Notes under the pieces: model-generated | What the model was told of the DNA's origin: nothing | The model's input: the letters and a program-made list of their open reading frames with translations, nothing else | Databases searched by the model: none | Made by a program: the position numbers and the translations under genes | Shown: in pieces, positions 1 through 64,000 of the stretch | Layout: each line of letters begins with the position of its first letter | How positions within the stretch are numbered: the first letter of the stretch is position 1 | NCBI GenBank assembly: GCA_009783235.1 | Contig: WRHN01000001.1 | Span: 1 to 64,000, forward strand | Source of the DNA: Candidatus Saccharimonadota bacterium | GTDB taxonomy: Bacteria > Patescibacteriota > Saccharimonadia > Saccharimonadales > Saccharimonadaceae | Direction of reading: 5' to 3' | DNA: 64,000 bases

Positions 1-932
1 CACTATCTGGTGCAGAAATAGAAACAATGCCTGATGACGAGTTAAAATCGAAAGTTGAAAAATGCAACCTTTTTTATAAACTAGCACCTTCGCAGAAAGA
101 ACGAGTTGTAAAAACACTCCAAAACAACAATCATACCGTTGGATATTTAGGAGATGGTATTAATGACGCAATGCCGCTAAAGCAATCCGACGTAGGTATA
201 TCAGTAGACAATGCTGTCGATATCGCAAAAGAAACAGCTAACATCATCCTCCTTAAAAAAGACCTATTGGTACTTGAGGATGGTGTTGCGCTCGGTAGGA
301 AAACATTCGGCAACATAATTAAATACATTAAAATGGCGACTAGCGGAAATTTTGGTAACATGTTTTCGGTTGTCATTGCCAGTATGTTTCTGCCCTTCCT
401 GCCTATGCTACCTATACACATACTCACGCAAAACTTACTATGTGACTTGTCTCAACTTGGAATTCCTTTTGATGATGTCGACGAAGACTTTATAAAAAAA
501 CCTAGAAAATGGAATACGAAAGAGATTAAAAGATTTATGTATATCTTGGGACCGATTAGTTCAATATTTGACGTTTTATGTTTTATCGTTTTGTTTTATA
601 TCATTAAGGCCAACACCGTTGAACTTTCACCACTATTTCAAGCTGGCTGGTTCTTGTTTGGCGTATTATCTCAGGTTCTAATAATTCATATCATAAGAAC
701 ATCTAAGAAACCACTTGTTGAAAGTATCGCCTCGAAACCACTAATTATTTCATCATTGGCAGTTGCACTGGTCGCTATAGTTATAGGTTTTACTAATATT
801 GGATCTGCCTTTGATATAGTTAAGCTACCGCTATCATTTGCTGGATGGTTGGTCATCTTACTCGTCGGATACACCTTAACAATCGAGATCACAAAGAAGT
901 TCTATATGAAAAAATACGACAACTGGCTGTAG
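1..932 (+). CDS. mgtA: Mg2+-importing P-type ATPase, C-terminal part (5' end outside window)
   Basis: The reading frame is open from the first bases of the window, so this is the 3' part of a larger gene; about 310 codons are visible. The hinge motif GDGINDA lies near nt 150-170 and is the hallmark of the P-domain of P-type ATPases. It is followed by five to six hydrophobic segments, with the stretch QNLLCDLSQLGIPFDDVD closely matching the MgtA/MgtB class (type IIIB) rather than Ca2+ or heavy-metal pumps. The family imports Mg2+ across the cytoplasmic membrane at the cost of ATP. The phosphorylated Asp (DKTGT) and the A-domain must lie upstream of base 1. A 7-bp inverted repeat just downstream (956-977) could help end transcription. 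Family assignment is firm; the ion is inferred from the family. Confidence 0.88.
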   Translation, partial: LSGAEIETMPDDELKSKVEKCNLFYKLAPSQKERVVKTLQNNNHTVGYLGDGINDAMPLKQSDVGISVDNAVDIAKETANIILLKKDLLVLEDGVALGRKTFGNIIKYIKMATSGNFGNMFSVVIASMFLPFLPMLPIHILTQNLLCDLSQLGIPFDDVDEDFIKKPRKWNTKEIKRFMYILGPISSIFDVLCFIVLFYIIKANTVELSPLFQAGWFLFGVLSQVLIIHIIRTSKKPLVESIASKPLIISSLAVALVAIVIGFTNIGSAFDIVKLPLSFAGWLVILLVGYTLTIEITKKFYMKKYDNWL

Positions 933-942
933 GGTGCGTTTT

Positions 943-1086
943 TTAAAACACAAACATTCTACGGTTCACAGTAGAATAGGATTTGGCTGGCATGTGAGCG
1001 CAACTATTAACCTCACATTCTAGGCAAACTATATCAGGTATTGCTCCATTACGACACTCACACGGCGCGGGCGCGACTTGCGGCAT
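943..1086 (-). CDS. Possible small Cys-rich protein (47 aa), weak
   Basis: A 47-codon ATG ORF on the minus strand fills part of the otherwise gene-free stretch 933-1422. Its product has a CEC pair, a CLEC pair and a further Cys-Ala-His, spacing that would suit a small zinc-binding knuckle. No convincing Shine-Dalgarno site or TATAAT-like box precedes the ATG, and its 3' end overlaps an inverted repeat behind mgtA, so it may be chance. I do not recognise a family. The rest of 933-1422 holds only the palindrome at 1355-1378. Confidence 0.25.
   Translation of the reverse strand: MPQVAPAPCECRNGAIPDIVCLECEVNSCAHMPAKSYSTVNRRMFVF
956..977 (+). terminator. Hairpin behind mgtA (weak terminator)
   Basis: Perfect 7-bp inverted repeat ATTCTAC / GTAGAAT with an 8-nt loop, 24 bases after the mgtA stop codon. 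It lacks a proper T-run, so it is only a plausible terminator or 3'-end stabiliser. Confidence 0.3.
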
Positions 1087-1354
1087 TCCGGCTCTAACTA
1101 AGCCGGTTAGCCTTTATGAACGATGCTAGCGTAACACGATGCACACCGAGCTTTTTGGCAATCTTTACTTGCAATGGTTTCAACATCTAACTTATTTTAT
1201 GTTTAACAGGGTCAGTATCTAACTGGCCAACACTGGGCATCTCATTTTACACAGTGCAAAGTTTCCACCTTTCAAAACCAAAAGCAACCGATAACATCAA
1301 CTTGTAATATTTCTTGAAAGAAAAATTACATGAAACATTTAACGGATGCGGAAC

Positions 1355-1378
1355 GAGGTAAGATATATATCTTACCTC
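1355..1378. repeat. Perfect 24-bp palindrome downstream of the tRNA cluster
   Basis: Bases 1355-1366 are exactly complementary to 1367-1378, centred on ATAT, with no unpaired loop. Seven A follow on the plus strand. It lies 45 bases past the 3' end of tRNA-Gln, so it may end the tRNA transcript, but on that strand the T-run precedes rather than follows the stem. A protein-binding site is an alternative. Confidence 0.5.
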
Positions 1379-1422
1379 AAAAAAAGTGATAGTTATGCGA
1401 TATAAATCTTCGTAAAATAATT

Positions 1423-1497
1423 TGGCTGGGACGGAGGGATTCGAACCCCCGAATGCCAGGACCAAAACCTGGTGCCTTACCACTTGGCGACGCCCTA
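1423..1497 (-). tRNA. tRNA-Gln (anticodon TTG)
   Basis: Reverse complement folds as a cloverleaf with anticodon loop TTTTGGT (anticodon TTG) closed by CCAGG/CCTGG, a T-loop TTCGAAT and encoded CCA (1423-1425). It is the last gene of a five-tRNA minus-strand cluster. The acceptor stem TAGGGCG against CGTCCCA has an A-C mismatch at the second pair and a G-U at the fifth. Confidence 0.93.
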
Positions 1498-1520
1498 ATA
1501 GAAAATGCCCTGATAATATC

Positions 1521-1597
1521 TGGAGCCACCTTTCGGATTCGAACCGAAGACCTGCTGTTTACAAAACAGCTGCTCTAACCAACTGAGCTAAGGTGGC
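1521..1597 (-). tRNA. tRNA-Thr (anticodon TGT)
   Basis: Cloverleaf with acceptor GCCACCT/AGGTGGC, anticodon loop TTTGTAA (TGT) on a GCTGT/ACAGC stem, T-loop TTCGAAT and encoded CCA. Fourth gene of the tRNA cluster. Confidence 0.96.
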
Positions 1598-1598
1598 A

Positions 1599-1683
1599 TG
1601 GTGCTGGGACTAGGATTCGAACCTAGGAAGGCTTAGCCAGCAGATTTACAGTCTGCCCTCGTTGACCGCTTGAGTATCCCAGC
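1599..1683 (-). tRNA. tRNA-Tyr (anticodon GTA)
   Basis: Class II tRNA with a long variable arm, acceptor GCTGGGA/TCCCAGC, anticodon loop CTGTAAA (GTA) and encoded CCA. It starts only one base from tRNA-Thr, implying processing from a common precursor. Confidence 0.96.
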
Positions 1684-1719
1684 ATGAGACCCCGCTTGAT
1701 GGCGGGGTTAATTTTCTAA

Positions 1720-1796
1720 TGGCGCGCCCGACCGGATTTGAACCGGCGATCTTCGCCGTGACAGGGCGACGGATTAAACCACTTTCCCACGAGCGC
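1720..1796 (-). tRNA. tRNA-Asp (anticodon GTC)
   Basis: Acceptor GCGCTCG pairs with CGGGCGC (one U-G), anticodon loop CTGTCAC (GTC) on a TCGCC/GGCGA stem, discriminator G as expected for tRNA-Asp, encoded CCA. The cognate aspS is at 56946-58697. Confidence 0.95.
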
Positions 1797-1869
1797 ATAA
1801 ATTGTTAATGGTGACTCCTTGTCGGTGTTGACTTAAACAATTATTTCAACAGTTTTTAAAAGGAAGTCA

Positions 1870-1957
1870 TGGTGGGCGAGGAGGGACTTGAACCCTCACG
1901 GGCGTAAAGCCCACAAGATTTTGAGTCTGGCGCGTCTACCAATTCCGCCACTCGCCC
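1870..1957 (-). tRNA. tRNA-Leu (anticodon CAA)
   Basis: Class II tRNA with long variable arm, acceptor GGGCGAG/CTCGCCC, anticodon loop CTCAAAA (CAA), encoded CCA. It is the promoter-proximal gene of the cluster. Confidence 0.96.
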
Positions 1958-1963
1958 GTTAAA

Positions 1964-1996
1964 ACGGGTCGTTGCCCGTACTTAGGGATTATACCA
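1964..1996 (-). promoter_or_regulatory. Promoter and leader hairpin of the tRNA cluster
   Basis: On the minus strand TGG plus TATAAT (1988-1993) forms an extended -10 box about 30 bases before tRNA-Leu. The predicted leader then holds a hairpin ACGGG-CAACGA-CCCGT (1979-1964) followed by four T, which resembles a small attenuator or a processing signal. Confidence 0.55.
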
Positions 1997-2054
1997 GATT
2001 ATGTGGGGTTTTACAAATGAACCCGCATAAACCCACACTTCGTGTTGGTACTAA

Positions 2055-2753
2055 CTAATAACCATCAGGTACGCTTGGCCATTGTTCCTGATAAGGGTAA
2101 TAGTTGTACTCTATCTGGTAATCGTCGGGATTAAAACCATTATCACGAATATACTGCAGGGCGTCCTCGCGACCGTTGCCAGCAGCATCATCAATCATAA
2201 TTATTATGTCTCTGTCGTCCCCGGTCATTTTATAGTACAGCTTGTACTCATAATACACCGCATAGTTATCTTCGTATTTTGTACAGTAGTAAGGCAGTAT
2301 TGAAAAAATAGGGTGCTTTTCCAATGCCTCTGTCTGTCTTTGCGAAGCCTCGTATCCGCCAATGGTGTTTGCTATCATGGCTTCATCAGGGTGTGTTTCG
2401 TAGTAATCAATCCCTCCGTCACTTTGCTCAAGCAATACGTATAGCTTGGTAACCTCGCCAGACTCTACAGCCAAAATGCCTTCATAGTGGTCGAAGCCTT
2501 CTCTAGTGATTTGTACCTTGTACTCCCCAGGTTTTATATTGTGTGTGCCATTTTTATAATGAACATCACCAACCATAATACTTGCGTCAGAAGGCGTTAC
2601 TAGAACTTCTAATTGTGTTGCGGACTTATTGAGGGCACCTTGGATGATAGCCAGTATAACAACTATTACAACAAAAATAGCAAAGCAGACACCAGCAAGA
2701 ACTAGAGGTTTCGATTTGAGTTTTTTGATAAAATTCTTGAAAGCACTTTTCAT
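2055..2753 (-). CDS. Membrane-anchored PEGA-domain protein
   Basis: 232 residues: short basic cytoplasmic tail, one membrane helix at about 16-38, then an outside part. Residues about 46-111 match a PEGA domain, with the typical pattern LEVLVTPSDASIMV, a NGTHNIKPGEYKVQI turn and GFDHYEG; PEGA domains are small beta-sandwiches found in surface proteins. The C-terminal third contains NGFNPDDYQ, a motif that recurs in the CHAP protein at 6790-8229, so a lineage-specific module may be shared. The gene starts 2 bases after the stop of the hydrolase gene 2756-4519, with AGGAAG as ribosome site inside that gene's end, so the two form an operon. Function beyond surface display is unknown. Confidence 0.75.
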   Translation of the reverse strand: MKSAFKNFIKKLKSKPLVLAGVCFAIFVVIVVILAIIQGALNKSATQLEVLVTPSDASIMVGDVHYKNGTHNIKPGEYKVQITREGFDHYEGILAVESGEVTKLYVLLEQSDGGIDYYETHPDEAMIANTIGGYEASQRQTEALEKHPIFSILPYYCTKYEDNYAVYYEYKLYYKMTGDDRDIIIMIDDAAGNGREDALQYIRDNGFNPDDYQIEYNYYPYQEQWPSVPDGY

Positions 2754-2755
2754 TG

Positions 2756-4519
2756 TTATTTCTTCCTAAAAACCGTATATGTTGAATCTGGGTAGAAGCT
2801 AATCCCATGGTCACCAGTGCGGTTACAATGAGAAGCCGAGGCGATCTTCCATGACCCATCAGGTAATTGAATAATCATTTCAATATGGCCCGAGCGCGAA
2901 CGAATGTCGCCTGGCCGAAGATCGGAAGTGTGCCCCGTGTTGGGTATTGTATCATACAAGTCAGAGTGCCTACTGAGGTATCTAAGTTGGTCAGCGGCGC
3001 CGCAGCAAGGAAAGTTCTCGTCAGCTTTTGAATGACGCATGACGGTAGCTACGAAGGCATCGCAGCTTTTGCCGACAATTGTACAACTGTCACCTTCTTT
3101 GCGAGTGCCCACACCGTCGGCCTCGAGCAAGGCAGATCTGTAGGCTGAGTTCGGATCATCAGGCCCGTGGCTTCTGTCTGGCCACGACAGCATAATAGCT
3201 ACGTCGTTTATGCTACCACCACCGCCCGCACAACTGTTACTGCCCGCTATCGCAGCATAGATGGTGAAAGCGCCGTGGTCGGTGTTGGCGGGATATTCTA
3301 TCGAACCGCCGTCTGTCTTAATTTGCCCCCAGGTACCGTTGGATTTAGTTGGCTCTACTGTGGGATCGCGCTTGGCATCAAAGCGGTTCATCACGTAAGG
3401 TGAGCCTTCGCCGTTTTGGGCATCTGCATCACTAAACCCTAAGTTCTTGGCTTGGTTTATGTAGACACCGGCCCGTCCGTTGTAGCCAAAGAAAGTGTAT
3501 TTGATGGCTGCTTCGTCACCTTCTTTTAGCTGGGCCGCCTTGCCACCAGCCTTGCCTTTGATGAATTCAGCAGCTAGATCGGTTTGGCGCTGGAATTCGT
3601 CGTCGCTAATTGCGCCGGTTGGGTAAGGGCCACCATGTTTGTCGTAAAACTGGTAGACACCTTGACCATTAGAGGGGTTAGAACGAGAGAATCTATGCTC
3701 ACGGTAATGAATAACTGCAATCATTTCCCAAGGGATACCGACTTTGTTAGCAGATTTCTCGTAAAATGGGCGGTTGGCCTCCAGGGCTTTTGTCTGGGCG
3801 CCGTTAAAGATATCCTTACCAGAGTAGTCTTTACCGTCGCCACCTCCACCGCCGCCGCCAGAGCCGCCGCCACTAGACTTGATGCTGGACTTGAGAATGC
3901 TGTAAATAGTGTCAACAAACAGCTTGGTGCCGTCTGCGGTTAAGTGAACACCCAATCCGTCACTGTCGTCAATGTTAGTGTCAGCCCTTAGATTAGCGAA
4001 GAAATCCCAGTTTGACACGAAGACATTGTCGTTGTTCTTTGCCGCATCTTGGAATTGCTGGTTGTTCTCACTGTAATAGTTTGGCTGTTTTAGTTTGTAG
4101 TTTCTAACAAAGACGATATTCCTGGTTTTGCCCAGCTTATTGACCATCTTCTGTACGTCGCCTTCTGGTATGGTGCCGTTAGTGCCGAGGGCGACTACGA
4201 CGAAGTCGCGCAAATCAGTCTCTGAATCATTAACCAGCTGCATACCAGTTGGGTTGTCAGCAACGGTACCCGAGAACTGTTTGCCTTTCTTGGCATATAT
4301 CTTTACACCGTCTAATTCTTCTTTGAGGGCAGCAGTAGCTCCTACAGTGATAGAGTCACCTATTACCGTGACTTTGTTGCCATCTGGTTTGTCGTCGCTG
4401 CCGCAAAAGTTGACGAAGCTTTCTTCTGACTGCACTGCGCTTACCATCGTAGGGCCGAATAAAAACAAAGGCCCTAGAGCAACCACCAACGCGCTCAGGT
4501 GCAAAAACAATTTCTTCAT
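2756..4519 (-). CDS. Secreted three-domain cell-wall hydrolase: SGNH + lytic-transglycosylase-like + NlpC/CHAP-like
   Basis: 587 residues. A signal peptide occupies about 1-29. Residues about 48-210 look like an SGNH/GDSL hydrolase: GDSIT with Ser56, GTN at 112-114, and a D187/H192 pair in DGLGVHLTADG. A Gly/Ser linker (216-229) leads to residues about 235-430, which resemble a lysozyme-like lytic transglycosylase fold (WEMIAVIHYREHRF with possible catalytic acids; GVYQFY; FGYNGRAG). The last part, about 437-587, has the layout of an NlpC/P60 or CHAP amidase: SCDAFVATVMRH with Cys486 and GHIEMI with His545. Such proteins deacylate and cut peptidoglycan outside the membrane. It heads an operon with the PEGA gene. 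A TAAAAT box lies 9 bases before the ATG, so translation may be leaderless. Middle-domain assignment is the least certain. Confidence 0.72.
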   Translation of the reverse strand: MKKLFLHLSALVVALGPLFLFGPTMVSAVQSEESFVNFCGSDDKPDGNKVTVIGDSITVGATAALKEELDGVKIYAKKGKQFSGTVADNPTGMQLVNDSETDLRDFVVVALGTNGTIPEGDVQKMVNKLGKTRNIVFVRNYKLKQPNYYSENNQQFQDAAKNNDNVFVSNWDFFANLRADTNIDDSDGLGVHLTADGTKLFVDTIYSILKSSIKSSGGGSGGGGGGGDGKDYSGKDIFNGAQTKALEANRPFYEKSANKVGIPWEMIAVIHYREHRFSRSNPSNGQGVYQFYDKHGGPYPTGAISDDEFQRQTDLAAEFIKGKAGGKAAQLKEGDEAAIKYTFFGYNGRAGVYINQAKNLGFSDADAQNGEGSPYVMNRFDAKRDPTVEPTKSNGTWGQIKTDGGSIEYPANTDHGAFTIYAAIAGSNSCAGGGGSINDVAIMLSWPDRSHGPDDPNSAYRSALLEADGVGTRKEGDSCTIVGKSCDAFVATVMRHSKADENFPCCGAADQLRYLSRHSDLYDTIPNTGHTSDLRPGDIRSRSGHIEMIIQLPDGSWKIASASHCNRTGDHGISFYPDSTYTVFRKK

Positions 4520-4578
4520 AACATAACCATTTTACTACAATGTTGATTTTCGTGCAAGCCTAGACCAACATAAAATAG

Positions 4579-4607
4579 TTGACAAACCGTAAATAGTGTG
4601 CTATAAT
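4579..4607 (+). promoter_or_regulatory. Strong consensus promoter for the lipoprotein gene at 4790
   Basis: TTGACA at 4579-4584, 17-base spacer, TATAAT at 4602-4607 with TGC just upstream. Transcription would begin near 4614, giving a 5' untranslated region of about 175 bases, unusually long for this window. Confidence 0.75.
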
Positions 4608-4789
4608 TCAAGCAGACTTCATAAATAGACTGGTTATATGTTAGCGGTTTATTATGATGGGTAGCACCTTAATTTTGTTAATGCGACTCGAGATTCGGGA
4701 CGCTGGACATATGAGATAAGCGATGGTACACTTATGATGAAGATTTTTGAAATTTTCTTACAACAACAATACCTAAAGGAGGTAGAAAA

Positions 4790-5377
4790 ATGAAGAATTC
4801 AAAAAAGAACACGCGGATTTTGGCCGTAGTGGCAACAGCCATTCTATTGGTGGTTGTCGGATCTGTTACGGCCTGCGGCATGCTTGGCAATAGCAGCGTA
4901 GACGACGGCGGAATTGTTGGCGGAACGACTGGTAACGAGAACGGCGGCACAACGTCAGGTTCAAACCAAAACAGCTCTGGCTACGACAGAATGATTGTTA
5001 GTTATGGTCAGGTTGATGGAAATCAGAGTAATGGTGGCCTCGAGGATCAAAGCCATGTGGTACTTGACGCGGATTTGTATATGCGCTATGTGCAGGAATA
5101 TTTTAGAGATCCAGATTTGGGTCCTAATGGGTACAACGGCCAACCGCTGACCTTGGTCAGCACTGGAACGAGCAGCCAAAGGCTAATCAATTGCAATGTT
5201 GCCCCGTATTCTAGTGCAGAAGGACTTTATGTGTTTGCTCCTGCTGATTATAGAAATGTCGTCATCACGTTTGATGGCGACGTTAACCTGTTTGACAGGG
5301 GCCCTATTGGAGTGTGGTATTTCACGGGTAGTGGTATAATAAGCCACGATGAGGCTATAACTATTAGTCGTAGCTAG
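4790..5377 (+). CDS. Lipoprotein of unknown function (195 aa)
   Basis: The N-terminus is basic, then hydrophobic, ending in the lipobox V-T-A-C with Cys29, so the product is probably lipid-anchored on the outer face of the membrane. A Gly/Asn/Ser-rich linker follows (about 30-65), then a region of about 130 residues with no family I recognise. Translation starts from an ideal AAAGGAGG site 7 bases before the ATG, and the consensus promoter at 4579-4607 suggests high expression. A second lipoprotein gene lies 48 bases downstream on the same strand; the two end at the terminator at 6081-6115 and are probably one unit. They interrupt a run of minus-strand surface genes. Confidence 0.7.
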   Translation: MKNSKKNTRILAVVATAILLVVVGSVTACGMLGNSSVDDGGIVGGTTGNENGGTTSGSNQNSSGYDRMIVSYGQVDGNQSNGGLEDQSHVVLDADLYMRYVQEYFRDPDLGPNGYNGQPLTLVSTGTSSQRLINCNVAPYSSAEGLYVFAPADYRNVVITFDGDVNLFDRGPIGVWYFTGSGIISHDEAITISRS

Positions 5378-5425
5378 TGTCTGTATAATCTGCTATACTC
5401 ACTCAACTTGAAAGGAAGTGATACT

Positions 5426-6037
5426 ATGAAAACTAAGCGTTTTCTTACGTTTTTACTGGCGGGTCTGATGACCCTTTCGCTCTCGTTCGCTTTGGCGGGC
5501 TGTGGCAGTCGGTATGTACCGTTGCCGCAAGAAGAGCCAACTATTCAAGACACTTATGATTTTGACGACTCAATATACGACGACGAGCCAGACATTCCGG
5601 ATCAACCGGATTCAAGTGTGGCCGTCGGCGATCCGAGTGATCCCTACGCGGGGTTGTTGGTTGAGGGTGTTCTTGCGTCTGGCGAAAAAGTTTGGCTAGA
5701 TGAAGGTTTAGTATTACAATACGCTAATGAAGTTCGCGCCTGGTGTTACGACAAGAGGACTTCGCGACTTTATGGAGTAACAGGTGAAGCCGGCTGGTGG
5801 GATCCAAGCCCTGCCTATCATAGAAGTCCAAACTTAGTTATGGCTGGCGTGTATACTGTTCATAATTACCAGTCAGATGAGTTCGGCGATGGCATGCTCA
5901 TGTTGGTTTCCGATGATGGTGTCAGTTTTGGCTATAATGGTCCCGGGGATGTTGGGGTCATATATGGTGGTGTTAGGATGTATTATTCTGAAGGATCACA
6001 AAGATTTGTGACTTGGCAGGAGATAAATCTGTTTTAG
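5426..6037 (+). CDS. Lipoprotein of unknown function (203 aa)
   Basis: The frame is open from a TTG at 5408, but the ATG at 5426 is preferred: it has GAAAGGAAG upstream and begins a normal lipoprotein signal peptide ending L-A-G-C (Cys26). After it comes an acidic, Pro/Asp-rich linker (about 30-65) and a globular part with many Trp, Tyr and Gly and no known motif. Its general build (lipobox, acidic linker, beta-rich domain of about 130 residues) resembles the preceding lipoprotein, so they may act together at the cell surface. A strong terminator follows 43 bases after the stop. Confidence 0.7.
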   Translation: MKTKRFLTFLLAGLMTLSLSFALAGCGSRYVPLPQEEPTIQDTYDFDDSIYDDEPDIPDQPDSSVAVGDPSDPYAGLLVEGVLASGEKVWLDEGLVLQYANEVRAWCYDKRTSRLYGVTGEAGWWDPSPAYHRSPNLVMAGVYTVHNYQSDEFGDGMLMLVSDDGVSFGYNGPGDVGVIYGGVRMYYSEGSQRFVTWQEINLF

Positions 6038-6080
6038 CGTTGGCCATTTCTACCTTGATGTTGCACACTAACAAAAAACC

Positions 6081-6120
6081 AAAACCCCTGTTGTCTAAAG
6101 GACAACAGGGGTTTTCTTTT
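6081..6120 (+). terminator. Rho-independent terminator
   Basis: A 15-bp perfect stem (6081-6095 with 6101-6115; core CCCCTGTTGTC/GACAACAGGGG), loop TAAAG, then CTTTTCTT. It ends the lipoprotein unit; A and T tails on both sides let it work for the converging minus-strand genes too. Confidence 0.92.
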
Positions 6121-6153
6121 CTTCTTGCTCAAAACCCAACCGCCCTCTAACGC

Positions 6154-6774
6154 TTACACCCCTGCCTCTTGCCTGATGGCATCTGTGCACTTGAAGTTTG
6201 GATAAATCAACTCTTCTGATTTTGGACACAGAATTAAATAGCGGTAGCTGGTTTGGTTGAGTTCTTCGGTGGGCGACCAGGAATGGCTGACGCGGTAGGA
6301 CTGTTGAATGCTAGGTATATCTAACATAAACGAGGTCGTGTAGTAGTCGCCCTCTAGCGTTTGTTGGTAAGAGTCATCACGAATCACCACATCTCGTATG
6401 GTCACAGGGCTTTTTTTGCTGTAGTTCATGGCGATGGTGTCATAGAGGACATTTTGCAGAGCGGCTCGCTCGCTTTCAGGCAGGTTTTGCACGTGTTGGT
6501 CGTAGTTGGTAATGGGGACATTTTTCAACCGGACCCCCTCCTGGAAATATTCGTCAGCCTCCTCTAGAGTGCTCGCCAGACCGGCGTTTTGCTCGTGCTC
6601 GTTAATTTTTTCCAGGAGTTCTTCTTCGTTTTGACTAGCTACCGTGGACGAGGAGTCTTCCTCGGACGTTTTCTTAGGGGCGGTCACAATAGCTATGACA
6701 ATAACTATCAGCAGGAATACTATGATGCCAGCAATTATTATAATGGTTTTTTGATTCTTAAAGTCTATCTTCAT
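6154..6774 (-). CDS. Membrane-anchored surface protein, small paralogue of part of the 6790-8229 protein
   Basis: 206 residues: an N-terminal membrane helix (about 9-32), a Ser/Glu-rich spacer, then an extracytoplasmic domain. The segment around SFMLDIPSIQQSY lines up with SFIVDIPSLEQSY in the neighbouring 479-residue protein, and both continue to an aromatic-x-C-K-D/C-T-D end, so the two share a domain I cannot name. A GCAGGAGA ribosome site precedes the ATG, 15 bases after the stop of the upstream gene; it is the last gene of the minus-strand surface operon. It lacks the CHAP domain of its paralogue, so it may be a non-enzymatic partner. Confidence 0.65.
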   Translation of the reverse strand: MKIDFKNQKTIIIIAGIIVFLLIVIVIAIVTAPKKTSEEDSSSTVASQNEEELLEKINEHEQNAGLASTLEEADEYFQEGVRLKNVPITNYDQHVQNLPESERAALQNVLYDTIAMNYSKKSPVTIRDVVIRDDSYQQTLEGDYYTTSFMLDIPSIQQSYRVSHSWSPTEELNQTSYRYLILCPKSEELIYPNFKCTDAIRQEAGV

Positions 6775-6789
6775 GGGTCTCCTGCCTTT

Positions 6790-8229
6790 TTACTTAAGTT
6801 TGTCCGGTGGAATGTTATAGAAGGTTACGTTAGCTGGTATAGAGGTGTAGGTAGCAGTAAAAGAACAGTCACTACTGCCAGACTGCAAGGTGATGTACTT
6901 ACCGTCTTTAGCGCTAACCACTAGGCCAACGTGACCGTAAAGCCAAGTGTCAACTGAACAAGTAGAGCCCCACCCGGCGGGGCCACACTTAACAGAATAT
7001 ATTGCGGGAGCGACCGGTGTCTTGCTGGCACTACCACCGTTTCTTGAGACCAGATTAGGTACAACGTCTTGGCCATTGCCACCACCATGGGTGAACTTGG
7101 TGTACTTGGCAATAAACCAGGTGCCTACTGATGTGCAGTGCCTGAAACCACAACGAATACCACCTAGGGGGTTTGGCTTGTCGGTGTCAGCAGCAAATTC
7201 CCTTCGCAGAGCGGCCATATTAGCTGGGTTAGACCAATCTTTGTCTTGCCAGCTACCAGCGCCCCCCCCAGTGTACGACTGCATTGCGAGGTGAGTGCCA
7301 CTCCCGACGGGCGTGTACTGGTCTCCAGTATCTTGCTCGTCAGTTTGGCCGTTGCCTGAAGAGTCACCAGACGTGCCGCCTCCATTAAAGTCCTTGCTAT
7401 AATCGTCTGGATTTGCGCCGTTAGACTCGATCCAGTCGTCCAGTGCTGATGACGCCGATTCTTTGTCGGTTTTAATTGTAACGTCTAAATTCAGTTTACC
7501 GGTATCATCGTCAAAACCGTCCTGGCTCACATCAACTGCAAAATCTGCTTCTTCGTGGGGCATGTTCTGCAATAAATCATCAGCTTGTGGTAAGCCAATG
7601 CCGGTTGAGTATTGGTCTTTGCAAGAAAATCCCTCATATATCCAGGCGGATTCTTCTAGGCACCACACCGTAGAATTGCCATACCCAGAATCCGCGTCGT
7701 AATCGCTGGTGATGCAGTACGACTGTTCGAGGCTTGGTATGTCGACTATAAAGGACGTATAACCACGGGCGCTGTCAACATCTACGTCTACATCAACTAT
7801 CGCATCAACATCAGCGTCCACGTCTGCTGGGTCCACATCATACTCCGTATCTGCATCCGCTGGATCAACAATATCAATAGGCTCGACAGTAAATCCGTTT
7901 GCGTCCTGGCTCGCGCCTTGTCGGCATATCCCGCCTTCGCGGAAGCGCGCGTCTTCTGGTTGAATACCCTCTTGTCCGTTCAGATCAAGGGCGTCGCGCA
8001 GGCCCTGCTCCATCATCTGGCACTCAACTTCGGGCAGATTGCTATATTCCAAGCAATTAGCTATAGCCACCAAATTATTGTGCTGTCCCGCACCCTTTGA
8101 CCCATCATCGCCAGAGCCTCTACCAAAAATCAGGCCAATTATCACCGCCGCGCCCAGCAGCAACAACAGCAAAATCAACAAGATAATAATAATTTTCTTC
8201 TTCTTTTTCTTGGAATCGTCTTCTTGCAT
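6790..8229 (-). CDS. Membrane-anchored CHAP-domain peptidoglycan amidase
   Basis: 479 residues. A lysine-rich start and membrane helix (about 13-36) anchor it. Residues about 60-205 contain the domain shared with the next gene (SFIVDIPSLEQSY), preceded by an Asp/Val-rich stretch at about 119-153 made of repeated D-V-D units. Residues about 245-282 carry the NGANPDDY module seen also in the PEGA protein. The C-terminal part, about 315-479, is a CHAP-type amidase or endopeptidase: R-H-C-T-S with Cys365 and GHVGLV with His433. AGGAG precedes the ATG. Lying between the BspA-like and VirB6-like genes and its small paralogue, it could be the VirB1-like wall-opening enzyme of a secretion apparatus; that role is inference. 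Confidence 0.72.
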   Translation of the reverse strand: MQEDDSKKKKKKIIIILLILLLLLLGAAVIIGLIFGRGSGDDGSKGAGQHNNLVAIANCLEYSNLPEVECQMMEQGLRDALDLNGQEGIQPEDARFREGGICRQGASQDANGFTVEPIDIVDPADADTEYDVDPADVDADVDAIVDVDVDVDSARGYTSFIVDIPSLEQSYCITSDYDADSGYGNSTVWCLEESAWIYEGFSCKDQYSTGIGLPQADDLLQNMPHEEADFAVDVSQDGFDDDTGKLNLDVTIKTDKESASSALDDWIESNGANPDDYSKDFNGGGTSGDSSGNGQTDEQDTGDQYTPVGSGTHLAMQSYTGGGAGSWQDKDWSNPANMAALRREFAADTDKPNPLGGIRCGFRHCTSVGTWFIAKYTKFTHGGGNGQDVVPNLVSRNGGSASKTPVAPAIYSVKCGPAGWGSTCSVDTWLYGHVGLVVSAKDGKYITLQSGSSDCSFTATYTSIPANVTFYNIPPDKLK

Positions 8230-8258
8230 TTTATATTCTCCTTTGCTCCTGGTTTATT

Positions 8259-11200
8259 TTATATTTTATCGCCTTCGGCCCATTTGTCTATATAATTATG
8301 TTCACTGGCGGCTTTTGGATTAAAATTACCCAAGTTAATGTCTAATATATTACTGTAAGCAAACATAAACTTAGTGTTTTTTAGACTTTCGTGAGAAAAC
8401 GAACTGAGTTTTAGCGTTTTGTTGTAATGTGTACCAGCGAACATGCCCTCCATGGTCTCCACGCTAGAAGTGTTAAACCTTCCTTTGAAATTAAGATCGT
8501 TAGCGTTCAGCATGGCGTACATCCACGACATGTTTTTGACATTAGAGGTGTCGAATTTGTCATAATTAATGTCAATACTTGGGTACTGCGCGCCAATGAA
8601 CATGCCCTCCATGTTCTCGACGCTAGAAGTGTCAAAGCTAGTCAGGTCGAGCTTAGTGCGAGTGTTATAGTTTTTGCCGTAGTCGGCCGGGTCTTGATCG
8701 CGCCAGTTATTAAGCTCGCGCTTTTGGGCATCTAGGATGGCGATGAACCGGGCCTTCCATTCACCAGCACCCGTAAGACTAAGTGCAAAATTAATAACTG
8801 GATTTATCAAATAACTATTAGTCTCCTCGTCTTTATGCTTAAAATCGGTAACGTATAGTCGGTCAGTCTTGCGCCCGTCGTCCTCGCCAGACGTCGTTTC
8901 TTCTTCGCCGTTTTCGTCAGTAAAGGTTTCCTGCGGCTTTGAGTCTATGCGAAAATTGCCAAACATATAGCTCATATCAGTTACCTGGCTAGTGTCAAAA
9001 CTCTTGAGGTTGACAAAGTCTAAGTTCTTGGCGTTGAAAAACATATTATTCATATCAGTCACATTTGACGTATTGAACTTGAGCGGCGTGGTGTTTTTAA
9101 ACTCAGAGACTGGTTTAAACACAGTGTTAGCAAACATACCGCTCATGTTGGTCACGTTGTCAGTCTTGAAGTTTTTGCCAAAATTAACCGTTTCAGCCTT
9201 GGCATTGAAAAACATATCGTTCATGGTAGTTACCTGGCTGGTATCAAAAGTTGAGATATCTAATTCCTTAGTGTCGCAAGCTTCAAACATGCGCGACATA
9301 CCCGTTACGTTTGACGTGTCGAAACTAGACAGGTCAACAGAGCTGAATCTGGTGTTCAGGAACATGCCGCTCATATCAGTCACGTTGTGAGTTCTGAAGT
9401 GGCTTAACTCTAGCGCGCTACTACTATCCATCGCACCAGAGAACATGAAACTCATGTCGGTCACATTTGAAGTAAGAAACTTATTCGGCGATGCGGTTAT
9501 TTTAGCGCGCGCGCCCTCAAACATATGGCTCATATTTGTAACAGAAAACGTCGATAAGTTGTTAATGTCCACCTCGCCTACTCCTATTGTGAATTCGCGC
9601 CATGTGCTGTCATGGGTGTGGTCGTTATCAATAGTCACTTTGCCAGCAATAGCAGAGAACATATGTCTCATGTCTTCTACCTCGCCTAAATCAAGCGCGA
9701 AAGTTATTTTTTCGAACCTCGAGCTGCTGAACATGCCCGCCATGTTCTTGACGCTGCCAAAGTTCATGCCAGTCTCTTCGCTGTCAAACTCCCCTGCATG
9801 GTTGATGGTGATGTTAGCGAACATATAGCTCATGTCTTCCACGTTGTCAGTGTTAAACCATCGAGTACCATCAGTCAGCTTTATTCTCTCGCTGATTTTA
9901 GCAAAGTTTGCCCCATCAAACATATGGCTCATATTGGTCACGTCGTCAGTGAAAAGACCAGTAAGTTTTATGGTTGTCGGCACTTCCACGAAGTCTGTGT
10001 GACAACTTTTGAAAAAGTCCAAGACTTTATCTTCAGCGGTATGAAGAAACAACTGCGCAAAAAAGCCCGCCTCTTCATAGTTTGGATCAGTCTCTAGTAA
10101 CAATTTAATTTTAGCCTTCCATTGCTTGTAGGCATCTATGAGATCCGCTATCGTTACGCGACCGCTACCGTCAAGACGGCTTATTACGTTCCGCCGCGCG
10201 TCTCCCATGACAGGGTCGACAATGGCTCTCGGGCCATACATGCAATAGTTAGTGTTCTGGCCGGTGTAGTAGAACAGGCCCGACGAGTCGCTCGGCGCCG
10301 AGACCCCGCCATTTTGACTAATCACAATGTCGTAAACGCCAAGATGAACTTTGATTTTATCTTCGACTTCTTTTTGATGCATACATTCTTCAAAATCAGG
10401 GTTGGACACATCCGTCACATTGCCATTAGCGTCGGTCTCCGTTATAAATGGTAGAATCCCTTCTTCCGTCAAGCACTGCATTTCATAACTGATTTTAAAA
10501 GTACCAGCAAACCACTCAAACAAATTAAAGCCACTGGGCCAATCCTCGGTGCGCGCGCGTTCTATGGCGCAGGCTATTACTTCACCGCTCTGGCCAGCCG
10601 AAATATCCCAACACAAGTCGTAGTTGTCTCTAACGTCTTTTCCAGGATCATAACCAACTCCCCAACTGGCGGTATTGCCGGCCCAGGGATTGTCTTTGCC
10701 GTTTGCTTCGGGCGTTTGCTCTGCATCATAGCTGAATTTCGTTGTTTTGAACTCTATGCGCTTAATGTTCTCGCGGCGTATTGGGTCTGGCGCGTTCAGC
10801 CACTTGTGCAGCCCGACGTCCGTGTTCGTGGTGTCTTCGTTACTGTTTTCTTCTTCCTCACGACATTTTTCTTCATCATCCGCCTTTTCGCACGGAACCT
10901 CAGCGACAAATTGCTGATCAGTAGGAATTCCCGTCGAATCAATCAAGTCGGATTCACTTAGCTCATGAGATGCTGGCATTATCGAATCTCGCTGCACGGC
11001 CGCTAGCACTAAGCCTTTGCGGTAGCTGCCCGCTGCAATGTTTGGGTCGACTTCCGCAACAATTGAATAGTCCTCTTCCTGGCTGCGGCTGGTAGAAAAG
11101 TAGGCAGATTCACTCGTAATTTCTTGGTCGTTCATGAATAGTTTAATTTGATCATCGTCAGCCGCCGCCGAAACGCTTTGGCCGAAAACGCTAGCGGTCT

Positions 11201-11618
11201 CAGCAGAATTGTCTAAATTAGCGTAGGTATTGTGGCCGTATGTCCACTTCATTGCTAGTTTTATTTGGCTGTCCGCACTAGCGGTCATTTGACCAGTGTC
11301 TTTAATAATGTCTATAGTTAATATATTAGAGCCCAGGGTTAAGGGGGTGGAATATCGGTGAATGCCCCAATAGCCCCAACCAAACAGGGTCACCACCATG
11401 GCCGCCACACCGAGGTTGCGCCAGAAGTGATTGGCCTTGCGGTATTTAAAGATTATATAAACGACTAGAGCTAGCGCGACTAGGCCGATGAAGATAAGAC
11501 CGATGGTTGGTAGATACTTAATGAAGCCTTGCCAAACTAGGGCAAACCCATGAGGCATGTCCGCCTCGGTGTTGTAGACGTTTACCTTGATGATTTGGTT
11601 TATTGAGTGTGATTGCAT
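8259..11618 (-). CDS. Giant BspA-like surface protein with DUF285-type 26-residue repeats
   Basis: 1119 residues. Two membrane helices lie near the N-terminus (about 35-57 and 67-86) and no cleavable signal is evident. About 460 residues of unknown, Cys-containing sequence follow, then from about residue 545 to the end some 15 or more copies of the repeat typified by FDTSNVTDMSGMF, the hallmark of the DUF285/BspA-like leucine-rich surface proteins of Mycoplasma, Listeria and oral bacteria. Such repeats form elongated stacks used in adhesion. One longer insert breaks the repeats around residues 905-985. The gene sits between the VirB6-like and CHAP genes on one strand, 24 bases after the former, so co-expression is likely. 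Role as the host-contact adhesin is inferred. Confidence 0.8.
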   Translation of the reverse strand: MQSHSINQIIKVNVYNTEADMPHGFALVWQGFIKYLPTIGLIFIGLVALALVVYIIFKYRKANHFWRNLGVAAMVVTLFGWGYWGIHRYSTPLTLGSNILTIDIIKDTGQMTASADSQIKLAMKWTYGHNTYANLDNSAETASVFGQSVSAAADDDQIKLFMNDQEITSESAYFSTSRSQEEDYSIVAEVDPNIAAGSYRKGLVLAAVQRDSIMPASHELSESDLIDSTGIPTDQQFVAEVPCEKADDEEKCREEEENSNEDTTNTDVGLHKWLNAPDPIRRENIKRIEFKTTKFSYDAEQTPEANGKDNPWAGNTASWGVGYDPGKDVRDNYDLCWDISAGQSGEVIACAIERARTEDWPSGFNLFEWFAGTFKISYEMQCLTEEGILPFITETDANGNVTDVSNPDFEECMHQKEVEDKIKVHLGVYDIVISQNGGVSAPSDSSGLFYYTGQNTNYCMYGPRAIVDPVMGDARRNVISRLDGSGRVTIADLIDAYKQWKAKIKLLLETDPNYEEAGFFAQLFLHTAEDKVLDFFKSCHTDFVEVPTTIKLTGLFTDDVTNMSHMFDGANFAKISERIKLTDGTRWFNTDNVEDMSYMFANITINHAGEFDSEETGMNFGSVKNMAGMFSSSRFEKITFALDLGEVEDMRHMFSAIAGKVTIDNDHTHDSTWREFTIGVGEVDINNLSTFSVTNMSHMFEGARAKITASPNKFLTSNVTDMSFMFSGAMDSSSALELSHFRTHNVTDMSGMFLNTRFSSVDLSSFDTSNVTGMSRMFEACDTKELDISTFDTSQVTTMNDMFFNAKAETVNFGKNFKTDNVTNMSGMFANTVFKPVSEFKNTTPLKFNTSNVTDMNNMFFNAKNLDFVNLKSFDTSQVTDMSYMFGNFRIDSKPQETFTDENGEEETTSGEDDGRKTDRLYVTDFKHKDEETNSYLINPVINFALSLTGAGEWKARFIAILDAQKRELNNWRDQDPADYGKNYNTRTKLDLTSFDTSSVENMEGMFIGAQYPSIDINYDKFDTSNVKNMSWMYAMLNANDLNFKGRFNTSSVETMEGMFAGTHYNKTLKLSSFSHESLKNTKFMFAYSNILDINLGNFNPKAASEHNYIDKWAEGDKI

Positions 11619-11642
11619 GATTCTACGCCTTGCGGGGGTTCA

Positions 11643-13829
11643 TTAACTCTTGCTGTTATTATTAGTATTGTTATTGTGAGGAATACTGCCGCCGCCGGCC
11701 ACCTTAGCGTTAACATTTATGTCAACTTTAATTTTTTCTAAGTTGGCGTGTGCTGCATTGTTCTCTTTCGGACGAGCCTGGGAATTATCGCCGGTCAAAA
11801 CTTCTTTGATGATTTCTTTGCTGTTGTTGCTCAAATTATCGTAGGTGCCTCTGTCCATACTAGCAACACCATTGGCTATCGCGTCGTCAGCATTATCAGT
11901 AAACGAACCGTTTTGCATAGCCTCGATGTCAGCAGGATTAAACATCCCAGTGCCCGCCGCTACTTCAGCAATAGCGCGGTTGTGGTCTGTTGAGACGCCG
12001 GGTTGTATGCCGCCAAGAAGCGACCGTAAGCCTTCTAGTGAATTAGCATCTTGGCCTTGACCGCCCATGGACACGCTACCGATAGTACCATGTTCAACGT
12101 GGACGTTGGCTATACCACCTGCGCCACCACCTGCGCCACCACCAGAGCCACCACTAAGCGCTTTCTGTGCTTTTGCTTCGGTAAGAGCCTCCTCCTCGTA
12201 TTTTCCTTGTGCTTTGAACGTTTCAAGCGATCCACCGCCAGCCAAGTGACCATGTAGCCGCTTCTTGGCATTGGCTTCCCTTCCTGTTTTTACCGTCTCT
12301 CCAATGCCCAATACTTTGTCTCCACCCGGCGCGGCTTTAACGGCGCCCTTAACCATCCCCCCAAGTATGTTCTTGCCAGCCACAGCAGCTCCCACGCCAC
12401 CGGTGGCTACACTGGCCCCAACCATCCCTACGGTTTTAACTGCGCCACTCACAGCTTGCGACGCTGCACCCATGGCTGACGAGGTGGAGGTGATGACTTT
12501 CTTGACGAAGAAGACGGGAGTGGCCATAGCTGCTAAAATCATGGGCACGGCCATTACATTGGTCGCAGTTCCGGCTAGGACAAGAGCGGTTAATTGTGAA
12601 GCTGCAAACAACATCATGACGGCTGGGTAGACCATTAACATATGGCCGAAATGGTGGAGCCATTTCTGGAATATCTTATTGGTATTGGGTAGTATGCCAA
12701 GCACAAAAGCCAGCGGCGAGACGATTATCAAAGCCACCAACATAACGTTGCGGACAGCCGCAAGCACCACGGCAATAATTAGTTGGACGATCATAATGAC
12801 TACGAGGGCTACCAGTATGATGGCAACAATTACCACTAAGTGGCCCGCTAAGGCGGCTTCAAGAACCATATCCGTACCAGCGTCACTAAAACTCTGGTCT
12901 GCTTTGTCTTTGCTAATCTTGCTTATCAGGGCACCCATGATGGCAGACGAGTTCGTGCCGCTGAAAACATCTGCCATGTCAGATGCTGCCACAGCGTCAA
13001 CGAACGGACCGCTAACTGTTCCAGTCGTGCCACCACCAACACCACCAACACTAGATATACTGTTTGTCGCAATACTATTTATACTAGAACCGACAATATT
13101 AGACAAGTCATTCAAAGCTGCGCATACATAAAAAGACGTATTGATTGCTATGGCCATGATAAGTAACTTGGGTAACGTTTTTTTAATACCGTAATTCGAC
13201 AGCGCGCCAAAGCCCTGACCCGAACCAAAAGCAGTGGCGGCAACTATAATCAGGAATATGACGGCAAGGATGACATTAGCGATAGTGGTGATGTATTCGT
13301 TCATCGCTTTCATGTAATCGCTGCCGCCACTAAACAAGAAATTAGTGTTCAAGATCCCGCCGAGTATGCCTTGTGTCATGGCCACCATAATGCCTACCAT
13401 TTCAATGGCCGGACAAGCGAGAAGAGCTATAGGCAGTGAACTAGGCGCCTGCGCAACAAACTTCGCCACACACGTTGCAATATTCACAAGGCCAACAAGG
13501 AAGTTCCCAACAGCCTTAAAAAATCCACCTATAGTTTTGATAACTTCATCTAAGCCAAACAGCCCAAATTGTTCAGTAGTCGAGCCAATCACTGTGCTGG
13601 CAATTGAATCACTCCCCGCCGCCAAGTTTGCCGCCTCCACCTGTGCAGCTTTGGCATTCATGCTGGCTTCGATTGATGCTGCTGAAACATTGGCCACCAG
13701 TGGCCCAACCGTTACGTTAAAGACCAATGCAAAAACGGCCGCCAGAAGCGCCGTACGCTTAAAAAATCCAACTCTACTCTTTTTATTTTTGCCAGCAGTT
13801 TTATTTCTCCGCCCACTAAACATAACCAT
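11643..13829 (-). CDS. VirB6/TrbL-like polytopic type IV secretion protein
   Basis: 728 residues. A basic start and signal-like helix (about 27-50) is followed by about eight hydrophobic segments up to residue 460, including a long run around VVIVAIILVALVVIM and a following SPLAFVLGILPNT stretch typical of the TrbL/VirB6 family, the channel component in the inner membrane. The last 260 residues are soluble, rich in Gly, Ala, Asn, and probably cytoplasmic or flexible. A TGC-TATAAT box (13837-13842) ends 7 bases before the ATG, so transcripts should be leaderless. It faces the pilin genes across a 99-bp divergent promoter region. No VirB4 or VirD4 ATPase is inside the window. Family call is moderate, based on topology and context. 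Confidence 0.65.
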   Translation of the reverse strand: MVMFSGRRNKTAGKNKKSRVGFFKRTALLAAVFALVFNVTVGPLVANVSAASIEASMNAKAAQVEAANLAAGSDSIASTVIGSTTEQFGLFGLDEVIKTIGGFFKAVGNFLVGLVNIATCVAKFVAQAPSSLPIALLACPAIEMVGIMVAMTQGILGGILNTNFLFSGGSDYMKAMNEYITTIANVILAVIFLIIVAATAFGSGQGFGALSNYGIKKTLPKLLIMAIAINTSFYVCAALNDLSNIVGSSINSIATNSISSVGGVGGGTTGTVSGPFVDAVAASDMADVFSGTNSSAIMGALISKISKDKADQSFSDAGTDMVLEAALAGHLVVIVAIILVALVVIMIVQLIIAVVLAAVRNVMLVALIIVSPLAFVLGILPNTNKIFQKWLHHFGHMLMVYPAVMMLFAASQLTALVLAGTATNVMAVPMILAAMATPVFFVKKVITSTSSAMGAASQAVSGAVKTVGMVGASVATGGVGAAVAGKNILGGMVKGAVKAAPGGDKVLGIGETVKTGREANAKKRLHGHLAGGGSLETFKAQGKYEEEALTEAKAQKALSGGSGGGAGGGAGGIANVHVEHGTIGSVSMGGQGQDANSLEGLRSLLGGIQPGVSTDHNRAIAEVAAGTGMFNPADIEAMQNGSFTDNADDAIANGVASMDRGTYDNLSNNSKEIIKEVLTGDNSQARPKENNAAHANLEKIKVDINVNAKVAGGGSIPHNNNTNNNSKS

Positions 13830-13889
13830 ATTTGGGATTATAGCACAAGTTTTATACGCAGCGCAATAATTTTTATAATTTTTCTTAAT

Positions 13890-13919
13890 TTGACAATTCC
13901 ATAGCGGTTATAGTATTAT
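13890..13919 (+). promoter_or_regulatory. Promoter of the first pilin genes
   Basis: TTGACA at 13890-13895, 18-base spacer and TATTAT at 13914-13919, ending 9 bases before the ATG at 13929. It is divergent from the promoter of the VirB6-like gene (13837-13842). Confidence 0.6.
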
Positions 13920-13928
13920 CTAAAGCAT

Positions 13929-14309
13929 ATGATTAAAAAACTAAAATTAACCTTGGTAAGCTTGGCGATAGTAGTGGCGGGTGCTGTGGCGTCTTCACCA
14001 GTTGCACATGCTGCGGACTGCGGTGACCAGAAAGATACATATTTTGACTGGGGTTGCGATGCTAGTAAAGGAGATGGTATATCCCAACTAGTTTGGGCTG
14101 TCTTTACTATAGTGTCCGGCGTAGTCGCTGCCGCTTGTTTAGGAGCCATTGTCTTCGGTGCGATTCGCTATTCGTCGGCCAACAGCAACGCTAGCGCTGC
14201 CAAGGAAGGTTTAGATATTATCCGTAACGCAATCATTGCCCTGGTGCTCTACGGCTGTTTCTGGGCACTCGTTGCACTTCTAATAAATGATACGAGGTTT
14301 GGTCCATGA
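13929..14309 (+). CDS. VirB2/TrbC-like pilin subunit 1
   Basis: 126 residues: a signal peptide ending near A-H-A (about residue 28), two cysteines in the mature N-terminus, then two membrane helices separated by a short loop containing RYSSANSNASAAKEG. This two-helix build after a cleaved leader is that of VirB2/TrbC pilins, the shaft subunits of conjugative type IV secretion pili. It is the most divergent of the group, lacking the AAGDE loop of the others. Its stop overlaps the next start as ATGA, so translation is coupled to the fused pilin gene. No Shine-Dalgarno site is seen; the promoter lies very close. Confidence 0.65.
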   Translation: MIKKLKLTLVSLAIVVAGAVASSPVAHAADCGDQKDTYFDWGCDASKGDGISQLVWAVFTIVSGVVAAACLGAIVFGAIRYSSANSNASAAKEGLDIIRNAIIALVLYGCFWALVALLINDTRFGP

Positions 14310-15136
14310 TAGCAAACGTATTCACCCCCCCCCTTGTTTTGGCAGCAGCAAATAAATTTTTGGGGCTGCGTTCGCCTACTGAGGGTACGTGTTTTGCACC
14401 GGGCAACGACTGTGGTGGTGCGCCCATTGGTGATGCAATATCTGGGATTGTTGGCAATATCATTGGCGATTTATTCATTATAGCTGCTTTTGTGGCGGCC
14501 ATGTTCGTTATTTACGGTGGTATTATGTATGTCATCTCCATGGGCGACTCAGGCAAGATGGCGGGCGCTAAAGATACTTTGACCCGAGCTTTGATGGGGT
14601 TTTTCTTGAGTTTGATAGCTAATGTTATAGTTACTGTGATACTCACTGCGATGAACGCAAACCAGGGCAAAGCTGGCGAAATCTCTGACCTGGGAGCTTT
14701 AATTAGCGAGGTGTTAATGCTAGTAGGTATACTGGGCGTGGTCATGACTATTATTTCTGGTATTTTGTACGGCATTTCGGCTGGTGATACATCCAAGGTT
14801 ACTAAGGCCAAAAATGCCTTGATCACTTCTCTGGCTGGAACGGTAATTGCTTTCATGGCCACGGCTATTATTAATCTTATTGGTGGCACCTTTGCGCAGG
14901 TTCCTAGCAATCTTGCCGGCTTGGCAGGCGCTGTTATCCCAGTTCTAATGTGGGTGACGGGCGTAATATCGGTAGTTGGTTTGGTGGTTGCTGGTATTAT
15001 GTACTCTACCGCCGCTGGCGATGAATCCAAAATTGTCCGTGCTAAAAATTACATTAAATTTGCTTTAGTTGGCTTGGCGGTTGCCCTGCTAGCGTTTGTC
15101 TTGCAAACGTTTGTATTAGATGCGGTGGGGGCATAA
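14306..15136 (+). CDS. Fused triple VirB2/TrbC-like pilin protein
   Basis: 276 residues holding three consecutive VirB2-like units, each of two membrane helices around a small polar loop: loops at VISMGDSGKMAGAK (unit 1), GISAGDTSKVTKAK (unit 2) and STAAGDESKIVRAK (unit 3). The units span about residues 48-118, 125-195 and 205-276. Ordinary pilins of this family have one unit, so this is a natural concatemer, made either of permanently linked subunits or processed later. The N-terminus has no clear signal peptide but has two Cys (C34 and C40). A run of nine C (14325-14333) in codons 7-10 is a mutable tract. It follows pilin 1 by a 4-base overlap and is followed 2 bases later by another pilin gene. 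Confidence 0.7.
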   Translation: MIANVFTPPLVLAAANKFLGLRSPTEGTCFAPGNDCGGAPIGDAISGIVGNIIGDLFIIAAFVAAMFVIYGGIMYVISMGDSGKMAGAKDTLTRALMGFFLSLIANVIVTVILTAMNANQGKAGEISDLGALISEVLMLVGILGVVMTIISGILYGISAGDTSKVTKAKNALITSLAGTVIAFMATAIINLIGGTFAQVPSNLAGLAGAVIPVLMWVTGVISVVGLVVAGIMYSTAAGDESKIVRAKNYIKFALVGLAVALLAFVLQTFVLDAVGA

Positions 15137-15138
15137 AA

Positions 15139-15534
15139 ATGAAAAAGGTTTTAGCGACACTACTTACTACACTTGTTCTAGCGCTCGGTCTGGGCGGTGT
15201 TGTCTATAGCTATAATTATAGCGATAACCCGGGGTGTGAAGAGAAATACGGCACAGTTCAAGTTGAATGCTCAACGTCGGGCTACAACGAAGTCAACACT
15301 GGCAGCAACAATGCCGAAGATACCATCGGCACCGCTATGGGTGCTGTTATGTGGGTGGTTGGCGTAATTGCGGTGTTGATGATAATAATCGGCGGAATTC
15401 AGTACGCTACCGCTGCTGGTGATGAGTCAAAAACAGCCAAAGCCAAGAAGATTATCGTTGGTGCGATTATTGGTCTAGCCGTGGCGATTTTGGCTGGTGT
15501 TTTAATTAACTTAGTGCTAAACAACATTAATTAA
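15139..15534 (+). CDS. VirB2/TrbC-like pilin subunit 2
   Basis: 131 residues: hydrophobic signal sequence (about 1-24), a mature N-terminal region of about 40 residues with two cysteines, then the two-helix pilin core with the family loop QYATAAGDESKTAKAKK. It starts 2 bases after the fused pilin gene, and the end of that gene provides a weak GGGG site before the ATG, so it is the third gene of the same operon. Helix-loop-helix residues match the later pilins closely (IIVGAIIGLAVAILAG), indicating tandem duplication. Confidence 0.7.
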   Translation: MKKVLATLLTTLVLALGLGGVVYSYNYSDNPGCEEKYGTVQVECSTSGYNEVNTGSNNAEDTIGTAMGAVMWVVGVIAVLMIIIGGIQYATAAGDESKTAKAKKIIVGAIIGLAVAILAGVLINLVLNNIN

Positions 15535-15571
15535 AATGTCTATAATTATGTCCGCGCTATTTAGATAAGTG

Positions 15572-15600
15572 TTGACTTAAGCAAAATAGTTTATTAAAAT
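15572..15600 (+). promoter_or_regulatory. Internal promoter for the second pilin block
   Basis: TTGACT at 15572-15577, 17-base spacer, TAAAAT at 15595-15600, about 40 bases before the ATG at 15642. The 107-base gap and this promoter split the pilin array into two transcription units. Confidence 0.6.
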
Positions 15601-15641
15601 GTAGTAAATAGAAATTTATAAAAGAAGTATAGGAGATAAAA

Positions 15642-15974
15642 ATGAAAGAAATCTTAATGCAACTAGCGGCACCACAAGCCAGAGTTAACGGCATTACAAA
15701 CAACGAATCAGCAATCAGCGGTGGTACTGGTGGTTTGGCAAACGGCACCCTAGAGGGTACCATAACCCAGGTTATCAACGTCATTATGTGGGTTATCGGT
15801 GTTATTTCTGTCATCATGCTTATTTATGGTGGTATTCAATACGCCATTTCGGCTGGTGATGAGAAAAAAGTTACCTCGGCTAAAAACACCATTATCTACG
15901 CTATTGTCGGTCTAGCGATTGCTATCCTTGCCTTAGTCGTCGTCAACTTTGTCATAGTTAACATTGGCTCGTAG
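15642..15974 (+). CDS. VirB2/TrbC-like pilin subunit 3
   Basis: 110 residues, the shortest of the set. The N-terminal 40 residues are polar (Gly, Asn, Thr rich) without an obvious signal peptide, then come two membrane helices with the loop QYAISAGDEKKVTSAKN. AGGAG sits 7 bases before the ATG, a proper Shine-Dalgarno site, in contrast with the upstream pilin genes. It opens the second pilin operon. Lack of a leader peptide suggests either a different export route or an internal membrane role. Confidence 0.7.
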   Translation: MKEILMQLAAPQARVNGITNNESAISGGTGGLANGTLEGTITQVINVIMWVIGVISVIMLIYGGIQYAISAGDEKKVTSAKNTIIYAIVGLAIAILALVVVNFVIVNIGS

Positions 15975-16003
15975 TCAAGAGCAATTTCTAGAGAGAATAA
16001 GAC

Positions 16004-16381
16004 ATGAAGTTTAGAATCAATAGTATCATTGGAAAACTGGTCGGCGGTTTCGCTGTAGCCAGCGCAGCATTAGTTGCTGGGGCCATTCGGGTTCAGGCAA
16101 TCGGACTAGAGAGCGGAAAGTCGGCTGCTGGTAAAGGCAATGGTCTAAGCAAGGGTGACGCGGACACAACCGTAACAAATATAGTTAACGTTGCCATGTA
16201 CGCCATCGGCGTTATTTCAGTCATCATAATTATCTATGCTGGCATTATGTACGCCACTGCCGCTGGCGACGAAGCCAAGGTTAAAAAAGCCAAAAACACT
16301 ATAGTTGGCGGCGTAATTGGTCTAGCCATTTCAATATTAGCTTTGGTGATAGTTAATTTTGTTATAGCCCAGGTAAAATAG
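16004..16381 (+). CDS. VirB2/TrbC-like pilin subunit 4
   Basis: 125 residues: signal peptide about 1-32 ending in V-Q-A, a polar mature N-terminus rich in Gly, Lys and Ser, and the two-helix core with loop MYATAAGDEAKVKKAKN followed by GGVIGLAISILALVIVNFVI. It follows pilin 3 by 29 bases with AGAGAG as a weak ribosome site. The core is nearly identical to that of the next gene while the N-terminal parts differ, a pattern expected if the exposed end diversifies and the packing core is kept. Confidence 0.7.
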   Translation: MKFRINSIIGKLVGGFAVASAALVAGAIRVQAIGLESGKSAAGKGNGLSKGDADTTVTNIVNVAMYAIGVISVIIIIYAGIMYATAAGDEAKVKKAKNTIVGGVIGLAISILALVIVNFVIAQVK

Positions 16382-16387
16382 GCGCGA

Positions 16388-16795
16388 ATGGACAATATGA
16401 GGAAAAACCCCACAACAAAGAGTTCAAAAAAATCGCCAAGCTTCTTAGCCTCGGCAATTGGTGTTGCCGCACTTTGTTCGACAGCAGCGAACAACAGCGT
16501 AATGGCGGGGAGCGGTATTAGAGACGGCGTTACCGCTGCTGCTGATCCGGGCAGCGGGATAGTTAGTAGTGATGCCGATACCGTAGTTGGCAATATCACC
16601 AGCGTTGCTATGTGGGCGGTCGGCATTATCTCCGTTGTAATCATTATCTTCTCTGGCATTATGTACGCTACTGCCGCTGGCGACGAATCTAAAACTAAAA
16701 AGGCACAGAAAGCCCTAGTCGGTGGGATAATCGGCCTAGCCATTGCAATATTAGCTTTGGTGATAGTTAACTTTGTTATTAAAGAAGTTAGATAA
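16388..16795 (+). CDS. VirB2/TrbC-like pilin subunit 5
   Basis: 135 residues. A lysine-rich start and a weak signal helix (about 18-40) are followed by a polar region and the two-helix core with MYATAAGDESKTKKAQK and GGIIGLAIAILALVIVNFVI. It starts 6 bases after pilin 4 and is the last of the array; the next gene converges on it from the other strand. Its core differs from pilin 4 by only a few conservative substitutions. No terminator with a clear stem is visible in the 37-base gap. Confidence 0.7.
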   Translation: MDNMRKNPTTKSSKKSPSFLASAIGVAALCSTAANNSVMAGSGIRDGVTAAADPGSGIVSSDADTVVGNITSVAMWAVGIISVVIIIFSGIMYATAAGDESKTKKAQKALVGGIIGLAIAILALVIVNFVIKEVR

Positions 16796-16832
16796 TAAGA
16801 AAAACAAACTCCCGCCCTAGCCGACGGAAGCT

Positions 16833-17567
16833 TCAAAGTGTTTTCTGGCAAATCGCGACCAACGATAATCCCGGTAAGTAAATTCTGAATTTCGCCAAGA
16901 TTTTGCAAAATAGAAAATCAAGGTTTAGAATCAAAACTAGCAGTCCGGTCAGCCAGTGCTGGGGCGAAAATCGCCAATTCGCTGTTCCGAACTGCTTTTT
17001 TTGGATATCTCTTTCGAATATCTTCGTGAGCACTCTTGGCGCTAATAAGCTAGCGTAAAAATAATGACAAGATTGCACATCTAGGTCAGATTTTTTAAGC
17101 ACCGCTAATAACTGTTGACGGTTGTATCTTCGGTAGTGTTTGACAAAGGCGTCGTGCTGGGAAAATAATGGCTGAAAAGCAGGAACGGTAATGAGAAAAG
17201 TGTTTTTTGGACGCGCGCCTTGAACGATTGGCTTCAAGAAACCAACGTCGTCTTCAATGTGTTCTAAAACGTCCATTAATAAATAAACATTATCCGCGCC
17301 TTTAAATTTGGGAATGTCTTTAGTTTGTTTGAGACACAAAACTTCGTCTTTCACAATTTTATTTTGGCGATAATTAAGATCAACTGCCGCCAACTGACCC
17401 TTCACGCGATTTCTTATTTGACCTAGAAAAAACTTATCGCCTGCCCCAATATCAACGACATTACCTATGTCGATTTTTTCAAGAAGACGCAAAATATTTT
17501 GCGCTCGAGAAATTTCCCAGGGGTGTCGGTTCTTAGACTTGCTCAACTTACTTTCCAATAAATCCAT
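16833..17567 (-). CDS. Class I SAM-dependent methyltransferase
   Basis: 244 residues. VVDIGAGDKF (about 38-47) is the glycine-rich SAM-binding motif I, with an acidic residue after the second strand (AVDLN), and LLMDVLEHIEDD is the usual post-motif region of UbiE/UbiG-like methyltransferases. A C-terminal stretch has HYRRYN and hydrophobic segments that may touch the membrane. It is the last gene of the minus-strand envelope-glycan set, starting 11 bases after the polytopic protein gene. A role in methylating a lipid-linked sugar or surface glycan is suggested only by neighbours; the substrate is unknown. Confidence 0.75.
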   Translation of the reverse strand: MDLLESKLSKSKNRHPWEISRAQNILRLLEKIDIGNVVDIGAGDKFFLGQIRNRVKGQLAAVDLNYRQNKIVKDEVLCLKQTKDIPKFKGADNVYLLMDVLEHIEDDVGFLKPIVQGARPKNTFLITVPAFQPLFSQHDAFVKHYRRYNRQQLLAVLKKSDLDVQSCHYFYASLLAPRVLTKIFERDIQKKQFGTANWRFSPQHWLTGLLVLILNLDFLFCKILAKFRIYLPGLSLVAICQKTL

Positions 17568-17577
17568 CTACAGTTCC

Positions 17578-18948
17578 CTATTGCTTGACTAACAAAACCG
17601 AATGGCTGCTGTCGGTAGCTTTCGTGTCTGACCACCCGTCGGTTTTTAGGTGATTAATTAACTCTTCCCTGTCAGCAGACACCAGCGCGCAAGTTATATC
17701 ATAGCGTTCAAATTGCGCTTTGCGAAATTCATCATCACTAAATACTTCTTTCCAGATATCGAATAAGTTTTCGCCGTCTATCACCCAAATTGGTCCGCGG
17801 CCGTCGATGTACACTTTGTGGCTCGGCAGTTGCCAAATTAAGTATCCGCCGAAGTTATATTCATTGAACAGTTGGCCTTGACACGGGTTGTTGCTCAGGT
17901 ACTTTACCGCCGCAGTCGGATATTTAGCTTCGCGACTTTCCCACAGATTGATATTAGAATAGATCGCATACAGGGCGGGCACCGCCGCAAATGCGCCGAC
18001 TATTGCCAGAACAATCTTCGCTTTTCGACCGAGTTTTTGCGGCATTGACAACACCGCTTTGCGCAGGGCCTTATCAGTCGGCTCGATGGCTGTCAAGGCA
18101 AACAGGGGCCAATGCCGTATGCTTTTGAGGCTGGCCAGCAACATCAACACGTCCATGCGGATATATTCGGTCCAGCGGTGCTTTTTGATGTTCATAATAA
18201 TCATTGCCCCCCATAGCGCGCAAATTGCTAACATTGATTCGTTAAGCCAAAGGGCCCGCCATTCAGCGATATTTTTCGACTTGTTGGAATCAAACAAAAT
18301 TAGCAAAATTTCATTATAAAGATGCAATCCGTATGGATTCACTAAAGTAACCAGCGCACACACCACGAACAACGTCGCCGCGCCCCCCCACGTTCTCTCG
18401 CGCCAGCCTTTGTATAAAATGTAAAACAAGCCGATCAAAAATCCGCCGTGCATATTTGCCCACAGACAGATTAGCGGCGCCATTAACCATCGCCAGCGCG
18501 GGTTTTTGAGTTCAAAAATAAACATGGTCAGGCTAAGAAACAGAATGTCCCAAGCTACTGCGCGCACGCCCGCGAACGGCAAGGTGGCCACTGCAGCAAT
18601 CAACACCACCGGCCCCAGCTTGCCCCGCCCTACTAAAACAAACGCGCTCGTCCAGATTAAAGCATAAACCAAAACTAACAACCCATAGCCGCCCCAGGAA
18701 TGCAACAGATAAAGTAAGATATCGCTCAACCATTCGTGGTTGGCCCACGGAAAACTGCTAAAAGTGTAAGTAAAAATATCCGTCGCGGGTATTCCATTGG
18801 TCAAAAAGTATGCGCCAGATTTCAAATGCCAACCAAAATCTGGGTCGAGCCTGCCCCAGCTCACTGCAAAAAACATGGCAAACAACAAAAGTGCTGTTAC
18901 CCACCATGGCCACTCCAGCCACTTAGGAATCTTTTTCAGTTTTTTCAT
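17578..18948 (-). CDS. Polytopic membrane protein, GT-C glycosyltransferase-like
   Basis: 456 residues with about ten membrane helices and a C-terminal soluble domain (about 345-456). After the first helix comes RLDPDFGWHLKSG, an acidic first outside loop resembling the D-x-D motif of GT-C enzymes that use polyprenyl-phosphate sugars. The C-terminal domain has VYIDGRGPIWV. With GtrB- and GtrA-like genes directly upstream, a role as the sugar-transferring third member of a Gtr-type cassette is reasonable, but sequence alone does not prove it. A TGC-TACAAT box ends 8 bases before the ATG, giving it its own leaderless promoter. Confidence 0.6.
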   Translation of the reverse strand: MKKLKKIPKWLEWPWWVTALLLFAMFFAVSWGRLDPDFGWHLKSGAYFLTNGIPATDIFTYTFSSFPWANHEWLSDILLYLLHSWGGYGLLVLVYALIWTSAFVLVGRGKLGPVVLIAAVATLPFAGVRAVAWDILFLSLTMFIFELKNPRWRWLMAPLICLWANMHGGFLIGLFYILYKGWRERTWGGAATLFVVCALVTLVNPYGLHLYNEILLILFDSNKSKNIAEWRALWLNESMLAICALWGAMIIMNIKKHRWTEYIRMDVLMLLASLKSIRHWPLFALTAIEPTDKALRKAVLSMPQKLGRKAKIVLAIVGAFAAVPALYAIYSNINLWESREAKYPTAAVKYLSNNPCQGQLFNEYNFGGYLIWQLPSHKVYIDGRGPIWVIDGENLFDIWKEVFSDDEFRKAQFERYDITCALVSADREELINHLKTDGWSDTKATDSSHSVLLVKQ

Positions 18949-18980
18949 GTTTCTTTATTGTAGCACGCTGGGTGGCGTGT

Positions 18981-19388
18981 TTATTTCTTTTGCCAGATTA
19001 TTTTAGAATACGTCATGAAATTCCAAGCAGTTGATGCGCCAGTTGCGAGGAGTTTAGCACCGTTCAAGCGCACAGCTTCACTCCACTCAACTGGCAAAAC
19101 TGTCAACAGTCCAAACATCACCAGGTTTTGTATGACCCAAAGCCCCAGCAGAGTAAAAATTATAAACAGAACGATTTCACGCAGGTAATTCTTATCGTGA
19201 GAGCGAAAAGTGTAATTTTTGTTAAGCACAAAACTAAAAATCATACACAGTCCAGTCGAAACCGTGTTGGCCCAAATTGGCGATAATCCCAGATACCAAA
19301 AAATGTTGAGCAAAATAAAACTCAAAACAGTCGCTAGGCTGCCCACCACCGCAAATCGCCAGCGCCTACTTTCGCGAATTTTTGCCAA
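18981..19388 (-). CDS. GtrA-like lipid-linked sugar flippase
   Basis: Four membrane helices in about 135 residues with FAVVGSLATVLSFILLN at the start and a FVLNKNYTF motif after helix two are typical of the GtrA family, which moves polyprenyl-phosphate sugars across the membrane. No ATG lies upstream of the first helix. The TTG at 19388 is chosen because GAGGAA stands 7 bases before it; it overlaps the end of the GtrB-like gene by 23 bases. An alternative TTG at 19436 would add 16 residues. The neighbour that makes the lipid-linked sugar is directly upstream in the same operon. Confidence 0.75.
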   Translation of the reverse strand: MAKIRESRRWRFAVVGSLATVLSFILLNIFWYLGLSPIWANTVSTGLCMIFSFVLNKNYTFRSHDKNYLREIVLFIIFTLLGLWVIQNLVMFGLLTVLPVEWSEAVRLNGAKLLATGASTAWNFMTYSKIIWQKK

Positions 19389-20313
19389 GGTGGATTTCCT
19401 CAATAAAATACAGCGGTCGTCGCTTGGTTTCGTCAAAAATACGTCCTACGTACTCGCCGATAATCCCCAGCGCCAACAACTGCACCCCCCCCAGGAACAA
19501 TATCACCGACATCATCGACGGCCAACCGCTGGTGTCTGGCCCGTGAATCAAAGTTCTAATAACCACGAACAGAATAAAAATAAAGCTAGCTAGAGAAATT
19601 GCTAAGCCCAGTATGGTGGCAAACCGCAAAGGAGCGGTGGTAAAAGAAGTAATGCCGTCAATGGCATGTTTAATGAGTGTCCCCCATCTGAGTTTAGTCT
19701 TCCCAGCCGCGCGCGCCTGCCGTCGATAAGTAATTTCTTTCTTAGAAAAACCAATCCAGCTGTAAAACGCCTTGGTGTTGCGGTTAGTCTCGCTGAGCTT
19801 GCGCAGAGCCGCCACACATTTTTTATCTAGCAGCCGAAAATCACCGGTGTGTTCTTGAATGGGAATCTTGGTAGTGCGCTTTAGCACTTTAAAATAGCCC
19901 CAAGAAGTGAACTTTTTCATAAACGATTCGCCGTCGCGCGACACTCGCCTAGCATAAACATCGTCAAAACCTTGTTGCCAAAACTTGACCATTTTGGGCA
20001 CTAACTCTGGCGGGTCTTGCAAATCAGCATCAAGTATAATCACCGCATCGCTAGTCAAGTGGTCAATTCCAGCTTTCAGCGCAGTTTCTTTGCCGAAATT
20101 GCGCGACAAGCGAACAAAATTGACGCGCTTATCGCGCACAGCAGCGTCCCTTAAAAGGTCTAGCGTACGGTCTTTGCTGCCATCGTCAACAAAAAGAAAT
20201 TCTAGATTATATGACTTCAACTTGTCAGACAATTTGTTCAGGCGCCTAAAGAGCGCCGGCAAGACGTCCTCTTCGTTATAAGCTGGTATCAAAATCGTGA
20301 TAGATTTTTTCAT
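19366..20313 (-). CDS. Family 2 glycosyltransferase, GtrB / dolichol-phosphate-mannose synthase-like
   Basis: 315 residues. The GT2 catalytic part (about 1-225) shows ILIPAYNEED, LFVDDGSKDRT and ILDADLQDPPE, where the D-A-D motif binds the metal and nucleotide sugar. Two C-terminal membrane helices (about 230-255 and 270-295) are as in GtrB and bacterial DPM-like enzymes. These transfer a sugar from UDP- or GDP-sugar to undecaprenyl phosphate at the inner membrane face. The GtrA-like flippase follows with overlap. TAAAAT ends 6 bases before the ATG, so the mRNA is probably leaderless. Confidence 0.88.
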   Translation of the reverse strand: MKKSITILIPAYNEEDVLPALFRRLNKLSDKLKSYNLEFLFVDDGSKDRTLDLLRDAAVRDKRVNFVRLSRNFGKETALKAGIDHLTSDAVIILDADLQDPPELVPKMVKFWQQGFDDVYARRVSRDGESFMKKFTSWGYFKVLKRTTKIPIQEHTGDFRLLDKKCVAALRKLSETNRNTKAFYSWIGFSKKEITYRRQARAAGKTKLRWGTLIKHAIDGITSFTTAPLRFATILGLAISLASFIFILFVVIRTLIHGPDTSGWPSMMSVILFLGGVQLLALGIIGEYVGRIFDETKRRPLYFIEEIHLGKNSRK

Positions 20314-20345
20314 GGTTTTATTTTACTACAAGAGTGATTAATTAT

Positions 20346-20373
20346 AAAATCAGGGCCAGCAAGCCCCGATTTT
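20346..20373 (-). terminator. Terminator of hsp20
   Basis: Stem AAAATC-GGGC / GCCC-GATTTT with one mismatch and a 6-nt loop, 20 bases past the hsp20 stop; on the minus strand it ends in GATTTTATAATT. Confidence 0.6.
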
Positions 20374-20392
20374 AAGTTACGATTCTCAAGTT

Positions 20393-20863
20393 CTAAGAAA
20401 CCTCAATGGTAATTGGCTCCTCAGCTTTGACTTTGACAAATGAAACGGTCAAAACGCCGTCGCGCAGCTCCGCTGCGGCCTCTTTTTCTTGCACTGGCAC
20501 TGGCAAAACAATGGTGCGCGAGAATTCACCCCAGTAGCACTCTTGAGAATGCCATTTAGCAATTTGACTTTCATTTTCGGCCGGCAACACACCATGAATT
20601 TCCAAAACGCCCTCTTTAATGTTCAACTTTAAGTCGGATTTTTTAGCTCCTGCTGTGCGGGCCTTCACCACCAAATGATCAGCAGTCTCGTAAATGTCAA
20701 CAGCTAACTGCCCTGGAATATCATCCGCAATTTCATTTTCATCAGGAATTTCCACCGCAACGGTTTCTTCCTCAACGATTAACGTCTCTCCACCTGTATC
20801 TTCGCCTTCGTCCAGACTGGTAAACAACTCATCTAGATCCATCAAGTCGTCATTCTTTGACAT
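20393..20863 (-). CDS. Hsp20 / alpha-crystallin small heat shock protein
   Basis: 156 residues. An acidic N-terminal third (about 1-48, many Glu, Asp) precedes the alpha-crystallin domain at about 50-145, with LAVDIYETADHLVVKA, a DLKLNIKEGVLEIHG strand pair and ELRDGVLTVSF, the A-x-x-x-G-V-L motif of the family. It ends in IEVS without an I-x-I tail. Small heat shock proteins hold unfolding proteins as oligomers in the cytosol. GGAGG stands before the ATG. A perfect inverted repeat TTCGCACA/TGTGCGAA lies between this gene and the divergent comF-like gene and could be a stress operator; it is not the CIRCE element. Confidence 0.88.
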   Translation of the reverse strand: MSKNDDLMDLDELFTSLDEGEDTGGETLIVEEETVAVEIPDENEIADDIPGQLAVDIYETADHLVVKARTAGAKKSDLKLNIKEGVLEIHGVLPAENESQIAKWHSQECYWGEFSRTIVLPVPVQEKEAAAELRDGVLTVSFVKVKAEEPITIEVS

Positions 20864-20913
20864 ACTTACTTTCCTCCAATATTAATATTTGCTAAGATAA
20901 TGTTAAGGTATTT

Positions 20914-20945
20914 TTCGCACAAAATCAAGGTAAAAACTGTGCGAA
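20914..20945. promoter_or_regulatory. Inverted repeat between hsp20 and the comF-like gene
   Basis: TTCGCACA at 20914-20921 is exactly complementary to TGTGCGAA at 20938-20945, with 16 bases between. It lies 50 bases upstream of the hsp20 start and 17 bases before the divergent ATG at 20962, directly beside the box TAATAT (20951-20956). A repressor operator is plausible. Confidence 0.45.
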
Positions 20946-20961
20946 TGTTGTAATATTCACA

Positions 20962-21576
20962 ATGTTAGATCAAATTTTAGCGATAATTTCACCCCATAAC
21001 TGCAAGGGATGCGGCCGAGAAGGTAGTTTGTTGTGTCGGCGTTGTATTTTTAACATCACTGAGCACAAAAACTGTTCGCCACAAAAAGATTTTTATTCAG
21101 TTGGACGGCGTCGAGGAGTGCTTAAACAGCTGACTGATGATTATAAATTTAACAGCGAGCGTGCCGCCGCAACGATTTTAGCGGAGTTGTTTGATGCAAT
21201 TTTGCCAGAACTGCCTGCTGACACTGTAATTACACCAATTCCGACCGCCAGCGCGCACGTGCGCCAATATGGTTTTGATCACACTAAATTGTTGGCTAAA
21301 AAGCTAGCCAAGCGGCGCAAACTAAAGGTGGCTTCCCTGTTAATTCGCACCAATAACCAGGCGCAGCATTTTTTGAAAAAAGCCGAGCGCGAAGAGGCCG
21401 CTAGGACAGCTTTTCGACTTAACAAAAATCTTGCCATGCCGACTAACGTTTTGCTTATTGATGACGTGGTTACTACTGGTGCTACCCTGCGGGCTGCGCG
21501 GGACATTCTAAAAACTGCGGGTGTGAAAAATATTAAAAATGCTGTTGTTTGCTATCAAAATAAAAATGGTGTATAA
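20962..21576 (+). CDS. comF: ComF-family phosphoribosyltransferase-like protein
   Basis: 204 residues. An N-terminal zinc ribbon CKGC...CRRC (about 13-28) is followed by a type I phosphoribosyltransferase fold with the PRPP-binding stretch VLLIDDVVTTGATLRAA (about 158-174). This layout is that of ComF/GntX, which supports DNA uptake in naturally competent bacteria, though its reaction is unknown. The ATG lies 5 bases after TAATAT, with no Shine-Dalgarno site, so the message is probably leaderless. No other competence gene is in the window, although a type IV pilin gene starts at its right end. Confidence 0.85.
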   Translation: MLDQILAIISPHNCKGCGREGSLLCRRCIFNITEHKNCSPQKDFYSVGRRRGVLKQLTDDYKFNSERAAATILAELFDAILPELPADTVITPIPTASAHVRQYGFDHTKLLAKKLAKRRKLKVASLLIRTNNQAQHFLKKAEREEAARTAFRLNKNLAMPTNVLLIDDVVTTGATLRAARDILKTAGVKNIKNAVVCYQNKNGV

Positions 21577-21583
21577 TGGGCTT

Positions 21584-22054
21584 ATGGCTAAAGGAGGAGT
21601 AAAAACTATAGAGTGGAAGGCTGCTGAGTCGGTTGACCACGAGCGCTCCACGGGTTGGCACATCATACTTTATGGTGTTGCTTTAGTGTTAATTGGTTTA
21701 TGCGTTTGGAGTAAAAACTGGATTGGCATTGGTCTGGTTGTTATCATTGTAGTCGCTCTACAAGTGGTCGGTAGTAAACCGGCGCGTATGATGGAGTACA
21801 AGCTATCAGAAGAAGGTTTGACGATTAATGGCCAATTACACCTGTTTAGTGAATATCGCGGCTTTGGCGTGCGCCACGACGGTCAATTTTGGCAATTAGT
21901 TTTGCTGCCCACGGCGCGGTTTGCTCCTGAGACCTCGATTTTTATTCGTGATGATCATGGTGAGGAAATTGTTGATGTGTTGGGCCAAATTTTGCCAATG
22001 GAGCAAGTGAACAAAGACATCATCGGCAATATCGCTCGCAAACTTAAACTGTAA
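21584..22054 (+). CDS. Two-helix membrane protein of unknown function
   Basis: 156 residues from the ATG at 21584. A start further upstream in the same frame (21539) would lie inside comF; the later ATG is preferred because TATAAT at 21572-21577 ends exactly 6 bases before it. Two adjacent membrane helices (about 23-60) are followed by a cytoplasmic domain of about 95 residues with predicted beta strands (LSEEGLTING, FGVRHDGQFWQL), reminiscent of PH-like domains in small bacterial membrane proteins. I do not recognise a named family. A hairpin with a T-run follows directly, ending at the 5' base of tRNA-Ser. Confidence 0.65.
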   Translation: MAKGGVKTIEWKAAESVDHERSTGWHIILYGVALVLIGLCVWSKNWIGIGLVVIIVVALQVVGSKPARMMEYKLSEEGLTINGQLHLFSEYRGFGVRHDGQFWQLVLLPTARFAPETSIFIRDDHGEEIVDVLGQILPMEQVNKDIIGNIARKLKL

Positions 22055-22078
22055 CCTTACGTTTGATATGATAAAATG

Positions 22079-22099
22079 AAAACACCGCTAGGTGTTTTT
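22079..22099 (+). terminator. Terminator between the membrane protein gene and tRNA-Ser
   Basis: Stem AAAACACC/GGTGTTTT with loop GCTA and a run of T that ends at the first base of tRNA-Ser. A TAAAAT box at 22072-22077, partly in front of the stem, can serve as the tRNA promoter. Confidence 0.6.
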
Positions 22100-22190
22100 G
22101 GATGGCTGACCGAGTGGTTTAAGGAGCACGCTTGGAAAGCGTGTGTGTGGGTCAACCGCACCGGGGGTTCGAATCCCCCGCCATCCGCCA
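22100..22190 (+). tRNA. tRNA-Ser (anticodon GGA)
   Basis: Class II tRNA: acceptor GGATGGC/GCCATCC, anticodon loop TTGGAAA (GGA) on CACGC/GCGTG, long variable arm, T-loop TTCGAAT, discriminator G and encoded CCA. Confidence 0.96.
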
Positions 22191-22223
22191 GATACGGGCA
22201 CGATAAAAAGCCCAGAGGAATTT

Positions 22224-22845
22224 ATGATAGACGCAGTAAAACAGAACACGCAGACGTACGATAAAATCGCTTCTTCGTATAGCAAAAGGAATTACGAACA
22301 TTTTTGGATTGACGAATTTGACTATTATAAAAGTATTATTGATGGCAAAAAAGTTGTCGACCTTGGTTGTGGCGCGGGGCGAGACGCTGAGGTTTTTGTA
22401 AAGAACGGTTTTGATCATACAGGAGTAGATGCGTCGAGCGGCATGTTGAAGATAGCGAAAAAGAGAGTGCCAAGCGGCAATTTCCGGAAAATGAATTTTG
22501 CAAAGTTGTCTTTTAAAGACAGTGAGTTTGATGGATTTTGGGCGGCCGCGAGTTTTCTTTATGTTCCCAAAAAAAGATATTGACAAAGTTCTTCAAGAGG
22601 CAAGGCGAGTTATCAAGGACGGTGGTGTCGGTTTCATTTCGGTAAAGGAAAAAGTTGAAATGGACGAGGGCCTGATTGGCGACGAGAGAACGGGGGGCAG
22701 CCGATATTCTTCGTTTTATGATAAAAAAGAATTCAAGAAACTGCTTGAGCAGAACGGTCTTTTGGTGATTAAAACACTTTTGCATGCGGAAGACGACAAA
22801 TATAATACGAACTGGCTTTGTTATTTTGTGAGAGTTAAGAAATAG
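22224..22845 (+). pseudogene. Class I SAM-dependent methyltransferase, interrupted by a frameshift
   Basis: The first frame (ATG 22224, GAGGAA upstream) reads a normal methyltransferase start: VVDLGCGAGRDAEVF is the SAM motif and GVDASSGML the acidic loop. It runs off at a TGA (22581-22583) just after FLYVPKK. The rest of the fold (DIDKVLQEARRVIKDGGVGF, then the C-terminal part to 22845) continues in another frame. The switch lies at seven A (22569-22575); six A would restore one open frame of about 206 codons with the expected LYVPKKDIDKV. So this is either a base-calling error in a homopolymer, a recent mutation, or a gene rescued by slippage. The family is common; the substrate is unknown. 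Confidence 0.75.
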
Positions 22846-22863
22846 AATTGACCAGTGGAAAGT

Positions 22864-24525
22864 TTATTTTTCAAAGAAGCAGCGACGAGCGGTGAACGTA
22901 ATTATTAGCGCGGCTACAGAAAGCGCGGCCAGCGCGAGCACTAGGCGGCTGGCAATACTAATACTCAAGCCAGAAGACAAACCAGCGCCAGTGTTAGGCA
23001 GACCGACGCCAATATTAGGCTCGCTGTTTGTGGCGGCTGCGGCGCGAGTTATGACTACAGTATAAATTTTCACATTGCCATTTTCGGCGATGACTTTAAT
23101 ATAAGCTGTGTTTTCACCGACCGCGAGTAACATATTTCCGAGCGGAGTCAGACAGGCTGCATCGGCGCAGGTTTGCCAGGTCGCGGCGGGGCTAACAATG
23201 ACGTCAAGCACCAGGCTGCTGACGCTGTTCTCTACGCTAGCGGTAATGGTCTGTTCAGTAATGGTAGCGTTCGCGGGTGACAACACTTCGACAATGTCAG
23301 CGGCTGGCGATTTAACAGTCACATCAAGTGGGATAAAACCACTGTTGGAATCTTTGAGGTAATCGATGCCGCCACTAAAACCGTTATTACCCCAAGTCAC
23401 ATCAGCGGCCATGGGTGACCAAACAAGATCGTCTGAGCTGCCGTAATCGTATTCGGTGACACCAGCACCTTCGTCCCAGGCAACCACCACCCCATCGGTC
23501 GTGGAGAAAGCTCTGTCAATGACATCGAGCATACTAGTACCATAAGCAAACACCGCACCACCGTTGACATTGATTGCCAGGTTGACAGCTGAGCGGATTG
23601 CATAGCCAGTAGTAGCCCGAACCAAGCCGCCATTTACGGTAACCGAAGCACCGACTACGGTGGCCAAAATTGCTTTACCGGTAGTCGCCGAAACTACACC
23701 ATCGTTGATAATGACATTGTTTCCACGAATAGCTGAGCCACCGACCGCAGCAGTTGATGGGCCGCCGGTCGTCGAAACTGTCCCGCCATTAACTGTCACG
23801 GTCGAACCGGCATTTATAGCGTTGATGCCGACGCCGCCGTCGAAGGCACTGATGACAGCGCCGCTATCGACCTCAACGTCACCGTAAGCCAGAATAGCGT
23901 AACCGCCACTGGCCTGAGACAGGACTTGGCCACCGTTTTTGACCACGACACTGGACCCTAACGTGCCACTACTTCCGGTTGATATGACAGACTGTAAGGC
24001 ACCAGTAGATGTACTCGAAACTATGCCACCGTCGATGATAACACTAGAGTTTGTGCCAGAATACTGAATAGCACTACCAGTTTGGGCACTAATCGAACCA
24101 TGGATAGTAGCCGATGCATTAGTACCGCTACATAGGAGGACAACACCGCCGCCGCTACGAGTTAAAGAACCACTGTCTGTTAATATAAACGCACCGTCGC
24201 CAGTCAAGTTGACTAACGATCCAGTAAAAGTGCCACCAGAGTAATCCAAATCCCAAATGAGTGTCACGTCGGTTGGGATATTCAAATGCAACACGGCATT
24301 AGCATTATCGTACGGCGTGCCAGTGTTCACAACTGTGACAGAATCCCCGCTTGTAGCAGAATCCAACTTACCTTGGACAGCACTAGTAATTTGGGCAACA
24401 GTGGTCAGGCCGTTAATGTCGATTTCAGTGCTAACCGCTGACGCAATTTTAGACGGCAAAGCTACCACGCCCAGCATCATAACTGACACTAGCATTGCGG
24501 ACGCTATAATTCTTATCTTCTTCAT
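22864..24525 (-). CDS. Secreted beta-helix surface protein with LPXTG-type sorting signal
   Basis: 553 residues from the ATG at 24525, chosen because it begins a signal peptide and has GGAAGG upstream; the frame is open 37 codons further. Residues about 85-380 are short repeats built around VTVNGG and VIIDGG, Thr/Ser/Gly-rich turns typical of right-handed beta-helix adhesins. A cadherin-like beta-sandwich region (about 415-495) contains CADAACLTPLG. The C-terminus has LPNTG (about 509-513), a hydrophobic helix and a basic tail ARR, the classic sortase signal for linking proteins to the wall. No sortase gene is in the window. Adhesion is the likely role. Confidence 0.75.
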   Translation of the reverse strand: MKKIRIIASAMLVSVMMLGVVALPSKIASAVSTEIDINGLTTVAQITSAVQGKLDSATSGDSVTVVNTGTPYDNANAVLHLNIPTDVTLIWDLDYSGGTFTGSLVNLTGDGAFILTDSGSLTRSGGGVVLLCSGTNASATIHGSISAQTGSAIQYSGTNSSVIIDGGIVSSTSTGALQSVISTGSSGTLGSSVVVKNGGQVLSQASGGYAILAYGDVEVDSGAVISAFDGGVGINAINAGSTVTVNGGTVSTTGGPSTAAVGGSAIRGNNVIINDGVVSATTGKAILATVVGASVTVNGGLVRATTGYAIRSAVNLAINVNGGAVFAYGTSMLDVIDRAFSTTDGVVVAWDEGAGVTEYDYGSSDDLVWSPMAADVTWGNNGFSGGIDYLKDSNSGFIPLDVTVKSPAADIVEVLSPANATITEQTITASVENSVSSLVLDVIVSPAATWQTCADAACLTPLGNMLLAVGENTAYIKVIAENGNVKIYTVVITRAAAATNSEPNIGVGLPNTGAGLSSGLSISIASRLVLALAALSVAALIITFTARRCFFEK

Positions 24526-24629
24526 GTAATGAAACCCTTCCGAATATTTCTTAATGTCAATTATACTTGCTTTTGATTGGTGCGTCAATGATGAAAAAAG
24601 CCGACGCAATTTTTCAGCAGTTGCAGTCC

Positions 24630-24658
24630 TTGACATTTGGCTTAAAAATAGGTATAAT
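24630..24658 (+). promoter_or_regulatory. Consensus promoter of the CDP-alcohol phosphatidyltransferase gene
   Basis: TTGACA at 24630-24635, 17-base spacer and TATAAT at 24653-24658, about 38 bases before the ATG at 24696, which has a strong AAAGGAGG site. Confidence 0.75.
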
Positions 24659-24695
24659 TTAAGGGTCAGTTAGAGTCCTAAAGGAGGCAAAGGCC

Positions 24696-25322
24696 ATGAG
24701 GAAGTACATTATTGCTGACCTGCTCAGCGCATCACGTTTTGTGTGGGCAGTTGTGCTTGTAGGGTTAATATTAATTCAAGCACCGCCAGCGATGTGGGTG
24801 GTGTTGGCGACTACCGCTGCACTGCTCACCGACGCGTTAGACGGAGCGGCCGCTAAAAAGTGGCCATATCCGGACGACGGCAAGTATCGTTGGTGGCGTC
24901 AAGACCAAAAAGATCCAGACGGATCTTCCAAAACAGTAAGCTGTTTGGATACGCCCGCCGATCTTGCATTAGGATTAAGCATCATTGCTTATACCTATTT
25001 CATGGTTAGTTGGGTGTGGGGGCTAGTATTGTTCTTGGCAGTGCCGTCGGCGATAATTGGATTAATCGTGATTAACAGGGCTGAACGCAGCGGCAAGACG
25101 TATGTCGGGTTGCTACGCAATATCAGGCTGGCAATATATCTTGCCTGCTTGGCGATAGCGATCTGCGTTTGGCTGTTTACCATTAGTCACAACCCAGTTT
25201 TATGGCTTGTCATTTATCTGGCGGGCGCTGTGGTAATAATTTATCTCAAGCGCGGCCGATTAATTCACGGCAAGTCATACAACAACACCAACAAGCACCC
25301 AAAACCTAAAAGCCCGCGGTAA
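24696..25322 (+). CDS. CDP-alcohol phosphatidyltransferase family protein
   Basis: 208 residues with about six membrane helices. TDALDGAAAKKW (about 46-57) and, after an insert, SCLDTPADLALG (about 83-94) reproduce the family signature D-x2-D-G-x2-A ... D-x3-D that holds two metal ions and CDP-diacylglycerol. Members make phosphatidylglycerol phosphate, phosphatidylinositol phosphate or cardiolipin. The insert between the two halves (YPDDGKYRWWRQDQ) is longer than in PgsA and the usual Arg after A-A is replaced by Lys, so the exact alcohol substrate is open. Strong promoter and ribosome site; a terminator overlaps the stop codon. Confidence 0.75.
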   Translation: MRKYIIADLLSASRFVWAVVLVGLILIQAPPAMWVVLATTAALLTDALDGAAAKKWPYPDDGKYRWWRQDQKDPDGSSKTVSCLDTPADLALGLSIIAYTYFMVSWVWGLVLFLAVPSAIIGLIVINRAERSGKTYVGLLRNIRLAIYLACLAIAICVWLFTISHNPVLWLVIYLAGAVVIIYLKRGRLIHGKSYNNTNKHPKPKSPR

Positions 25323-25338
25323 CTCGCGGGCCTTTACT
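25312..25338 (+). terminator. Rho-independent terminator
   Basis: Stem GCCCGCG/CGCGGGC (25312-25318 with 25325-25331), loop GTAACT containing the stop codon of the preceding gene, then CTTTACTTTT. Confidence 0.85.
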
Positions 25339-25392
25339 TTTGAAAACTTCGGCGCTAAGATGTCTACCCTGCTGCGGGACAATTCACGCTGT

Positions 25393-27012
25393 TTAATGTT
25401 GAACCAGGTTACGGTTACGCCAGGTCATGAAGCCTAATACACCAAGCATCAGAGCAATAACAGACAAGACGGCAAGTGGTGTCAATCTAATTGCTTCAGC
25501 TGGTGCGGATGCCATGTGAGAAAGTGGTGACAGATCCATAATCCACTGGTCAAGTCTCATTAGCGGTCCTATCCATGACATAAAAGCAATAAAACCATAG
25601 ACTGCCCAGAGCACGGCGCCTGTAGCTCTTGGTAATAATCCAAATAATGCAATATAAAGTCCAGCTAGTAGTGCTACTAACGGCCAGTAGCTAAGTGCAC
25701 CGATTACGTATTCACCAACGTCGACTGACCAGCTAGATAAAGTATTTACGCAGAGAGCCATAATTAAACCGCTGACTACCAGCATTACTGCAGCACCAAT
25801 TAGTACGACCGCCAAATGTAGTCCCAGCCATTTAGTTCGCGAAAAGTGTGTTCCCAAGAGACTTTCCAGATGCTCAGAACTCTCTTCGACGCGAGTTCGG
25901 CTAAGAGCATGGATAGCATAGGCCAAAATCATTAGTACTGCAATCATAAGCATCGCTGAAAGAAAAGTCGGAATCAACGCACCATTACCGCCCATTGCAG
26001 CAATCATCTGAGCTAAATCAGGTGAACTGTCATAAACTTTACTCATTTGAGGAACCAATGCACCGACGACTGCCACCAAAGCTATCGCACCACAGGCCCA
26101 ACCTAAGAAAACATTTTTTTGCAAATACCAGGTTAACCCTAAAGGTGTGCGTAAAAATTTACTAGCACGAGCATGTCCAGACCGAGCAGGTAGAAGTCCA
26201 GATCCAACGTCGCGTCTACTTAACATAAAGAATGCCAATGGAATTGCTACTACGACGAAGACCAGTGGTGCTAGTAGTGGCAACCAATCGGGGAAGGTTA
26301 GACTACGTGTAGCTTGTGACCAACCGAATGGGCTAAGCCAACTTGGCCAGGCTGCTTGTATGGTGCCATTTGCACCAATCTCGCCTAAGAAATCTCCGAT
26401 GCCACGCAACATAAACGCTACACCGATTAAGATTGCTGCCATCGTATTAGCTGTGCGTGTCGATTCAAATAACTGTGTCAAAATTGCGGCAATACTAGCC
26501 CAGACAAAACCAAAAACACCCATGGTTACTGCATATAATGCAACCGAACCATTTCCCCAAGCATCGTACAAGGAATCCATACCCAAACCCATAATTGTTG
26601 CCATGACTATGTTTGTTGATAGTGCGACTATCAAAACTGCTACCAAATTTGCACTACGATGTACCCGACCACTAAAAATTAGCTCCTGAGCACCCATTTC
26701 TTCGTTTTGGCGGGTATGACGTATAACGAATAGGGTGTTCATGAAGGCAATCATAATTCCCCACCACAAGATTGTTTCCAGTGTAAATAATGAACCGAAA
26801 TTTGCACCATCCATTGGTCCAGTTAAAAATAGCCCTGCCGGTACAGCACTAAATTGTTGGTGCAGGGTAGATAGCGTTTCCGGAGTGGCATAGGTATCTC
26901 TAAGGATCGGGATCATACATACTAAGATTCCAGTCAATGATAAAATCCAGACTGGTAATTTTACGCGATCACGCCGGAGAATTAGTTTAATTAAATTCCA
27001 AACGCCAGTCAT
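25393..27012 (-). CDS. ABC-2 type exporter permease
   Basis: 539 residues with about twelve membrane helices in two similar halves. The N-terminal RRDRVKLPVWILSLTG and the following helix pattern match permeases described as exporters of polyketide-type antibiotics, a subgroup of ABC-2 transporters. It follows the ATPase gene by 27 bases in the same operon and should form the membrane part of a two-gene exporter. ATGATTCCT-type spacing gives a GAGGAATCC ribosome site before the ATG. Substrate unknown: drugs, lipids or peptides are all possible. Confidence 0.8.
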   Translation of the reverse strand: MTGVWNLIKLILRRDRVKLPVWILSLTGILVCMIPILRDTYATPETLSTLHQQFSAVPAGLFLTGPMDGANFGSLFTLETILWWGIMIAFMNTLFVIRHTRQNEEMGAQELIFSGRVHRSANLVAVLIVALSTNIVMATIMGLGMDSLYDAWGNGSVALYAVTMGVFGFVWASIAAILTQLFESTRTANTMAAILIGVAFMLRGIGDFLGEIGANGTIQAAWPSWLSPFGWSQATRSLTFPDWLPLLAPLVFVVVAIPLAFFMLSRRDVGSGLLPARSGHARASKFLRTPLGLTWYLQKNVFLGWACGAIALVAVVGALVPQMSKVYDSSPDLAQMIAAMGGNGALIPTFLSAMLMIAVLMILAYAIHALSRTRVEESSEHLESLLGTHFSRTKWLGLHLAVVLIGAAVMLVVSGLIMALCVNTLSSWSVDVGEYVIGALSYWPLVALLAGLYIALFGLLPRATGAVLWAVYGFIAFMSWIGPLMRLDQWIMDLSPLSHMASAPAEAIRLTPLAVLSVIALMLGVLGFMTWRNRNLVQH

Positions 27013-27039
27013 TAGGATTCCTCCATCAGAGAGATAATT

Positions 27040-27762
27040 TTACGCATCTCTGCCATCGTCTTTTCCGTCGTATTTACTCAAGAAAATTTTTTCTAAATCC
27101 TTATGCTGCTTTTTCAGCTCTGCCAGTTTATAAACTCCGACAGTTTGGCCTTCGCGAATAATTGTTGCACGGTCGCATAAACTTTCTGCCTCTGATAAAA
27201 TGTGCGATGATAAAAGCACCGTCTTACCTGTCTCTTTTAATTTACGAATCTCGTCCTGGAAAACCTGCTCCATCAATGGGTCGAGGCCAGAAGTTGGCTC
27301 GTCAAGAATGTAGAGCGGCACATCAGAAGCCAAAGCGGCAACCAGAGCGACTTTTTGGCGATTTCCCTTAGAGTAGGTGCGGAATTTTTTAGCAGGGTCA
27401 AGCTGGAATCTTACGAGCAAATTGGCTCGTCTAGCCTCATCAAGACCACCACGCAAGTTTCCTAGAAGGTCGATAATTTCGCCACCAGTTAAATTTGGCC
27501 AAAAATTAACGTCGCCTGGCACATAAGCTAACTTCTCATGAAGTTTAACAGCATTTTTCCATGGATCTTGACCAAATAGTTTTACCTCGCCGGCTGACTT
27601 CTTCATTAGCCCTAGGATAATGCGAATAGTTGTCGACTTACCAGCACCATTCGGTCCAAGAAAGCCATGTATTTCGCCAGGGTATACCTCTAAATCGAAG
27701 CCATTTAGTGCTTTAGCACGCCCAAAATTTTTGTGTAAGTTCTTGATTGATATAATGCTCAT
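27040..27762 (-). CDS. ABC transporter ATP-binding protein
   Basis: 240 residues, the normal size for a single ATPase domain. Walker A is GPNGAGKST (about 38-46), the signature region is YSKGNRQKV (about 133-141; SKGN replaces the usual SGGQ, common in this subgroup), Walker B is [13 protein letters not shown] and the switch histidine is in LLSSHIL. It energises the permease encoded immediately downstream. A TATAAT ends about 10 bases before the ATG, suggesting a leaderless or nearly leaderless message. The next plus-strand feature is tRNA-Pro, 75 bases away and divergent. Confidence 0.9.
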
Positions 27763-27836
27763 GATAATCCATATTATACATTAGAAGTTTTCAAAAAAGA
27801 AATGAAGAGAAGTTTTTCATAGTATAATAAGAAAGT

Positions 27837-27912
27837 CGGGGCTTGGCGCAGTTGGTAGCGCGCCGCGCTGGGGGTGCGGAGGTCGCCCGTTCGAACCGGG
27901 TAGCCCCGACCA
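27837..27912 (+). tRNA. tRNA-Pro (anticodon GGG)
   Basis: Acceptor CGGGGCT/AGCCCCG, anticodon loop CTGGGGG (GGG) on CCGCG/TGCGG, T-loop TTCGAAC, discriminator A, encoded CCA. TATAAT at 27823-27828 ends 8 bases before the mature 5' end, so very little leader is made. Confidence 0.96.
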
Positions 27913-27941
27913 GGGATTTACCACTCGAAATTAATCATTAA

Positions 27942-28658
27942 ATGACCAAAAAAATGAAAGTATTTATCACTAAGTATCGACAGCCGTTGTTTGTCGCACT
28001 CATCGGTATCATTGCAGGTATTTTACCATCCATCCTCAACCACCTCGGTGAATTTTGGAAATGGGGCGTTTTAGCAAAAACTGCTTCAAATTACGGTTTT
28101 TGGATAATTTTTGTAGTTTTAATCATCATGAAATCAAAAAGTCGCAAATTTGCCGCTCTCAACGTATTTCTTTTTTGTTTCATTATGTGCATTGTGTACG
28201 GTGTAGTCGAAACCATCTATAAAATGCCGCTACACCTATCAGGGGATTTATCCACTGACAATATTTTTGGCAATAATCTGCTCGGCCTGTTCTTTGAATA
28301 CGAATTCGCACAAGCACACTGGTTCGCCTTGGTTGCTCTACTTATACCGATTTCTCTTATTATTTTCGATTTCCTATACAAAAAAGTTAAAATTTTCACT
28401 AAGATTACTGTAAACGTTCTGATTTTGGCTCCACTAATGTTAGCAATTGCTACAATTCTGGCTCGTATCGTAAGCCCAGTTATTGTTTGCGCCGACATCT
28501 CTAACGGTTGGACGCCAGATATTTGCTCTCTCCAGTCACCAGACGCATGGATTGTTGTAAATCTGGCAATCGAAGTTGTTCTATATGCTGCATTCAGTGT
28601 TTTCTGGATATTTTATTGTAAACCCCAGGCAAAAATTAGGGCAAGAAAACAAGGCTAA
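27942..28658 (+). CDS. Polytopic membrane protein of unknown function
   Basis: 238 residues with about six membrane helices (starting near residues 14, 50, 72, 120, 150 and 212) and a basic C-terminal tail. No motif I recognise. It starts 29 bases after tRNA-Pro without a Shine-Dalgarno site or its own TATAAT-like box, so it may be read through from the tRNA promoter. Its stop overlaps the stop of the converging metallopeptidase gene by 4 bases. Confidence 0.6.
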   Translation: MTKKMKVFITKYRQPLFVALIGIIAGILPSILNHLGEFWKWGVLAKTASNYGFWIIFVVLIIMKSKSRKFAALNVFLFCFIMCIVYGVVETIYKMPLHLSGDLSTDNIFGNNLLGLFFEYEFAQAHWFALVALLIPISLIIFDFLYKKVKIFTKITVNVLILAPLMLAIATILARIVSPVIVCADISNGWTPDICSLQSPDAWIVVNLAIEVVLYAAFSVFWIFYCKPQAKIRARKQG

Positions 28659-29803
28659 ACTCGCAATTCCGAATCAGACCATTTCCAGGTGTTGCACGTT
28701 TGCATGGTTAGTCTGCTACTATTCATCACCGAATCAGATATTCTTTGGCGAACCGATGCCGAACCGTAGCGCGCTGAATCGGGGTGATCGCTTATTGGCT
28801 TGGCAAAATTCCGCACAACCGCTTCGCCGCCCGCGGTGTCAACTTGGCCTGAGAGTTTAAACATTGCCAGAGCCGCGCATTCGGCGTTCAGTTCACTGCG
28901 TGTTTTCGATAGCTCCAAGGCCTCATCTTCGCTAATGCGCTGATTTGGATAATCACTATAGAGAAATCCTATAAAAATGTTGGAGTCAATGTTAACGCCC
29001 TGCAATAATTGTAGGTGGTGGGCATATTCGTGAAACAGTGTGAAGAGATTTTCTTGTGGTGAACGCTTGTCCATGATAGAAGAGTACATAAAAATCGTAT
29101 CGTCAGCGCGGCAAAAACTTCCCGTCACGTCCGCTGAAGCGTCTGTGTTATTATTGCGGCTACACTGCGAATTAACTATATCCTGCGAAGTGGCGACTAC
29201 TACCAGCGCGGGCGGGCCGATTTTCGCAAGGTCTTGGTTGGCCGTAGTGCCCCACGAATTATTCAAACAGTCCAACCAGTTATTCAACCACTTGGTGCGA
29301 TCAGCGGCGTATTCTTCGTCAGTCATCGCGCAATTGAGTCTGGGAAATTCCCAGCTAAAATAATCTTTATCTGCGACCATCGCCTGAACACCTGCTAGAG
29401 TAGAGGTGTCTTTGGTGGTCGTAGTAGTGGTACTTAAACTCGTGTTCAGCTCATCAAGCCAGCTAGAGCCCTTCGTGACGATTTCGGCAAACGCGATGAC
29501 AGAACCTAAAAAAAATAAAGAAAAGATACCACCTATAACAACGCCAGCTGTTGCTATGCCCTTGGCTTCGTTAGCGCCCTGGCTTCGTTTGAGCGCAATA
29601 ATGCTTAGTATGAGACCAATTGGCGGCAACAAGAAAGCAAGAACCAGGCCCACGATAGATATGGTAGCCGCATCGGCTGTAGAATTTTGCGGTTTTTCGC
29701 TCTGATTATTTTGGTTATTGGGTTTGTTATCGCCGTAGTTTGGCGGATAGTCGGGACTGTTAGGCGGGTGCTGTGGCGCGAAGCCTGGATTTTTGTCTTC
29801 CAT
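28655..29803 (-). CDS. Membrane-anchored zinc metallopeptidase (YpfJ-like)
   Basis: 382 residues. A Pro/Asn-rich cytoplasmic start (1-40) leads to two helices (about 45-70 and 85-108) resembling the DUF4190-type module (IIALKRSQGANEAKGIATAGVVIGG). The outside part holds HEYAHHLQ (about 256-263), the H-E-x-x-H zinc site, and further on SELNAECAALAMF, where the Glu completes the site, as in neutral zinc metallopeptidases of the YpfJ family. AAGGAA stands 6 bases before the ATG. Likely a surface protease; substrates unknown. It converges on the preceding membrane protein gene with a 4-base overlap. Confidence 0.78.
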   Translation of the reverse strand: MEDKNPGFAPQHPPNSPDYPPNYGDNKPNNQNNQSEKPQNSTADAATISIVGLVLAFLLPPIGLILSIIALKRSQGANEAKGIATAGVVIGGIFSLFFLGSVIAFAEIVTKGSSWLDELNTSLSTTTTTTKDTSTLAGVQAMVADKDYFSWEFPRLNCAMTDEEYAADRTKWLNNWLDCLNNSWGTTANQDLAKIGPPALVVVATSQDIVNSQCSRNNNTDASADVTGSFCRADDTIFMYSSIMDKRSPQENLFTLFHEYAHHLQLLQGVNIDSNIFIGFLYSDYPNQRISEDEALELSKTRSELNAECAALAMFKLSGQVDTAGGEAVVRNFAKPISDHPDSARYGSASVRQRISDSVMNSSRLTMQTCNTWKWSDSELRV

Positions 29804-29922
29804 ATTATTTCCTTTCGTTAATTTATGGATTTTTGTGCATGTACAGCTTAATCATAACATACACAGACAATTTTCACTCACATCTTACGCTTGTGCGCTA
29901 TCAAACATGCTACAATAAAATC

Positions 29923-30282
29923 ATGGTCAAGAGGTATCTTTTTTACTTGTTTCGCTGGCAGCTGTCCACGCCGATTTTAGCGATAGTTTTGTTGTGGCTA
30001 AGCAACTGGCATGTAACGGCGGCAACGGTGGTGGCCAACTTGATCGGCGGGCTTATTTTCTTTTGGGTTGATAAATATATTTTTAAAGTTGAATATAAAA
30101 TTCCACTCTGGGAAATTAAAAACAATGTTAAATGTACCGATTGTGGTGCGGTAACTAGGGGTTATCGCTTGGTGAAAACCAAAAAATATGATCGCCTGGG
30201 CGATAAAAAACCTGAATTTCGTTGTGAAACTTGTTCTGAAAATAAACTAAGTAACCTGAGAAAAAAGGGCGTGCGAGCTTAG
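29923..30282 (+). CDS. Small membrane protein with C-terminal zinc ribbon
   Basis: 119 residues from the ATG at 29923; TGC-TACAAT (29911-29916) ends exactly 6 bases before it, so an in-frame start 50 codons upstream is rejected. Two membrane helices (about 8-50) end in ANLIGGLIFFWVDKYIF, which resembles the last half of GtrA-like proteins. The soluble tail has C-T-D-C and C-E-T-C pairs that would hold one zinc ion. It is the first gene of the redox operon (rhodanese, glutaredoxin, thioredoxin reductase), 10 bases before the rhodanese gene. Function unknown. Confidence 0.65.
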   Translation: MVKRYLFYLFRWQLSTPILAIVLLWLSNWHVTAATVVANLIGGLIFFWVDKYIFKVEYKIPLWEIKNNVKCTDCGAVTRGYRLVKTKKYDRLGDKKPEFRCETCSENKLSNLRKKGVRA

Positions 30283-30292
30283 AGGAAACAGT

Positions 30293-30727
30293 ATGTTTAA
30301 GTTGATTGTGCCAGCGGCGTTAATAATATTAATTGTAGGAGGAATAATTATGAGCAGAATAATAACAACAAACCAAGACCAGTCGACCGAGACCGCTCAA
30401 GTAGCGGGCGACACGCAGACGCGTTTTGAACAGATACAAACGGAAATCAGCCAAGGGGCGTTGCTGTTAGACGTGCGCACGCCAGAGGAGTTCGCCGAGG
30501 GCTATTTCGTGGGCGCGGTCAATTTTGATTCGGCCGAAATAGCAAACGGTAAACTACCAGAGGTAGACAAAGACACCAAAATTTACCTGCACTGTCGTTC
30601 GGGCATGCGCGCTGGGCAGGTGAAATCTTGGCTGGAACAGGCTGGTTTTAACAACGTAGAAAGTCTGGGCGGCTTAGCGGAAATTATAGCCATGGGTGGT
30701 GAATTAATTCAAGGAGTAGACGAATGA
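30293..30727 (+). CDS. Membrane-anchored rhodanese-domain sulfurtransferase
   Basis: 144 residues: an N-terminal helix (about 3-22) with outside orientation predicted, then one rhodanese domain (about 50-140). LLDVRTPEEFAEGYFVGAVNFD is the entry motif and HCRSGMRAGQV carries the catalytic Cys in a CRSGMR loop, as in single-domain rhodaneses (GlpE/PspE type). These transfer sulfane sulfur or act in thiol redox. GAGGAA precedes the ATG. Its stop overlaps the start of the glutaredoxin gene (ATGA), giving translational coupling. Confidence 0.85.
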   Translation: MFKLIVPAALIILIVGGIIMSRIITTNQDQSTETAQVAGDTQTRFEQIQTEISQGALLLDVRTPEEFAEGYFVGAVNFDSAEIANGKLPEVDKDTKIYLHCRSGMRAGQVKSWLEQAGFNNVESLGGLAEIIAMGGELIQGVDE

Positions 30728-30978
30728 AAATTACGGTTTACGGCACCATGACTTGTGCTTATTGCTTTGCTTTGAAAGATTGGCTGAGCGAGCGCGGCGT
30801 CAAGTTTGAGTACCATTTTATTGACGTGGACTACAAAAAAGCCAAAGAGATGTTCGAGGTGAGTGGTGGTCAGACCGCGGTGCCGTTTAGTACAATTGAG
30901 CATGACGGTGAATTAGAAAAAATAGTTGGTTTTGATAGGGCGAAATTCAATAAAATTTTGAAAGAACATGGCAAATAA
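30724..30978 (+). CDS. Glutaredoxin-like protein
   Basis: 84 residues, the usual length of a small glutaredoxin/NrdH. CAYC (about 11-14) is the redox pair, TAVPF the cis-Pro loop and VGFDRAKF the C-terminal helix. It should accept electrons from the flavoprotein encoded next and pass them to disulfides in the cytosol. It overlaps the rhodanese gene by 4 bases and the reductase gene by 11. Confidence 0.88.
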   Translation: MKITVYGTMTCAYCFALKDWLSERGVKFEYHFIDVDYKKAKEMFEVSGGQTAVPFSTIEHDGELEKIVGFDRAKFNKILKEHGK

Positions 30979-31894
30979 GCGCGTAGACGTGGTGATTGTT
31001 GGTGCTGGCCCAACGGGGCTGACGGCGGCCTTATATCTGGCGCGCGACGGTTTTGCGGTAACTGTTCTTGAGCAACTTGTAGTGGGTGGCCAGGTGGCTA
31101 CGACCAACAGAATAGAAAATTACCCGGGGTTTGCTGAGGGCGTGAGCGGTTTGGCGCTCGCTGCTGATTTTCGCACTCAGGCCGAAAAATTTGGCGCTAA
31201 AATAAAATCGGCTGGGGCCATAGATATTCAACCTAGCCAAGATGGATTTGTGGTGGTTACAGATGACGGAGAATTAACTGCGCGCGCTGTGCTAGTGGCG
31301 ACCGGCTCGACGCCAAAGCTGACGGGCATTCCTGGTGAGAAAAAATTTATTGGTCGCGGCGTGTCCACCTGTGCTACTTGTGACGGTGCTTTTTATAAAA
31401 ACCAACGAGTCGCGGTTGTGGGCGGTGCTAATGCGGCCGTACAAGAGACGCTACATCTGGTGAATATGGTGGCGCATGTTGATTTGGTGGTAAGAAGTGA
31501 GCTCAAGGCCAGCCGTGTTTTATTAGATCAACTTGATAAATTAATCCAATCAGGCCAAGTAACATTATATCAAGGTTTTACGCCAATCGAAGTCGTGGGT
31601 GGTGAAAAAGTCTCGGCGCTCAAAATTAAAAACAATGTTCGTAAGACGGAAAAAACGCTCAAAATAGACGGGCTGTTTGTGTTTATCGGTCGGTTGCCCA
31701 ACACCGGTTGGTTGCGTGCAGTGGAGCTTGACGTCGACGGATTTGTGATTGTTAATAACGACCTGGAAACTTCTGTGCCGGGAATTTTTGCTGGCGGAGA
31801 CGTGCGCTCTGGATCAGTTAAACAAATTGCTGCGGCCGTGGGCGATGGTGCCGCGGCTGCCCTTTCTATCCGAGACTACTTGTCAAAATGCTAA
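30968..31894 (+). CDS. trxB: Thioredoxin reductase
   Basis: 308 residues. IVGAGPTGLTAALYLARDG is the FAD dinucleotide motif, CATCDG (about 135-140) the redox disulfide in the NADPH domain, VVGGANAAVQ the NADPH-binding turn (Gly-Gly-Ala-Asn in place of Gly-Gly-Gly-Asp), and GIFAGGDVR the second FAD motif. Length and order match low-molecular-weight TrxB. The 11-base overlap with the glutaredoxin-like gene argues that the two proteins are partners, a thioredoxin- or NrdH-type couple. The operon ends here, facing a terminator that serves the converging formyltransferase gene. Confidence 0.92.
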   Translation: MANKRVDVVIVGAGPTGLTAALYLARDGFAVTVLEQLVVGGQVATTNRIENYPGFAEGVSGLALAADFRTQAEKFGAKIKSAGAIDIQPSQDGFVVVTDDGELTARAVLVATGSTPKLTGIPGEKKFIGRGVSTCATCDGAFYKNQRVAVVGGANAAVQETLHLVNMVAHVDLVVRSELKASRVLLDQLDKLIQSGQVTLYQGFTPIEVVGGEKVSALKIKNNVRKTEKTLKIDGLFVFIGRLPNTGWLRAVELDVDGFVIVNNDLETSVPGIFAGGDVRSGSVKQIAAAVGDGAAAALSIRDYLSKC

Positions 31895-31900
31895 AAAGAA

Positions 31901-31930
31901 TGGGCGCTACTGATTCTTCAGTAACGCCCA
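31901..31930 (-). terminator. Terminator of the formyltransferase gene
   Basis: 13-bp stem with one mismatch (31901-31913 with 31918-31930), loop of 4; on the minus strand it is followed by TTCTTTTTAG. It lies 6 bases past trxB and 12 bases past the purN-like stop. Confidence 0.85.
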
Positions 31931-31941
31931 TATGCCAGGGA

Positions 31942-32634
31942 CTAAGCTGTCCAGGGGTCATTGACCAAGCGACTTTGCTTGATGACTTCTTGACCATCAC
32001 AGACGATAGTTGTTAGGCCGCCGTTGTCCACGCTCACTTCCCCACGCATCAAATAGTCGACCACCAGCGGCAGTAATTTGTGTTCGAACCCGAGCACGTA
32101 TTGCGCCAAGTCCTCTGCCGCTTTCTCTGTTCCGACAAAAACTTTGAGCATAGCTGGTATAGGAATTGGGTAACTGACAATTTTGTTGCCAGTGTCGTAC
32201 CCACTGTCGACAAAGTGAATGTTAATGGCGGTATATGCCAACTTCAGTTCCCTGACCTTGCGATGCACACCTAGGCCGTACAAGCCGGCAGTTTCTGGGG
32301 TTGGCCCTGGGTGGATATTAATCATAAACCCCTCCCATTTGACTAGTACCTTGGCGCCAATTTTTCTTAACCAGCCCGCCAAAACAATTAAATCAGGCTT
32401 TATATCGTCAAAAATCTTTACTAACTTGTCGTCCAACACTGAATCGTTGCCCTCGATAATAATGCACTCAACGCCAAACTGTTTAGCAACCTCTATAACA
32501 CCAGCATCGCGCTTGTTGGTCACGACAGCGACAACTTCCCATGTGCGGTTCCTGAGTTTTCTATTATATTCAATCAGATTTTTGACACTACTGCCCTTGC
32601 CACTCGCTAATGCCACTACTTTTTTGAGTTCCAT
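31942..32634 (-). CDS. Formyltransferase-fold protein, PurN-like
   Basis: 230 residues from the ATG at 32634, which has AAGGAG 7 bases before it; the frame is open 11 codons further up. ALASGKGSSVKNL is the phosphate-binding start, NIHPGPTPE contains the catalytic Asn and His, and HFVDSGYDTG the catalytic Asp of 10-formyl-tetrahydrofolate-dependent formyltransferases such as glycinamide ribonucleotide transformylase. No other purine gene is nearby, and a reduced genome often lacks the pathway, so another amine (for example a sugar) could be the substrate. It is a single-gene unit with its own terminator. Confidence 0.72.
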   Translation of the reverse strand: MELKKVVALASGKGSSVKNLIEYNRKLRNRTWEVVAVVTNKRDAGVIEVAKQFGVECIIIEGNDSVLDDKLVKIFDDIKPDLIVLAGWLRKIGAKVLVKWEGFMINIHPGPTPETAGLYGLGVHRKVRELKLAYTAINIHFVDSGYDTGNKIVSYPIPIPAMLKVFVGTEKAAEDLAQYVLGFEHKLLPLVVDYLMRGEVSVDNGGLTTIVCDGQEVIKQSRLVNDPWTA

Positions 32635-32780
32635 GCTCGCTCTCCTTTCTGTGTAAAGTACTCTCACTTGTCTTTATTTTATCACAAATTGATGCAGCCC
32701 AAAAAACTTCAGGGGATTGATTTTTTAATTATGCTTATGTATACTGGTGATAATAAAACCATATAGGAAGGGCGGGCAAA

Positions 32781-33707
32781 ATGGACATTAGCACGGATAA
32801 TACTAGTACACCAGCCACAGACGACCAAGAGCTGGCTAATTTGTTGGCGGATTTAAACCAGCAACAACACACGACAGAATTACCAGCCGACGAAGGCATT
32901 GCGGTTCAAGCGACTCCAGCTCCAGCCACGCCTGTAGTCGCAGATGGCGCGACGTCCAGCGAGGCGGCGACAGCTGGCGACCCTGCTGCAGCGGAAACTG
33001 CTACTACCGTTGAACCGGCGTCAGAAACAAAACTACTAGAGCAGCCAGAGGCCGAAACCGCGCCTGTTGAATCAACGGAATCTGTCGATTCTGCCAAACC
33101 TGTTGAGGAACCTGTCGCATCTATCGAATCAGCAGAGTCCACTGAAGACGCCAGTGTTGCCGATTTAGATCTCGCTTCGCTGTCAGCTAATGTAACTGAT
33201 ATCGCTACGCCCAGTCCGCTAAACGTGATTGATGAACTAAACGCGCGTGAAACCGCGCCCGCTATTGTGGGCTCGACTACCACTATGCACTCGAGTCCGA
33301 CAATGGATGAACTGGCCGATTCGCCAGGGGCAAAACCGCTTGAACTGCTGGAGATTGACGATACTACCATTGCTGCCGCTACGCACGAAGCCGGACAGTT
33401 GGCGGAGACGCCACCAGTCGCGACTGACGCTCAGCCAACCGCCGTTGAAGAAATCAACGTTATTCGCGATAAAATTCTCGACTATCTTGCAGAAACGGTG
33501 CGCGACATCGATCAGCCGCCTCAAGAAAAATTCGAAACAATAGTCTCAATTTTAAGCAGCACGGGCGACCGCAGTCTGCTAAAAGAGGCCTTAGAAACTG
33601 CTATTCAAATTGAAGATATCAACACCAAAGTCAAAGCGCTGGTGAAATTGTCCGAAGTTTTGAAAGAATTGTCTGCTCAAAATAATTTCCTTATGAAAAC
33701 AGAGTAA
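32781..33707 (+). CDS. Acidic, largely disordered protein with a helical C-terminus
   Basis: 308 residues. Residues about 1-215 are of low complexity, dominated by Ala, Thr, Glu, Pro and Ser with no repeats of fixed length; about 225-300 is predicted helical (VIRDKILDYLAETV, FETIVSILSSTGD, LLKEALETAIQIED). No membrane segment or signal is seen, so it is probably cytosolic. AGGAAGGG precedes the ATG and TATACT lies about 47 bases upstream. It converges on the MurE-like gene. I recognise no family; a scaffolding or regulatory role would be a guess. Confidence 0.65.
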   Translation: MDISTDNTSTPATDDQELANLLADLNQQQHTTELPADEGIAVQATPAPATPVVADGATSSEAATAGDPAAAETATTVEPASETKLLEQPEAETAPVESTESVDSAKPVEEPVASIESAESTEDASVADLDLASLSANVTDIATPSPLNVIDELNARETAPAIVGSTTTMHSSPTMDELADSPGAKPLELLEIDDTTIAAATHEAGQLAETPPVATDAQPTAVEEINVIRDKILDYLAETVRDIDQPPQEKFETIVSILSSTGDRSLLKEALETAIQIEDINTKVKALVKLSEVLKELSAQNNFLMKTE

Positions 33708-33718
33708 TCGTCTCGGGA

Positions 33719-34984
33719 TTATTTCTTTTTGCGGGATTTCAAAATTCCGCGCACGATTTTTATTTCGTCCCAAGCGTGTTCACCGTCAGCGCGCTCGATA
33801 GTTTTTTCATGCCCCTTGCCGAGCAACATCACCGCGTCGTCTTTTTTGGCTTGATCAAGGATAAACTCGATAGCTTTTTTGCGATTAAGAATTTTCACGA
33901 TTTTTTTCGCACCCGCTTTTTTCGCCCCCGCTTCAATCTGGTTTAGAATTTTATTCCCATCAACATCGCGATCATCCTCTTCTGTCAAAACCAAAACATC
34001 AGCGTATTTGCCGGCAATAGCCCCTTGCGCTGCTCGCTTCGCTTCGTCGCGCCGCCCCGCCGAACCAAACATCACCAACAGACGTCGTTTTTTGCCAATG
34101 GTTCGACGCATATCCCCCAGCAGCTTCTCGAAACTATCTGGCGTGTGGGCATAGTCAACAATCACTTCAAATTTTTGCCCCTCATCAATCCGTGCCATAC
34201 GCCCTTCGACGCCCTTGAGGCTGGCTATGCCATGGCGAATTTGTGTTTTAGAAAGCCCCAGGTATTGCCCGACCGCCGCCGCCGCCAGAGAATTATAAAC
34301 ATTAAACTCACCAGGAATTTGCGTAGTTATCTTAAGATTTATATCAGATATGACATATTCTACCCCGTTTGTGCCTAATTTTACTGATTCTGCACGTAAT
34401 TTACCATTTTTTATACCATATGTGATATGTTTTTTAGTAAAAACTGCAAAATTAGCCGCGTGAGCGTCATCAGCATTAATAATGCCGAAGTCGGCCTTAG
34501 AAAACAGACGCGTTTTGGCCTCGCGATAGCGCTCGAAAGTACGGTGATAGTCAAGATGTTCGTGAGTCAAATTCGTCATCACAGCCACTTCAATCGGCAC
34601 GCCAAAAACGCGCCCTTGAGCCAGTGCGTGCGAAGTTACTTCCAAAACCAAATACTCAACGCCAGCTTCACGCATATCAGAAATGCGCTTGTTCAGCAGC
34701 CCAGGACTAGTAGTAGTCATGTGCATAGTTTCGTCGTGTATTTTTTGCCAGGTGCCATAGGCCACAGTAGTCATAAGACCAACTTTGTAGCCAGCCTCTT
34801 TCAGCATATGAAAAATCATAAAACTAGTAGTCGATTTACCGTTGGTGCCGGTTACGCCAATCACGCGCATGCCAGCCGCTGGGTAGTCGTTTTTTGATGC
34901 CGCATGCCAAGCTTTAACGTGGTGATACGGCAAAACCACCCGGTTATAACCAGGTAGCTTAGAGATTCTCGCTTTCAAACTCAT
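33719..34984 (-). CDS. murE: MurE-like Mur ligase lacking most of the N-terminal domain
   Basis: 421 residues from the ATG at 34984. An ATG 12 bases upstream lies inside the TGC-TACAAT box and is rejected. The ATP-binding loop GVTGTNGKSTT is at about 44-54 instead of about 110 in usual MurE, so the UDP-binding first domain is nearly absent. The middle and C-terminal domains are complete: TTTSPG, EVTSHAL, NLTHEHLDYH and DYAHTPDS are all typical of MurE. The D-N-P-R motif that selects diaminopimelate is replaced by EDDRD, so the added third amino acid cannot be told. The enzyme adds residue 3 to UDP-MurNAc-dipeptide in the cytosol. It begins a divergent pair with a small gene at 35078. Confidence 0.8.
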   Translation of the reverse strand: MSLKARISKLPGYNRVVLPYHHVKAWHAASKNDYPAAGMRVIGVTGTNGKSTTSFMIFHMLKEAGYKVGLMTTVAYGTWQKIHDETMHMTTTSPGLLNKRISDMREAGVEYLVLEVTSHALAQGRVFGVPIEVAVMTNLTHEHLDYHRTFERYREAKTRLFSKADFGIINADDAHAANFAVFTKKHITYGIKNGKLRAESVKLGTNGVEYVISDINLKITTQIPGEFNVYNSLAAAAVGQYLGLSKTQIRHGIASLKGVEGRMARIDEGQKFEVIVDYAHTPDSFEKLLGDMRRTIGKKRRLLVMFGSAGRRDEAKRAAQGAIAGKYADVLVLTEEDDRDVDGNKILNQIEAGAKKAGAKKIVKILNRKKAIEFILDQAKKDDAVMLLGKGHEKTIERADGEHAWDEIKIVRGILKSRKKK

Positions 34985-35077
34985 AGACTGCCCCATTGTA
35001 GCATATTTTTGTAAATTTTAATAGATATTGCTGTAAGTATTGACTTTTCATTTCACTTATGCTATACTTGGGGTGTT

Positions 35078-35392
35078 ATGTCAAAACATAAACAAAAAAA
35101 GTCAACACTACAGATTAATCAGGCGGACAGCCAAAAAACCATGCTGTTTCTGGGGGCCGCCGCGATACTTAGCCTGTCGATGCACACCGGTGATTTAGCT
35201 GATGTCATCAATAGTCAAAACGATTTGAGCCATGGTGTTATCAGGGCGCTTGATGATCACCCACATATTCACAGTGGCGACCTGTTGATTGACCGTCGCA
35301 ATATCTCGCAATACAATAGCGAAGAAAAGTCAACTTCTAACAGGGATCGCGACAACTGGGAAGTCTACGAAAACGTCCTGGGATTCGCCTAA
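35078..35392 (+). CDS. Small hypothetical protein with one hydrophobic segment
   Basis: 104 residues. A lysine-rich start is followed by a short hydrophobic stretch (MLFLGAAAILSLSM, about 26-39) and a polar, charged C-terminus. It is preceded by TTGACT, a 17-base spacer and TGC-TATACT ending 9 bases before the ATG, and is followed by a good terminator, so it is a well-defined single-gene unit in spite of lacking any family I know. The product may be a small membrane or exported protein. Confidence 0.6.
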   Translation: MSKHKQKKSTLQINQADSQKTMLFLGAAAILSLSMHTGDLADVINSQNDLSHGVIRALDDHPHIHSGDLLIDRRNISQYNSEEKSTSNRDRDNWEVYENVLGFA

Positions 35393-35412
35393 GATTTGCA
35401 TTCAATTTGCCG

Positions 35413-35440
35413 GCCTCGCTAATTTTAGCGAGGCTTTTTT
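35413..35440 (+). terminator. Rho-independent terminator
   Basis: Stem GCCTCGCT/AGCGAGGC around AATTTT, followed by six T. It separates the small gene at 35078 from tsaD. Confidence 0.9.
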
Positions 35441-35467
35441 CTGGCCCAGATGTGATAAAATAATAGA

Positions 35468-36592
35468 GTGAAAATTTTAGCAATTGAGAGTTCGTGCGAC
35501 GAGTTTGCAGCGGCTGTGGTGGAAGACGGGCAGCGCGTTTTGGCTGAGGCGGTGTACTCGCAGATCGATTTGCACAAGGCTTTTGGTGGCGTAGTGCCAG
35601 AAATTGCCGCTAGAAGTCACGTTGAAGTGGCTATTCCTGTAGTTGAGGAATGTCTTGAGCAGTTCAGGGCCGCCTCGACAGCTCTTCTAAGCCCCTCAAA
35701 ACTCAAGCCTGATTTTGATGTCTGGGATGATATTGACACCATCGCGGTGACTAATCGTCCTGGGCTGTCTGGCTCGCTGCTCATCGGTACGCTGACCGCT
35801 CGTACGTTAGCGCTGTTGAAAAATAAGCCTATTTATGCCGTCGATCACATGGAGGGGCACGTTTATGCAAATTGGCTAAATGTTGATACGGATAATCAAT
35901 CGTTCAAGCGACCGCAATTCCCTGCTCTGGCCCTGGTCGTTTCTGGGGGACACAGTCAAATTATGTTGTTTCATTCGCATTCAAATTATGAAATTGTTGG
36001 CGAGACTCAAGATGATGCCGCGGGCGAAGTTTTTGATAAGGTGGCTAAAATTCTCGGGCTGCCCTACCCGGGTGGCCCGTCGATTGCTAAGGCGGCCGAG
36101 CACGGCAATGCTGATAAATATCAACTGCCTATTCCGAAGTGTGCCAACCCGCTCGATTTTAGCTTTTCTGGGCTCAAGACAGCCGTTCTGCGCGCCGTTC
36201 AGGCTGAAGTGGGCGTTGATCACACTTTTCCATCTTTTGAGCTTGCAGCGCGTTTAAATGCGTCCTCGCGTGATGATTTTGCCGCCAGTTTTCAAAAAAC
36301 TGCCTGTCTTACCTTAGCCAAAGGTATGGCTTTGGCTTTTGCAAAGTATCAACCTAAATCAGTGCTTATTGCTGGTGGCGTGGCCGCTAATACTGAACTG
36401 CGCCGCCTGCTCGCGCTAGAACTCTCTAGCGTTAATGACGGCAAAGTTTCAATTAGCCAAACTAACCCAATCATCTGTCCAGAACTGAAATATTGCACCG
36501 ATAACGCCGCCATGATTGGCGCTAGGGCTTATTTCTTGAGTCAGTACGCGAAGCCCGACGACCCGCTGGCTATGGAAATCGGTGTAAATTAG
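35468..36592 (+). CDS. tsaD: tRNA N6-adenosine threonylcarbamoyltransferase
   Basis: 374 residues from a GTG at 35468. TGA-TAAAAT (35456-35461) ends 6 bases before it and there is no Shine-Dalgarno site, so the message is predicted leaderless with a GTG start. LAIESSCDEFAAAV is the ATP-binding start, VDHMEGHVYA holds the metal-binding His pair, and VFDKVAKILGLPYPGGP and AGGVAANTELR are typical TsaD (Kae1/YgjD) stretches. With TsaB, TsaC and TsaE it makes the t6A modification on ANN-decoding tRNAs. It overlaps the converging FemAB-like gene by 4 bases at the stops. Confidence 0.94.
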   Translation: MKILAIESSCDEFAAAVVEDGQRVLAEAVYSQIDLHKAFGGVVPEIAARSHVEVAIPVVEECLEQFRAASTALLSPSKLKPDFDVWDDIDTIAVTNRPGLSGSLLIGTLTARTLALLKNKPIYAVDHMEGHVYANWLNVDTDNQSFKRPQFPALALVVSGGHSQIMLFHSHSNYEIVGETQDDAAGEVFDKVAKILGLPYPGGPSIAKAAEHGNADKYQLPIPKCANPLDFSFSGLKTAVLRAVQAEVGVDHTFPSFELAARLNASSRDDFAASFQKTACLTLAKGMALAFAKYQPKSVLIAGGVAANTELRRLLALELSSVNDGKVSISQTNPIICPELKYCTDNAAMIGARAYFLSQYAKPDDPLAMEIGVN

Positions 36593-37620
36593 CCTTTTTT
36601 GATTAATCTAACGATTTTTTTGCCAGCCGGCAGTAAACTTTCCCAAACTGCATACAGCGGTGAAAGCGGCTTATCAAAAGTCGGTATTAAGACCGTTTCT
36701 TTGTTGCCAGAAAAACCCAATTTGAAGTTCGACACGCCGTCGTTGAGCAGACCGTTCATGTCGTAATATTTCACGTGAAACTGCTTACATTCTTGAATCA
36801 TTCGCCACTTTAAGGCGTAGTTAGCGCGCAACCGTTGCCCTTCGTCGGTCACCCCGCCGTATAGCTCAAAACTAATTTCTGGCGTAGCGACAATCCAGAG
36901 AAAAGACAGTATTTTTTTGTCTTTTTCTGCAACATAGACCTGACTTTGCTCGCCCATAAATTTAGCGATACTTAGGTAGTAATCATCTGGGTGCAGATTA
37001 AATTTTGCCCGTTGAGCGGTTGATTTGTAAATTTCCAAGCATTTTTTTAAGTCATTTTCGGTTTTGACGCGGCGGACAGAAATATTTTCACGTGAAGATT
37101 TATTGATGTACTGGCGCGTCTTTTTGGACATTTCTTTCAGCAATTCCCCTTCACTTTTGGCCAGGTCAAGCGCAACAGTTTTATTCAGTAAAACTGGATT
37201 TTTTGACAGTCGCCAACCGTTGTTTTTTTTGAATATTCCCGAACAATTTGATTCATTTGCTCGTAGTGTTATTTTTCCTGAAGCATTTTTTTCGTGCGCC
37301 AGTTCCCCCACCTCGATTTTTAATTCTATGCACCCTTGTTTTTTCGCCCAATCAGTCAGTTTAGTCAAAAATTCTTGACTCAGGTTTTTTTGATAAAATA
37401 TCGGCCCGCGCGGTATGTATGCCAATTTAGTGAACGGCTTAGGCAATTTGCGCACTAAAATCTGGGCGCCACCACAACCGTCTGCCCATAATCTGTGCGC
37501 TTTCCAGATCCCCTCTTTACTTTTGACTTCGCCCCACCCCCAGAGCTGCAGCGGATGGCCACCATTGTCTATAACCAATTTGTCCCACGCGCTTTTGTCT
37601 GTTATCTCCCGTAAATGCAT
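36589..37620 (-). CDS. FemAB-like aminoacyltransferase for peptidoglycan cross-bridges
   Basis: 343 residues from the ATG at 37620; TGT-TATAAT (37627-37632) ends exactly 6 bases before it, so the frame upstream is not used. HPLQLWGWGEVKSKEGIW and AYIPRGPIFY at the start, KKTRQYINKS in the middle, and YYDMNGLLNDGVSNFKLGFSG at the end are typical of FemX/FemAB proteins: a twin GNAT fold that adds amino acids from aminoacyl-tRNA to the stem peptide of lipid II. It points to a wall with an interpeptide bridge. The number and kind of residues added cannot be read from sequence. Confidence 0.82.
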   Translation of the reverse strand: MHLREITDKSAWDKLVIDNGGHPLQLWGWGEVKSKEGIWKAHRLWADGCGGAQILVRKLPKPFTKLAYIPRGPIFYQKNLSQEFLTKLTDWAKKQGCIELKIEVGELAHEKNASGKITLRANESNCSGIFKKNNGWRLSKNPVLLNKTVALDLAKSEGELLKEMSKKTRQYINKSSRENISVRRVKTENDLKKCLEIYKSTAQRAKFNLHPDDYYLSIAKFMGEQSQVYVAEKDKKILSFLWIVATPEISFELYGGVTDEGQRLRANYALKWRMIQECKQFHVKYYDMNGLLNDGVSNFKLGFSGNKETVLIPTFDKPLSPLYAVWESLLPAGKKIVRLIKKG

Positions 37621-37819
37621 ATTTTTATTATAACACAGATCTCTGGTGTTTTTTGTCATAGCCAGCACTCATATAGGCTTTCACGTGTATGTCGGACGCC
37701 GCTATTCTTTAGTCGAACCTCCCCTAGCAATGCGCACGAGCATGTCGTTGTCTTCTTCCCTGCTCTTACGCTGCTGTGTGGATTAAAAAGCCGCTTGAAA
37801 GATGTGCTATACTATTGTC

Positions 37820-40315
37820 ATGAAATTATCAAAAACCTATGAGCCGAGTCTTTTTGAGAGCGATATTTATGAGCTTTGGCAAGATATGCAGGCATTTGCG
37901 CCAACAGGGAAGGGTGAGCCGTATTCAATTGTTTTGCCTCCCCCTAACGCTAACGGAAATCTTCATGTTGGCCACGCTCTCATGGTGCCTCTGCAGGACA
38001 TTTTGATTCGCTATCATCGGATGAACGGGCGCGACACCTGTTGGTTTCCGGGATCTGATCACGCCGGCTTTGAAACTTGGGTGGTTTTTGAACGCAAACT
38101 AGAGGCGGAAGGTAAATCGCGCTTTGACTTTTCACGTGAAGAACTATATCAAATGACCTGGGATTTTGTTCAAGAGCAAAAGGGCAATATGGAGAGCCAA
38201 CTTAGGCGCCTTGGAGCCTCAGTTAATTGGCAAGAAATGACTTTTACTCTGGATCAAAAAGTCGTGGACAGGGTGTATAAAACTTTCAAAAAAATGTGGG
38301 ACGACGGTCTGATTTATCGCGGTAAACGTATTGTTAACTACTGTACGACCCATCAAACAAGCTTTGCGGATATTGAGGTGGAACATGCCGAAGAAAAGGG
38401 AAAACTTTGGGAAATTAAATACTTAGGCGCTGATTTTAAGGGTGAAATTATAGTGGCGACGACTCGTCCAGAGACCATGCTGGGCGACGAAGCCATTGCG
38501 GTACACCCTAAAGACAAGAAGTTCGCCAAGCTAGTCGGCAAGCACGTTTACATTCCGATTTTGGGCAAAAAAATCCCCATAATAGCGGACGAGGCAGTGG
38601 AACTAGGTTTTGGTACTGGAGCGGTTAAAGTTACGCCCGCTCATGACCCGGTGGATTTTGAGATTGGTCAGCGTCACAGTTTGCCGATTACTGAGGTTAT
38701 TGGTAATGATGGCAGAATGATTAATGTGCCAGCAGCCTTTTTGGGATTAGAGGTAAAATTTGCACGTGAAAAGGTCGTGGAGCGTCTGCGTACGGGTGGT
38801 AGTCTGGGGGCAGTGAAGGATTTTGACCACCAAGTGCCACACTGTTACAAATGTGGCAGTGTGATTGAGCCGCTAGCTCGTGAGCAGTGGTTTGTGGCCG
38901 TTAAAAAATTAGCAGACCCAGCTAAAAAAGCTATAAAAGAGGGCAAAATTCAGTTTACGCCCAAACAGAAGGGCGGGGAGCTAGAGCGCTATTTTGAAGA
39001 GTTGCGCGACTGGAATATTAGCCGTCAAATTCCTTGGGGTATTCCGATTCCGGCTTTCCAGAACCTAGACACTGGCGAGTGGATTTTTGATGAGCGTGTT
39101 GACCAAGAGTACATTGAGATTGACGGCCAGGAGTACAAGCGCGATAATGATACGTTTGATACCTGGTTTTCTTCAGGGCAGTGGCCGATTATTCTAACTG
39201 AAGCTTTGCCGAAATTTTACCCGACTAGTGTCATGGAAACCGGTTTTGACATTTTACGTCCCTGGGTGTCGCGCATGATTATGTTTGGACTTTATGTTAA
39301 TAAAGAAATTCCTTTTAAGGAAGTTTATTTGCATGGCCTGGTGCTTGATGAGCACGGTCAGAAAATGAGCAAATCCAAGGGAAACGTGGTCAATCCCATG
39401 GAAGTGGTTGATGAATTTGGCTCGGACGCTCTGCGCCTCGGTTTAGTGGCGGCGCGTTCAGCGGGACTTTCTCAGGCTTTTAGCCCAGATAAAGTAGTGG
39501 CGGGGCGTAATTTCTGTAATAAACTTTGGAATATCGCTAGGTTCATCGAAACTCACGAAAAACATCTTGAGGAACTAACCACGGCAGACCATTGGGTGTT
39601 GTCAAAACTACAACAATCAACAGCGGAAATTGACAGGTTGATTAAAGATTATCGTTTCGCCGAAGCGGTTGAGACGGTTTACCATTTTGTCTGGGACGAG
39701 GTCGCGGACTGGTATGTTGAGGCAGCTAAGCAGGGCAGTGCAGTGGCGGACATTGTACTTGAATCGGTGTTGAAAATTGTCCACCCGTTCGCGCCGTTTG
39801 TAACAGAGGCTATTTGGACTACGCTGCACGATGACGATTCGTTGTTAATGTTACAACAGTGGAATAGGGGTTATCAATTTGATCGCAAAAAAGCTCAAGA
39901 ATTCGAGGAAGTCAAAGAGCTGGTCGGTGCTGCGCGACTAGTGGTGGCCAAGTTGAAAGGCAGGCGCGCTATGGTCTATAGCGACAATCGGGTCATCTCT
40001 GAGAATGAAGCAGTGATTAAGAATCTGGCTGGCCTAGAGGCTGTGATGCCGTTCGAAAAACCAGCTGGAATCCGCATAGCGGGCAACTTCAGAGCGTACA
40101 TTGAGGCAAAACCAGCCGAAATTAGCGCATATAAGGCCGATTTAGAGCAAAAACTCATTGAAGCGGGGAATCTGGCAGAAAACTTGAAAAAGCGCTTAGA
40201 CAACGATTCTTACCGCCAAAACGCGCCCAAGCACTTAGTCGATGAAACTCGTCAAAAATTAGCCGAAGCGGAGACTTTGTCTGCCAGCTTAGCGAAAGAA
40301 CTAGAGAATATTTAG
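37820..40315 (+). CDS. valS: Valyl-tRNA synthetase
   Basis: 831 residues from the ATG at 37820; TGC-TATACT (37808-37813) ends 6 bases before it. PPPNANGNLHVGHAL holds the HIGH-type motif (HVGH, about residue 47), KMSKSKGN (about 514-521) the second class I motif, and TTRPETMLGD marks the editing domain. DRLIKDYRFAEAVETVYHFVWDEVADWY is the anticodon-binding region and the last 70 residues form the usual coiled-coil arm. The enzyme charges tRNA-Val; an alternative start 6 codons upstream overlaps the -10 box. The yvcK gene follows after 2 bases. Confidence 0.95.
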   Translation: MKLSKTYEPSLFESDIYELWQDMQAFAPTGKGEPYSIVLPPPNANGNLHVGHALMVPLQDILIRYHRMNGRDTCWFPGSDHAGFETWVVFERKLEAEGKSRFDFSREELYQMTWDFVQEQKGNMESQLRRLGASVNWQEMTFTLDQKVVDRVYKTFKKMWDDGLIYRGKRIVNYCTTHQTSFADIEVEHAEEKGKLWEIKYLGADFKGEIIVATTRPETMLGDEAIAVHPKDKKFAKLVGKHVYIPILGKKIPIIADEAVELGFGTGAVKVTPAHDPVDFEIGQRHSLPITEVIGNDGRMINVPAAFLGLEVKFAREKVVERLRTGGSLGAVKDFDHQVPHCYKCGSVIEPLAREQWFVAVKKLADPAKKAIKEGKIQFTPKQKGGELERYFEELRDWNISRQIPWGIPIPAFQNLDTGEWIFDERVDQEYIEIDGQEYKRDNDTFDTWFSSGQWPIILTEALPKFYPTSVMETGFDILRPWVSRMIMFGLYVNKEIPFKEVYLHGLVLDEHGQKMSKSKGNVVNPMEVVDEFGSDALRLGLVAARSAGLSQAFSPDKVVAGRNFCNKLWNIARFIETHEKHLEELTTADHWVLSKLQQSTAEIDRLIKDYRFAEAVETVYHFVWDEVADWYVEAAKQGSAVADIVLESVLKIVHPFAPFVTEAIWTTLHDDDSLLMLQQWNRGYQFDRKKAQEFEEVKELVGAARLVVAKLKGRRAMVYSDNRVISENEAVIKNLAGLEAVMPFEKPAGIRIAGNFRAYIEAKPAEISAYKADLEQKLIEAGNLAENLKKRLDNDSYRQNAPKHLVDETRQKLAEAETLSASLAKELENI

Positions 40316-40317
40316 CC

Positions 40318-41304
40318 ATGGAAAACGGTGCAAAAATTGCAGTAATAGGCGGCGGCACCGGTAGCTTTACGGTGCTCTCAGGGCTCAAAAATTACACTAA
40401 CCAGATTACCGCGCTGGTGGCCATGGCTGATGACGGTGGGTCGACTGGAGTTTTGCGCGACGAACTGGGAGTTCTCCCCCCCGGCGACGTTCGCCAGTGC
40501 TTGGTGGCTTTGTCCAATAACGACCGCGTGCGCGAGCTTTTTAATTATCGCTTTGAAGACGGCTTTGCGGAGGGCCACAGTTTTGGCAATATCTTTATTT
40601 CGGCACTTGAGAAAATGACGGGCAGTATTTCTGAAGCAGTTAATTTAGCGGAGGATATTTTACGAATAAACGGCCGCGTTGTGCCCATCACCCTAGAACA
40701 TTCCAAGCTGGTAGTAAAAGAGAAAAATGGCCGTCAAACCAAGGGTGAGCATCGAGTTGATGTCATGAAGTTTTTGGCAAAACGCCCTAAAGTTTGGTTG
40801 GAGCCGATGCCCAAATTAAATCCGAAAGCCGAAAAAGCTATATTAGAGGCCGACGTAGTAGTGGTTGCTCCGGGCGACCTTTATACTTCTTTGGCCCCAG
40901 CTTTGGTGGTGCCGGGCGTGCGCGAAGCGCTGAAGAAAAGTTCGGCCAAAAAAGTCTACGTGGCCAATCTGGTTAATAAGCCGGGGCAGACCGATGGATT
41001 TAAAGTGTCTGATTTCCCAGATGAAATCGAGCGTTTTGTCGGTATTAAATTTTTGGATTACGTTATCTACAACAATGAAAAGCCCAGTGATTATTTATTG
41101 AAAAAATATGCACAGGACGGCGAAAATCCAGTCGAGGTGGATCTGGAAAAGTTACAGAAACGACATTATAAAACTCGGGGTGCTAATCTATTGGCCGGTA
41201 AAGCCTGGAAAAATTCCAGCAAAAAAGATAAACTGAAACGCTCGTTGATTCGCCATGATTCGGACAAGTTAGCGCGTCAGATTATGCGAATTTTCTTTGC
41301 TTAG
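40318..41304 (+). CDS. yvcK: YvcK/CofD-family gluconeogenesis factor-like protein
   Basis: 328 residues. IAVIGGGTGSFTVLSGLK is the nucleotide-binding start, MADDGGSTGVLRDELGVLPPGDVRQCL the family block, and HSFGNIF and VVVAPGDLYTSL further conserved parts. YvcK proteins bind UDP-sugars and steer central carbon use and cell-wall synthesis in Gram-positive bacteria; they do not make F420 like the related CofD. It follows valS by 2 bases with no own promoter, so it is co-transcribed. An exact inverted repeat directly behind it either ends the message or controls the next gene. Confidence 0.88.
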   Translation: MENGAKIAVIGGGTGSFTVLSGLKNYTNQITALVAMADDGGSTGVLRDELGVLPPGDVRQCLVALSNNDRVRELFNYRFEDGFAEGHSFGNIFISALEKMTGSISEAVNLAEDILRINGRVVPITLEHSKLVVKEKNGRQTKGEHRVDVMKFLAKRPKVWLEPMPKLNPKAEKAILEADVVVVAPGDLYTSLAPALVVPGVREALKKSSAKKVYVANLVNKPGQTDGFKVSDFPDEIERFVGIKFLDYVIYNNEKPSDYLLKKYAQDGENPVEVDLEKLQKRHYKTRGANLLAGKAWKNSSKKDKLKRSLIRHDSDKLARQIMRIFFA

Positions 41305-41305
41305 C

Positions 41306-41336
41306 CATTTTGCTTTCTGGCGCAAAATGATATAAT
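41306..41336 (+). promoter_or_regulatory. Promoter of the liaF-like gene with overlapping inverted repeat
   Basis: CATTTTGC (41306-41313) and GCAAAATG (41322-41329) form a perfect 8-bp inverted repeat whose right arm supplies the TG of the TGA-TATAAT box (41331-41336). A hairpin terminator for yvcK is the alternative reading. Confidence 0.5.
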
Positions 41337-41366
41337 ATTTTCAGTTTAACAAATTAGGGGGAGTTT

Positions 41367-42047
41367 ATGATTAAGGTAGATAAAATGTGCAACAAGCGGG
41401 GGTTTGCTGGTAAGATTTTCTGGAGTTTGGTGTTCATAATTATTGGTTTAAGTTTGCTTTTGCAAAGTATTGGAGTCGTTGATATTCAAATTGCTCTCTG
41501 GCAAATGGTGGCGGGCGCGCTTTTGGCTGTGGCGGCCGTACGTAATCTGGTGCGTTTTGAGTGGTTTGGATTTTTTCTGCCGCTGGCTTTGATAGTTACT
41601 ATTTTTGAGCGAGAAACCCAAAGTTTTTTGGGCGTGGAAAATATTAAGTTGTGGTCAATTTGGGCGGCGGCGGTGCTTTTGGCTATTGGTTTGTCGCTGA
41701 TTTTAAAACAGCGCCACGTTTACAGCGCTGGCTACACTCAATTTGGTGCTTCTACTCGCCACTTCAAGGCGAGCGAGTTAAAAAATGTTAATGTCGAATG
41801 TAATTTTGGTAGCACTAAAATTTACGTCGAAGATGGTACGCCACCAGAAAACGCCTCGATTGACCTGAACGTTTCGTTTGGCGGGATAATGCTTTACGTG
41901 CCGCGCGATTGGCAAATTGTGGACGATATTAAAAAAAGTCTGGGCGGCGTTTCCGAAAAAAATATGCCAAGCCGCGAGAAAAAGACTAAAACTTTGCGCC
42001 TGACTGGCTCGTTGAATTTTGGCGGCGTCGAGATCAACTATGTTTAA
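41367..42047 (+). CDS. LiaF-like membrane protein
   Basis: 226 residues: four membrane helices (about 15-110, with the LiaI-LiaF-type start FWSLVFIIIGLSLLLQSIG) followed by a beta-rich C-terminal domain in which FGSTKIYVED, VSFGGIMLYVP and LNFGGVEINY show the repeated G-G-x-x-h strand pattern of the LiaF family, which restrains cell-envelope stress signalling. GGGGAG stands before the ATG. The ABC exporter gene overlaps its end by 8 bases, so the two are coupled; an envelope-stress or drug-export role is plausible. No LiaRS two-component genes are in view. Confidence 0.75.
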   Translation: MIKVDKMCNKRGFAGKIFWSLVFIIIGLSLLLQSIGVVDIQIALWQMVAGALLAVAAVRNLVRFEWFGFFLPLALIVTIFERETQSFLGVENIKLWSIWAAAVLLAIGLSLILKQRHVYSAGYTQFGASTRHFKASELKNVNVECNFGSTKIYVEDGTPPENASIDLNVSFGGIMLYVPRDWQIVDDIKKSLGGVSEKNMPSREKKTKTLRLTGSLNFGGVEINYV

Positions 42048-43848
42048 TCAGCGCGAAAGCAAAGAAAAACCAACTCCAGCAAAACTAGCTCGCGTAGTCA
42101 TTAAAACTACTACAATGATGTTCAAAGCCAGTCCATTGGGGGCTAGTTTTATCACTGTTGCTAATGTCATAGAATCAGTCACGCCGTCGTTTATGGCGTT
42201 GCTATTTGGCGTGACGATTAACACTCTTACTAATGGCGACTGGCAGGGTTTCGTTTTTTATGTGGTGGTTATTTTGGTGCTTGCACTAGTAACGACCATC
42301 ACGGCTCGCATCAGCGGATATTTTAACTTGAAAATGCAGTACGATATCCAAAATTATGCTCTAGAGCAGCTTTATTTGAAAGTTAACAAAATTCCTATCG
42401 CGGTGCGCGAGCTTAAAGACAACGCCGATAAACTAGAAATCGCGGAAAATTACGCTGCGAGTTTGGGTTGGCTGTTTCCGCTTATCGTGCAGGTGGTCTC
42501 GCAAATTATCGCTTTTATAACGGCTTTTCTGGTGCTGGCCAACGTTTCGCTGGCTATTGCTCTGGTGGTGTTCGCGATGATTGTGCCCAATATTGTACTC
42601 ACCACGTATCGCATGCGCAAGGAGCGCAGGTTCTGGAAGGTCAATTCAGTCAATCGTCGCAAGGGGTGGGGTTTTCGTTCGCAGCTGACTGACCAAAAGG
42701 TGGCTATGGAATTAAAACTGTACGGCCTTTCGCACTATTTTATTAAACGCTGGCGCCACTACATTACGCGAGATCGTGCGCAGAACATGGACATGTATAG
42801 AAAGCTTCTGCCGTTTGAAACTGCCATTGACGCGCTAAGCGACGTAGTCCAGGTTGCGGTACTTCTGTGGTCGGGTAAACAGGTAATTGACGGCACGTTA
42901 GAAGTCGGTTATCTGGTAACCATTAAGGGGCTGATAGATAGCATGTCAAACGCTGGTGGTCGTTTGACTATATCAATCAACCAGGTGGGGCTGGAAATTC
43001 TCAATGCGGGTGATTACTTCGATTATTTAGATTTACCAGAGGAAGAAGACGGGCAAATGCTGCTAGAAGATACCGGGCGTCCGCCCAAACTAGAGTTTCG
43101 AGACGTGGTGTTCACTTACGCCATGAATTCAGAGCCGACCATTAAAAACGTCAGTTTTGTGGTGGAGCCGGGCGAAGATATAGCCTTGGTTGGCGCGAAC
43201 GGTTCTGGTAAAACCACTATTGTCAAGTTGCTTTTGGGGATTTATCAACCAGATTCGGGGCAAATTTTGGTTGATGATGTTCCGCTGGAAAAATTAAACA
43301 AAGCGGCCTATTACAAGCGCATGGGCGCGCTTTTTCAGGATTATGCTCGCATGTATTTTACTGATCTAGGGGACAACATTTGGTTTGGCGACATCACGCG
43401 CAAGAAACGCGAAAAAGATTTAATGAGCGCAGTTGAGAAAGCGCGGTTGAATGGCTTTTTGGCTAAGTTGCCGAATGGTCTAAAGCAAATTTTATCAAAG
43501 CAATACGACGAAGAAAATGGCACAGATCTGTCTGGTGGCCAGTGGCAGCGCGTGGCGTTGGCACGTGGTTTTTTCAGAAATTCGGACGTTTTGATTTTAG
43601 ATGAGCCAACTGCGTCGGTTGACGCCAAAGCAGAATACGAAATATTTCAAGAAATTGCTAAGAATCAACAGGGAAAAACAACGCTGATTATTTCACATCG
43701 GTTTTCTACCGTGCGCAAAGCGCAGAAAATTTTGGTTATCGAGAACGGACGCGTTATCGAGAGCGGCAGCCACAGGGAATTAATGAACATCAAGGGCGGT
43801 CTGTACCAAGAAATGTTTAGTCTGCAGGCCGAGGGCTATTTGAGTTAG
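42040..43848 (+). CDS. ABC exporter, fused permease and ATPase
   Basis: 602 residues from the ATG at 42040, which lies inside the last codons of the liaF-like gene; the earlier in-frame start lies deeper in that gene. Six membrane helices (about 30-320) of the type I exporter fold precede an ATPase domain: VGANGSGKTT (Walker A, about 387-396), LSGGQWQRVALAR (signature) and VLILDEPTASVD (Walker B). It should work as a homodimer exporting a lipid, peptide or drug. The transmembrane sequence is not close to MsbA in any motif I can point to, so the substrate is unknown. Confidence 0.88.
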   Translation: MFNQRESKEKPTPAKLARVVIKTTTMMFKASPLGASFITVANVIESVTPSFMALLFGVTINTLTNGDWQGFVFYVVVILVLALVTTITARISGYFNLKMQYDIQNYALEQLYLKVNKIPIAVRELKDNADKLEIAENYAASLGWLFPLIVQVVSQIIAFITAFLVLANVSLAIALVVFAMIVPNIVLTTYRMRKERRFWKVNSVNRRKGWGFRSQLTDQKVAMELKLYGLSHYFIKRWRHYITRDRAQNMDMYRKLLPFETAIDALSDVVQVAVLLWSGKQVIDGTLEVGYLVTIKGLIDSMSNAGGRLTISINQVGLEILNAGDYFDYLDLPEEEDGQMLLEDTGRPPKLEFRDVVFTYAMNSEPTIKNVSFVVEPGEDIALVGANGSGKTTIVKLLLGIYQPDSGQILVDDVPLEKLNKAAYYKRMGALFQDYARMYFTDLGDNIWFGDITRKKREKDLMSAVEKARLNGFLAKLPNGLKQILSKQYDEENGTDLSGGQWQRVALARGFFRNSDVLILDEPTASVDAKAEYEIFQEIAKNQQGKTTLIISHRFSTVRKAQKILVIENGRVIESGSHRELMNIKGGLYQEMFSLQAEGYLS

Positions 43849-43922
43849 TTGAGCACGGCTTTAGAGCTTACGGTGCCAATATTATCGACGTCAGCCAGGG
43901 AAGACTTGCATTTTCAATCAAA

Positions 43923-43942
43923 GTGTGCTACAATGAGCACAC
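43923..43942 (+). promoter_or_regulatory. rnj promoter covered by a perfect dyad
   Basis: GTGTGCT (43923-43929) and AGCACAC (43936-43942) are exact inverted repeats around ACAATG. Together they contain a TGC-TACAAT extended -10 box (43929-43934), so a protein bound here would block the promoter. The leader to the rnj ATG is about 62 bases with GAAAGGAAAG as ribosome site. Confidence 0.55.
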
Positions 43943-44002
43943 TAATAAATTCTTAGCCCTATTGGGCCCAAAATTGACATTTTTAAAGAAAGGAAAGTAT
44001 TT

Positions 44003-46333
44003 ATGGGAGGCAGAAAATTGGCCACGGCCGCGCAGGACGACGTTTCAAAGCGACCAAACAATTCAAAAAGTAAAAAAACTGGCAATTCAGTGTTAGACAA
44101 GACGTCCAGTAATATGCGAGATCTTTTACGGGCGCAAAAACGCACCAGCGAAGATGTGAACGCGCGAGCGTCGCAACACCTTATTGGTGTGCCAGTCAAC
44201 CGCTCGGGGTTTAATGGTCTTGGCGGCGAGCAGTACAATCCTGCTAAAATGAAAAATCGCAAACCCGCGCACGACGCGCTGAAAATTATCATGGTCGGGG
44301 GTGAGAGCGAAATGGGCATTGGTAAAAACTGTATCGCTTTTGAATACAAGGACGAAATCGTCATTGTTGATCTGGGTTTGCTGTTTCCGCACGAAGCAGA
44401 TTATCCAGGTGTTAACTATATTGTGCCAGATATGGGCTATTTTGAGGCGCGTAAAGATAAAATCAAAGCCATTGCCTTTACGCACGGCCACCTAGATCAC
44501 ATCGGCGCCGCTCGCCACATTTTGCAGAAGTTTTCAGGCGTGCCAGTTTATGGGGCGAAGTACACCTTGAGTTTGATTGAGCGTCAGCTTGAGGAAGATC
44601 CTAACAACGCCAATTATCAGAAAGATTTTCGCGCGGTCAATCAAGACGAGCACGAAATTATCAAAATTTCAGATAATCTTAGCTTAGAATTTATCCGCGT
44701 TAACCACTCGATTCCAGATTCTTGTGCGATTGTAATACGCACGCCGCTGGGCGCGATTTATCACTCGGGAGATTGGCGTTTTGAAGAAAACCCCATGGAT
44801 GGCAAGAAATTTGATCTTGAACGAGTGGCAGAAATAGCTAACAAAGAGGGTTTTTTGGCCATGCTTAATGAATCTACCAATGTGGAAGATCAGGGCACGC
44901 ACGCTCATGGTGAACCAGACATCGTTAATTCTGTCGAGCAGGTGTTAGAAAGATGGCCTAACTCTCGAATTATTTTCTCGAGTTTTTCATCGCAAGTGTT
45001 GCGTTTGGGTGGCGTTATTGAAGCGGCTGCTAAACACGGCCGCAAAGTAACCATCGCAGGATTTTCTATGATTAACAATATGGAGCTGGCCATTAGGCAG
45101 GGTTTGATCAAAGTTCCCAAAAACACAATTGTTAAAATTGAGGATTTGTCTAAGTTGCCCGACAGCCAGTTTATGCTTTTGTGCACTGGTTCTCAGGGTG
45201 AAATGAACGCCGTGTTGAATCGCATGGCTTCTGGGGTGCATCCGCACGTCAAGACCAAGGGCAGCGACGTAATCGTCTTTTCGTCTAACCCGATTCCGGG
45301 CAATGAGCCGTTCGTGGTGCGCACGGTTGATGGGTTGATGCGGGAGGGCTCAGAGGTTCTGCGTAATAAAAAAACCGCACAGTACGGTGTGGGGCCGTTA
45401 CACCTTTCGGGCCATGCTTATTATGACGACCATGTTGAGCTAACCAAAATTGTTAACCCTAAGTACTACATACCGATTTACGGAGAGTATCATATGATGA
45501 TACACGGCGCCGAAATGGCCGAATCGGTTTGTGGCGTGCCTAAAGAAAACATCTTTGTTTGTGATGATGGCGACGTGGTAGAAATTAGCGAAAATGGTGC
45601 GCGCCGAACCTCGCGCATTCAGGCCGGCGGTGTGATGTATGATGACGCGGGCGAAATCGTTTCAGAAGTGGTACTCAAAGATCGCATTCACATGGCGGGC
45701 GACGGGCTGTTTACAGTGGTAGTAACAGTCGAAAAGGGAACTGGCCGCATGCTTTCTAGCCCCGATATCATCTCGCGCGGCTTTATTTACTTGCGCGACA
45801 GCGAAGAGCTGATGAATTCTATTCGTCAATATCTTCGTCAAAAGATTTCTAAAACCTACAAGTCTAGCAGGGTCAATTTGGATAATTTCAAAAAAGAAAT
45901 GAAAGATGAAATCGCCCACATTTTGTACGATCAGACTGGGCGAACGCCGATTGTTATTCCAGTGGTCAATGAGATTATTGTTAGTAAAAAATCGAGCACT
46001 TTGCCAGACAAAAAAATCGACAGAGGCGACGAGTCGAACGGCGACGACGTGAACCGAGCGGCGTTTGCTAGGACGAACGTTAATACTAGCGCGCGGATTA
46101 ATCGCGACGATAATACAGATTTAAATTCGACCAGACGACTCACCCAGAACGAGCGCCAAGCTGAATTTGCGCGCCGAGCGGCTGAAGTTGGGCGGATATA
46201 TAAAACTGATTTACCCAAAACTGTTATTGGCAATCAGCCACCTCGTAAGGCTGTTAAGCCAGCCGAGCCAGTTAGCTTCAAAAAGAATATCGGTGGACCG
46301 GGCGCAACCATTTCGGCCTGGAAAGAAAATTAG
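44003..46333 (+). CDS. rnj: Ribonuclease J
   Basis: 776 residues. The metallo-beta-lactamase core starts at about 93 (KIIMVGGESEMGIGKN), with THGHLDHIGA (about 160-169) holding the zinc-binding H-x-H-x-D-H and HSIPDSCA and HSGDWRF the following metal ligands; the beta-CASP part contains FSSFSSQVLR and GSQGE. It is both a 5'-3' exonuclease and an endonuclease for mRNA decay and rRNA maturation. At 776 residues it exceeds the usual 550-560: about 90 polar residues are added in front and about 120 charged residues at the end. RNase Y is encoded at 58955. Confidence 0.93.
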   Translation: MGGRKLATAAQDDVSKRPNNSKSKKTGNSVLDKTSSNMRDLLRAQKRTSEDVNARASQHLIGVPVNRSGFNGLGGEQYNPAKMKNRKPAHDALKIIMVGGESEMGIGKNCIAFEYKDEIVIVDLGLLFPHEADYPGVNYIVPDMGYFEARKDKIKAIAFTHGHLDHIGAARHILQKFSGVPVYGAKYTLSLIERQLEEDPNNANYQKDFRAVNQDEHEIIKISDNLSLEFIRVNHSIPDSCAIVIRTPLGAIYHSGDWRFEENPMDGKKFDLERVAEIANKEGFLAMLNESTNVEDQGTHAHGEPDIVNSVEQVLERWPNSRIIFSSFSSQVLRLGGVIEAAAKHGRKVTIAGFSMINNMELAIRQGLIKVPKNTIVKIEDLSKLPDSQFMLLCTGSQGEMNAVLNRMASGVHPHVKTKGSDVIVFSSNPIPGNEPFVVRTVDGLMREGSEVLRNKKTAQYGVGPLHLSGHAYYDDHVELTKIVNPKYYIPIYGEYHMMIHGAEMAESVCGVPKENIFVCDDGDVVEISENGARRTSRIQAGGVMYDDAGEIVSEVVLKDRIHMAGDGLFTVVVTVEKGTGRMLSSPDIISRGFIYLRDSEELMNSIRQYLRQKISKTYKSSRVNLDNFKKEMKDEIAHILYDQTGRTPIVIPVVNEIIVSKKSSTLPDKKIDRGDESNGDDVNRAAFARTNVNTSARINRDDNTDLNSTRRLTQNERQAEFARRAAEVGRIYKTDLPKTVIGNQPPRKAVKPAEPVSFKKNIGGPGATISAWKEN

Positions 46334-46920
46334 TCCTCAGCATTTTTGCTTGGTTTGTTCTGCGCCCTGAACGGGTTGACGAACCCACCGGGGTTGGCGT
46401 CACTAGCTATTTTGCCGTAAACTTCGCTGGCTTTGTCGGCGGCTACCTGCACGGTGATTTTCTTGTTGTCAATGTCAATAATTTGCGAGCGATTGATAAT
46501 TAGATTGGTAACTTTCATCGATTGCATGAACCCTGGTTTGATATAAAGCTGCTGGACAAAATAACTCTGAGGATCAAAAGTATAATAATCGACGGTACCC
46601 AGCCGGCGTTTTTTCTCATCGATAACGGCGATGCCGTCCAAAATAAAATCAAAACCAACGATTTCCTCCAGGCGCACCACTTCGTCGGGCGAAACAATTT
46701 TGTTGATGTCATCAATAATTATGCCCAGCGGCCCGACTTCACGAATGTCGTTCGGCATCAATATGGCAGGTGAAATTTTAATCATTTTACTCTCGAGATA
46801 CAGCGCCATGATTTTGAGGTTACGCGGATCAATCAGGGGAACGGCAACTTTTGCTATTTCAGCGCCGCTTTGCAGACTTTTGACGCTGGCTCCGACCAAG
46901 GCCTTTATGGTTACTAACAT
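46330..46920 (-). CDS. PRC-barrel domain protein
   Basis: 196 residues from the ATG at 46920; TGG-TATAAT (46927-46932) ends 6 bases before it. Two PRC-barrel-like beta modules are seen: about 1-80 (VGASVKSL, VAVPLIDPRNLKIMALYLES) and about 85-155 (LEEIVGFDFILDGIAVIDEKKRRLGTV split by a short helix). PRC-barrels occur in RimM and in small proteins that bind RNA, pigment or partner proteins. The end (FVNPFRAQN) is polar. It converges on rnj with 4 bases of overlap. No reaction is implied. Confidence 0.7.
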   Translation of the reverse strand: MLVTIKALVGASVKSLQSGAEIAKVAVPLIDPRNLKIMALYLESKMIKISPAILMPNDIREVGPLGIIIDDINKIVSPDEVVRLEEIVGFDFILDGIAVIDEKKRRLGTVDYYTFDPQSYFVQQLYIKPGFMQSMKVTNLIINRSQIIDIDNKKITVQVAADKASEVYGKIASDANPGGFVNPFRAQNKPSKNAED

Positions 46921-47032
46921 GTCTAAATTATACCACACATCATTTTGCCGTTCTCGTTGGCAGATGGGCGCTGGCGGTGAGGCTTTTGTTCGAGGGTTTT
47001 TAGCGGGGCGTTTGTGCTATAATACTAGCCAT

Positions 47033-47120
47033 GCGGCCGTGGCGGAATTTGGTAGACGCGCTACCTTGAGGTGGTAGTGGGAGCAATCCTGTGCTGGTTC
47101 AAGTCCAGTCGGCCGCACCA
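47033..47120 (+). tRNA. tRNA-Leu (anticodon GAG)
   Basis: Class II tRNA: acceptor GCGGCCG/CGGCCGC, anticodon loop TTGAGGT (GAG) on CTACC/GGTAG, long variable arm, T-loop TTCAAGT, encoded CCA. TGC-TATAAT (47018-47023) is its promoter, ending 9 bases before the mature 5' end. Confidence 0.96.
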
Positions 47121-47143
47121 AAGCCCGATTTTTTGCGCCCGAT

Positions 47144-47177
47144 CAAAAAACCGCAATTTGTTTTTGATGAAGGTTGG
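47144..47177 (+). repeat. Left arm of a 34-bp inverted repeat flanking the HD-domain gene
   Basis: Bases 47156-47177 are identical to the reverse complement of 49032-49053 (22 of 22), and similarity continues outwards for 12 more bases (8 of 12). The arm ends one base before the stop codon of the HD gene and begins 23 bases after tRNA-Leu. Confidence 0.8.
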
Positions 47178-47178
47178 G

Positions 47179-48834
47179 TTATGTTGTTTTTAATCGAACA
47201 TCTTGCCTTGTAATACTAACTGGCGGGTGGAACGAACCATTAAATGACGGCGAATTCCTGTGATGAACTTGCAATTTCTCGCTTCGTGTAATTGCCATAT
47301 CAGTGTATGCCGCCGAATCGCAAGTTTGAACTATCAAGCACATGTTGGCTAAACCCTGGACATCTTCTTTTGTCACATTTTCTGCACCATATTCTGTCAG
47401 AAGATTATGGCAAAACGATAATAACTCTTTTCTTGCGCCAACATCACCTTGAATAAAAGCGTACGTTGTGAGTTTTTGACTTTCACCGATAACCCCGACT
47501 ATGAGTTTCCGCAGGTTTTCATTAACATCAACGCTTTTCATAAAATTATCGGCTTCCCTGGCATTATAGGCGTGTTGATTATGCTTTTCACCTTTACTGA
47601 CTGCCTCGGGCTTGCCTAAATCGTGAGTAAGTAGCGCAAGTCGCATAACAGGCAGTAAATTGGCCGGTAACCTGTCGGCGTAATTTTTATCAAAAACACG
47701 CAAGACAGTTTCGGTATGTTCGCTTAGTGAAAATTTTTCCCAATTTCCTGCGTCGGCCTCATAAGTCTCCTTATATGCGCCGACCTTCTTGGCTTCATCA
47801 ACTAATTGCTTCGGTGTGGCATACAAACTATTTGATAAGTAGTCGATGAACGGACTTTCGGCTTCGGTTCTGATTTCTAAACCGTCAGCCATACGCCTTG
47901 CTATCCTACCATATCTCCTAAAAAATATATCTCGACGGTGAGCCACTTCTTTCTCGGTATTCACTTTTTCAAGGTCAAACAAGAAAACTGGCTCAATGTC
48001 TTTGCCAATAGTCGCCGACCGAACACTCCTTTTCACCCCGACAATATGCGTATTACGCAACCAATTCGCAACATATTCTTGGTTTATAGGTAGTTCGTCA
48101 CTGCCATTCCCTAAACTATAAGTATCTTCATTATCAATAAAATTCTTAATGATTCTTTCTGGGTCATGTGTCAGAGTAAGTCGAGCATTCAATGAGCCGG
48201 CAACCTGCTTTACGGTCTTTTCGTCAACTCCTAACTTTTGAGAGATTACTGGCAAATCAGAGATTTTCGTATATGTGCCGTCGGGAGCGCGGAAGTCCTC
48301 TGGCGTAAAAGTCGTTAAAATATCTCTATGTTCGAAGTCAAGTGGCGAGCCTTCAGTTAAGTCAATAGACAATTTGTTTAATGCTTCTCGTATTTGTTTC
48401 TTTTCTTCGTCAGAACGATTGCCAAGATTAAAAGTTCCGTCAATAACCATAGCGTCGGGGTCTTCTGACACAATTTTATGAATTTCTGGTTGTTTACTGC
48501 CCCAAGCACGAGCGGCAGCAAATTCTTCTGCGATTTCGCGCGAATCAGTCGAAAGTGCGGGGATCTTGTTTACATTTGCATTGTTCGTATCATTGCCGCC
48601 ATTTTGAAAACTTTCGTCAACTTTCCAGTCTTCGCCGGCAGTATCGGCGACGCGACCGTGATGTAAATCGAGCGAATCGAGCGAGATAAATAAGCCAACC
48701 TGCTTCAAGTATTCCACCGCTTCATATTTTTCGGCGTCCTCAATGTTTCGACTGTGCTCTTGCCGCGTAATAAGTTGCGGGTTGGTTTCTGTAGTGTTAT
48801 TCAATGGTGTAAATGACAGACTTTCGTGTCTCAT
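47179..48834 (-). CDS. HD-domain protein of unknown function
   Basis: 551 residues, probably cytosolic (no signal or membrane helix). An HD phosphohydrolase region lies at about 365-470: SEHTETVLRVF gives the first His, LALLTHDLGKPEA the H-D pair (about 403-404) and NQHAYNAREADNF a later His, the metal ligands expected for phosphohydrolases of nucleotides or nucleic acids. The N-terminal 350 residues have no motif I recognise; RRDIFFRRYGRIARRMADG is strongly basic. AAAGGAATTT stands before the ATG. It is bounded by inverted repeats, its stop one base from the left arm, and has a folded leader beginning at the predicted transcription start. No partner gene is adjacent. Confidence 0.7.
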   Translation of the reverse strand: MRHESLSFTPLNNTTETNPQLITRQEHSRNIEDAEKYEAVEYLKQVGLFISLDSLDLHHGRVADTAGEDWKVDESFQNGGNDTNNANVNKIPALSTDSREIAEEFAAARAWGSKQPEIHKIVSEDPDAMVIDGTFNLGNRSDEEKKQIREALNKLSIDLTEGSPLDFEHRDILTTFTPEDFRAPDGTYTKISDLPVISQKLGVDEKTVKQVAGSLNARLTLTHDPERIIKNFIDNEDTYSLGNGSDELPINQEYVANWLRNTHIVGVKRSVRSATIGKDIEPVFLFDLEKVNTEKEVAHRRDIFFRRYGRIARRMADGLEIRTEAESPFIDYLSNSLYATPKQLVDEAKKVGAYKETYEADAGNWEKFSLSEHTETVLRVFDKNYADRLPANLLPVMRLALLTHDLGKPEAVSKGEKHNQHAYNAREADNFMKSVDVNENLRKLIVGVIGESQKLTTYAFIQGDVGARKELLSFCHNLLTEYGAENVTKEDVQGLANMCLIVQTCDSAAYTDMAITRSEKLQVHHRNSPSFNGSFHPPVSITRQDVRLKTT

Positions 48835-48875
48835 AAATTCCTTTCTTCTATGGAGCGCTTGCTGTGAAGCAAAGC

Positions 48876-49008
48876 GACAACCGTTCTAGGTTGTCTAATC
48901 CAAACAATGAGGTTCAAACCCTTACTGTTTTTCGAACGGCTGCCGTTTTATTGGTTTGAGCCACCGAAAAACGGCGTATCATTGTTTGAATTAGACATTT
49001 CCATTATA
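48876..49008 (-). promoter_or_regulatory. Promoter and highly structured 5' leader of the HD-domain gene
   Basis: TGG-TATAAT on the minus strand (49003-49008) places transcription start near 48996. From that base, 48996-48979 pair with 48910-48893 (17 of 18). Inside are GGTTCAAACC/GGTTTGAGCC (48911-48920 with 48953-48962), GTTTTTCG/CGAAAAAC (48927-48934 with 48965-48972) and a small AACGG/CCGTT stem (48935-48947). The second and third pairings cross, so they are a pseudoknot or alternatives. A further hairpin GACAACC/GGTTGTC (48876-48895) shares three bases with the outer stem. This is the layout of a switching leader; no known riboswitch class is recognised. Confidence 0.55.
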
Positions 49009-49031
49009 CCATAAGCACAAGAATTTAATCT

Positions 49032-49065
49032 CCAACCTTCATCAAAAACAAATCACAGTTTTGTG
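49032..49065 (-). repeat. Right arm of the 34-bp inverted repeat flanking the HD-domain gene
   Basis: Reverse-complement partner of 47144-47177 (about 30 of 34 bases, with a perfect 22-base core at 49032-49053). The outer end overlaps the TG of a plus-strand promoter box (TGC-TAAAAT, 49064-49072). Confidence 0.8.
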
Positions 49066-49160
49066 CTAAAATGGGTCCGTGCTGTTCTGTAGGCAGACAC
49101 CACAGTTTTTCTATACTATACAGCAACCACAAAAACCGCCCTGATTGACAGAGCGGTTTT
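49064..49160 (+). ncRNA. Candidate small RNA or leaderless mini-ORF with terminator
   Basis: TGC-TAAAAT (49064-49072) is followed 6 bases later by GTG at 49079 and, about 55 bases on, by a hairpin with T-run (49132-49160). The transcript of about 80 bases could fold with TGCTGT (49080-49085) pairing ACAGCA (49120-49125) around a small TCTG/CAGA hairpin. The GTG also opens a 21-codon frame to a TGA at 49142-49144, so a leaderless small peptide is equally possible. No known RNA family is recognised. Confidence 0.35.
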
Positions 49161-49162
49161 TT
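49132..49162. terminator. Bidirectional terminator
   Basis: Stem AAAACCGC/GCGGTTTT (49132-49139 with 49153-49160) with an inner CTG/CAG extension. T-runs exist on both strands, so it ends the minus-strand gene at 49177 and any plus-strand transcript from 49073. Confidence 0.85.
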
Positions 49163-49176
49163 AGCATACAACCAGT

Positions 49177-50511
49177 TTAGTAGTGTCTGATGAGTTCTAC
49201 GCCAGTATTTGGCACGCCAGGAGCATCAGGCATGCAATTTATGCCTTGATACGCACGCACCGCCCAAATGTTTTCGCCATTGACATCTTCTTCAGCAGCG
49301 GCAATAAAAGCATGGCAGGTTTTAGAGTCCACCGACAACCAGGAACCTAAGGGCTCAATCAATTCGTCGTTGGTGATATAGGCCAACACCTCGCCGGTAG
49401 GGGAAACTTGCACCACGGGATTTTCGGCGTGACAAACGCCACCCAGTATAAAGTCGCCGTTGGCCAAAACTATCATTTTGTTGTTTCTACAACCGTCCGT
49501 CATCAGGTCATCTTTGAGCTCCAGCTGAGTTTGCACTGCGCCAGTCTGCGGATTCATCTTCCAGATTTTATAATATGGATTGTTATCATCATCATACAGG
49601 TTGTTGCCAACGTACAAAGTGCCATCTGGGCCCACCGCCATAGTCATACCATTAATCACTAACCCTCGGTTGTCTGGATCAAGATCAAAATCATCTGTGA
49701 CATTGTCGTTGAGGATTCGCATATTGTCAAAATTGAAATTCAAATCAGTGGCAACAAACAACCCTCTGTTATTGCCCCAGTCGCTGGGGTATTCTATTTC
49801 GTTACCAGTTTCATCGTAATAACAATCCGGGTCGCAAATATATTCGTATTCAGTGGATCTCATGCGAAGCAGGTACCAATAAATAGAATTATTTTTTGCG
49901 TCAACGACCATTTCGCTATAAGCAGCACTTGAGTCGCCACCAACTTCGTGCACCCAAATCTTGTCGCCAACTTGCCCAACATTGTTTTTGTATCTATAAT
50001 CATCATAGTGCCAAACTGCCGCCACGCTACCGTCCGGGTTATATCTAGCCATGGCTAAGCATTCCTCGTCGCATTCTATGATATAGAAATTGCCATTATC
50101 ATCAACGCTAAAACCGCGGTATTGGGTGGCATGGCTAACGCTGATTGTATTGTCGCAAGAATCAGTCGAGAGATTATAATTTATACATGCAAGCTCTAGC
50201 AAGACTTGCTTTTCGTGGGCCAGAGTAGCAGCGTCATAAACCTGCACGCTGGCGTAGTCAGTGCCTGATTTAGTTACTATCTTGTCTTCACCCTCCAGGA
50301 CGTAGAGCTTGCCGTTTTTGGTGTCTGTAGCACCCTCTCCGTTGTTATAGCTGTTTGTGATATTGGCTTGTGTTCCACTCACCGCACCCAGATTTTCCCA
50401 CGTTGGGATGTCGCCATCGTTAGTTGCCCAGGCTACTCCAACAGATAACAAAGCCCCGACCACCAAAACCAGGCCGGCTCTTTTAACGCCTTTAATATTC
50501 TTCGCAATCAT
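49177..50511 (-). CDS. Secreted beta-propeller-like protein ending in a PNTG motif
   Basis: 444 residues from the ATG at 50511, which has AAGGGAAG upstream and begins a signal peptide (about 1-31). The mature part shows repeated blades such as NGKLYVLEG, DNGNFYIIE, DGTLYVGNN and NGDFILGG, each a Gly-rich turn before a strand, like NHL or PQQ-type propellers. DLDPDNRG and similar acidic turns may bind calcium. It ends PGVPNTGVELIRHY: a sortase-like V-P-N-T-G only twelve residues from the end with no membrane helix after it, so classical sortase anchoring seems impossible. A terminator follows. Role unknown; a secreted binding protein is likely. Confidence 0.65.
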   Translation of the reverse strand: MIAKNIKGVKRAGLVLVVGALLSVGVAWATNDGDIPTWENLGAVSGTQANITNSYNNGEGATDTKNGKLYVLEGEDKIVTKSGTDYASVQVYDAATLAHEKQVLLELACINYNLSTDSCDNTISVSHATQYRGFSVDDNGNFYIIECDEECLAMARYNPDGSVAAVWHYDDYRYKNNVGQVGDKIWVHEVGGDSSAAYSEMVVDAKNNSIYWYLLRMRSTEYEYICDPDCYYDETGNEIEYPSDWGNNRGLFVATDLNFNFDNMRILNDNVTDDFDLDPDNRGLVINGMTMAVGPDGTLYVGNNLYDDDNNPYYKIWKMNPQTGAVQTQLELKDDLMTDGCRNNKMIVLANGDFILGGVCHAENPVVQVSPTGEVLAYITNDELIEPLGSWLSVDSKTCHAFIAAAEEDVNGENIWAVRAYQGINCMPDAPGVPNTGVELIRHY

Positions 50512-50616
50512 ATTTTCTTCCCTTTTTGTTTTTAGTTTATATATACTCAACACTAGCACGCAAGGCTTTAATTGTCAAGATGCACCGCGAAATCACTCTG
50601 GGTTTTTGTGGAAAAC

Positions 50617-51348
50617 TTATTTTTTCTTGGTTTTTGCACGGGGTTTAACTAGCGCGTCCAGGCGAGTTTTGAGCTGCGGCGTAGACAAAATGTAATCAAT
50701 AATCGCAAACAAAAACAGGGCTAGGCCAGATCTTCCGGTGAATTTTTGCAGGCCACGCCAGACTGGATTAATATATTCACCAGTACTGTTGCTGACAAAA
50801 CTGCTGATAGCTTCCATGCCCACTTGACCGCCGATAGCCAAAACCGCGGCCAGTACAATCATAACTTTAGTACGTGTTGGTAGGGTCAAAAACCAACGAG
50901 TCATAATCATGACTAGTACCGCCACTATTGGCAGGTAAATTACCCACCAGCTCCAGCCAAACAGAGCAGGGTTAATGCTGCTGAGGACATCTTGCAGACC
51001 AGTCATACGATTTAGCGTACTTATTTTTTCGTGAATCATGGCTGCGTCGTCAATCGACAGATACATGAAAGCGGCTCCCAGCAAGAACCAGCCCCAACTT
51101 AATTTTTCTTGGTTTTGGCGCTTAACCCAGCCGACAAAAAATGCTAGCACTGCTGGTACGAACAGCAAAATCGTGGTAGAGAACCAGGTGAACAAGCTAA
51201 TCTCAGAGTCCATATCGAACAAGCCCGCCAATTCCCAGTAATCCCAGTTGTCCGTGATGATGGCCGTGCGAAAGATTAAATGCAACACCAAAAACAGTAG
51301 TAAACTGCCCATTAAAATCCCTAAAATACTCCAACGAGATGATTTCAT
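50617..51348 (-). CDS. Polytopic membrane protein of unknown function
   Basis: 243 residues with about seven hydrophobic segments and a basic tail (KPRAKTKKK). YLSIDDAAMIHEKIS between helices has conserved-looking acidic and His residues. I know no family name for it. TGG-TACAAT (51356-51361) ends 7 bases before the ATG. It is divergent from the small membrane protein gene at 51402, the two promoters lying face to face around an inverted repeat. Confidence 0.65.
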   Translation of the reverse strand: MKSSRWSILGILMGSLLLFLVLHLIFRTAIITDNWDYWELAGLFDMDSEISLFTWFSTTILLFVPAVLAFFVGWVKRQNQEKLSWGWFLLGAAFMYLSIDDAAMIHEKISTLNRMTGLQDVLSSINPALFGWSWWVIYLPIVAVLVMIMTRWFLTLPTRTKVMIVLAAVLAIGGQVGMEAISSFVSNSTGEYINPVWRGLQKFTGRSGLALFLFAIIDYILSTPQLKTRLDALVKPRAKTKKK

Positions 51349-51355
51349 GGATATA

Positions 51356-51392
51356 ATTGTACCACAACTCTGTAGACAAGTTGTGTTAGAAT
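51356..51392. promoter_or_regulatory. Divergent promoter pair around an inverted repeat
   Basis: The minus-strand box TACAAT (51356-51361) and plus-strand box TAGAAT (51387-51392) each have an upstream TGn. CACAACT (51363-51369) and AGTTGTG (51379-51385) between them are exact inverted repeats, so one dimeric regulator could control both genes. Confidence 0.45.
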
Positions 51393-51401
51393 ATCATTAT
51401 T

Positions 51402-51761
51402 ATGAAAAAATATTTATCAATGTTGACGTTCCAGTACGAACGAACGCTGATTTATTTGTTGCAGAAAAACAAATATAGCGTAAAAAAATATCTTAAACAG
51501 CTGCGCGGGGTGAAGGATTTTAAAAAAGCTTATAAAAAAGGCGCCATGAAAGAGACGCCGCGAGCATATGTATTGTTTCACGTTTTGGCGTTGACGGTCG
51601 TGGTTTATACGGGCCTGTTGGTGTGGTGGGCGGTGGCCTGCGGTTCGATTTGGGCTTACTTAACGAGTTTTGTGTTGATTTTTCTTATACCAATTTGGGC
51701 GCAGTACACCATAGTCCTGCCGATATTACTTGCTAAAAAGTTTTTCAAAACCGTACCTTAA
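51402..51761 (+). CDS. Small two-helix membrane protein
   Basis: 119 residues: a basic N-terminal 58 residues (many Lys, Arg, Tyr), then two membrane helices (about 62-85 and 88-115). No family recognised. The ATG lies 9 bases after TGT-TAGAAT, without a Shine-Dalgarno site. The gene is followed by a converging large surface-protein gene. Confidence 0.6.
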   Translation: MKKYLSMLTFQYERTLIYLLQKNKYSVKKYLKQLRGVKDFKKAYKKGAMKETPRAYVLFHVLALTVVVYTGLLVWWAVACGSIWAYLTSFVLIFLIPIWAQYTIVLPILLAKKFFKTVP

Positions 51762-51800
51762 GGCTGAGCTTGGTGCGGCTTTTGGCGATTTTATATTTTT

Positions 51801-54449
51801 CTATACTCTAGGCGCGACTTCGCGATAGAACATAGTAGTAATTCGATTTGACAGGTTTCTATAGTGGTCGTAACTCTGCAACCACACCCCCACAGGATAC
51901 TTAATAATCTCAGCCGGAGTCGGATTAAAGATATTATCATCTATACCATCGCTACCACGATGAGTCCGATGAAAACGCGTATTATTAGCAACTACAGCAC
52001 CATTAACCACCAACTGCTGATCACAAACGCCACCCAGACTAAAATCATTAGACATACCATCAAGCCCTAAAATACTCTTATCACCACAATCAAAGAAAGT
52101 CCCCTGAGCTACATAAACACCATCCAAACGCGTAACCCCAGGTTCCACAATAATATTACCAGAAGCCATCACCATCAAATTAGGCAGATTCTCAATACTG
52201 CGATAACTATGATTGTAAATAGCCACATCACCATTAATAGTAATATCCCCATCAACCACTATAACCAAATCACGATCATAGAAATCCACACCGCTAACGT
52301 CCAGGGTCTTGTTGCCTTCGCCGTACCAGAGGATTTTTTTGCCAATTTCTGTCTTAGGACGCAAGTTGTCATTCAGTATCTCGTTTATCACTGCCTCGCC
52401 ATGGTCTCCTTCGCTACCCAGGCGTTGCTTGTAATATCCCATCGCGTCAGATAAACAATGCTGCTCGTTGGTCGGCAGGTAATTTCCACCCACGTTGATG
52501 CTGTCGCCAGAGAATTTCAATTTATTGGACGTCTGTAGAGTGTTCAGATTATCAGCGTTGTGAATGTGCCCACCAGAGCCAAAAGTATTAGCAATCACGC
52601 CAGCAGAAAACAGGCCGTACTGCGACCAGGTCGCAGAGCTAGCGGGCGCTCCGGAAGCTGGATCGAGTGCAAAGCTGGGTTGTTTGGCATCAAAGCCGCC
52701 ACTATTTTGACCTTGCTCAGGACAGTTCATGCCGCTCCAGCTGTCGCCACCATGAATTTGCAGGGTAGGGGATTTCACGACGGTTACGCACTGTTTTTTA
52801 CCGCTGGTATCGCTAAAGTTACTGATTGGGCCCGCGTTATTAGCGCCGTTGGCGATAGCCTGACCGTTCACGGCAATAGCCTGGAAACAGTACTTAGTGC
52901 CGACCGGCGAGTCAACTGGTATCTGCCAATTTTGCCTATTGCCAATGTCGCCATTTTTATTAGACGCGTAATTACCGCTAGTAGTTACGACGGTCCAGCC
53001 GGGACAGTCCTCATAGTCATCTTTGGTGCAGAAAACTCGTACGTCAATGTTTGGAGTTTTGGTTTTGTAATCAGCGTTCGGATTTGTTCCAATGACCGCT
53101 AGGACCTCTATTTGTTGACCAACTACCATAGTATCACCAGCTTCAACGCTTTGGAATAAATCCGATGTACCTTGAGCGCCAGTAACGATCGGCGCAGTTG
53201 TGTAGTTGTACGGCACGCTAACGCAAGCCGCTGCGCCGCTGGCCGCTGTGGTGTTATTCCGCGCTGGTTTGTCTACGCTGACGTATTGGCAATACTTCTT
53301 GCCAACTTCCGCTCCGTCGGCACTGACTATGAATGAATTAGGGACGGAATTGCTTATGCTCTCACCGTTGCCGGTCGTAGTGGTAAACATGAAAGATGTA
53401 TTTGGCCCAGCGAAGGGAATAGTGGTGTTGACAAGACTTCCAACCGTGTTAGTCTCAGCGCCCTTAATAGTACCAGTCACGGTGACCCAATTACCCTTGT
53501 CGTCTTTGACTACGCGGTCGTTGTTGCTAAGTTTGTGAGTGAACGAGATGTTGTCGCCAGGTTTTGCCAAGTTAGAGTTTATAGTAGTCGTAGCGCTCAC
53601 AGTCCACGGCGAATAAACGCTGGCGCAAGCCTCGCTTTTACCGGTACCAGTACTATTATGAGCCTTGGGCGAGAAGTTAAGGGTCTGGCAAACCGTATTT
53701 TGCCCAATATCGCTAGCTGTAGTGGTGTAGCTATTGTAGTTTTCTACGAGCTTGGTCGCCTTAGGCCCTAGAGCTCCAGAAGATTTTTTAGTTGAGTTAG
53801 CACCTTTACCCGTGGTCCAATAATCGGTTTTTTTCAGCCCTGAAGAGCTGCTGCCGTTATTTTTTAGCGTGTGCTTGAAGTTTAGCGTCGTGCGATATGA
53901 GACGGGGCTCGTAACGTTTGAAGTTGCGCCGTAAGACCAGTCTTTGGCTGGATCGGCGCTGTTACATAGCCACGCAACGCCCTTATTATAGTCCCCCCAG
54001 ACCGTCCCGTTCTTTTCTGCTTTCGTTAGCTTGTCCCATTCTGCTTTAACTAGGTCCCTATTTTTGTTATAGTCGCTAAACTTGTAAGCAAAACTATCCC
54101 ACAAGGTTTTATGTCTGTAAACTACGGCGGTACCAAGAGTTTTCTCGCTTGTTTGCACCACGTATAGCCAAACGGTGTTGGTGTCACGGCAGGTCGATTG
54201 CACCTTACTCCACTTCGTGCCATCCATAAACTCGCCTGGGCCGCTACCGGTCCGTGAGTACGCTTTCCAGCCAAAACCATTAGTGGTGGCCGCGCCAGCA
54301 CCAGTAATTGTGCCACCGCCAGCACCGCTACCTGCCGCAGACGCAAAAACAGGTGTAGCTTTAAAGACTGCCACGGTGGCAACAGCTAAAATGATTGCGA
54401 CAAATAAAGGTTTTAGCGTATGGGCTCGAGATTTCTGTATACTATTCAT
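51801..54449 (-). CDS. Large secreted surface protein with Ig-like domains
   Basis: 882 residues. The signal peptide (about 1-37) ends V-F-A-S-A; then a Gly-rich stretch and a Trp/Tyr-rich region follow. Residues about 270-590 contain repeated units of 80-120 residues with paired cysteines (KYCQYVSV, KYCFQAIAV, CVTVV), suggesting Ig-like beta sandwiches. The last 200 residues show DGDITINGDVAIYN, NLMVMASGNIIVEPGV and LDGVYVAQGTFFDCG, a pattern seen at the ends of pilus-associated and polymer-like surface proteins. No anchor motif. Its ATG overlaps the end of the upstream TPR-like gene by 8 bases, so the two are an operon. An adhesin or pilus-tip role is inference. Confidence 0.62.
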   Translation of the reverse strand: MNSIQKSRAHTLKPLFVAIILAVATVAVFKATPVFASAAGSGAGGGTITGAGAATTNGFGWKAYSRTGSGPGEFMDGTKWSKVQSTCRDTNTVWLYVVQTSEKTLGTAVVYRHKTLWDSFAYKFSDYNKNRDLVKAEWDKLTKAEKNGTVWGDYNKGVAWLCNSADPAKDWSYGATSNVTSPVSYRTTLNFKHTLKNNGSSSSGLKKTDYWTTGKGANSTKKSSGALGPKATKLVENYNSYTTTASDIGQNTVCQTLNFSPKAHNSTGTGKSEACASVYSPWTVSATTTINSNLAKPGDNISFTHKLSNNDRVVKDDKGNWVTVTGTIKGAETNTVGSLVNTTIPFAGPNTSFMFTTTTGNGESISNSVPNSFIVSADGAEVGKKYCQYVSVDKPARNNTTAASGAAACVSVPYNYTTAPIVTGAQGTSDLFQSVEAGDTMVVGQQIEVLAVIGTNPNADYKTKTPNIDVRVFCTKDDYEDCPGWTVVTTSGNYASNKNGDIGNRQNWQIPVDSPVGTKYCFQAIAVNGQAIANGANNAGPISNFSDTSGKKQCVTVVKSPTLQIHGGDSWSGMNCPEQGQNSGGFDAKQPSFALDPASGAPASSATWSQYGLFSAGVIANTFGSGGHIHNADNLNTLQTSNKLKFSGDSINVGGNYLPTNEQHCLSDAMGYYKQRLGSEGDHGEAVINEILNDNLRPKTEIGKKILWYGEGNKTLDVSGVDFYDRDLVIVVDGDITINGDVAIYNHSYRSIENLPNLMVMASGNIIVEPGVTRLDGVYVAQGTFFDCGDKSILGLDGMSNDFSLGGVCDQQLVVNGAVVANNTRFHRTHRGSDGIDDNIFNPTPAEIIKYPVGVWLQSYDHYRNLSNRITTMFYREVAPRV

Positions 54450-55128
54450 TTTGTAGCTCCTTCAACCTATTTACATATTCTATCGGTATCTCATAGCCAT
54501 TTGATTGATATATTTGCATGAACTGTTCCAAATATTTTTTCTCGTTCACTGTGTCCTTCAGGTTGTTGGCGAAAGTGAGTGCGTAAAATAATTTATCTAG
54601 CTTCCACTCTTTTTCGACGTCCATGTCTATTAACTCAATTAGAGCTTTTAGCGCCTGTTGCTTGTCATCGATAACGATGAAGGTAGTAGCTTGACGGGTC
54701 TTAGCCAAAAAAATCTTAATTTGGTCGCCAGTCTTCTCCGCGTCGGCAAAACTTGTGGCTCCTAGCGCTATTGCTGCGGCGTAGTCCCTGTTAGTTAGGA
54801 GTCTGTCGATCTCATTGTTGATTTCTTCCAGGTCGTGGTAGTGTGGAAAATCATTCATTAGACTATTGTCTGTATCAAAAGAGTCATTTTCGTCTTCGTC
54901 TTCAGCTTCAGCGCTAATTTTTTCATTTTTAACTTCGGCAGCGGGCTGGTCTTGTATGCTTCTATGGGTAGTGATTCCCGCCACAACCAATGCCGCCAAA
55001 GCCAAAACGGCAACAATGGTCACCGTCAATATCAAGGGATGCTTTTTTTGCTTTTTGCTTTTGTGGGCGAGAGCAGACATTTTTTGTTGCTCACCCGTTA
55101 CGTCTTTCTTCACCATGCTACTCAACAT
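54442..55128 (-). CDS. Membrane-anchored helical-repeat (TPR-like) protein
   Basis: Up to 228 residues: cytoplasmic basic start, one membrane helix (about 33-54), an acidic spacer (about 70-90, Glu/Asp) and a helical region (about 92-225) with the alternation of TPR-like repeats (DYAAAIALGATSFADAEKTGD; DDKQQALKALIELIDM). Such parts bind partner proteins. The start is uncertain: the ATG at 55128 lies in a possible TAGCAT box, and 55116 or 55080 are alternatives; none has a clear ribosome site. Coupled to the large surface-protein gene by overlap, so it may help export or assemble that protein. Confidence 0.6.
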   Translation of the reverse strand: MLSSMVKKDVTGEQQKMSALAHKSKKQKKHPLILTVTIVAVLALAALVVAGITTHRSIQDQPAAEVKNEKISAEAEDEDENDSFDTDNSLMNDFPHYHDLEEINNEIDRLLTNRDYAAAIALGATSFADAEKTGDQIKIFLAKTRQATTFIVIDDKQQALKALIELIDMDVEKEWKLDKLFYALTFANNLKDTVNEKKYLEQFMQIYQSNGYEIPIEYVNRLKELQNE

Positions 55129-55225
55129 GCTAGCACGAAACGTTTATGTTTACAAGTATACAATATATTATAACAAAACCAAAAAGCCCGCATTCCTGCG
55201 AACGATTTAGGTTTTTCAGCGTATC

Positions 55226-55301
55226 TGGTGCGGGTGGCTGGGATTGAACCAGCGACCAATCGGTTATGAGCCGACTGCTCTAACCACTGAGCTACACCCG
55301 C
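55226..55301 (-). tRNA. tRNA-Met, elongator (anticodon CAT)
   Basis: Acceptor GCGGGTG/CACCCGC fully paired (unlike the initiator at 61149), anticodon loop CTCATAA (CAT), T-loop TTCAATC, encoded CCA. A tRNA-Ile with modified CAT anticodon is possible but overall resemblance is to elongator Met. Confidence 0.9.
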
Positions 55302-55360
55302 ACGGCTTTCCAAGTATAGCACATTTTAGCTCTGGCGGGGAAACGTCGGGGCAGAGTATT

Positions 55361-56149
55361 TTAAGTCTGGTCGTCTGAGTCTGGCTGGTCGTAGGCTTCT
55401 TTAATATATCGCTCAATAATCGCGTTGAGCATTTCTTGACTGGCCCACTGGTCTGATGAGTCTTTGTCAGGGTCCAGGCGATGCCCATTAATTACCAAAG
55501 TTGGCGTGCCAGTCAATTTAACGCGCTCACCCAAAGCGTGGCCAAAATCGATACGAGTTTTAATGCCGTTGGTTCGATAGTCGTCGTAATCTTGAGACCA
55601 CCGGTCAAGATCAAGCCCCAACGTATCAGCGTAGCTTTTTAGCACTTCTTTGCGATCGCTAGCGCTGGCGTAAAACCACTCGTCTTGCTTTTCATAAACC
55701 AACTTTTTCATCTCCCAGAACTTGCCTTGTCGTGCCGCCGCTTCAACTGCGGTCGCCGCCGCTAATCCGTTGCTACCTTGATTACCCAAGTAAAAATAGC
55801 GAAAAACAAACGCCACTTTGTCGCTGTAGGTTTCGCGAGCTTTTTCAATAAGCGGGTCATACTGCGCGCAGTGCGAGCAGGCCAGATCGCCATATTCAAT
55901 AAACACCACTTTAGTATCAGCGTCGCCGTAATAACGGTCGTAGATGTTGTTGGCATCAGTCGCGGGAGTTGCGCCATCATTGACAAAACCTTCGGGCAGC
56001 GTTTCCTCTGTTATTAACTTAGCTGGGTCGAACAAGTCAACCTGCGCGCTCGGTATGATATTCGGGTTAACCTGCGAGCTCTCCCACCAAACTACTCCGC
56101 CAAAAGCCACCAACAATATGCCAATAATAATCCATCTTTTTTTATCCAT
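55361..56149 (-). CDS. DsbA-like thiol-disulfide oxidoreductase, membrane-anchored
   Basis: 262 residues: N-terminal helix (about 5-25), then a thioredoxin fold with a helical insert. VVFIEYGDLACSHCAQY gives the C-S-H-C active site (about 91-94), TGTPTLVING the cis-Pro loop (T-P). This is the DsbA/BdbD type (Thioredoxin_4), which forms disulfides in exported proteins. It fits the many Cys-containing surface proteins in this window. AAAGGAGG stands before the ATG. No DsbB or VKOR partner is seen here. Confidence 0.87.
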   Translation of the reverse strand: MDKKRWIIIGILLVAFGGVVWWESSQVNPNIIPSAQVDLFDPAKLITEETLPEGFVNDGATPATDANNIYDRYYGDADTKVVFIEYGDLACSHCAQYDPLIEKARETYSDKVAFVFRYFYLGNQGSNGLAAATAVEAAARQGKFWEMKKLVYEKQDEWFYASASDRKEVLKSYADTLGLDLDRWSQDYDDYRTNGIKTRIDFGHALGERVKLTGTPTLVINGHRLDPDKDSSDQWASQEMLNAIIERYIKEAYDQPDSDDQT

Positions 56150-56323
56150 AAACCTCCTTTAGTATATTGATTATAACATCACACGCGGTATAATTGAAAT
56201 ATCTTAAATTAAATTTGGGGACAGTGGCGGCTGCAGCCTATTTAATAAAAAGGGCAAACGACTCAGGTCGCAAACATTCGTAGTTTTCTTTTGACGTACG
56301 AACAAACATGCTATAATTATATT

Positions 56324-56899
56324 ATGGACAAAACGCTTAGATTTTTGGGTAGGTTTGGCGGCAAGGTGGTAGATTTTGTGGTGTTCACAAAAAACCAAGC
56401 TTACGAATTTCGCCTAAAAGTTCGCAAAGTCAGAACCCGCCGGGAGCTAGGCGCCATAGCTGGCAATTCTAAAAAAATTATTTCTGAAGCAGAAGTTTTA
56501 GCGATTGAGGGGTTGTTGAAATCTCATAACGTTACCGCTAAACACGCCATGATACCGATTAAAAAAACTGTAACCGTAGACGACGCAGAAGTCATCACGC
56601 CAAAGTTAATGGACGAACTGTACCACACCACGCAAAAAGTTTTTTTGGTAAAATCAGACGGCGAATTTTCGGGTCTGGTGGCGCTGTCGGACATTGTTGA
56701 TTTGCGCGCTGACGGTAAAAAAATTAAAAAAGTTACTCGTTTTCTACCAAGTGAAATACGCGACACTACGTTGATTTTAAATTGTTTGAACAAATTTGCC
56801 GAAGATAATTCAGCGGTGTTAATCGTAGTCAACGAAAAAGGCAAGCGCGTTGGCCTGTTGCGCCTAGAAGATGTTTTGAAACATTTGAAGCTGGCGTAG
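56324..56899 (+). CDS. CBS-domain pair protein
   Basis: 191 residues from the ATG at 56324; TGC-TATAAT (56312-56317) ends 6 bases before it. Two CBS motifs cover about 60-185: NVTAKHAMIPIKKTVTVDD with FLVKSDGEFSGLVALSDIVDL, then FAEDNSAVLIVVNEKGKRVGLLRLEDVLKHL. The arrangement resembles the CBS part of CorC/HlyC-type proteins but the transporter-associated domains are missing. CBS pairs bind adenine nucleotides and act as energy sensors. It is followed 46 bases later by aspS. Confidence 0.78.
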   Translation: MDKTLRFLGRFGGKVVDFVVFTKNQAYEFRLKVRKVRTRRELGAIAGNSKKIISEAEVLAIEGLLKSHNVTAKHAMIPIKKTVTVDDAEVITPKLMDELYHTTQKVFLVKSDGEFSGLVALSDIVDLRADGKKIKKVTRFLPSEIRDTTLILNCLNKFAEDNSAVLIVVNEKGKRVGLLRLEDVLKHLKLA

Positions 56900-56945
56900 G
56901 TCGTGTTCGTGCGAAAAACAATCAGATGTGGTAGAATGCTCTAGT

Positions 56946-58697
56946 ATGAGAACATTTGCAACAGAATCAATTAGTAAAATCGGCAAAGAAATCAGCGTCA
57001 GCGGCTGGGTCAATTCGCGTCGCGATCACGGCGGAATTATTTTTGTCGACCTGCGCGACCACACTGGTATTGTCCAGCTGGTTTTTAATCCAGAGCTTAG
57101 CGATTTTGCGTTGGCGGAAAGTTTACGTGATGAATTTTGTGTTCGGGTGAGCGGTCTGGTGCGCGAACGCGGCGCGGGTCTGGAAAATCCCAATATTGAT
57201 ACTGGCAAAATTGAAATAATTGTTAGTAAGCTCGAAATTTTAAATAAATCAGAAACTCCAGTAGTAACCACGCACGATGACGGGGAAATGGCTAATGAAG
57301 ATTTGCGGCTCAAATATCGTTTTTTGGATTTGCGACGACCGCATATGCAGAGCGTGCTTAAGAAACGCGCTGAGTTCAATAAAATAATTCGCGATTATAT
57401 GGAAGATAAAGATTTTACAGAAGTGGCGACGCCTATTCTGGCTAATTCTAGCCCAGAGGGTGCGCGCGATTTCCTTATCCCGTCACGTTTACATGCGGGT
57501 AAATTTTATGCGCTTCCTCAAGCGCCGCAGCAGTTTAAGCAATTGCTCATGGTTTCTGGTGTACCCAAATATTACCAAATTGCGCCGTGTTTTCGTGATG
57601 AAGATCCGCGTGCCGACAGATTGTACGGAGATTTTTATCAACTAGATCTCGAGATGTCTTTTGTCGAGGATGGTGAAACAGTGCGAACAGAAACGGAACC
57701 GTTAATTAAGAAATTAGTGACAGATTTTGCGGGTAAAAAACTCCTAGATAACAAGGTCGTGCAGTTAACCTACGAAGAGGCGATGAACGACTACGGCACC
57801 GACAAGCCAGATTTGCGCTACGACATGAAGTTGATTGATTTGACAGATAATCTTAAAAACACTGAATTTGCGGTTTTCAAAAATGCTGAGTGCGTGAAAG
57901 CGATTTGCGTTAAGGGCGGCGCCAGTTTGAGCCGCTCGCAAATTGATGGTTTTACTGAAATTGCTAAAAAAGAGGGCGCTGGTGGATTGGCGTATTTGAC
58001 TTATAAAGAAGGCGAGATTCAAAGCCCGATTGCTAAGTTTTTGAGCGAAACAGAACTAGGTGAAATCACCAAAAAAACTGGTGCAACGAACGGCGACGCG
58101 GTATTTTTCGGTGCTGATGTTAGGGTCAGAGTGAACAAAGTTTTGGGCGTACTGCGAAGCGCTTTTGCGGAGCATTTTGCGCTAAAAGATCCAAAGACGG
58201 TCTCGTTGGCGTGGGTGGTTGACTTTCCGTTTTATGATTGGGACGAAAAGAACAAGCGGCTGGATTTTGGGCACAACCCATTTTCGTGGCCAAAAGGAGG
58301 CTTAGAAGCGCTTAAAGCTGACGATAAACTTTCTGTTGTTGCTGATCAGTTTGATATGATTTTAAATGGATACGAAATTTGTTCAGGTGCTGTGCGCAAC
58401 TATAGCCCAGAAGTGATGCACGAAGCTTTTGCTGTTCTAGGTCATGACGGTGCATACGTTGAGGCAAAATTTAGTGGCATGCTCAACGCGTTTAAGTTTG
58501 GTGCGCCGCCACACGCTGGTTGTGCATTTGGTTTGGACCGTATGTTTATGGAGCTTTTGAATTTAGACAGCATTCGCGACACTTTGGCTTTTCCTAAAAA
58601 CGGTTCTGGAGTAGACGTGATGATGGACAGCCCGTCTGGAGTTGAACCAACGCAGCTCGGTGAACTTTCGTTAAAACTGAACCCCAAAGATAAATAA
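56946..58697 (+). CDS. aspS: Aspartyl-tRNA synthetase
   Basis: 583 residues from the ATG at 56946; TGG-TAGAAT (56932-56937) ends 8 bases before it. An OB-fold anticodon domain (about 1-105, SGWVNSRRDHGGIIFVDLRD) precedes the class II core: PILANSSPEGARDFLIPS, CFRDEDPRADRLYGDFYQLDLEMSF (motif 2) and FGLDRMFMELL (motif 3), with the bacterial GAD insert at about 295-400. Full length for a bacterial enzyme. The matching tRNA-Asp is at 1720-1796. Whether it also charges tRNA-Asn cannot be decided here. Confidence 0.95.
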   Translation: MRTFATESISKIGKEISVSGWVNSRRDHGGIIFVDLRDHTGIVQLVFNPELSDFALAESLRDEFCVRVSGLVRERGAGLENPNIDTGKIEIIVSKLEILNKSETPVVTTHDDGEMANEDLRLKYRFLDLRRPHMQSVLKKRAEFNKIIRDYMEDKDFTEVATPILANSSPEGARDFLIPSRLHAGKFYALPQAPQQFKQLLMVSGVPKYYQIAPCFRDEDPRADRLYGDFYQLDLEMSFVEDGETVRTETEPLIKKLVTDFAGKKLLDNKVVQLTYEEAMNDYGTDKPDLRYDMKLIDLTDNLKNTEFAVFKNAECVKAICVKGGASLSRSQIDGFTEIAKKEGAGGLAYLTYKEGEIQSPIAKFLSETELGEITKKTGATNGDAVFFGADVRVRVNKVLGVLRSAFAEHFALKDPKTVSLAWVVDFPFYDWDEKNKRLDFGHNPFSWPKGGLEALKADDKLSVVADQFDMILNGYEICSGAVRNYSPEVMHEAFAVLGHDGAYVEAKFSGMLNAFKFGAPPHAGCAFGLDRMFMELLNLDSIRDTLAFPKNGSGVDVMMDSPSGVEPTQLGELSLKLNPKDK

Positions 58698-58765
58698 TTT
58701 TGTTTATAAAAAAATCTTAATATGCTACAATGATTCCAATGGGGCAGTGAGTGCGGCCCACTTAT

Positions 58766-58842
58766 GGGGCATTAGCTCAGTTGACTAGAGCGCTACATTC
58801 GCATTGTAGAGGTCCGGGGTTTAAGTCCCCGATGCTCCACCA
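58766..58842 (+). tRNA. tRNA-Ala (anticodon CGC)
   Basis: Acceptor GGGGCAT/ATGCTCC contains the G3-U70 pair that identifies tRNA-Ala; anticodon loop TTCGCAT (CGC) on CTACA/TGTAG; encoded CCA. The D-loop reads TTGACT and the T-loop TTTAAGT, so the usual G19-C56 contact is replaced by A19-U56. TGC-TACAAT about 35 bases upstream is the promoter. Confidence 0.94.
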
Positions 58843-58954
58843 AAACTCTGGTATGTAAACACCCAGAAAAAACTTATGCAGGCCCTTGATAAAGGTCATC
58901 AACGGACTACATATTTAAAGAATACTGATTAAATTTTAAATAAAAGGAGAGACT

Positions 58955-60442
58955 ATGATAACAGGTATAGCTGCTATCATCGGTGTGGCCGCTGGTGCGG
59001 GCGGATTTTTTGCGTACGAAAGAGTGCGCAAAGCGAACACTGGTGCTAAAGCCGATAAAATTATCGCTGAGGCGAAAAAAGAGGCCTCGGACATATTGCT
59101 AAAAGCAACCGAGAAATCTAAAGAAGAAGAAAAAGAGCGTCGCGCGGAAACTAAAAAAGCCGACAGACGCATAGAAGAGCGCGAAAAGAAACTCGATGGA
59201 AAACTTGACGAAATTGTTAAGCGCAGTGAAAAGTTGGGCGACAGCGAGGCTGAGCTCGAAGAATTGAAAAACGAAATTCGCTCAATTCGCACTAAACAGC
59301 AAGAAAAACTCGAAAAAATCGCTAAACTGTCTAAAGACGAGGCTAAAGAAAAACTGCTAAAGATGACCGAAAAAGATGTCGCAAAAGATTTGCTCGGTCT
59401 GGTTAGTAAAATGCAAAAAGAAGCTGAAGGCGAGGCCGAAGATCGCGCGCAGATGGTTTTGGCGACTGCTATGGAGCGGATTAGTTCCGAGTCAACTTCT
59501 GAGCGTACCGTTACGGCGTTGCCGCTGTCGGACGACGAAATGAAGGGTCGCATTATCGGTAAGGAAGGTCGTAATATTCAAGCTATTCAGCGCGCAACGG
59601 GCGTGGATATTTTAGTTGACGACACGCCTGGTATGATTGTTTTGTCGAGCTTTGATCCAGTTAGACGTCAAGTGGCGCGCGAAACTTTGGAAATTTTAAT
59701 GAAAGACGGGCGCATTCATCCTGGTCGCATTGAAGAGGTGACAGAAAAGGCTCAGAAAAATATCGATAAAGAAATTCAACGTGCTGGCGAAGATGCGGCG
59801 CGTGAAGTCGGTGTTGTAGGCTTACCGCCGGAATTGACGCGGCTTTTGGGCGAGTTGAAATATCGTACCAGTTATGGCCAAAACGTGCTGAAACATTCGG
59901 TTGAAATGACTCAACTGGCTGGCATGATAGCGTCAGAAATCGGCGCTGACGTGGTGGTTACGAAAACCGCGGCCCTGCTTCACGACATCGGTAAAGCGGT
60001 CACTCATCGTATCGAGGGCAAGCACCATCATATCGGCGCAGAGTTGGGGCGAAAATACGGCCTGAGTGATGCTATCGTGCACGCTATTGAGGCGCACCAT
60101 GAAGATATTGACGCTACTACGCCTGAGGCGGTGATTATCCGCGTAGTTGACACTTTGTCGTCTGCTCGCCCGGGTGCGCGCAGTGCTTCCAGCGAGAATT
60201 TTGCTGAGCGCATGAAAGACTTGGAAAACGTTGCCATGAGTTTCGAAGGAATCGAAAAAGCTTACGCCATTTCTGCCGGTCGCGAGGTGCGTGTGATGGT
60301 AGTTCCAGAGAAAATTGATGATTTAACTGCTTTTCGATTGGCTAAAGAAATTGCCGATAAAATCGAATCAACCATGAGCTATCCAGGCACTATCAAAGTC
60401 AACGTAATCAGGGAAACGCGCGCAGTCGAATATGCTAAATAA
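58955..60442 (+). CDS. rny: Ribonuclease Y
   Basis: 495 residues with AAAGGAGAG before the ATG. One membrane helix (about 2-22), a long coiled coil of Lys, Glu and Arg (about 25-170), a KH RNA-binding domain (about 190-255; MKGRIIGKEGRNIQAIQRATG) and an HD domain (about 320-415; LLHDIGKAVTH, HHHIGAELG, AIEAHHED). Order and length match RNase Y, the membrane-bound endonuclease that starts mRNA decay. Together with RNase J it gives this organism a Bacillus-type RNA decay set. The next gene overlaps its end by 11 bases. Confidence 0.95.
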   Translation: MITGIAAIIGVAAGAGGFFAYERVRKANTGAKADKIIAEAKKEASDILLKATEKSKEEEKERRAETKKADRRIEEREKKLDGKLDEIVKRSEKLGDSEAELEELKNEIRSIRTKQQEKLEKIAKLSKDEAKEKLLKMTEKDVAKDLLGLVSKMQKEAEGEAEDRAQMVLATAMERISSESTSERTVTALPLSDDEMKGRIIGKEGRNIQAIQRATGVDILVDDTPGMIVLSSFDPVRRQVARETLEILMKDGRIHPGRIEEVTEKAQKNIDKEIQRAGEDAAREVGVVGLPPELTRLLGELKYRTSYGQNVLKHSVEMTQLAGMIASEIGADVVVTKTAALLHDIGKAVTHRIEGKHHHIGAELGRKYGLSDAIVHAIEAHHEDIDATTPEAVIIRVVDTLSSARPGARSASSENFAERMKDLENVAMSFEGIEKAYAISAGREVRVMVVPEKIDDLTAFRLAKEIADKIESTMSYPGTIKVNVIRETRAVEYAK

Positions 60443-61085
60443 AATTCGACTAATCCAACGCAATTTTGGTCTGATTGGCGCCACTGGATTTTTCATTGCG
60501 GCTTTCGCCATAGCTATCATGAATTGGCGCGGCGCCAGTTTGACAATCAGCCAACACATCGCTTCGGACGTCGTGTCTATGGTAATATTTGGCTTCATCA
60601 ACACCATAGCCACGACCCTAATTGCGATTTGTTTGTTCAACTATATTGCCAAACGCTGGAAGTTGGGCCGCATTTTTAAATTTTTGGCGGGAACGTTGAC
60701 CGCTGGACTGTATCTAATCGGCTGGTTTCCAGATCAATTCGACAATTTTGCCAGCTCGATTATTCATAAGTCCGCGGCATTTGCGGTCTTTACGGTAGCG
60801 GCAATTATGGTGGCCACTCTGGGGACGCTGCTGTGGAATCGCACAGGCTGGGCTCTAAAAACCGCCGCTAGCGCGTTTGTGGTCGCCGGTCTGTTCGGCG
60901 TGGTTACTGCTTCGTTCTTTTTCGAGTTTTTCGCCAACAATATCTTCTGGGTTGAGAGTTTTTACATGGTTGCGTTCTATGCTTTTGTGTTGAGTATGGT
61001 TTATTCAAAAGACCGCGGCAAATCTTGGTTTAAAAAGCATTTCCAGAGCTTTGAGAATTTGCTGAGCAAGCTATATAGGCGTTAA
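60432..61085 (+). CDS. Polytopic membrane protein (DUF998-like)
   Basis: 217 residues with six membrane helices; GWFPDQFDNFASSIIHKSAAFAVFTV in the middle recalls the L-x-P-x-x-x-x-x-H-x-x-x-A pattern of DUF998-type proteins, whose function is unknown. It overlaps rny by 11 bases and lacks its own promoter, so it is translated from the rny message. A basic C-terminal tail (KSWFKKHFQSFENLLSKLYRR) faces the cytosol. Confidence 0.65.
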   Translation: MLNKIRLIQRNFGLIGATGFFIAAFAIAIMNWRGASLTISQHIASDVVSMVIFGFINTIATTLIAICLFNYIAKRWKLGRIFKFLAGTLTAGLYLIGWFPDQFDNFASSIIHKSAAFAVFTVAAIMVATLGTLLWNRTGWALKTAASAFVVAGLFGVVTASFFFEFFANNIFWVESFYMVAFYAFVLSMVYSKDRGKSWFKKHFQSFENLLSKLYRR

Positions 61086-61118
61086 AAACAGAGCTTTAAA
61101 CAGCTGAAAAAATAAAAC

Positions 61119-61139
61119 ACTCAGGCGCTAGCACTGAGT
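61119..61139 (-). terminator. Terminator of the initiator tRNA gene
   Basis: ACTCAG/CTGAGT stem (61119-61124 with 61134-61139), loop of 9, then GTTTTATTTTTT on the minus strand. Confidence 0.7.
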
Positions 61140-61148
61140 AATTTACTG

Positions 61149-61226
61149 TGGTGGCGGGGGTTGGATTCGAACCAACGACCTCGTGGTTATGAGCCACGCG
61201 AGCTGACCAGACTGCTCCACCCCGCG
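61149..61226 (-). tRNA. Initiator tRNA-fMet (anticodon CAT)
   Basis: Begins CGCGGGGTGGAGCAG as initiators do; position 1 (C) faces C72 and is unpaired, the bacterial initiator hallmark, and A11-U24 is present. Anticodon loop CTCATAA. The anticodon stem is CGTGG/CCACG, so the usual three G-C pairs are reduced to two plus U29-A41. Encoded CCA. Confidence 0.95.
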
Positions 61227-61240
61227 ATATTGTGCCACAT

Positions 61241-61270
61241 ATTGTAGCAAAAACCGTACAGCTTTGTCAA
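61241..61270 (-). promoter_or_regulatory. Promoter of the initiator tRNA
   Basis: On the minus strand TTGACA (61270-61265), 18-base spacer, TACAAT (61246-61241) with TGC upstream, 15 bases before the mature tRNA. Confidence 0.75.
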
Positions 61271-61338
61271 CAGGGTAAGCCGCGTGCGGTTTATTATCAT
61301 CATTGAGCAATGTTCATGAGTCGTGTATAATTGAACAC

Positions 61339-62066
61339 ATGATAGAGAATTTTAAAGAGAACAAAGCGTCTTACGAAGCGCGCATTGCAGTTCCCGAGGA
61401 GCTGCACCTTGGTCTGTAGATTATCCTGGCTATTATCCGCCAGATTACACCGATGATAAAATTTTGGCAAATAGTTTGCATGACGAGCAAATCGATCCAA
61501 TATCGCCCAGGGACGTCGATTTTTCAACTCGCAGCAGTTATTGCGGCGAGTTGGTTTTTGACGACTGGGGAAATCCGCTGAACCCTATGGGGCGGACAGG
61601 GCTGACCGGCAGAGGCATACTTTACAAATGGGGTGCGAATCACGCCGCAGACCCGATTGTTATTGCGAGGTCAGGCGATGCTGACAAAATTCTCTTGATT
61701 AAACGTCAAGATAGTGGACAGTGGGCTTTGCCTGGTGGCATGGTAGATGCGGGTGAGAAAGTTTCGAGGACCGCCAAGCGAGAGCTCGCAGAAGAAGCCG
61801 GCGTCGATGTGTCTGAGGTTGAAGGCGTTGAAGTTTTTGCTGGTTATGTAGACGACCCGCGGAACACGGATAATTCTTGGATGGAAACGGCGGCTTTCGT
61901 TTTTGTTGTTGATTTCACACCACAACCCAAAGCAAGTTCTGACGCTGTTGATGCGCAGTGGTTTGACATTGGCGGCGGCGTTAAGTCTCTCGAAGAGGCA
62001 ACTGGCGGTTTGTACGCTAGTCATGCCGAAATCATTGGCGAAGCGCTGAAGCTAATAAATGAATAA
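61339..62066 (+). pseudogene. NUDIX hydrolase (NUDT9 / ADP-ribose pyrophosphatase type), frameshifted near the start
   Basis: A 26-codon frame begins with ATG 61339, 7 bases after TATAAT, and reads SYEARIAVPEE before stopping at TAG 61417-61419. The rest of the protein continues in another frame from about 61404: PWSVDYPGYYPPDYTDD, then MGRTGLTGRGILYKWGANHAADP and the NUDIX box GGMVDAGEKVSRTAKREL-AEEAG (about nt 61730-61810). Human NUDT9 has the same order (V-P, then Y-x-P-x-x-Y-T, GRTGL-GRG, WGPNHAADP). One missing base between 61399 and 61404 explains the break. The enzyme would split ADP-ribose to AMP and ribose 5-phosphate. Either a sequencing error, a pseudogene, or translation from an internal TTG (61464). 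Confidence 0.75.
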
Positions 62067-62079
62067 CTTTTGTATGCAA

Positions 62080-62484
62080 TTAATCTGTAAAACTTAATTT
62101 CTCAGCCAAGCTTTTCAGGTTATTTTCGTCAACGTTAACTGGATATCCGTGGTGCAGCCGCAGGACATCTTCGTCATAAATCGGCACCAAGTGAACGTGT
62201 CCATGATTAGGCACGCCCAGGCCCTCGATTACCGTGCCAACTCTCATAGGTTGCAAAACCTCCTGCATGCGCTCGGCCACTTTTTTAGCAGTACTCCACA
62301 CCGCGGCGTAGTAGTCATCTGGCAATTGCCAAATTTGATCAACTTGCACTTTTGGTACGACCAGCACGTGGCCGTCCGCTAGGGGGTTAATGTCCAAAAA
62401 TACGAAAGTTTTGTCGTCCTCGTAAATTTTGTGGGCGGGTATTTCGCCGTTGATAATTTTAGTAAAAATGCTTGTGTTTTCCAT
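62080..62484 (-). CDS. HIT-family hydrolase
   Basis: 134 residues from the ATG at 62484; TATAAT (62493-62498) ends 8 bases before it, while the ATG two codons earlier is only 2 bases from the box. FTKIINGEIPAHKIYEDD is the family start, DGHVLVVPK the central strand and HGHVHLVP (about 96-103) the histidine triad H-x-H-x-H. HIT proteins cut nucleoside phosphoramidates or dinucleotides in the cytosol. The promoter overlaps that of the divergent carboxypeptidase gene base for base. Confidence 0.9.
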   Translation of the reverse strand: MENTSIFTKIINGEIPAHKIYEDDKTFVFLDINPLADGHVLVVPKVQVDQIWQLPDDYYAAVWSTAKKVAERMQEVLQPMRVGTVIEGLGVPNHGHVHLVPIYDEDVLRLHHGYPVNVDENNLKSLAEKLSFTD

Positions 62485-62492
62485 ATTCATAT

Positions 62493-62500
62493 ATTATACT
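62493..62500. promoter_or_regulatory. Overlapping back-to-back -10 boxes (HIT gene and carboxypeptidase gene)
   Basis: The 8 bases ATTATACT contain TATAAT on the minus strand (62493-62498) and TATACT on the plus strand (62495-62500). The two start codons lie only 23 bases apart, so the polymerase can hold only one promoter at a time. Confidence 0.6.
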
Positions 62501-62507
62501 ACAAGTT

Positions 62508-63707
62508 ATGAAAGGTGGGAAATCCAAAATCATCACCGGCATAGCTGGTTTTTTGATAGTTGCGAGTGCTTTGTGGGCTGTGGCCTTGGCTCTGGCTATT
62601 AAACCAGTTGGTGGGCTAGAATTAGACACTAACGCTCAAAGTTCAGAGCCAGCGGGCGAAGAAATAACTTTTGTTTGGCCGAGCGAAGGTGCGGCGGCCA
62701 TCGGCATGAATGATAAAATCAAATCCGACTTTAATGGTGACGAAGTGCGAGCCATGGCGAGTATCACGAAGGTAGTTACGGCGTTGGTGGTGCTTGATAA
62801 AAAACCAATAAACACTGGTGAAATTGGCGAAGTTTTGACTATGACCGACAAAGATGTGGCGCTTTACCAAAAAACCAAGGCCGCGGGCGGCTCAAATATA
62901 GAGGTCAAAGCTGGCGAAGAAATCAATCAAGTCGATATGTTAAAAGCTATGATGTTGGTGAGCGCCAACAATATAGCGGACAGTTTGGCTAATTGGGCTT
63001 TTGGTTCAGAAGAAGAATATGTGGCGGCAGCGAACGATTGGTTGGCCCAAAAAGGTTTCACTGACACCAAAGCGGCAGACGCTAGCGGGCTAGACCCGGC
63101 GTCGGTTTCGACGGCTAATGAATTAGTTAAGCTTGCTATGTTGGCTGATCGCAGCACGGTTTTGCAGAGCGTGTTTTCCACCAAAGACGCTCGATTCCAA
63201 GGTGCGCAAATCATCAACACCAACACCCTCCTGGGTATCAACGGCATCTATGGTCTAAAAACGGGGCATACTAGCGCCGCAGGGGCCAATCTGCTGTTTG
63301 TGTCTAAGTATAAACTTGGCCAAAACGAAGGCGCAATTTACGGCGTGGTCTTGGGCCAAACCGATGAAAATCTGTTCCAAGCGGCAAAAGATTTAAACGA
63401 CTCCGCCCAGTCAAATATTGGTAAAGTTGTTGTCTTGGCTAAGGGCTCGGTAGTCGGTCAGGTTACTTCGCGTTGGGGCGACAAATCCGATATCGTGGTG
63501 GCAAATGATTTAATGACCGTGAACTGGAAAGACGAAAATGACGCGTTAGTGGCGGTTAACGCCGGGACAGATCTTGGCGGCATGACTTCAGTTGCTGGTG
63601 GCCAAAAAGTTGGCGAAGCGACAGTTGGTTTTGAGAGTGTTGATGTGGTGACCAAATATACTTTGCGCGCCCCAAGTTTTCTGTGGCGGATAACCAATCC
63701 GTTTTAA
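62508..63707 (+). CDS. D-alanyl-D-alanine carboxypeptidase (S11, PBP5-like)
   Basis: 399 residues from the ATG at 62508; TATACT ends 7 bases before it, so the frame 12 codons upstream is not used. A signal-anchor helix (about 8-28) is followed by the penicillin-binding fold: ASITKVVTAL is the S-x-x-K motif, SANNIAD the S-x-N motif, and GLKTGHTSAAG the K-T-G motif. S11 enzymes remove the last D-Ala of the stem peptide outside the membrane and so limit cross-linking. The C-terminal part (about 305-390) is a beta-rich domain as in PBP5; the end WRITNPF has no amphipathic anchor. Confidence 0.88.
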   Translation: MKGGKSKIITGIAGFLIVASALWAVALALAIKPVGGLELDTNAQSSEPAGEEITFVWPSEGAAAIGMNDKIKSDFNGDEVRAMASITKVVTALVVLDKKPINTGEIGEVLTMTDKDVALYQKTKAAGGSNIEVKAGEEINQVDMLKAMMLVSANNIADSLANWAFGSEEEYVAAANDWLAQKGFTDTKAADASGLDPASVSTANELVKLAMLADRSTVLQSVFSTKDARFQGAQIINTNTLLGINGIYGLKTGHTSAAGANLLFVSKYKLGQNEGAIYGVVLGQTDENLFQAAKDLNDSAQSNIGKVVVLAKGSVVGQVTSRWGDKSDIVVANDLMTVNWKDENDALVAVNAGTDLGGMTSVAGGQKVGEATVGFESVDVVTKYTLRAPSFLWRITNPF

Positions 63708-63708
63708 T

Positions 63709-63876
63709 TTATCGGCGCTGTTCTTTTGTAATTTCGGAGTTTTTCATCTTGCTTTCCCTCAACGATTCATATACAATAAACATAAACATAAACATCAACC
63801 AGGCTGTCGAGTCCAACACCTTTGGCACGACAGCACTCGAAGTTAAGAAGTTAATAACATAAGTCAATAGAATCAT
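63709..63876 (-). CDS. Possible 55-residue membrane peptide
   Basis: In the 167-base gap between the carboxypeptidase and pilin genes the minus strand has an ORF whose ATG (63876) overlaps the pilin ATG on the other strand. It encodes a hydrophobic stretch (STAWLMFMFMFIVYES) and a charged tail (ESKMKNSEITKEQRR). TATTAT lies 8 bases upstream of the ATG but inside the pilin gene. No family; may be chance. Confidence 0.3.
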   Translation of the reverse strand: MILLTYVINFLTSSAVVPKVLDSTAWLMFMFMFIVYESLRESKMKNSEITKEQRR

Positions 63877-64000
63877 GCGCAGACATAATAAACCCAAACG
63901 CTCCCAACACGGCGACACCCTCATCGAAGTCCTACTCGCAGTCGCCGTCCTTTCACTTGCTACCGTCATGACCATGTCTGTAGTTAACAACTCCCACCGC
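63875..64000 (+). CDS. Type IV pilin-like protein, N-terminal part (runs off the window)
   Basis: 42 codons are visible. A basic leader (MRRHNKPKRSQHG) is followed by DTLIEVLLAVAVLSLATVMTMS: glycine before a cleavage point, Glu at mature position 5 and a hydrophobic helix, the prepilin signature recognised by prepilin peptidase. The T-L-I-E-V-L-L start resembles minor pilins of the PilV type. No Shine-Dalgarno site is visible. The rest of the gene and possibly a type IV pilus operon lie beyond base 64000. Confidence 0.8.
   Translation, partial: MRRHNKPKRSQHGDTLIEVLLAVAVLSLATVMTMSVVNNSHR

Follow-up and report, generated by a model that had tools for sequence, protein, structure and literature searches.

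The locus considered here raises the question of why eight VirB2-like pilin units should lie in tandem next to a VirB6-like gene when, to our knowledge, known VirB2 pili are built from one single pilin. It lies in the window, i.e., the whole stretch of 64,000 nucleotides that was analysed, which comes from a Saccharimonadia (TM7) MAG of a tiny, parasitic-type bacterium. The locus is probably the pilin module of a chromosomal, co-opted type IV secretion system (T4SS), forming a fixed hetero-subunit pilus or conduit for host contact, and the evidence for this reading and for its rivals is given below.

The pilin array occupies positions 13929-16795 of the window on the plus strand and comprises, as had been claimed, six tandem genes with eight pilin units. 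The T4SS_pilin family (PF18895, VirB2-like) is matched by the products of all six open reading frames (E = 1.7e-8 to 2.5e-16, each above the curated cut-off of 26.6 bits), three times by the 276-aa one, and a six-frame search of the whole genome found these eight units to be its entire PF18895 complement. Pilin gene 1 (13929-14309, plus strand, E = 1.7e-8) codes for a 126-aa product, unit u1 at the first position of the array (P1), with a Sec-type signal (AHA|AD), an ectodomain with two cysteines, and the PF18895 core. Pilin gene 2 (14306-15136, plus strand, 276 aa) codes for the fused units u2-u4, seen as three PF18895 stretches, and pilin gene 3 (15139-15534, plus strand, 131 aa, E = 2e-13) for u5, again with a two-cysteine ectodomain. 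The product of pilin gene 4 (15642-15974, plus strand, 110 aa, E = 3.2e-13), u6, has little or no signal peptide. The last two are pilin gene 5 (16004-16381, plus strand, 125 aa, E = 3.7e-10), coding for u7, and pilin gene 6 (16388-16795, plus strand, 135 aa, E = 3.4e-10), coding for u8, the sister of u7 in the tree.

Sec-type leaders, expected on most members of the family, and a short basic loop are visible in the pilin sequences. The AF2 model of u6 is a two-helix hairpin (H37-69/H74-109, helix pLDDT above 90), while that of the pilin gene 2 product has six helices and more, at modest confidence. If each unit is such a hairpin, the u2-u4 fusion would leave the topology unchanged. Foldseek searches of the PDB gave only non-specific helical hairpins for the single unit, none of them significant, and no significant match for the triple-unit model, the fold being too simple to discriminate VirB2; the pilin profile, run against the PDB sequences, found no pilin either. 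All 36 aligned members match PF18895, and 14 of them also match TrbC/VirB2 (PF04956).

Divergently from the array, as in relatives, and 99 bp from its first gene lies a gene coding for a 728-aa polytopic membrane protein (11643-13829, minus strand). In Pfam this protein has no direct match to TrbL/VirB6 (PF04610), which is reached by its relatives, 6 out of 20 members of its family (best E = 4e-4); judging by these family-level matches and by synteny it is VirB6-like, and the divergent VirB6/TrbL-like neighbour that had been proposed is thereby borne out. Located 24 bp downstream of virB6 is the gene for a 1119-aa surface protein (8259-11618, minus strand), a putative adhesin that has TM segments at its N-terminus and carries DUF285/PARCEL repeats (PF03382, E = 9e-58; TIGR02167 also matched). 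Further on, a GDSL/cell-wall-enzyme-like protein is encoded at 2756-4519 (minus strand); its homologues are found downstream of virB4 in the T4SS loci of some relatives, and it may play a VirB1-like role.

The VirB4-type ATPase, for which the original prediction had asked, is present (NF045971 over its cut-off; P-loop_TraG, 2e-27). In a scan of genome contigs it is 72-77% identical to the VirB4 in records named Candidatus Saccharibacteria or Saccharimonadia, whereas the window VirB6 as query gave no match. Its gene forms an operon with genes for a TrsD-like protein and a PrgI protein (PrgI match 2.8e-14, a member of PrgI/VirB3), adjoining dnaA-dnaN-recF at 214-218 kb of contig C2, and a second VirB6 together with a 738-aa T4SS-locus protein is encoded on contig C3. 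In most relatives these genes make up a single cluster, which runs (cell-wall enzyme), large protein, virB4, trsD, prgI, virB6, divergent pilins; here they are on several contigs, so the cluster appears split over at least three loci, at distances not fixed by the assembly, as polA stands at the end of contig C2 and the window starts at the very start of contig C1.

Membership of VirB4 in its family could also speak for a conjugative DNA transfer system with an amplified pilin, as could a lone VirD4/T4CP-like gene (904-aa product) at ca. 204 kb of the same contig as the array. The latter, however, lies ca. 190 kb away, unlinked to the array or to virB4, a relaxase of PF03432 (the only relaxase family searched) was not found in the genome, and most such clusters have no relaxase (PMC12102498). 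A conjugative system is thus most improbable, and the original view of the units as VirB2-type pilins of a T4SS, with plasmid transfer an unlikely role, agrees with the presence of VirB4, TrsD, and PrgI.

The array had also been regarded as anomalous on the ground that a classical locus has one VirB2, although in this class arrays are the rule (PMC12102498). The pilin family is carried by 58 of 61 sampled relatives and by 112 of 117 near-complete class genomes. Among the latter, VirB4 is present in 111 of the 112 pilin-positive genomes vs. none of the five pilin-negative ones (Fisher p = 3.6e-8, phylogeny ignored), in which VirB6 was undetected too. These five genomes are 98-100% complete and fall in five families, which points to repeated loss; four of the families hold other sampled genomes having the system. 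The pilin array is linked to the T4SS by this class-wide co-loss with VirB4 and VirB6.

The arrangement of the units was compared in 98 full or partial arrays, 57 from the searched genomes (the window included) and 41 from named records. In the standard layout P1-P5 overlap or follow one another closely, and P6 comes after a gap of 55-95 bp. Fused genes are found in 34 of the 98 arrays, 33 of them with two-unit genes, while the three-unit pilin gene 2 of the window is the sole one of its kind. When positions were assigned from the cores alone, leaving one genome out at a time (27 genera, 26 for training and one for testing), 148 of 162 units were placed correctly, a result that is partly within-family. 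In assignment between families (one's own family vs. the others, in both ways) P1 and P2 were each recovered in 25 of 27 cases and P3 in 13 of 27, whereas P4-P6 mix; overall, 44 of 90 units were correct in the harder direction vs. 7-22 with permuted labels. In the tree, P1 forms a clade (100/100), P2 and most P3 group, and P4-P6 cluster by family, sometimes pairing within one genome. Because of the family-to-family test and the tree, the idea of six positions as order-wide orthologs was rejected, only P1, P2, and partly P3 being deep.

The early positions also have signatures of their own: P1 carries two cysteines and a PGG tail (25/27 each), P2 two cysteines (24/27) and a W[YF] motif (22/27), and P3 is short and without cysteines (24/27), with a signal-like N-terminus in just 5 of 25. 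Other orders of the class show the P1 tail and the P2 motif as well. By these sequence criteria P1 and P2 are ancient position-specific pilins, distinct parts and not spare versions, and P3, less certainly, an ancient specialised subunit, while P4-P6 turn over within lineages and are individually unconserved between families.

The window array is a divergent version of this layout, in which P1 and P2 are kept and are followed by one unplaced unit and five lineage-specific paralogs. Unit u1 falls inside the P1 clade (support 100/100) on a long branch and is without the PGG tail typical of that position, and u2, with its P2-like FLGL...C...C pattern, falls inside the P2 clade, also on a long branch. 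The position models gave no confident assignment for u3-u8; u3, unplaced in the tree, is perhaps P3-like, u6 scores best with P6 (96 bits) and P5 (95 bits), and u4-u8 form a lineage-specific clade (99/84). The membrane cores had been described as near-identical, which does not hold for the eight units overall, their pairwise core identity being about 18-71% and high among the downstream units only (about 44-71% in u4-u8 vs. at most 36% for u1 and u2). What stands of that description is the constant core with a varied N-terminus in the downstream genes: in u5-u8 the cores are 48-72% identical and the N-termini 21-36%, and u8, with a core 72% and an N-terminus 26% identical to those of u7, is a recent duplicate of it.

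Such divergence of the exposed ends on a kept core, the lineage-specific radiation of u4-u8, and the recent u7/u8 duplication all support another explanation, namely that the units are VirB2 copies which are functionally equivalent but differ in their exposed ends, serving host-range breadth or switching of the pilus face, like the variant pilins of the Bartonella Trw system. This idea has been proposed for Patescibacteria arrays (PMC12102498) and for Bartonella (PMC2610397), and a slippage-prone C9 tract in pilin gene 2 (codon 7; 14325-14333, plus strand) is in its favour as well. The tract is a slippage candidate only: a slip of +1 or -1 would lead off frame to a stop within 60 codons, and it is one of 17 C/G tracts of 8 or more in the genome, which lie in mixed genes, several of them housekeeping. 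The inverted repeats of the region flank no promoter and resemble chance matches; phase switching was therefore rejected. Moreover, P1 and P2 hold their positions, and keep their exposed motifs, in different families and orders, so the varied ends are mostly fixed differences between parts, and the pilin series of Southlakia epibionticum is reported to be essential (PMC10633639), which fits non-redundancy. An explanation of the whole array by variant copies is consequently unlikely; it is kept, as the later paralogs with their diverged ends leave room for host-related variation. The original prediction had spoken of a pilus of mixed or switchable composition, of which the mixed part is plausible and the switchable part unsupported, and a fixed mixed filament is likelier than a switchable one.

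Two promoter-like sites belong to the array. One (TTGACA-N18-TATTAT, 13890-13919, plus strand) precedes pilin gene 1, within the divergent region common with virB6, and an internal one (TTGACT-N17-TAAAAT, 15572-15600, plus strand) in the 107-bp gap between the u5 and u6 genes, where relatives have a conserved promoter motif. In the first long gap of the arrays the extended -10 motif TGNTATAA occurs in 36 of 79 arrays vs. 1.6 in dinucleotide shuffles, its TATAA being most often 25-40 bp ahead of the start codon. With this motif conserved in the arrays, it is likely that the later pilins are expressed separately.

A hetero-subunit pilus or conduit is suggested by the fixed early parts together with the bulk later ones, and the following mechanism may be put forward for it. 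P1 and P2 would be ancient specialised subunits with exposed ends of their own, as would, with less certainty, a P3-type unit, while the later units would be closely related bulk pilins that duplicate within lineages and start behind the internal promoter. Each pilin would enter the membrane as a hairpin of two helices, its basic AGDE/K-rich loop facing first the cytoplasm and later the lumen. VirB4 of known T4SSs pulls VirB2 out of the membrane and onto the platform formed by VirB6 (PMC9259494); here, VirB4 would extract the pilins in the same way into a hetero-subunit pilus or conduit, and handling of several different pilins by VirB4 and VirB6 is suggested by homology and linkage. The shaft would be made of P4-P6-type units, with P1-P3 at set places as base, tip, or adaptor, filament formation, subunit placement, and cargo all being conjectural. 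The role of the structure would lie in epibiotic growth, as a means of contact or exchange with the host, and not in conjugation. As a statement about Saccharimonadia in general, a T4SS pilus or conduit of fixed composition, with class-wide minor VirB2-type P1-P3 and lineage-specific bulk pilins driven by an internal promoter of their own, is put forward tentatively. Against the hetero-subunit reading stand the poor conservation of the single P4-P6 positions between families, the uncertain placement of u3-u8, the missing PGG tail of u1, a structure model that does not tell VirB2 from other hairpins, and the judgement on the thick pilus of N. lyticus (PMC12206443).

Alternatively, there may be no extracellular filament, the pilins lining an envelope-level conduit or pore on VirB6 for uptake from the host or delivery into it. 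The tight linkage with VirB6 and VirB4 is in accord with this, many different subunits would suit a complex of defined stoichiometry, and fused genes, including the triple one, would suit a closed ring. Among the pili of N. lyticus no T4SS filament has been identified, its thick pilus seen by cryo-ET having been judged unlikely to be a T4SS (PMC12206443), and uptake has been proposed (PMC11665869, PMC12857230). In known T4SSs, however, VirB2-type hairpins polymerise into pili, and the conduit without a filament is possible, if doubtful.

Pilin arrays as such and the essentiality in S. epibionticum have already been published, and the window array is a further case. As far as its available text goes, the study of Quinonero-Coronel et al. 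2025 (PMC12102498) reports arrays of 2-11 VirB2-like PF18895 pilin genes in Patescibacteria, most plentiful in Saccharimonadia and Microgenomatia, with virB4/virB6 in the vicinity, and belonging to a co-opted MPF_FATA-like T4SS mostly without a relaxase; array variability is high and host adaptation is suggested, and in that text neither position-specific subunits nor an internal promoter are described. The window shares with those arrays the tandem PF18895 pilins with virB6 nearby and differs in the three-unit fused gene and in having the virB4-trsD-prgI operon on another contig beside dnaA. S. epibionticum ML1 likewise has a pilin-gene series in a Saccharibacteria T4SS (locus SEML1_0006-0019; Wang et al. 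2023, PMC10633639), with six sequence-divergent pilins according to a review (PMC12857230), a likeness drawn by description; its T4SS is one contiguous cluster, unlike the apparently at least three loci of the window genome. The Bartonella Trw T4SS (PMC2610397) resembles the window in its tandem VirB2 paralogs (multiple trwL = virB2), and probably in working without a coupling protein and in making contact with host cells. It is, however, a diderm system in which trwL and the trwJ-trwH block are duplicated and the copies are reported to be variants; in the window array the first positions are conserved distinct subunits. Finally, window genes 2 and 3 score 48.2 and 41.5 with the Mycoplasma ICE pilin-like family NF045849 (Mbov_0395 family, cut-off 40), which belongs to an integrative conjugative element, and the VirB4 and TrsD-like proteins of the genome match Mbov_0397 under its cut-off.

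New here are the class-wide co-loss, the common layout with position-specific P1-P3, and the conserved internal promoter motif. The five near-complete genomes without detectable VirB4, VirB6, and pilin indicate that the system is dispensable in parts of the class, and they offer a natural comparison for the role of the T4SS. With distinct conserved parts, lost or kept together with VirB4 and VirB6, the notion of "many variable pilins" becomes a testable subunit list, in which P1 and P2 are the priority parts for functional study. Since the T4SS is reported to be essential for the epibiotic growth of a cultured Saccharibacterium, this subunit picture matters for the biology of the group.

Directly downstream of virB6 in the window, on the minus strand, lies a gene (8259-11618) whose 1119-aa product has membrane segments at its N-terminus and also contains DUF285/PARCEL repeats. 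A homologue of this protein was not found in the T4SS loci of the annotated relatives; it is possibly a host adhesin coupled to the T4SS. Several genomes of the window's own family carry one additional PF18895 pilin on the opposite strand, ca. 1.3-2 kb past the array (loci L043, 17247-17666; L046, 19144-19575; L047, 17413-17838; and L050, 18197-18601), and unlike these the window is without one.

C/G homopolymers of 8-10 occur at 25 per Mb in the window's genome versus 4.5 per Mb in the relatives' loci, i.e., they are about five times denser, and hit housekeeping and surface genes alike (window 14325-14333, 7262, and 19485, and about 14 further places).

Some genomes possess a second, divergent VirB4 (37-40% identical) close to pilin units (G023, contig C1, 568-573 kb; G004, C30; G008, C1; G137, C7; and others), which together look like a separate, possibly mobile, T4SS. 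In G003 (locus L098), a genome of the window's family, close homologues of the second VirB6 (4e-186) and of the 738-aa protein (4e-224) are present, while neither VirB4 nor pilin was found; the incompleteness of this genome (91% complete) may explain their lack.

The T4SS has been reported as essential in S. epibionticum (PMC10633639). Among the Saccharimonadia genomes searched, VirB4, VirB6, and T4SS pilin were undetectable in G056, G062, G104, G138, and G148, all near-complete (98-100%) and each representing one of five families, and therefore the T4SS seems to have been lost repeatedly within Saccharimonadia.
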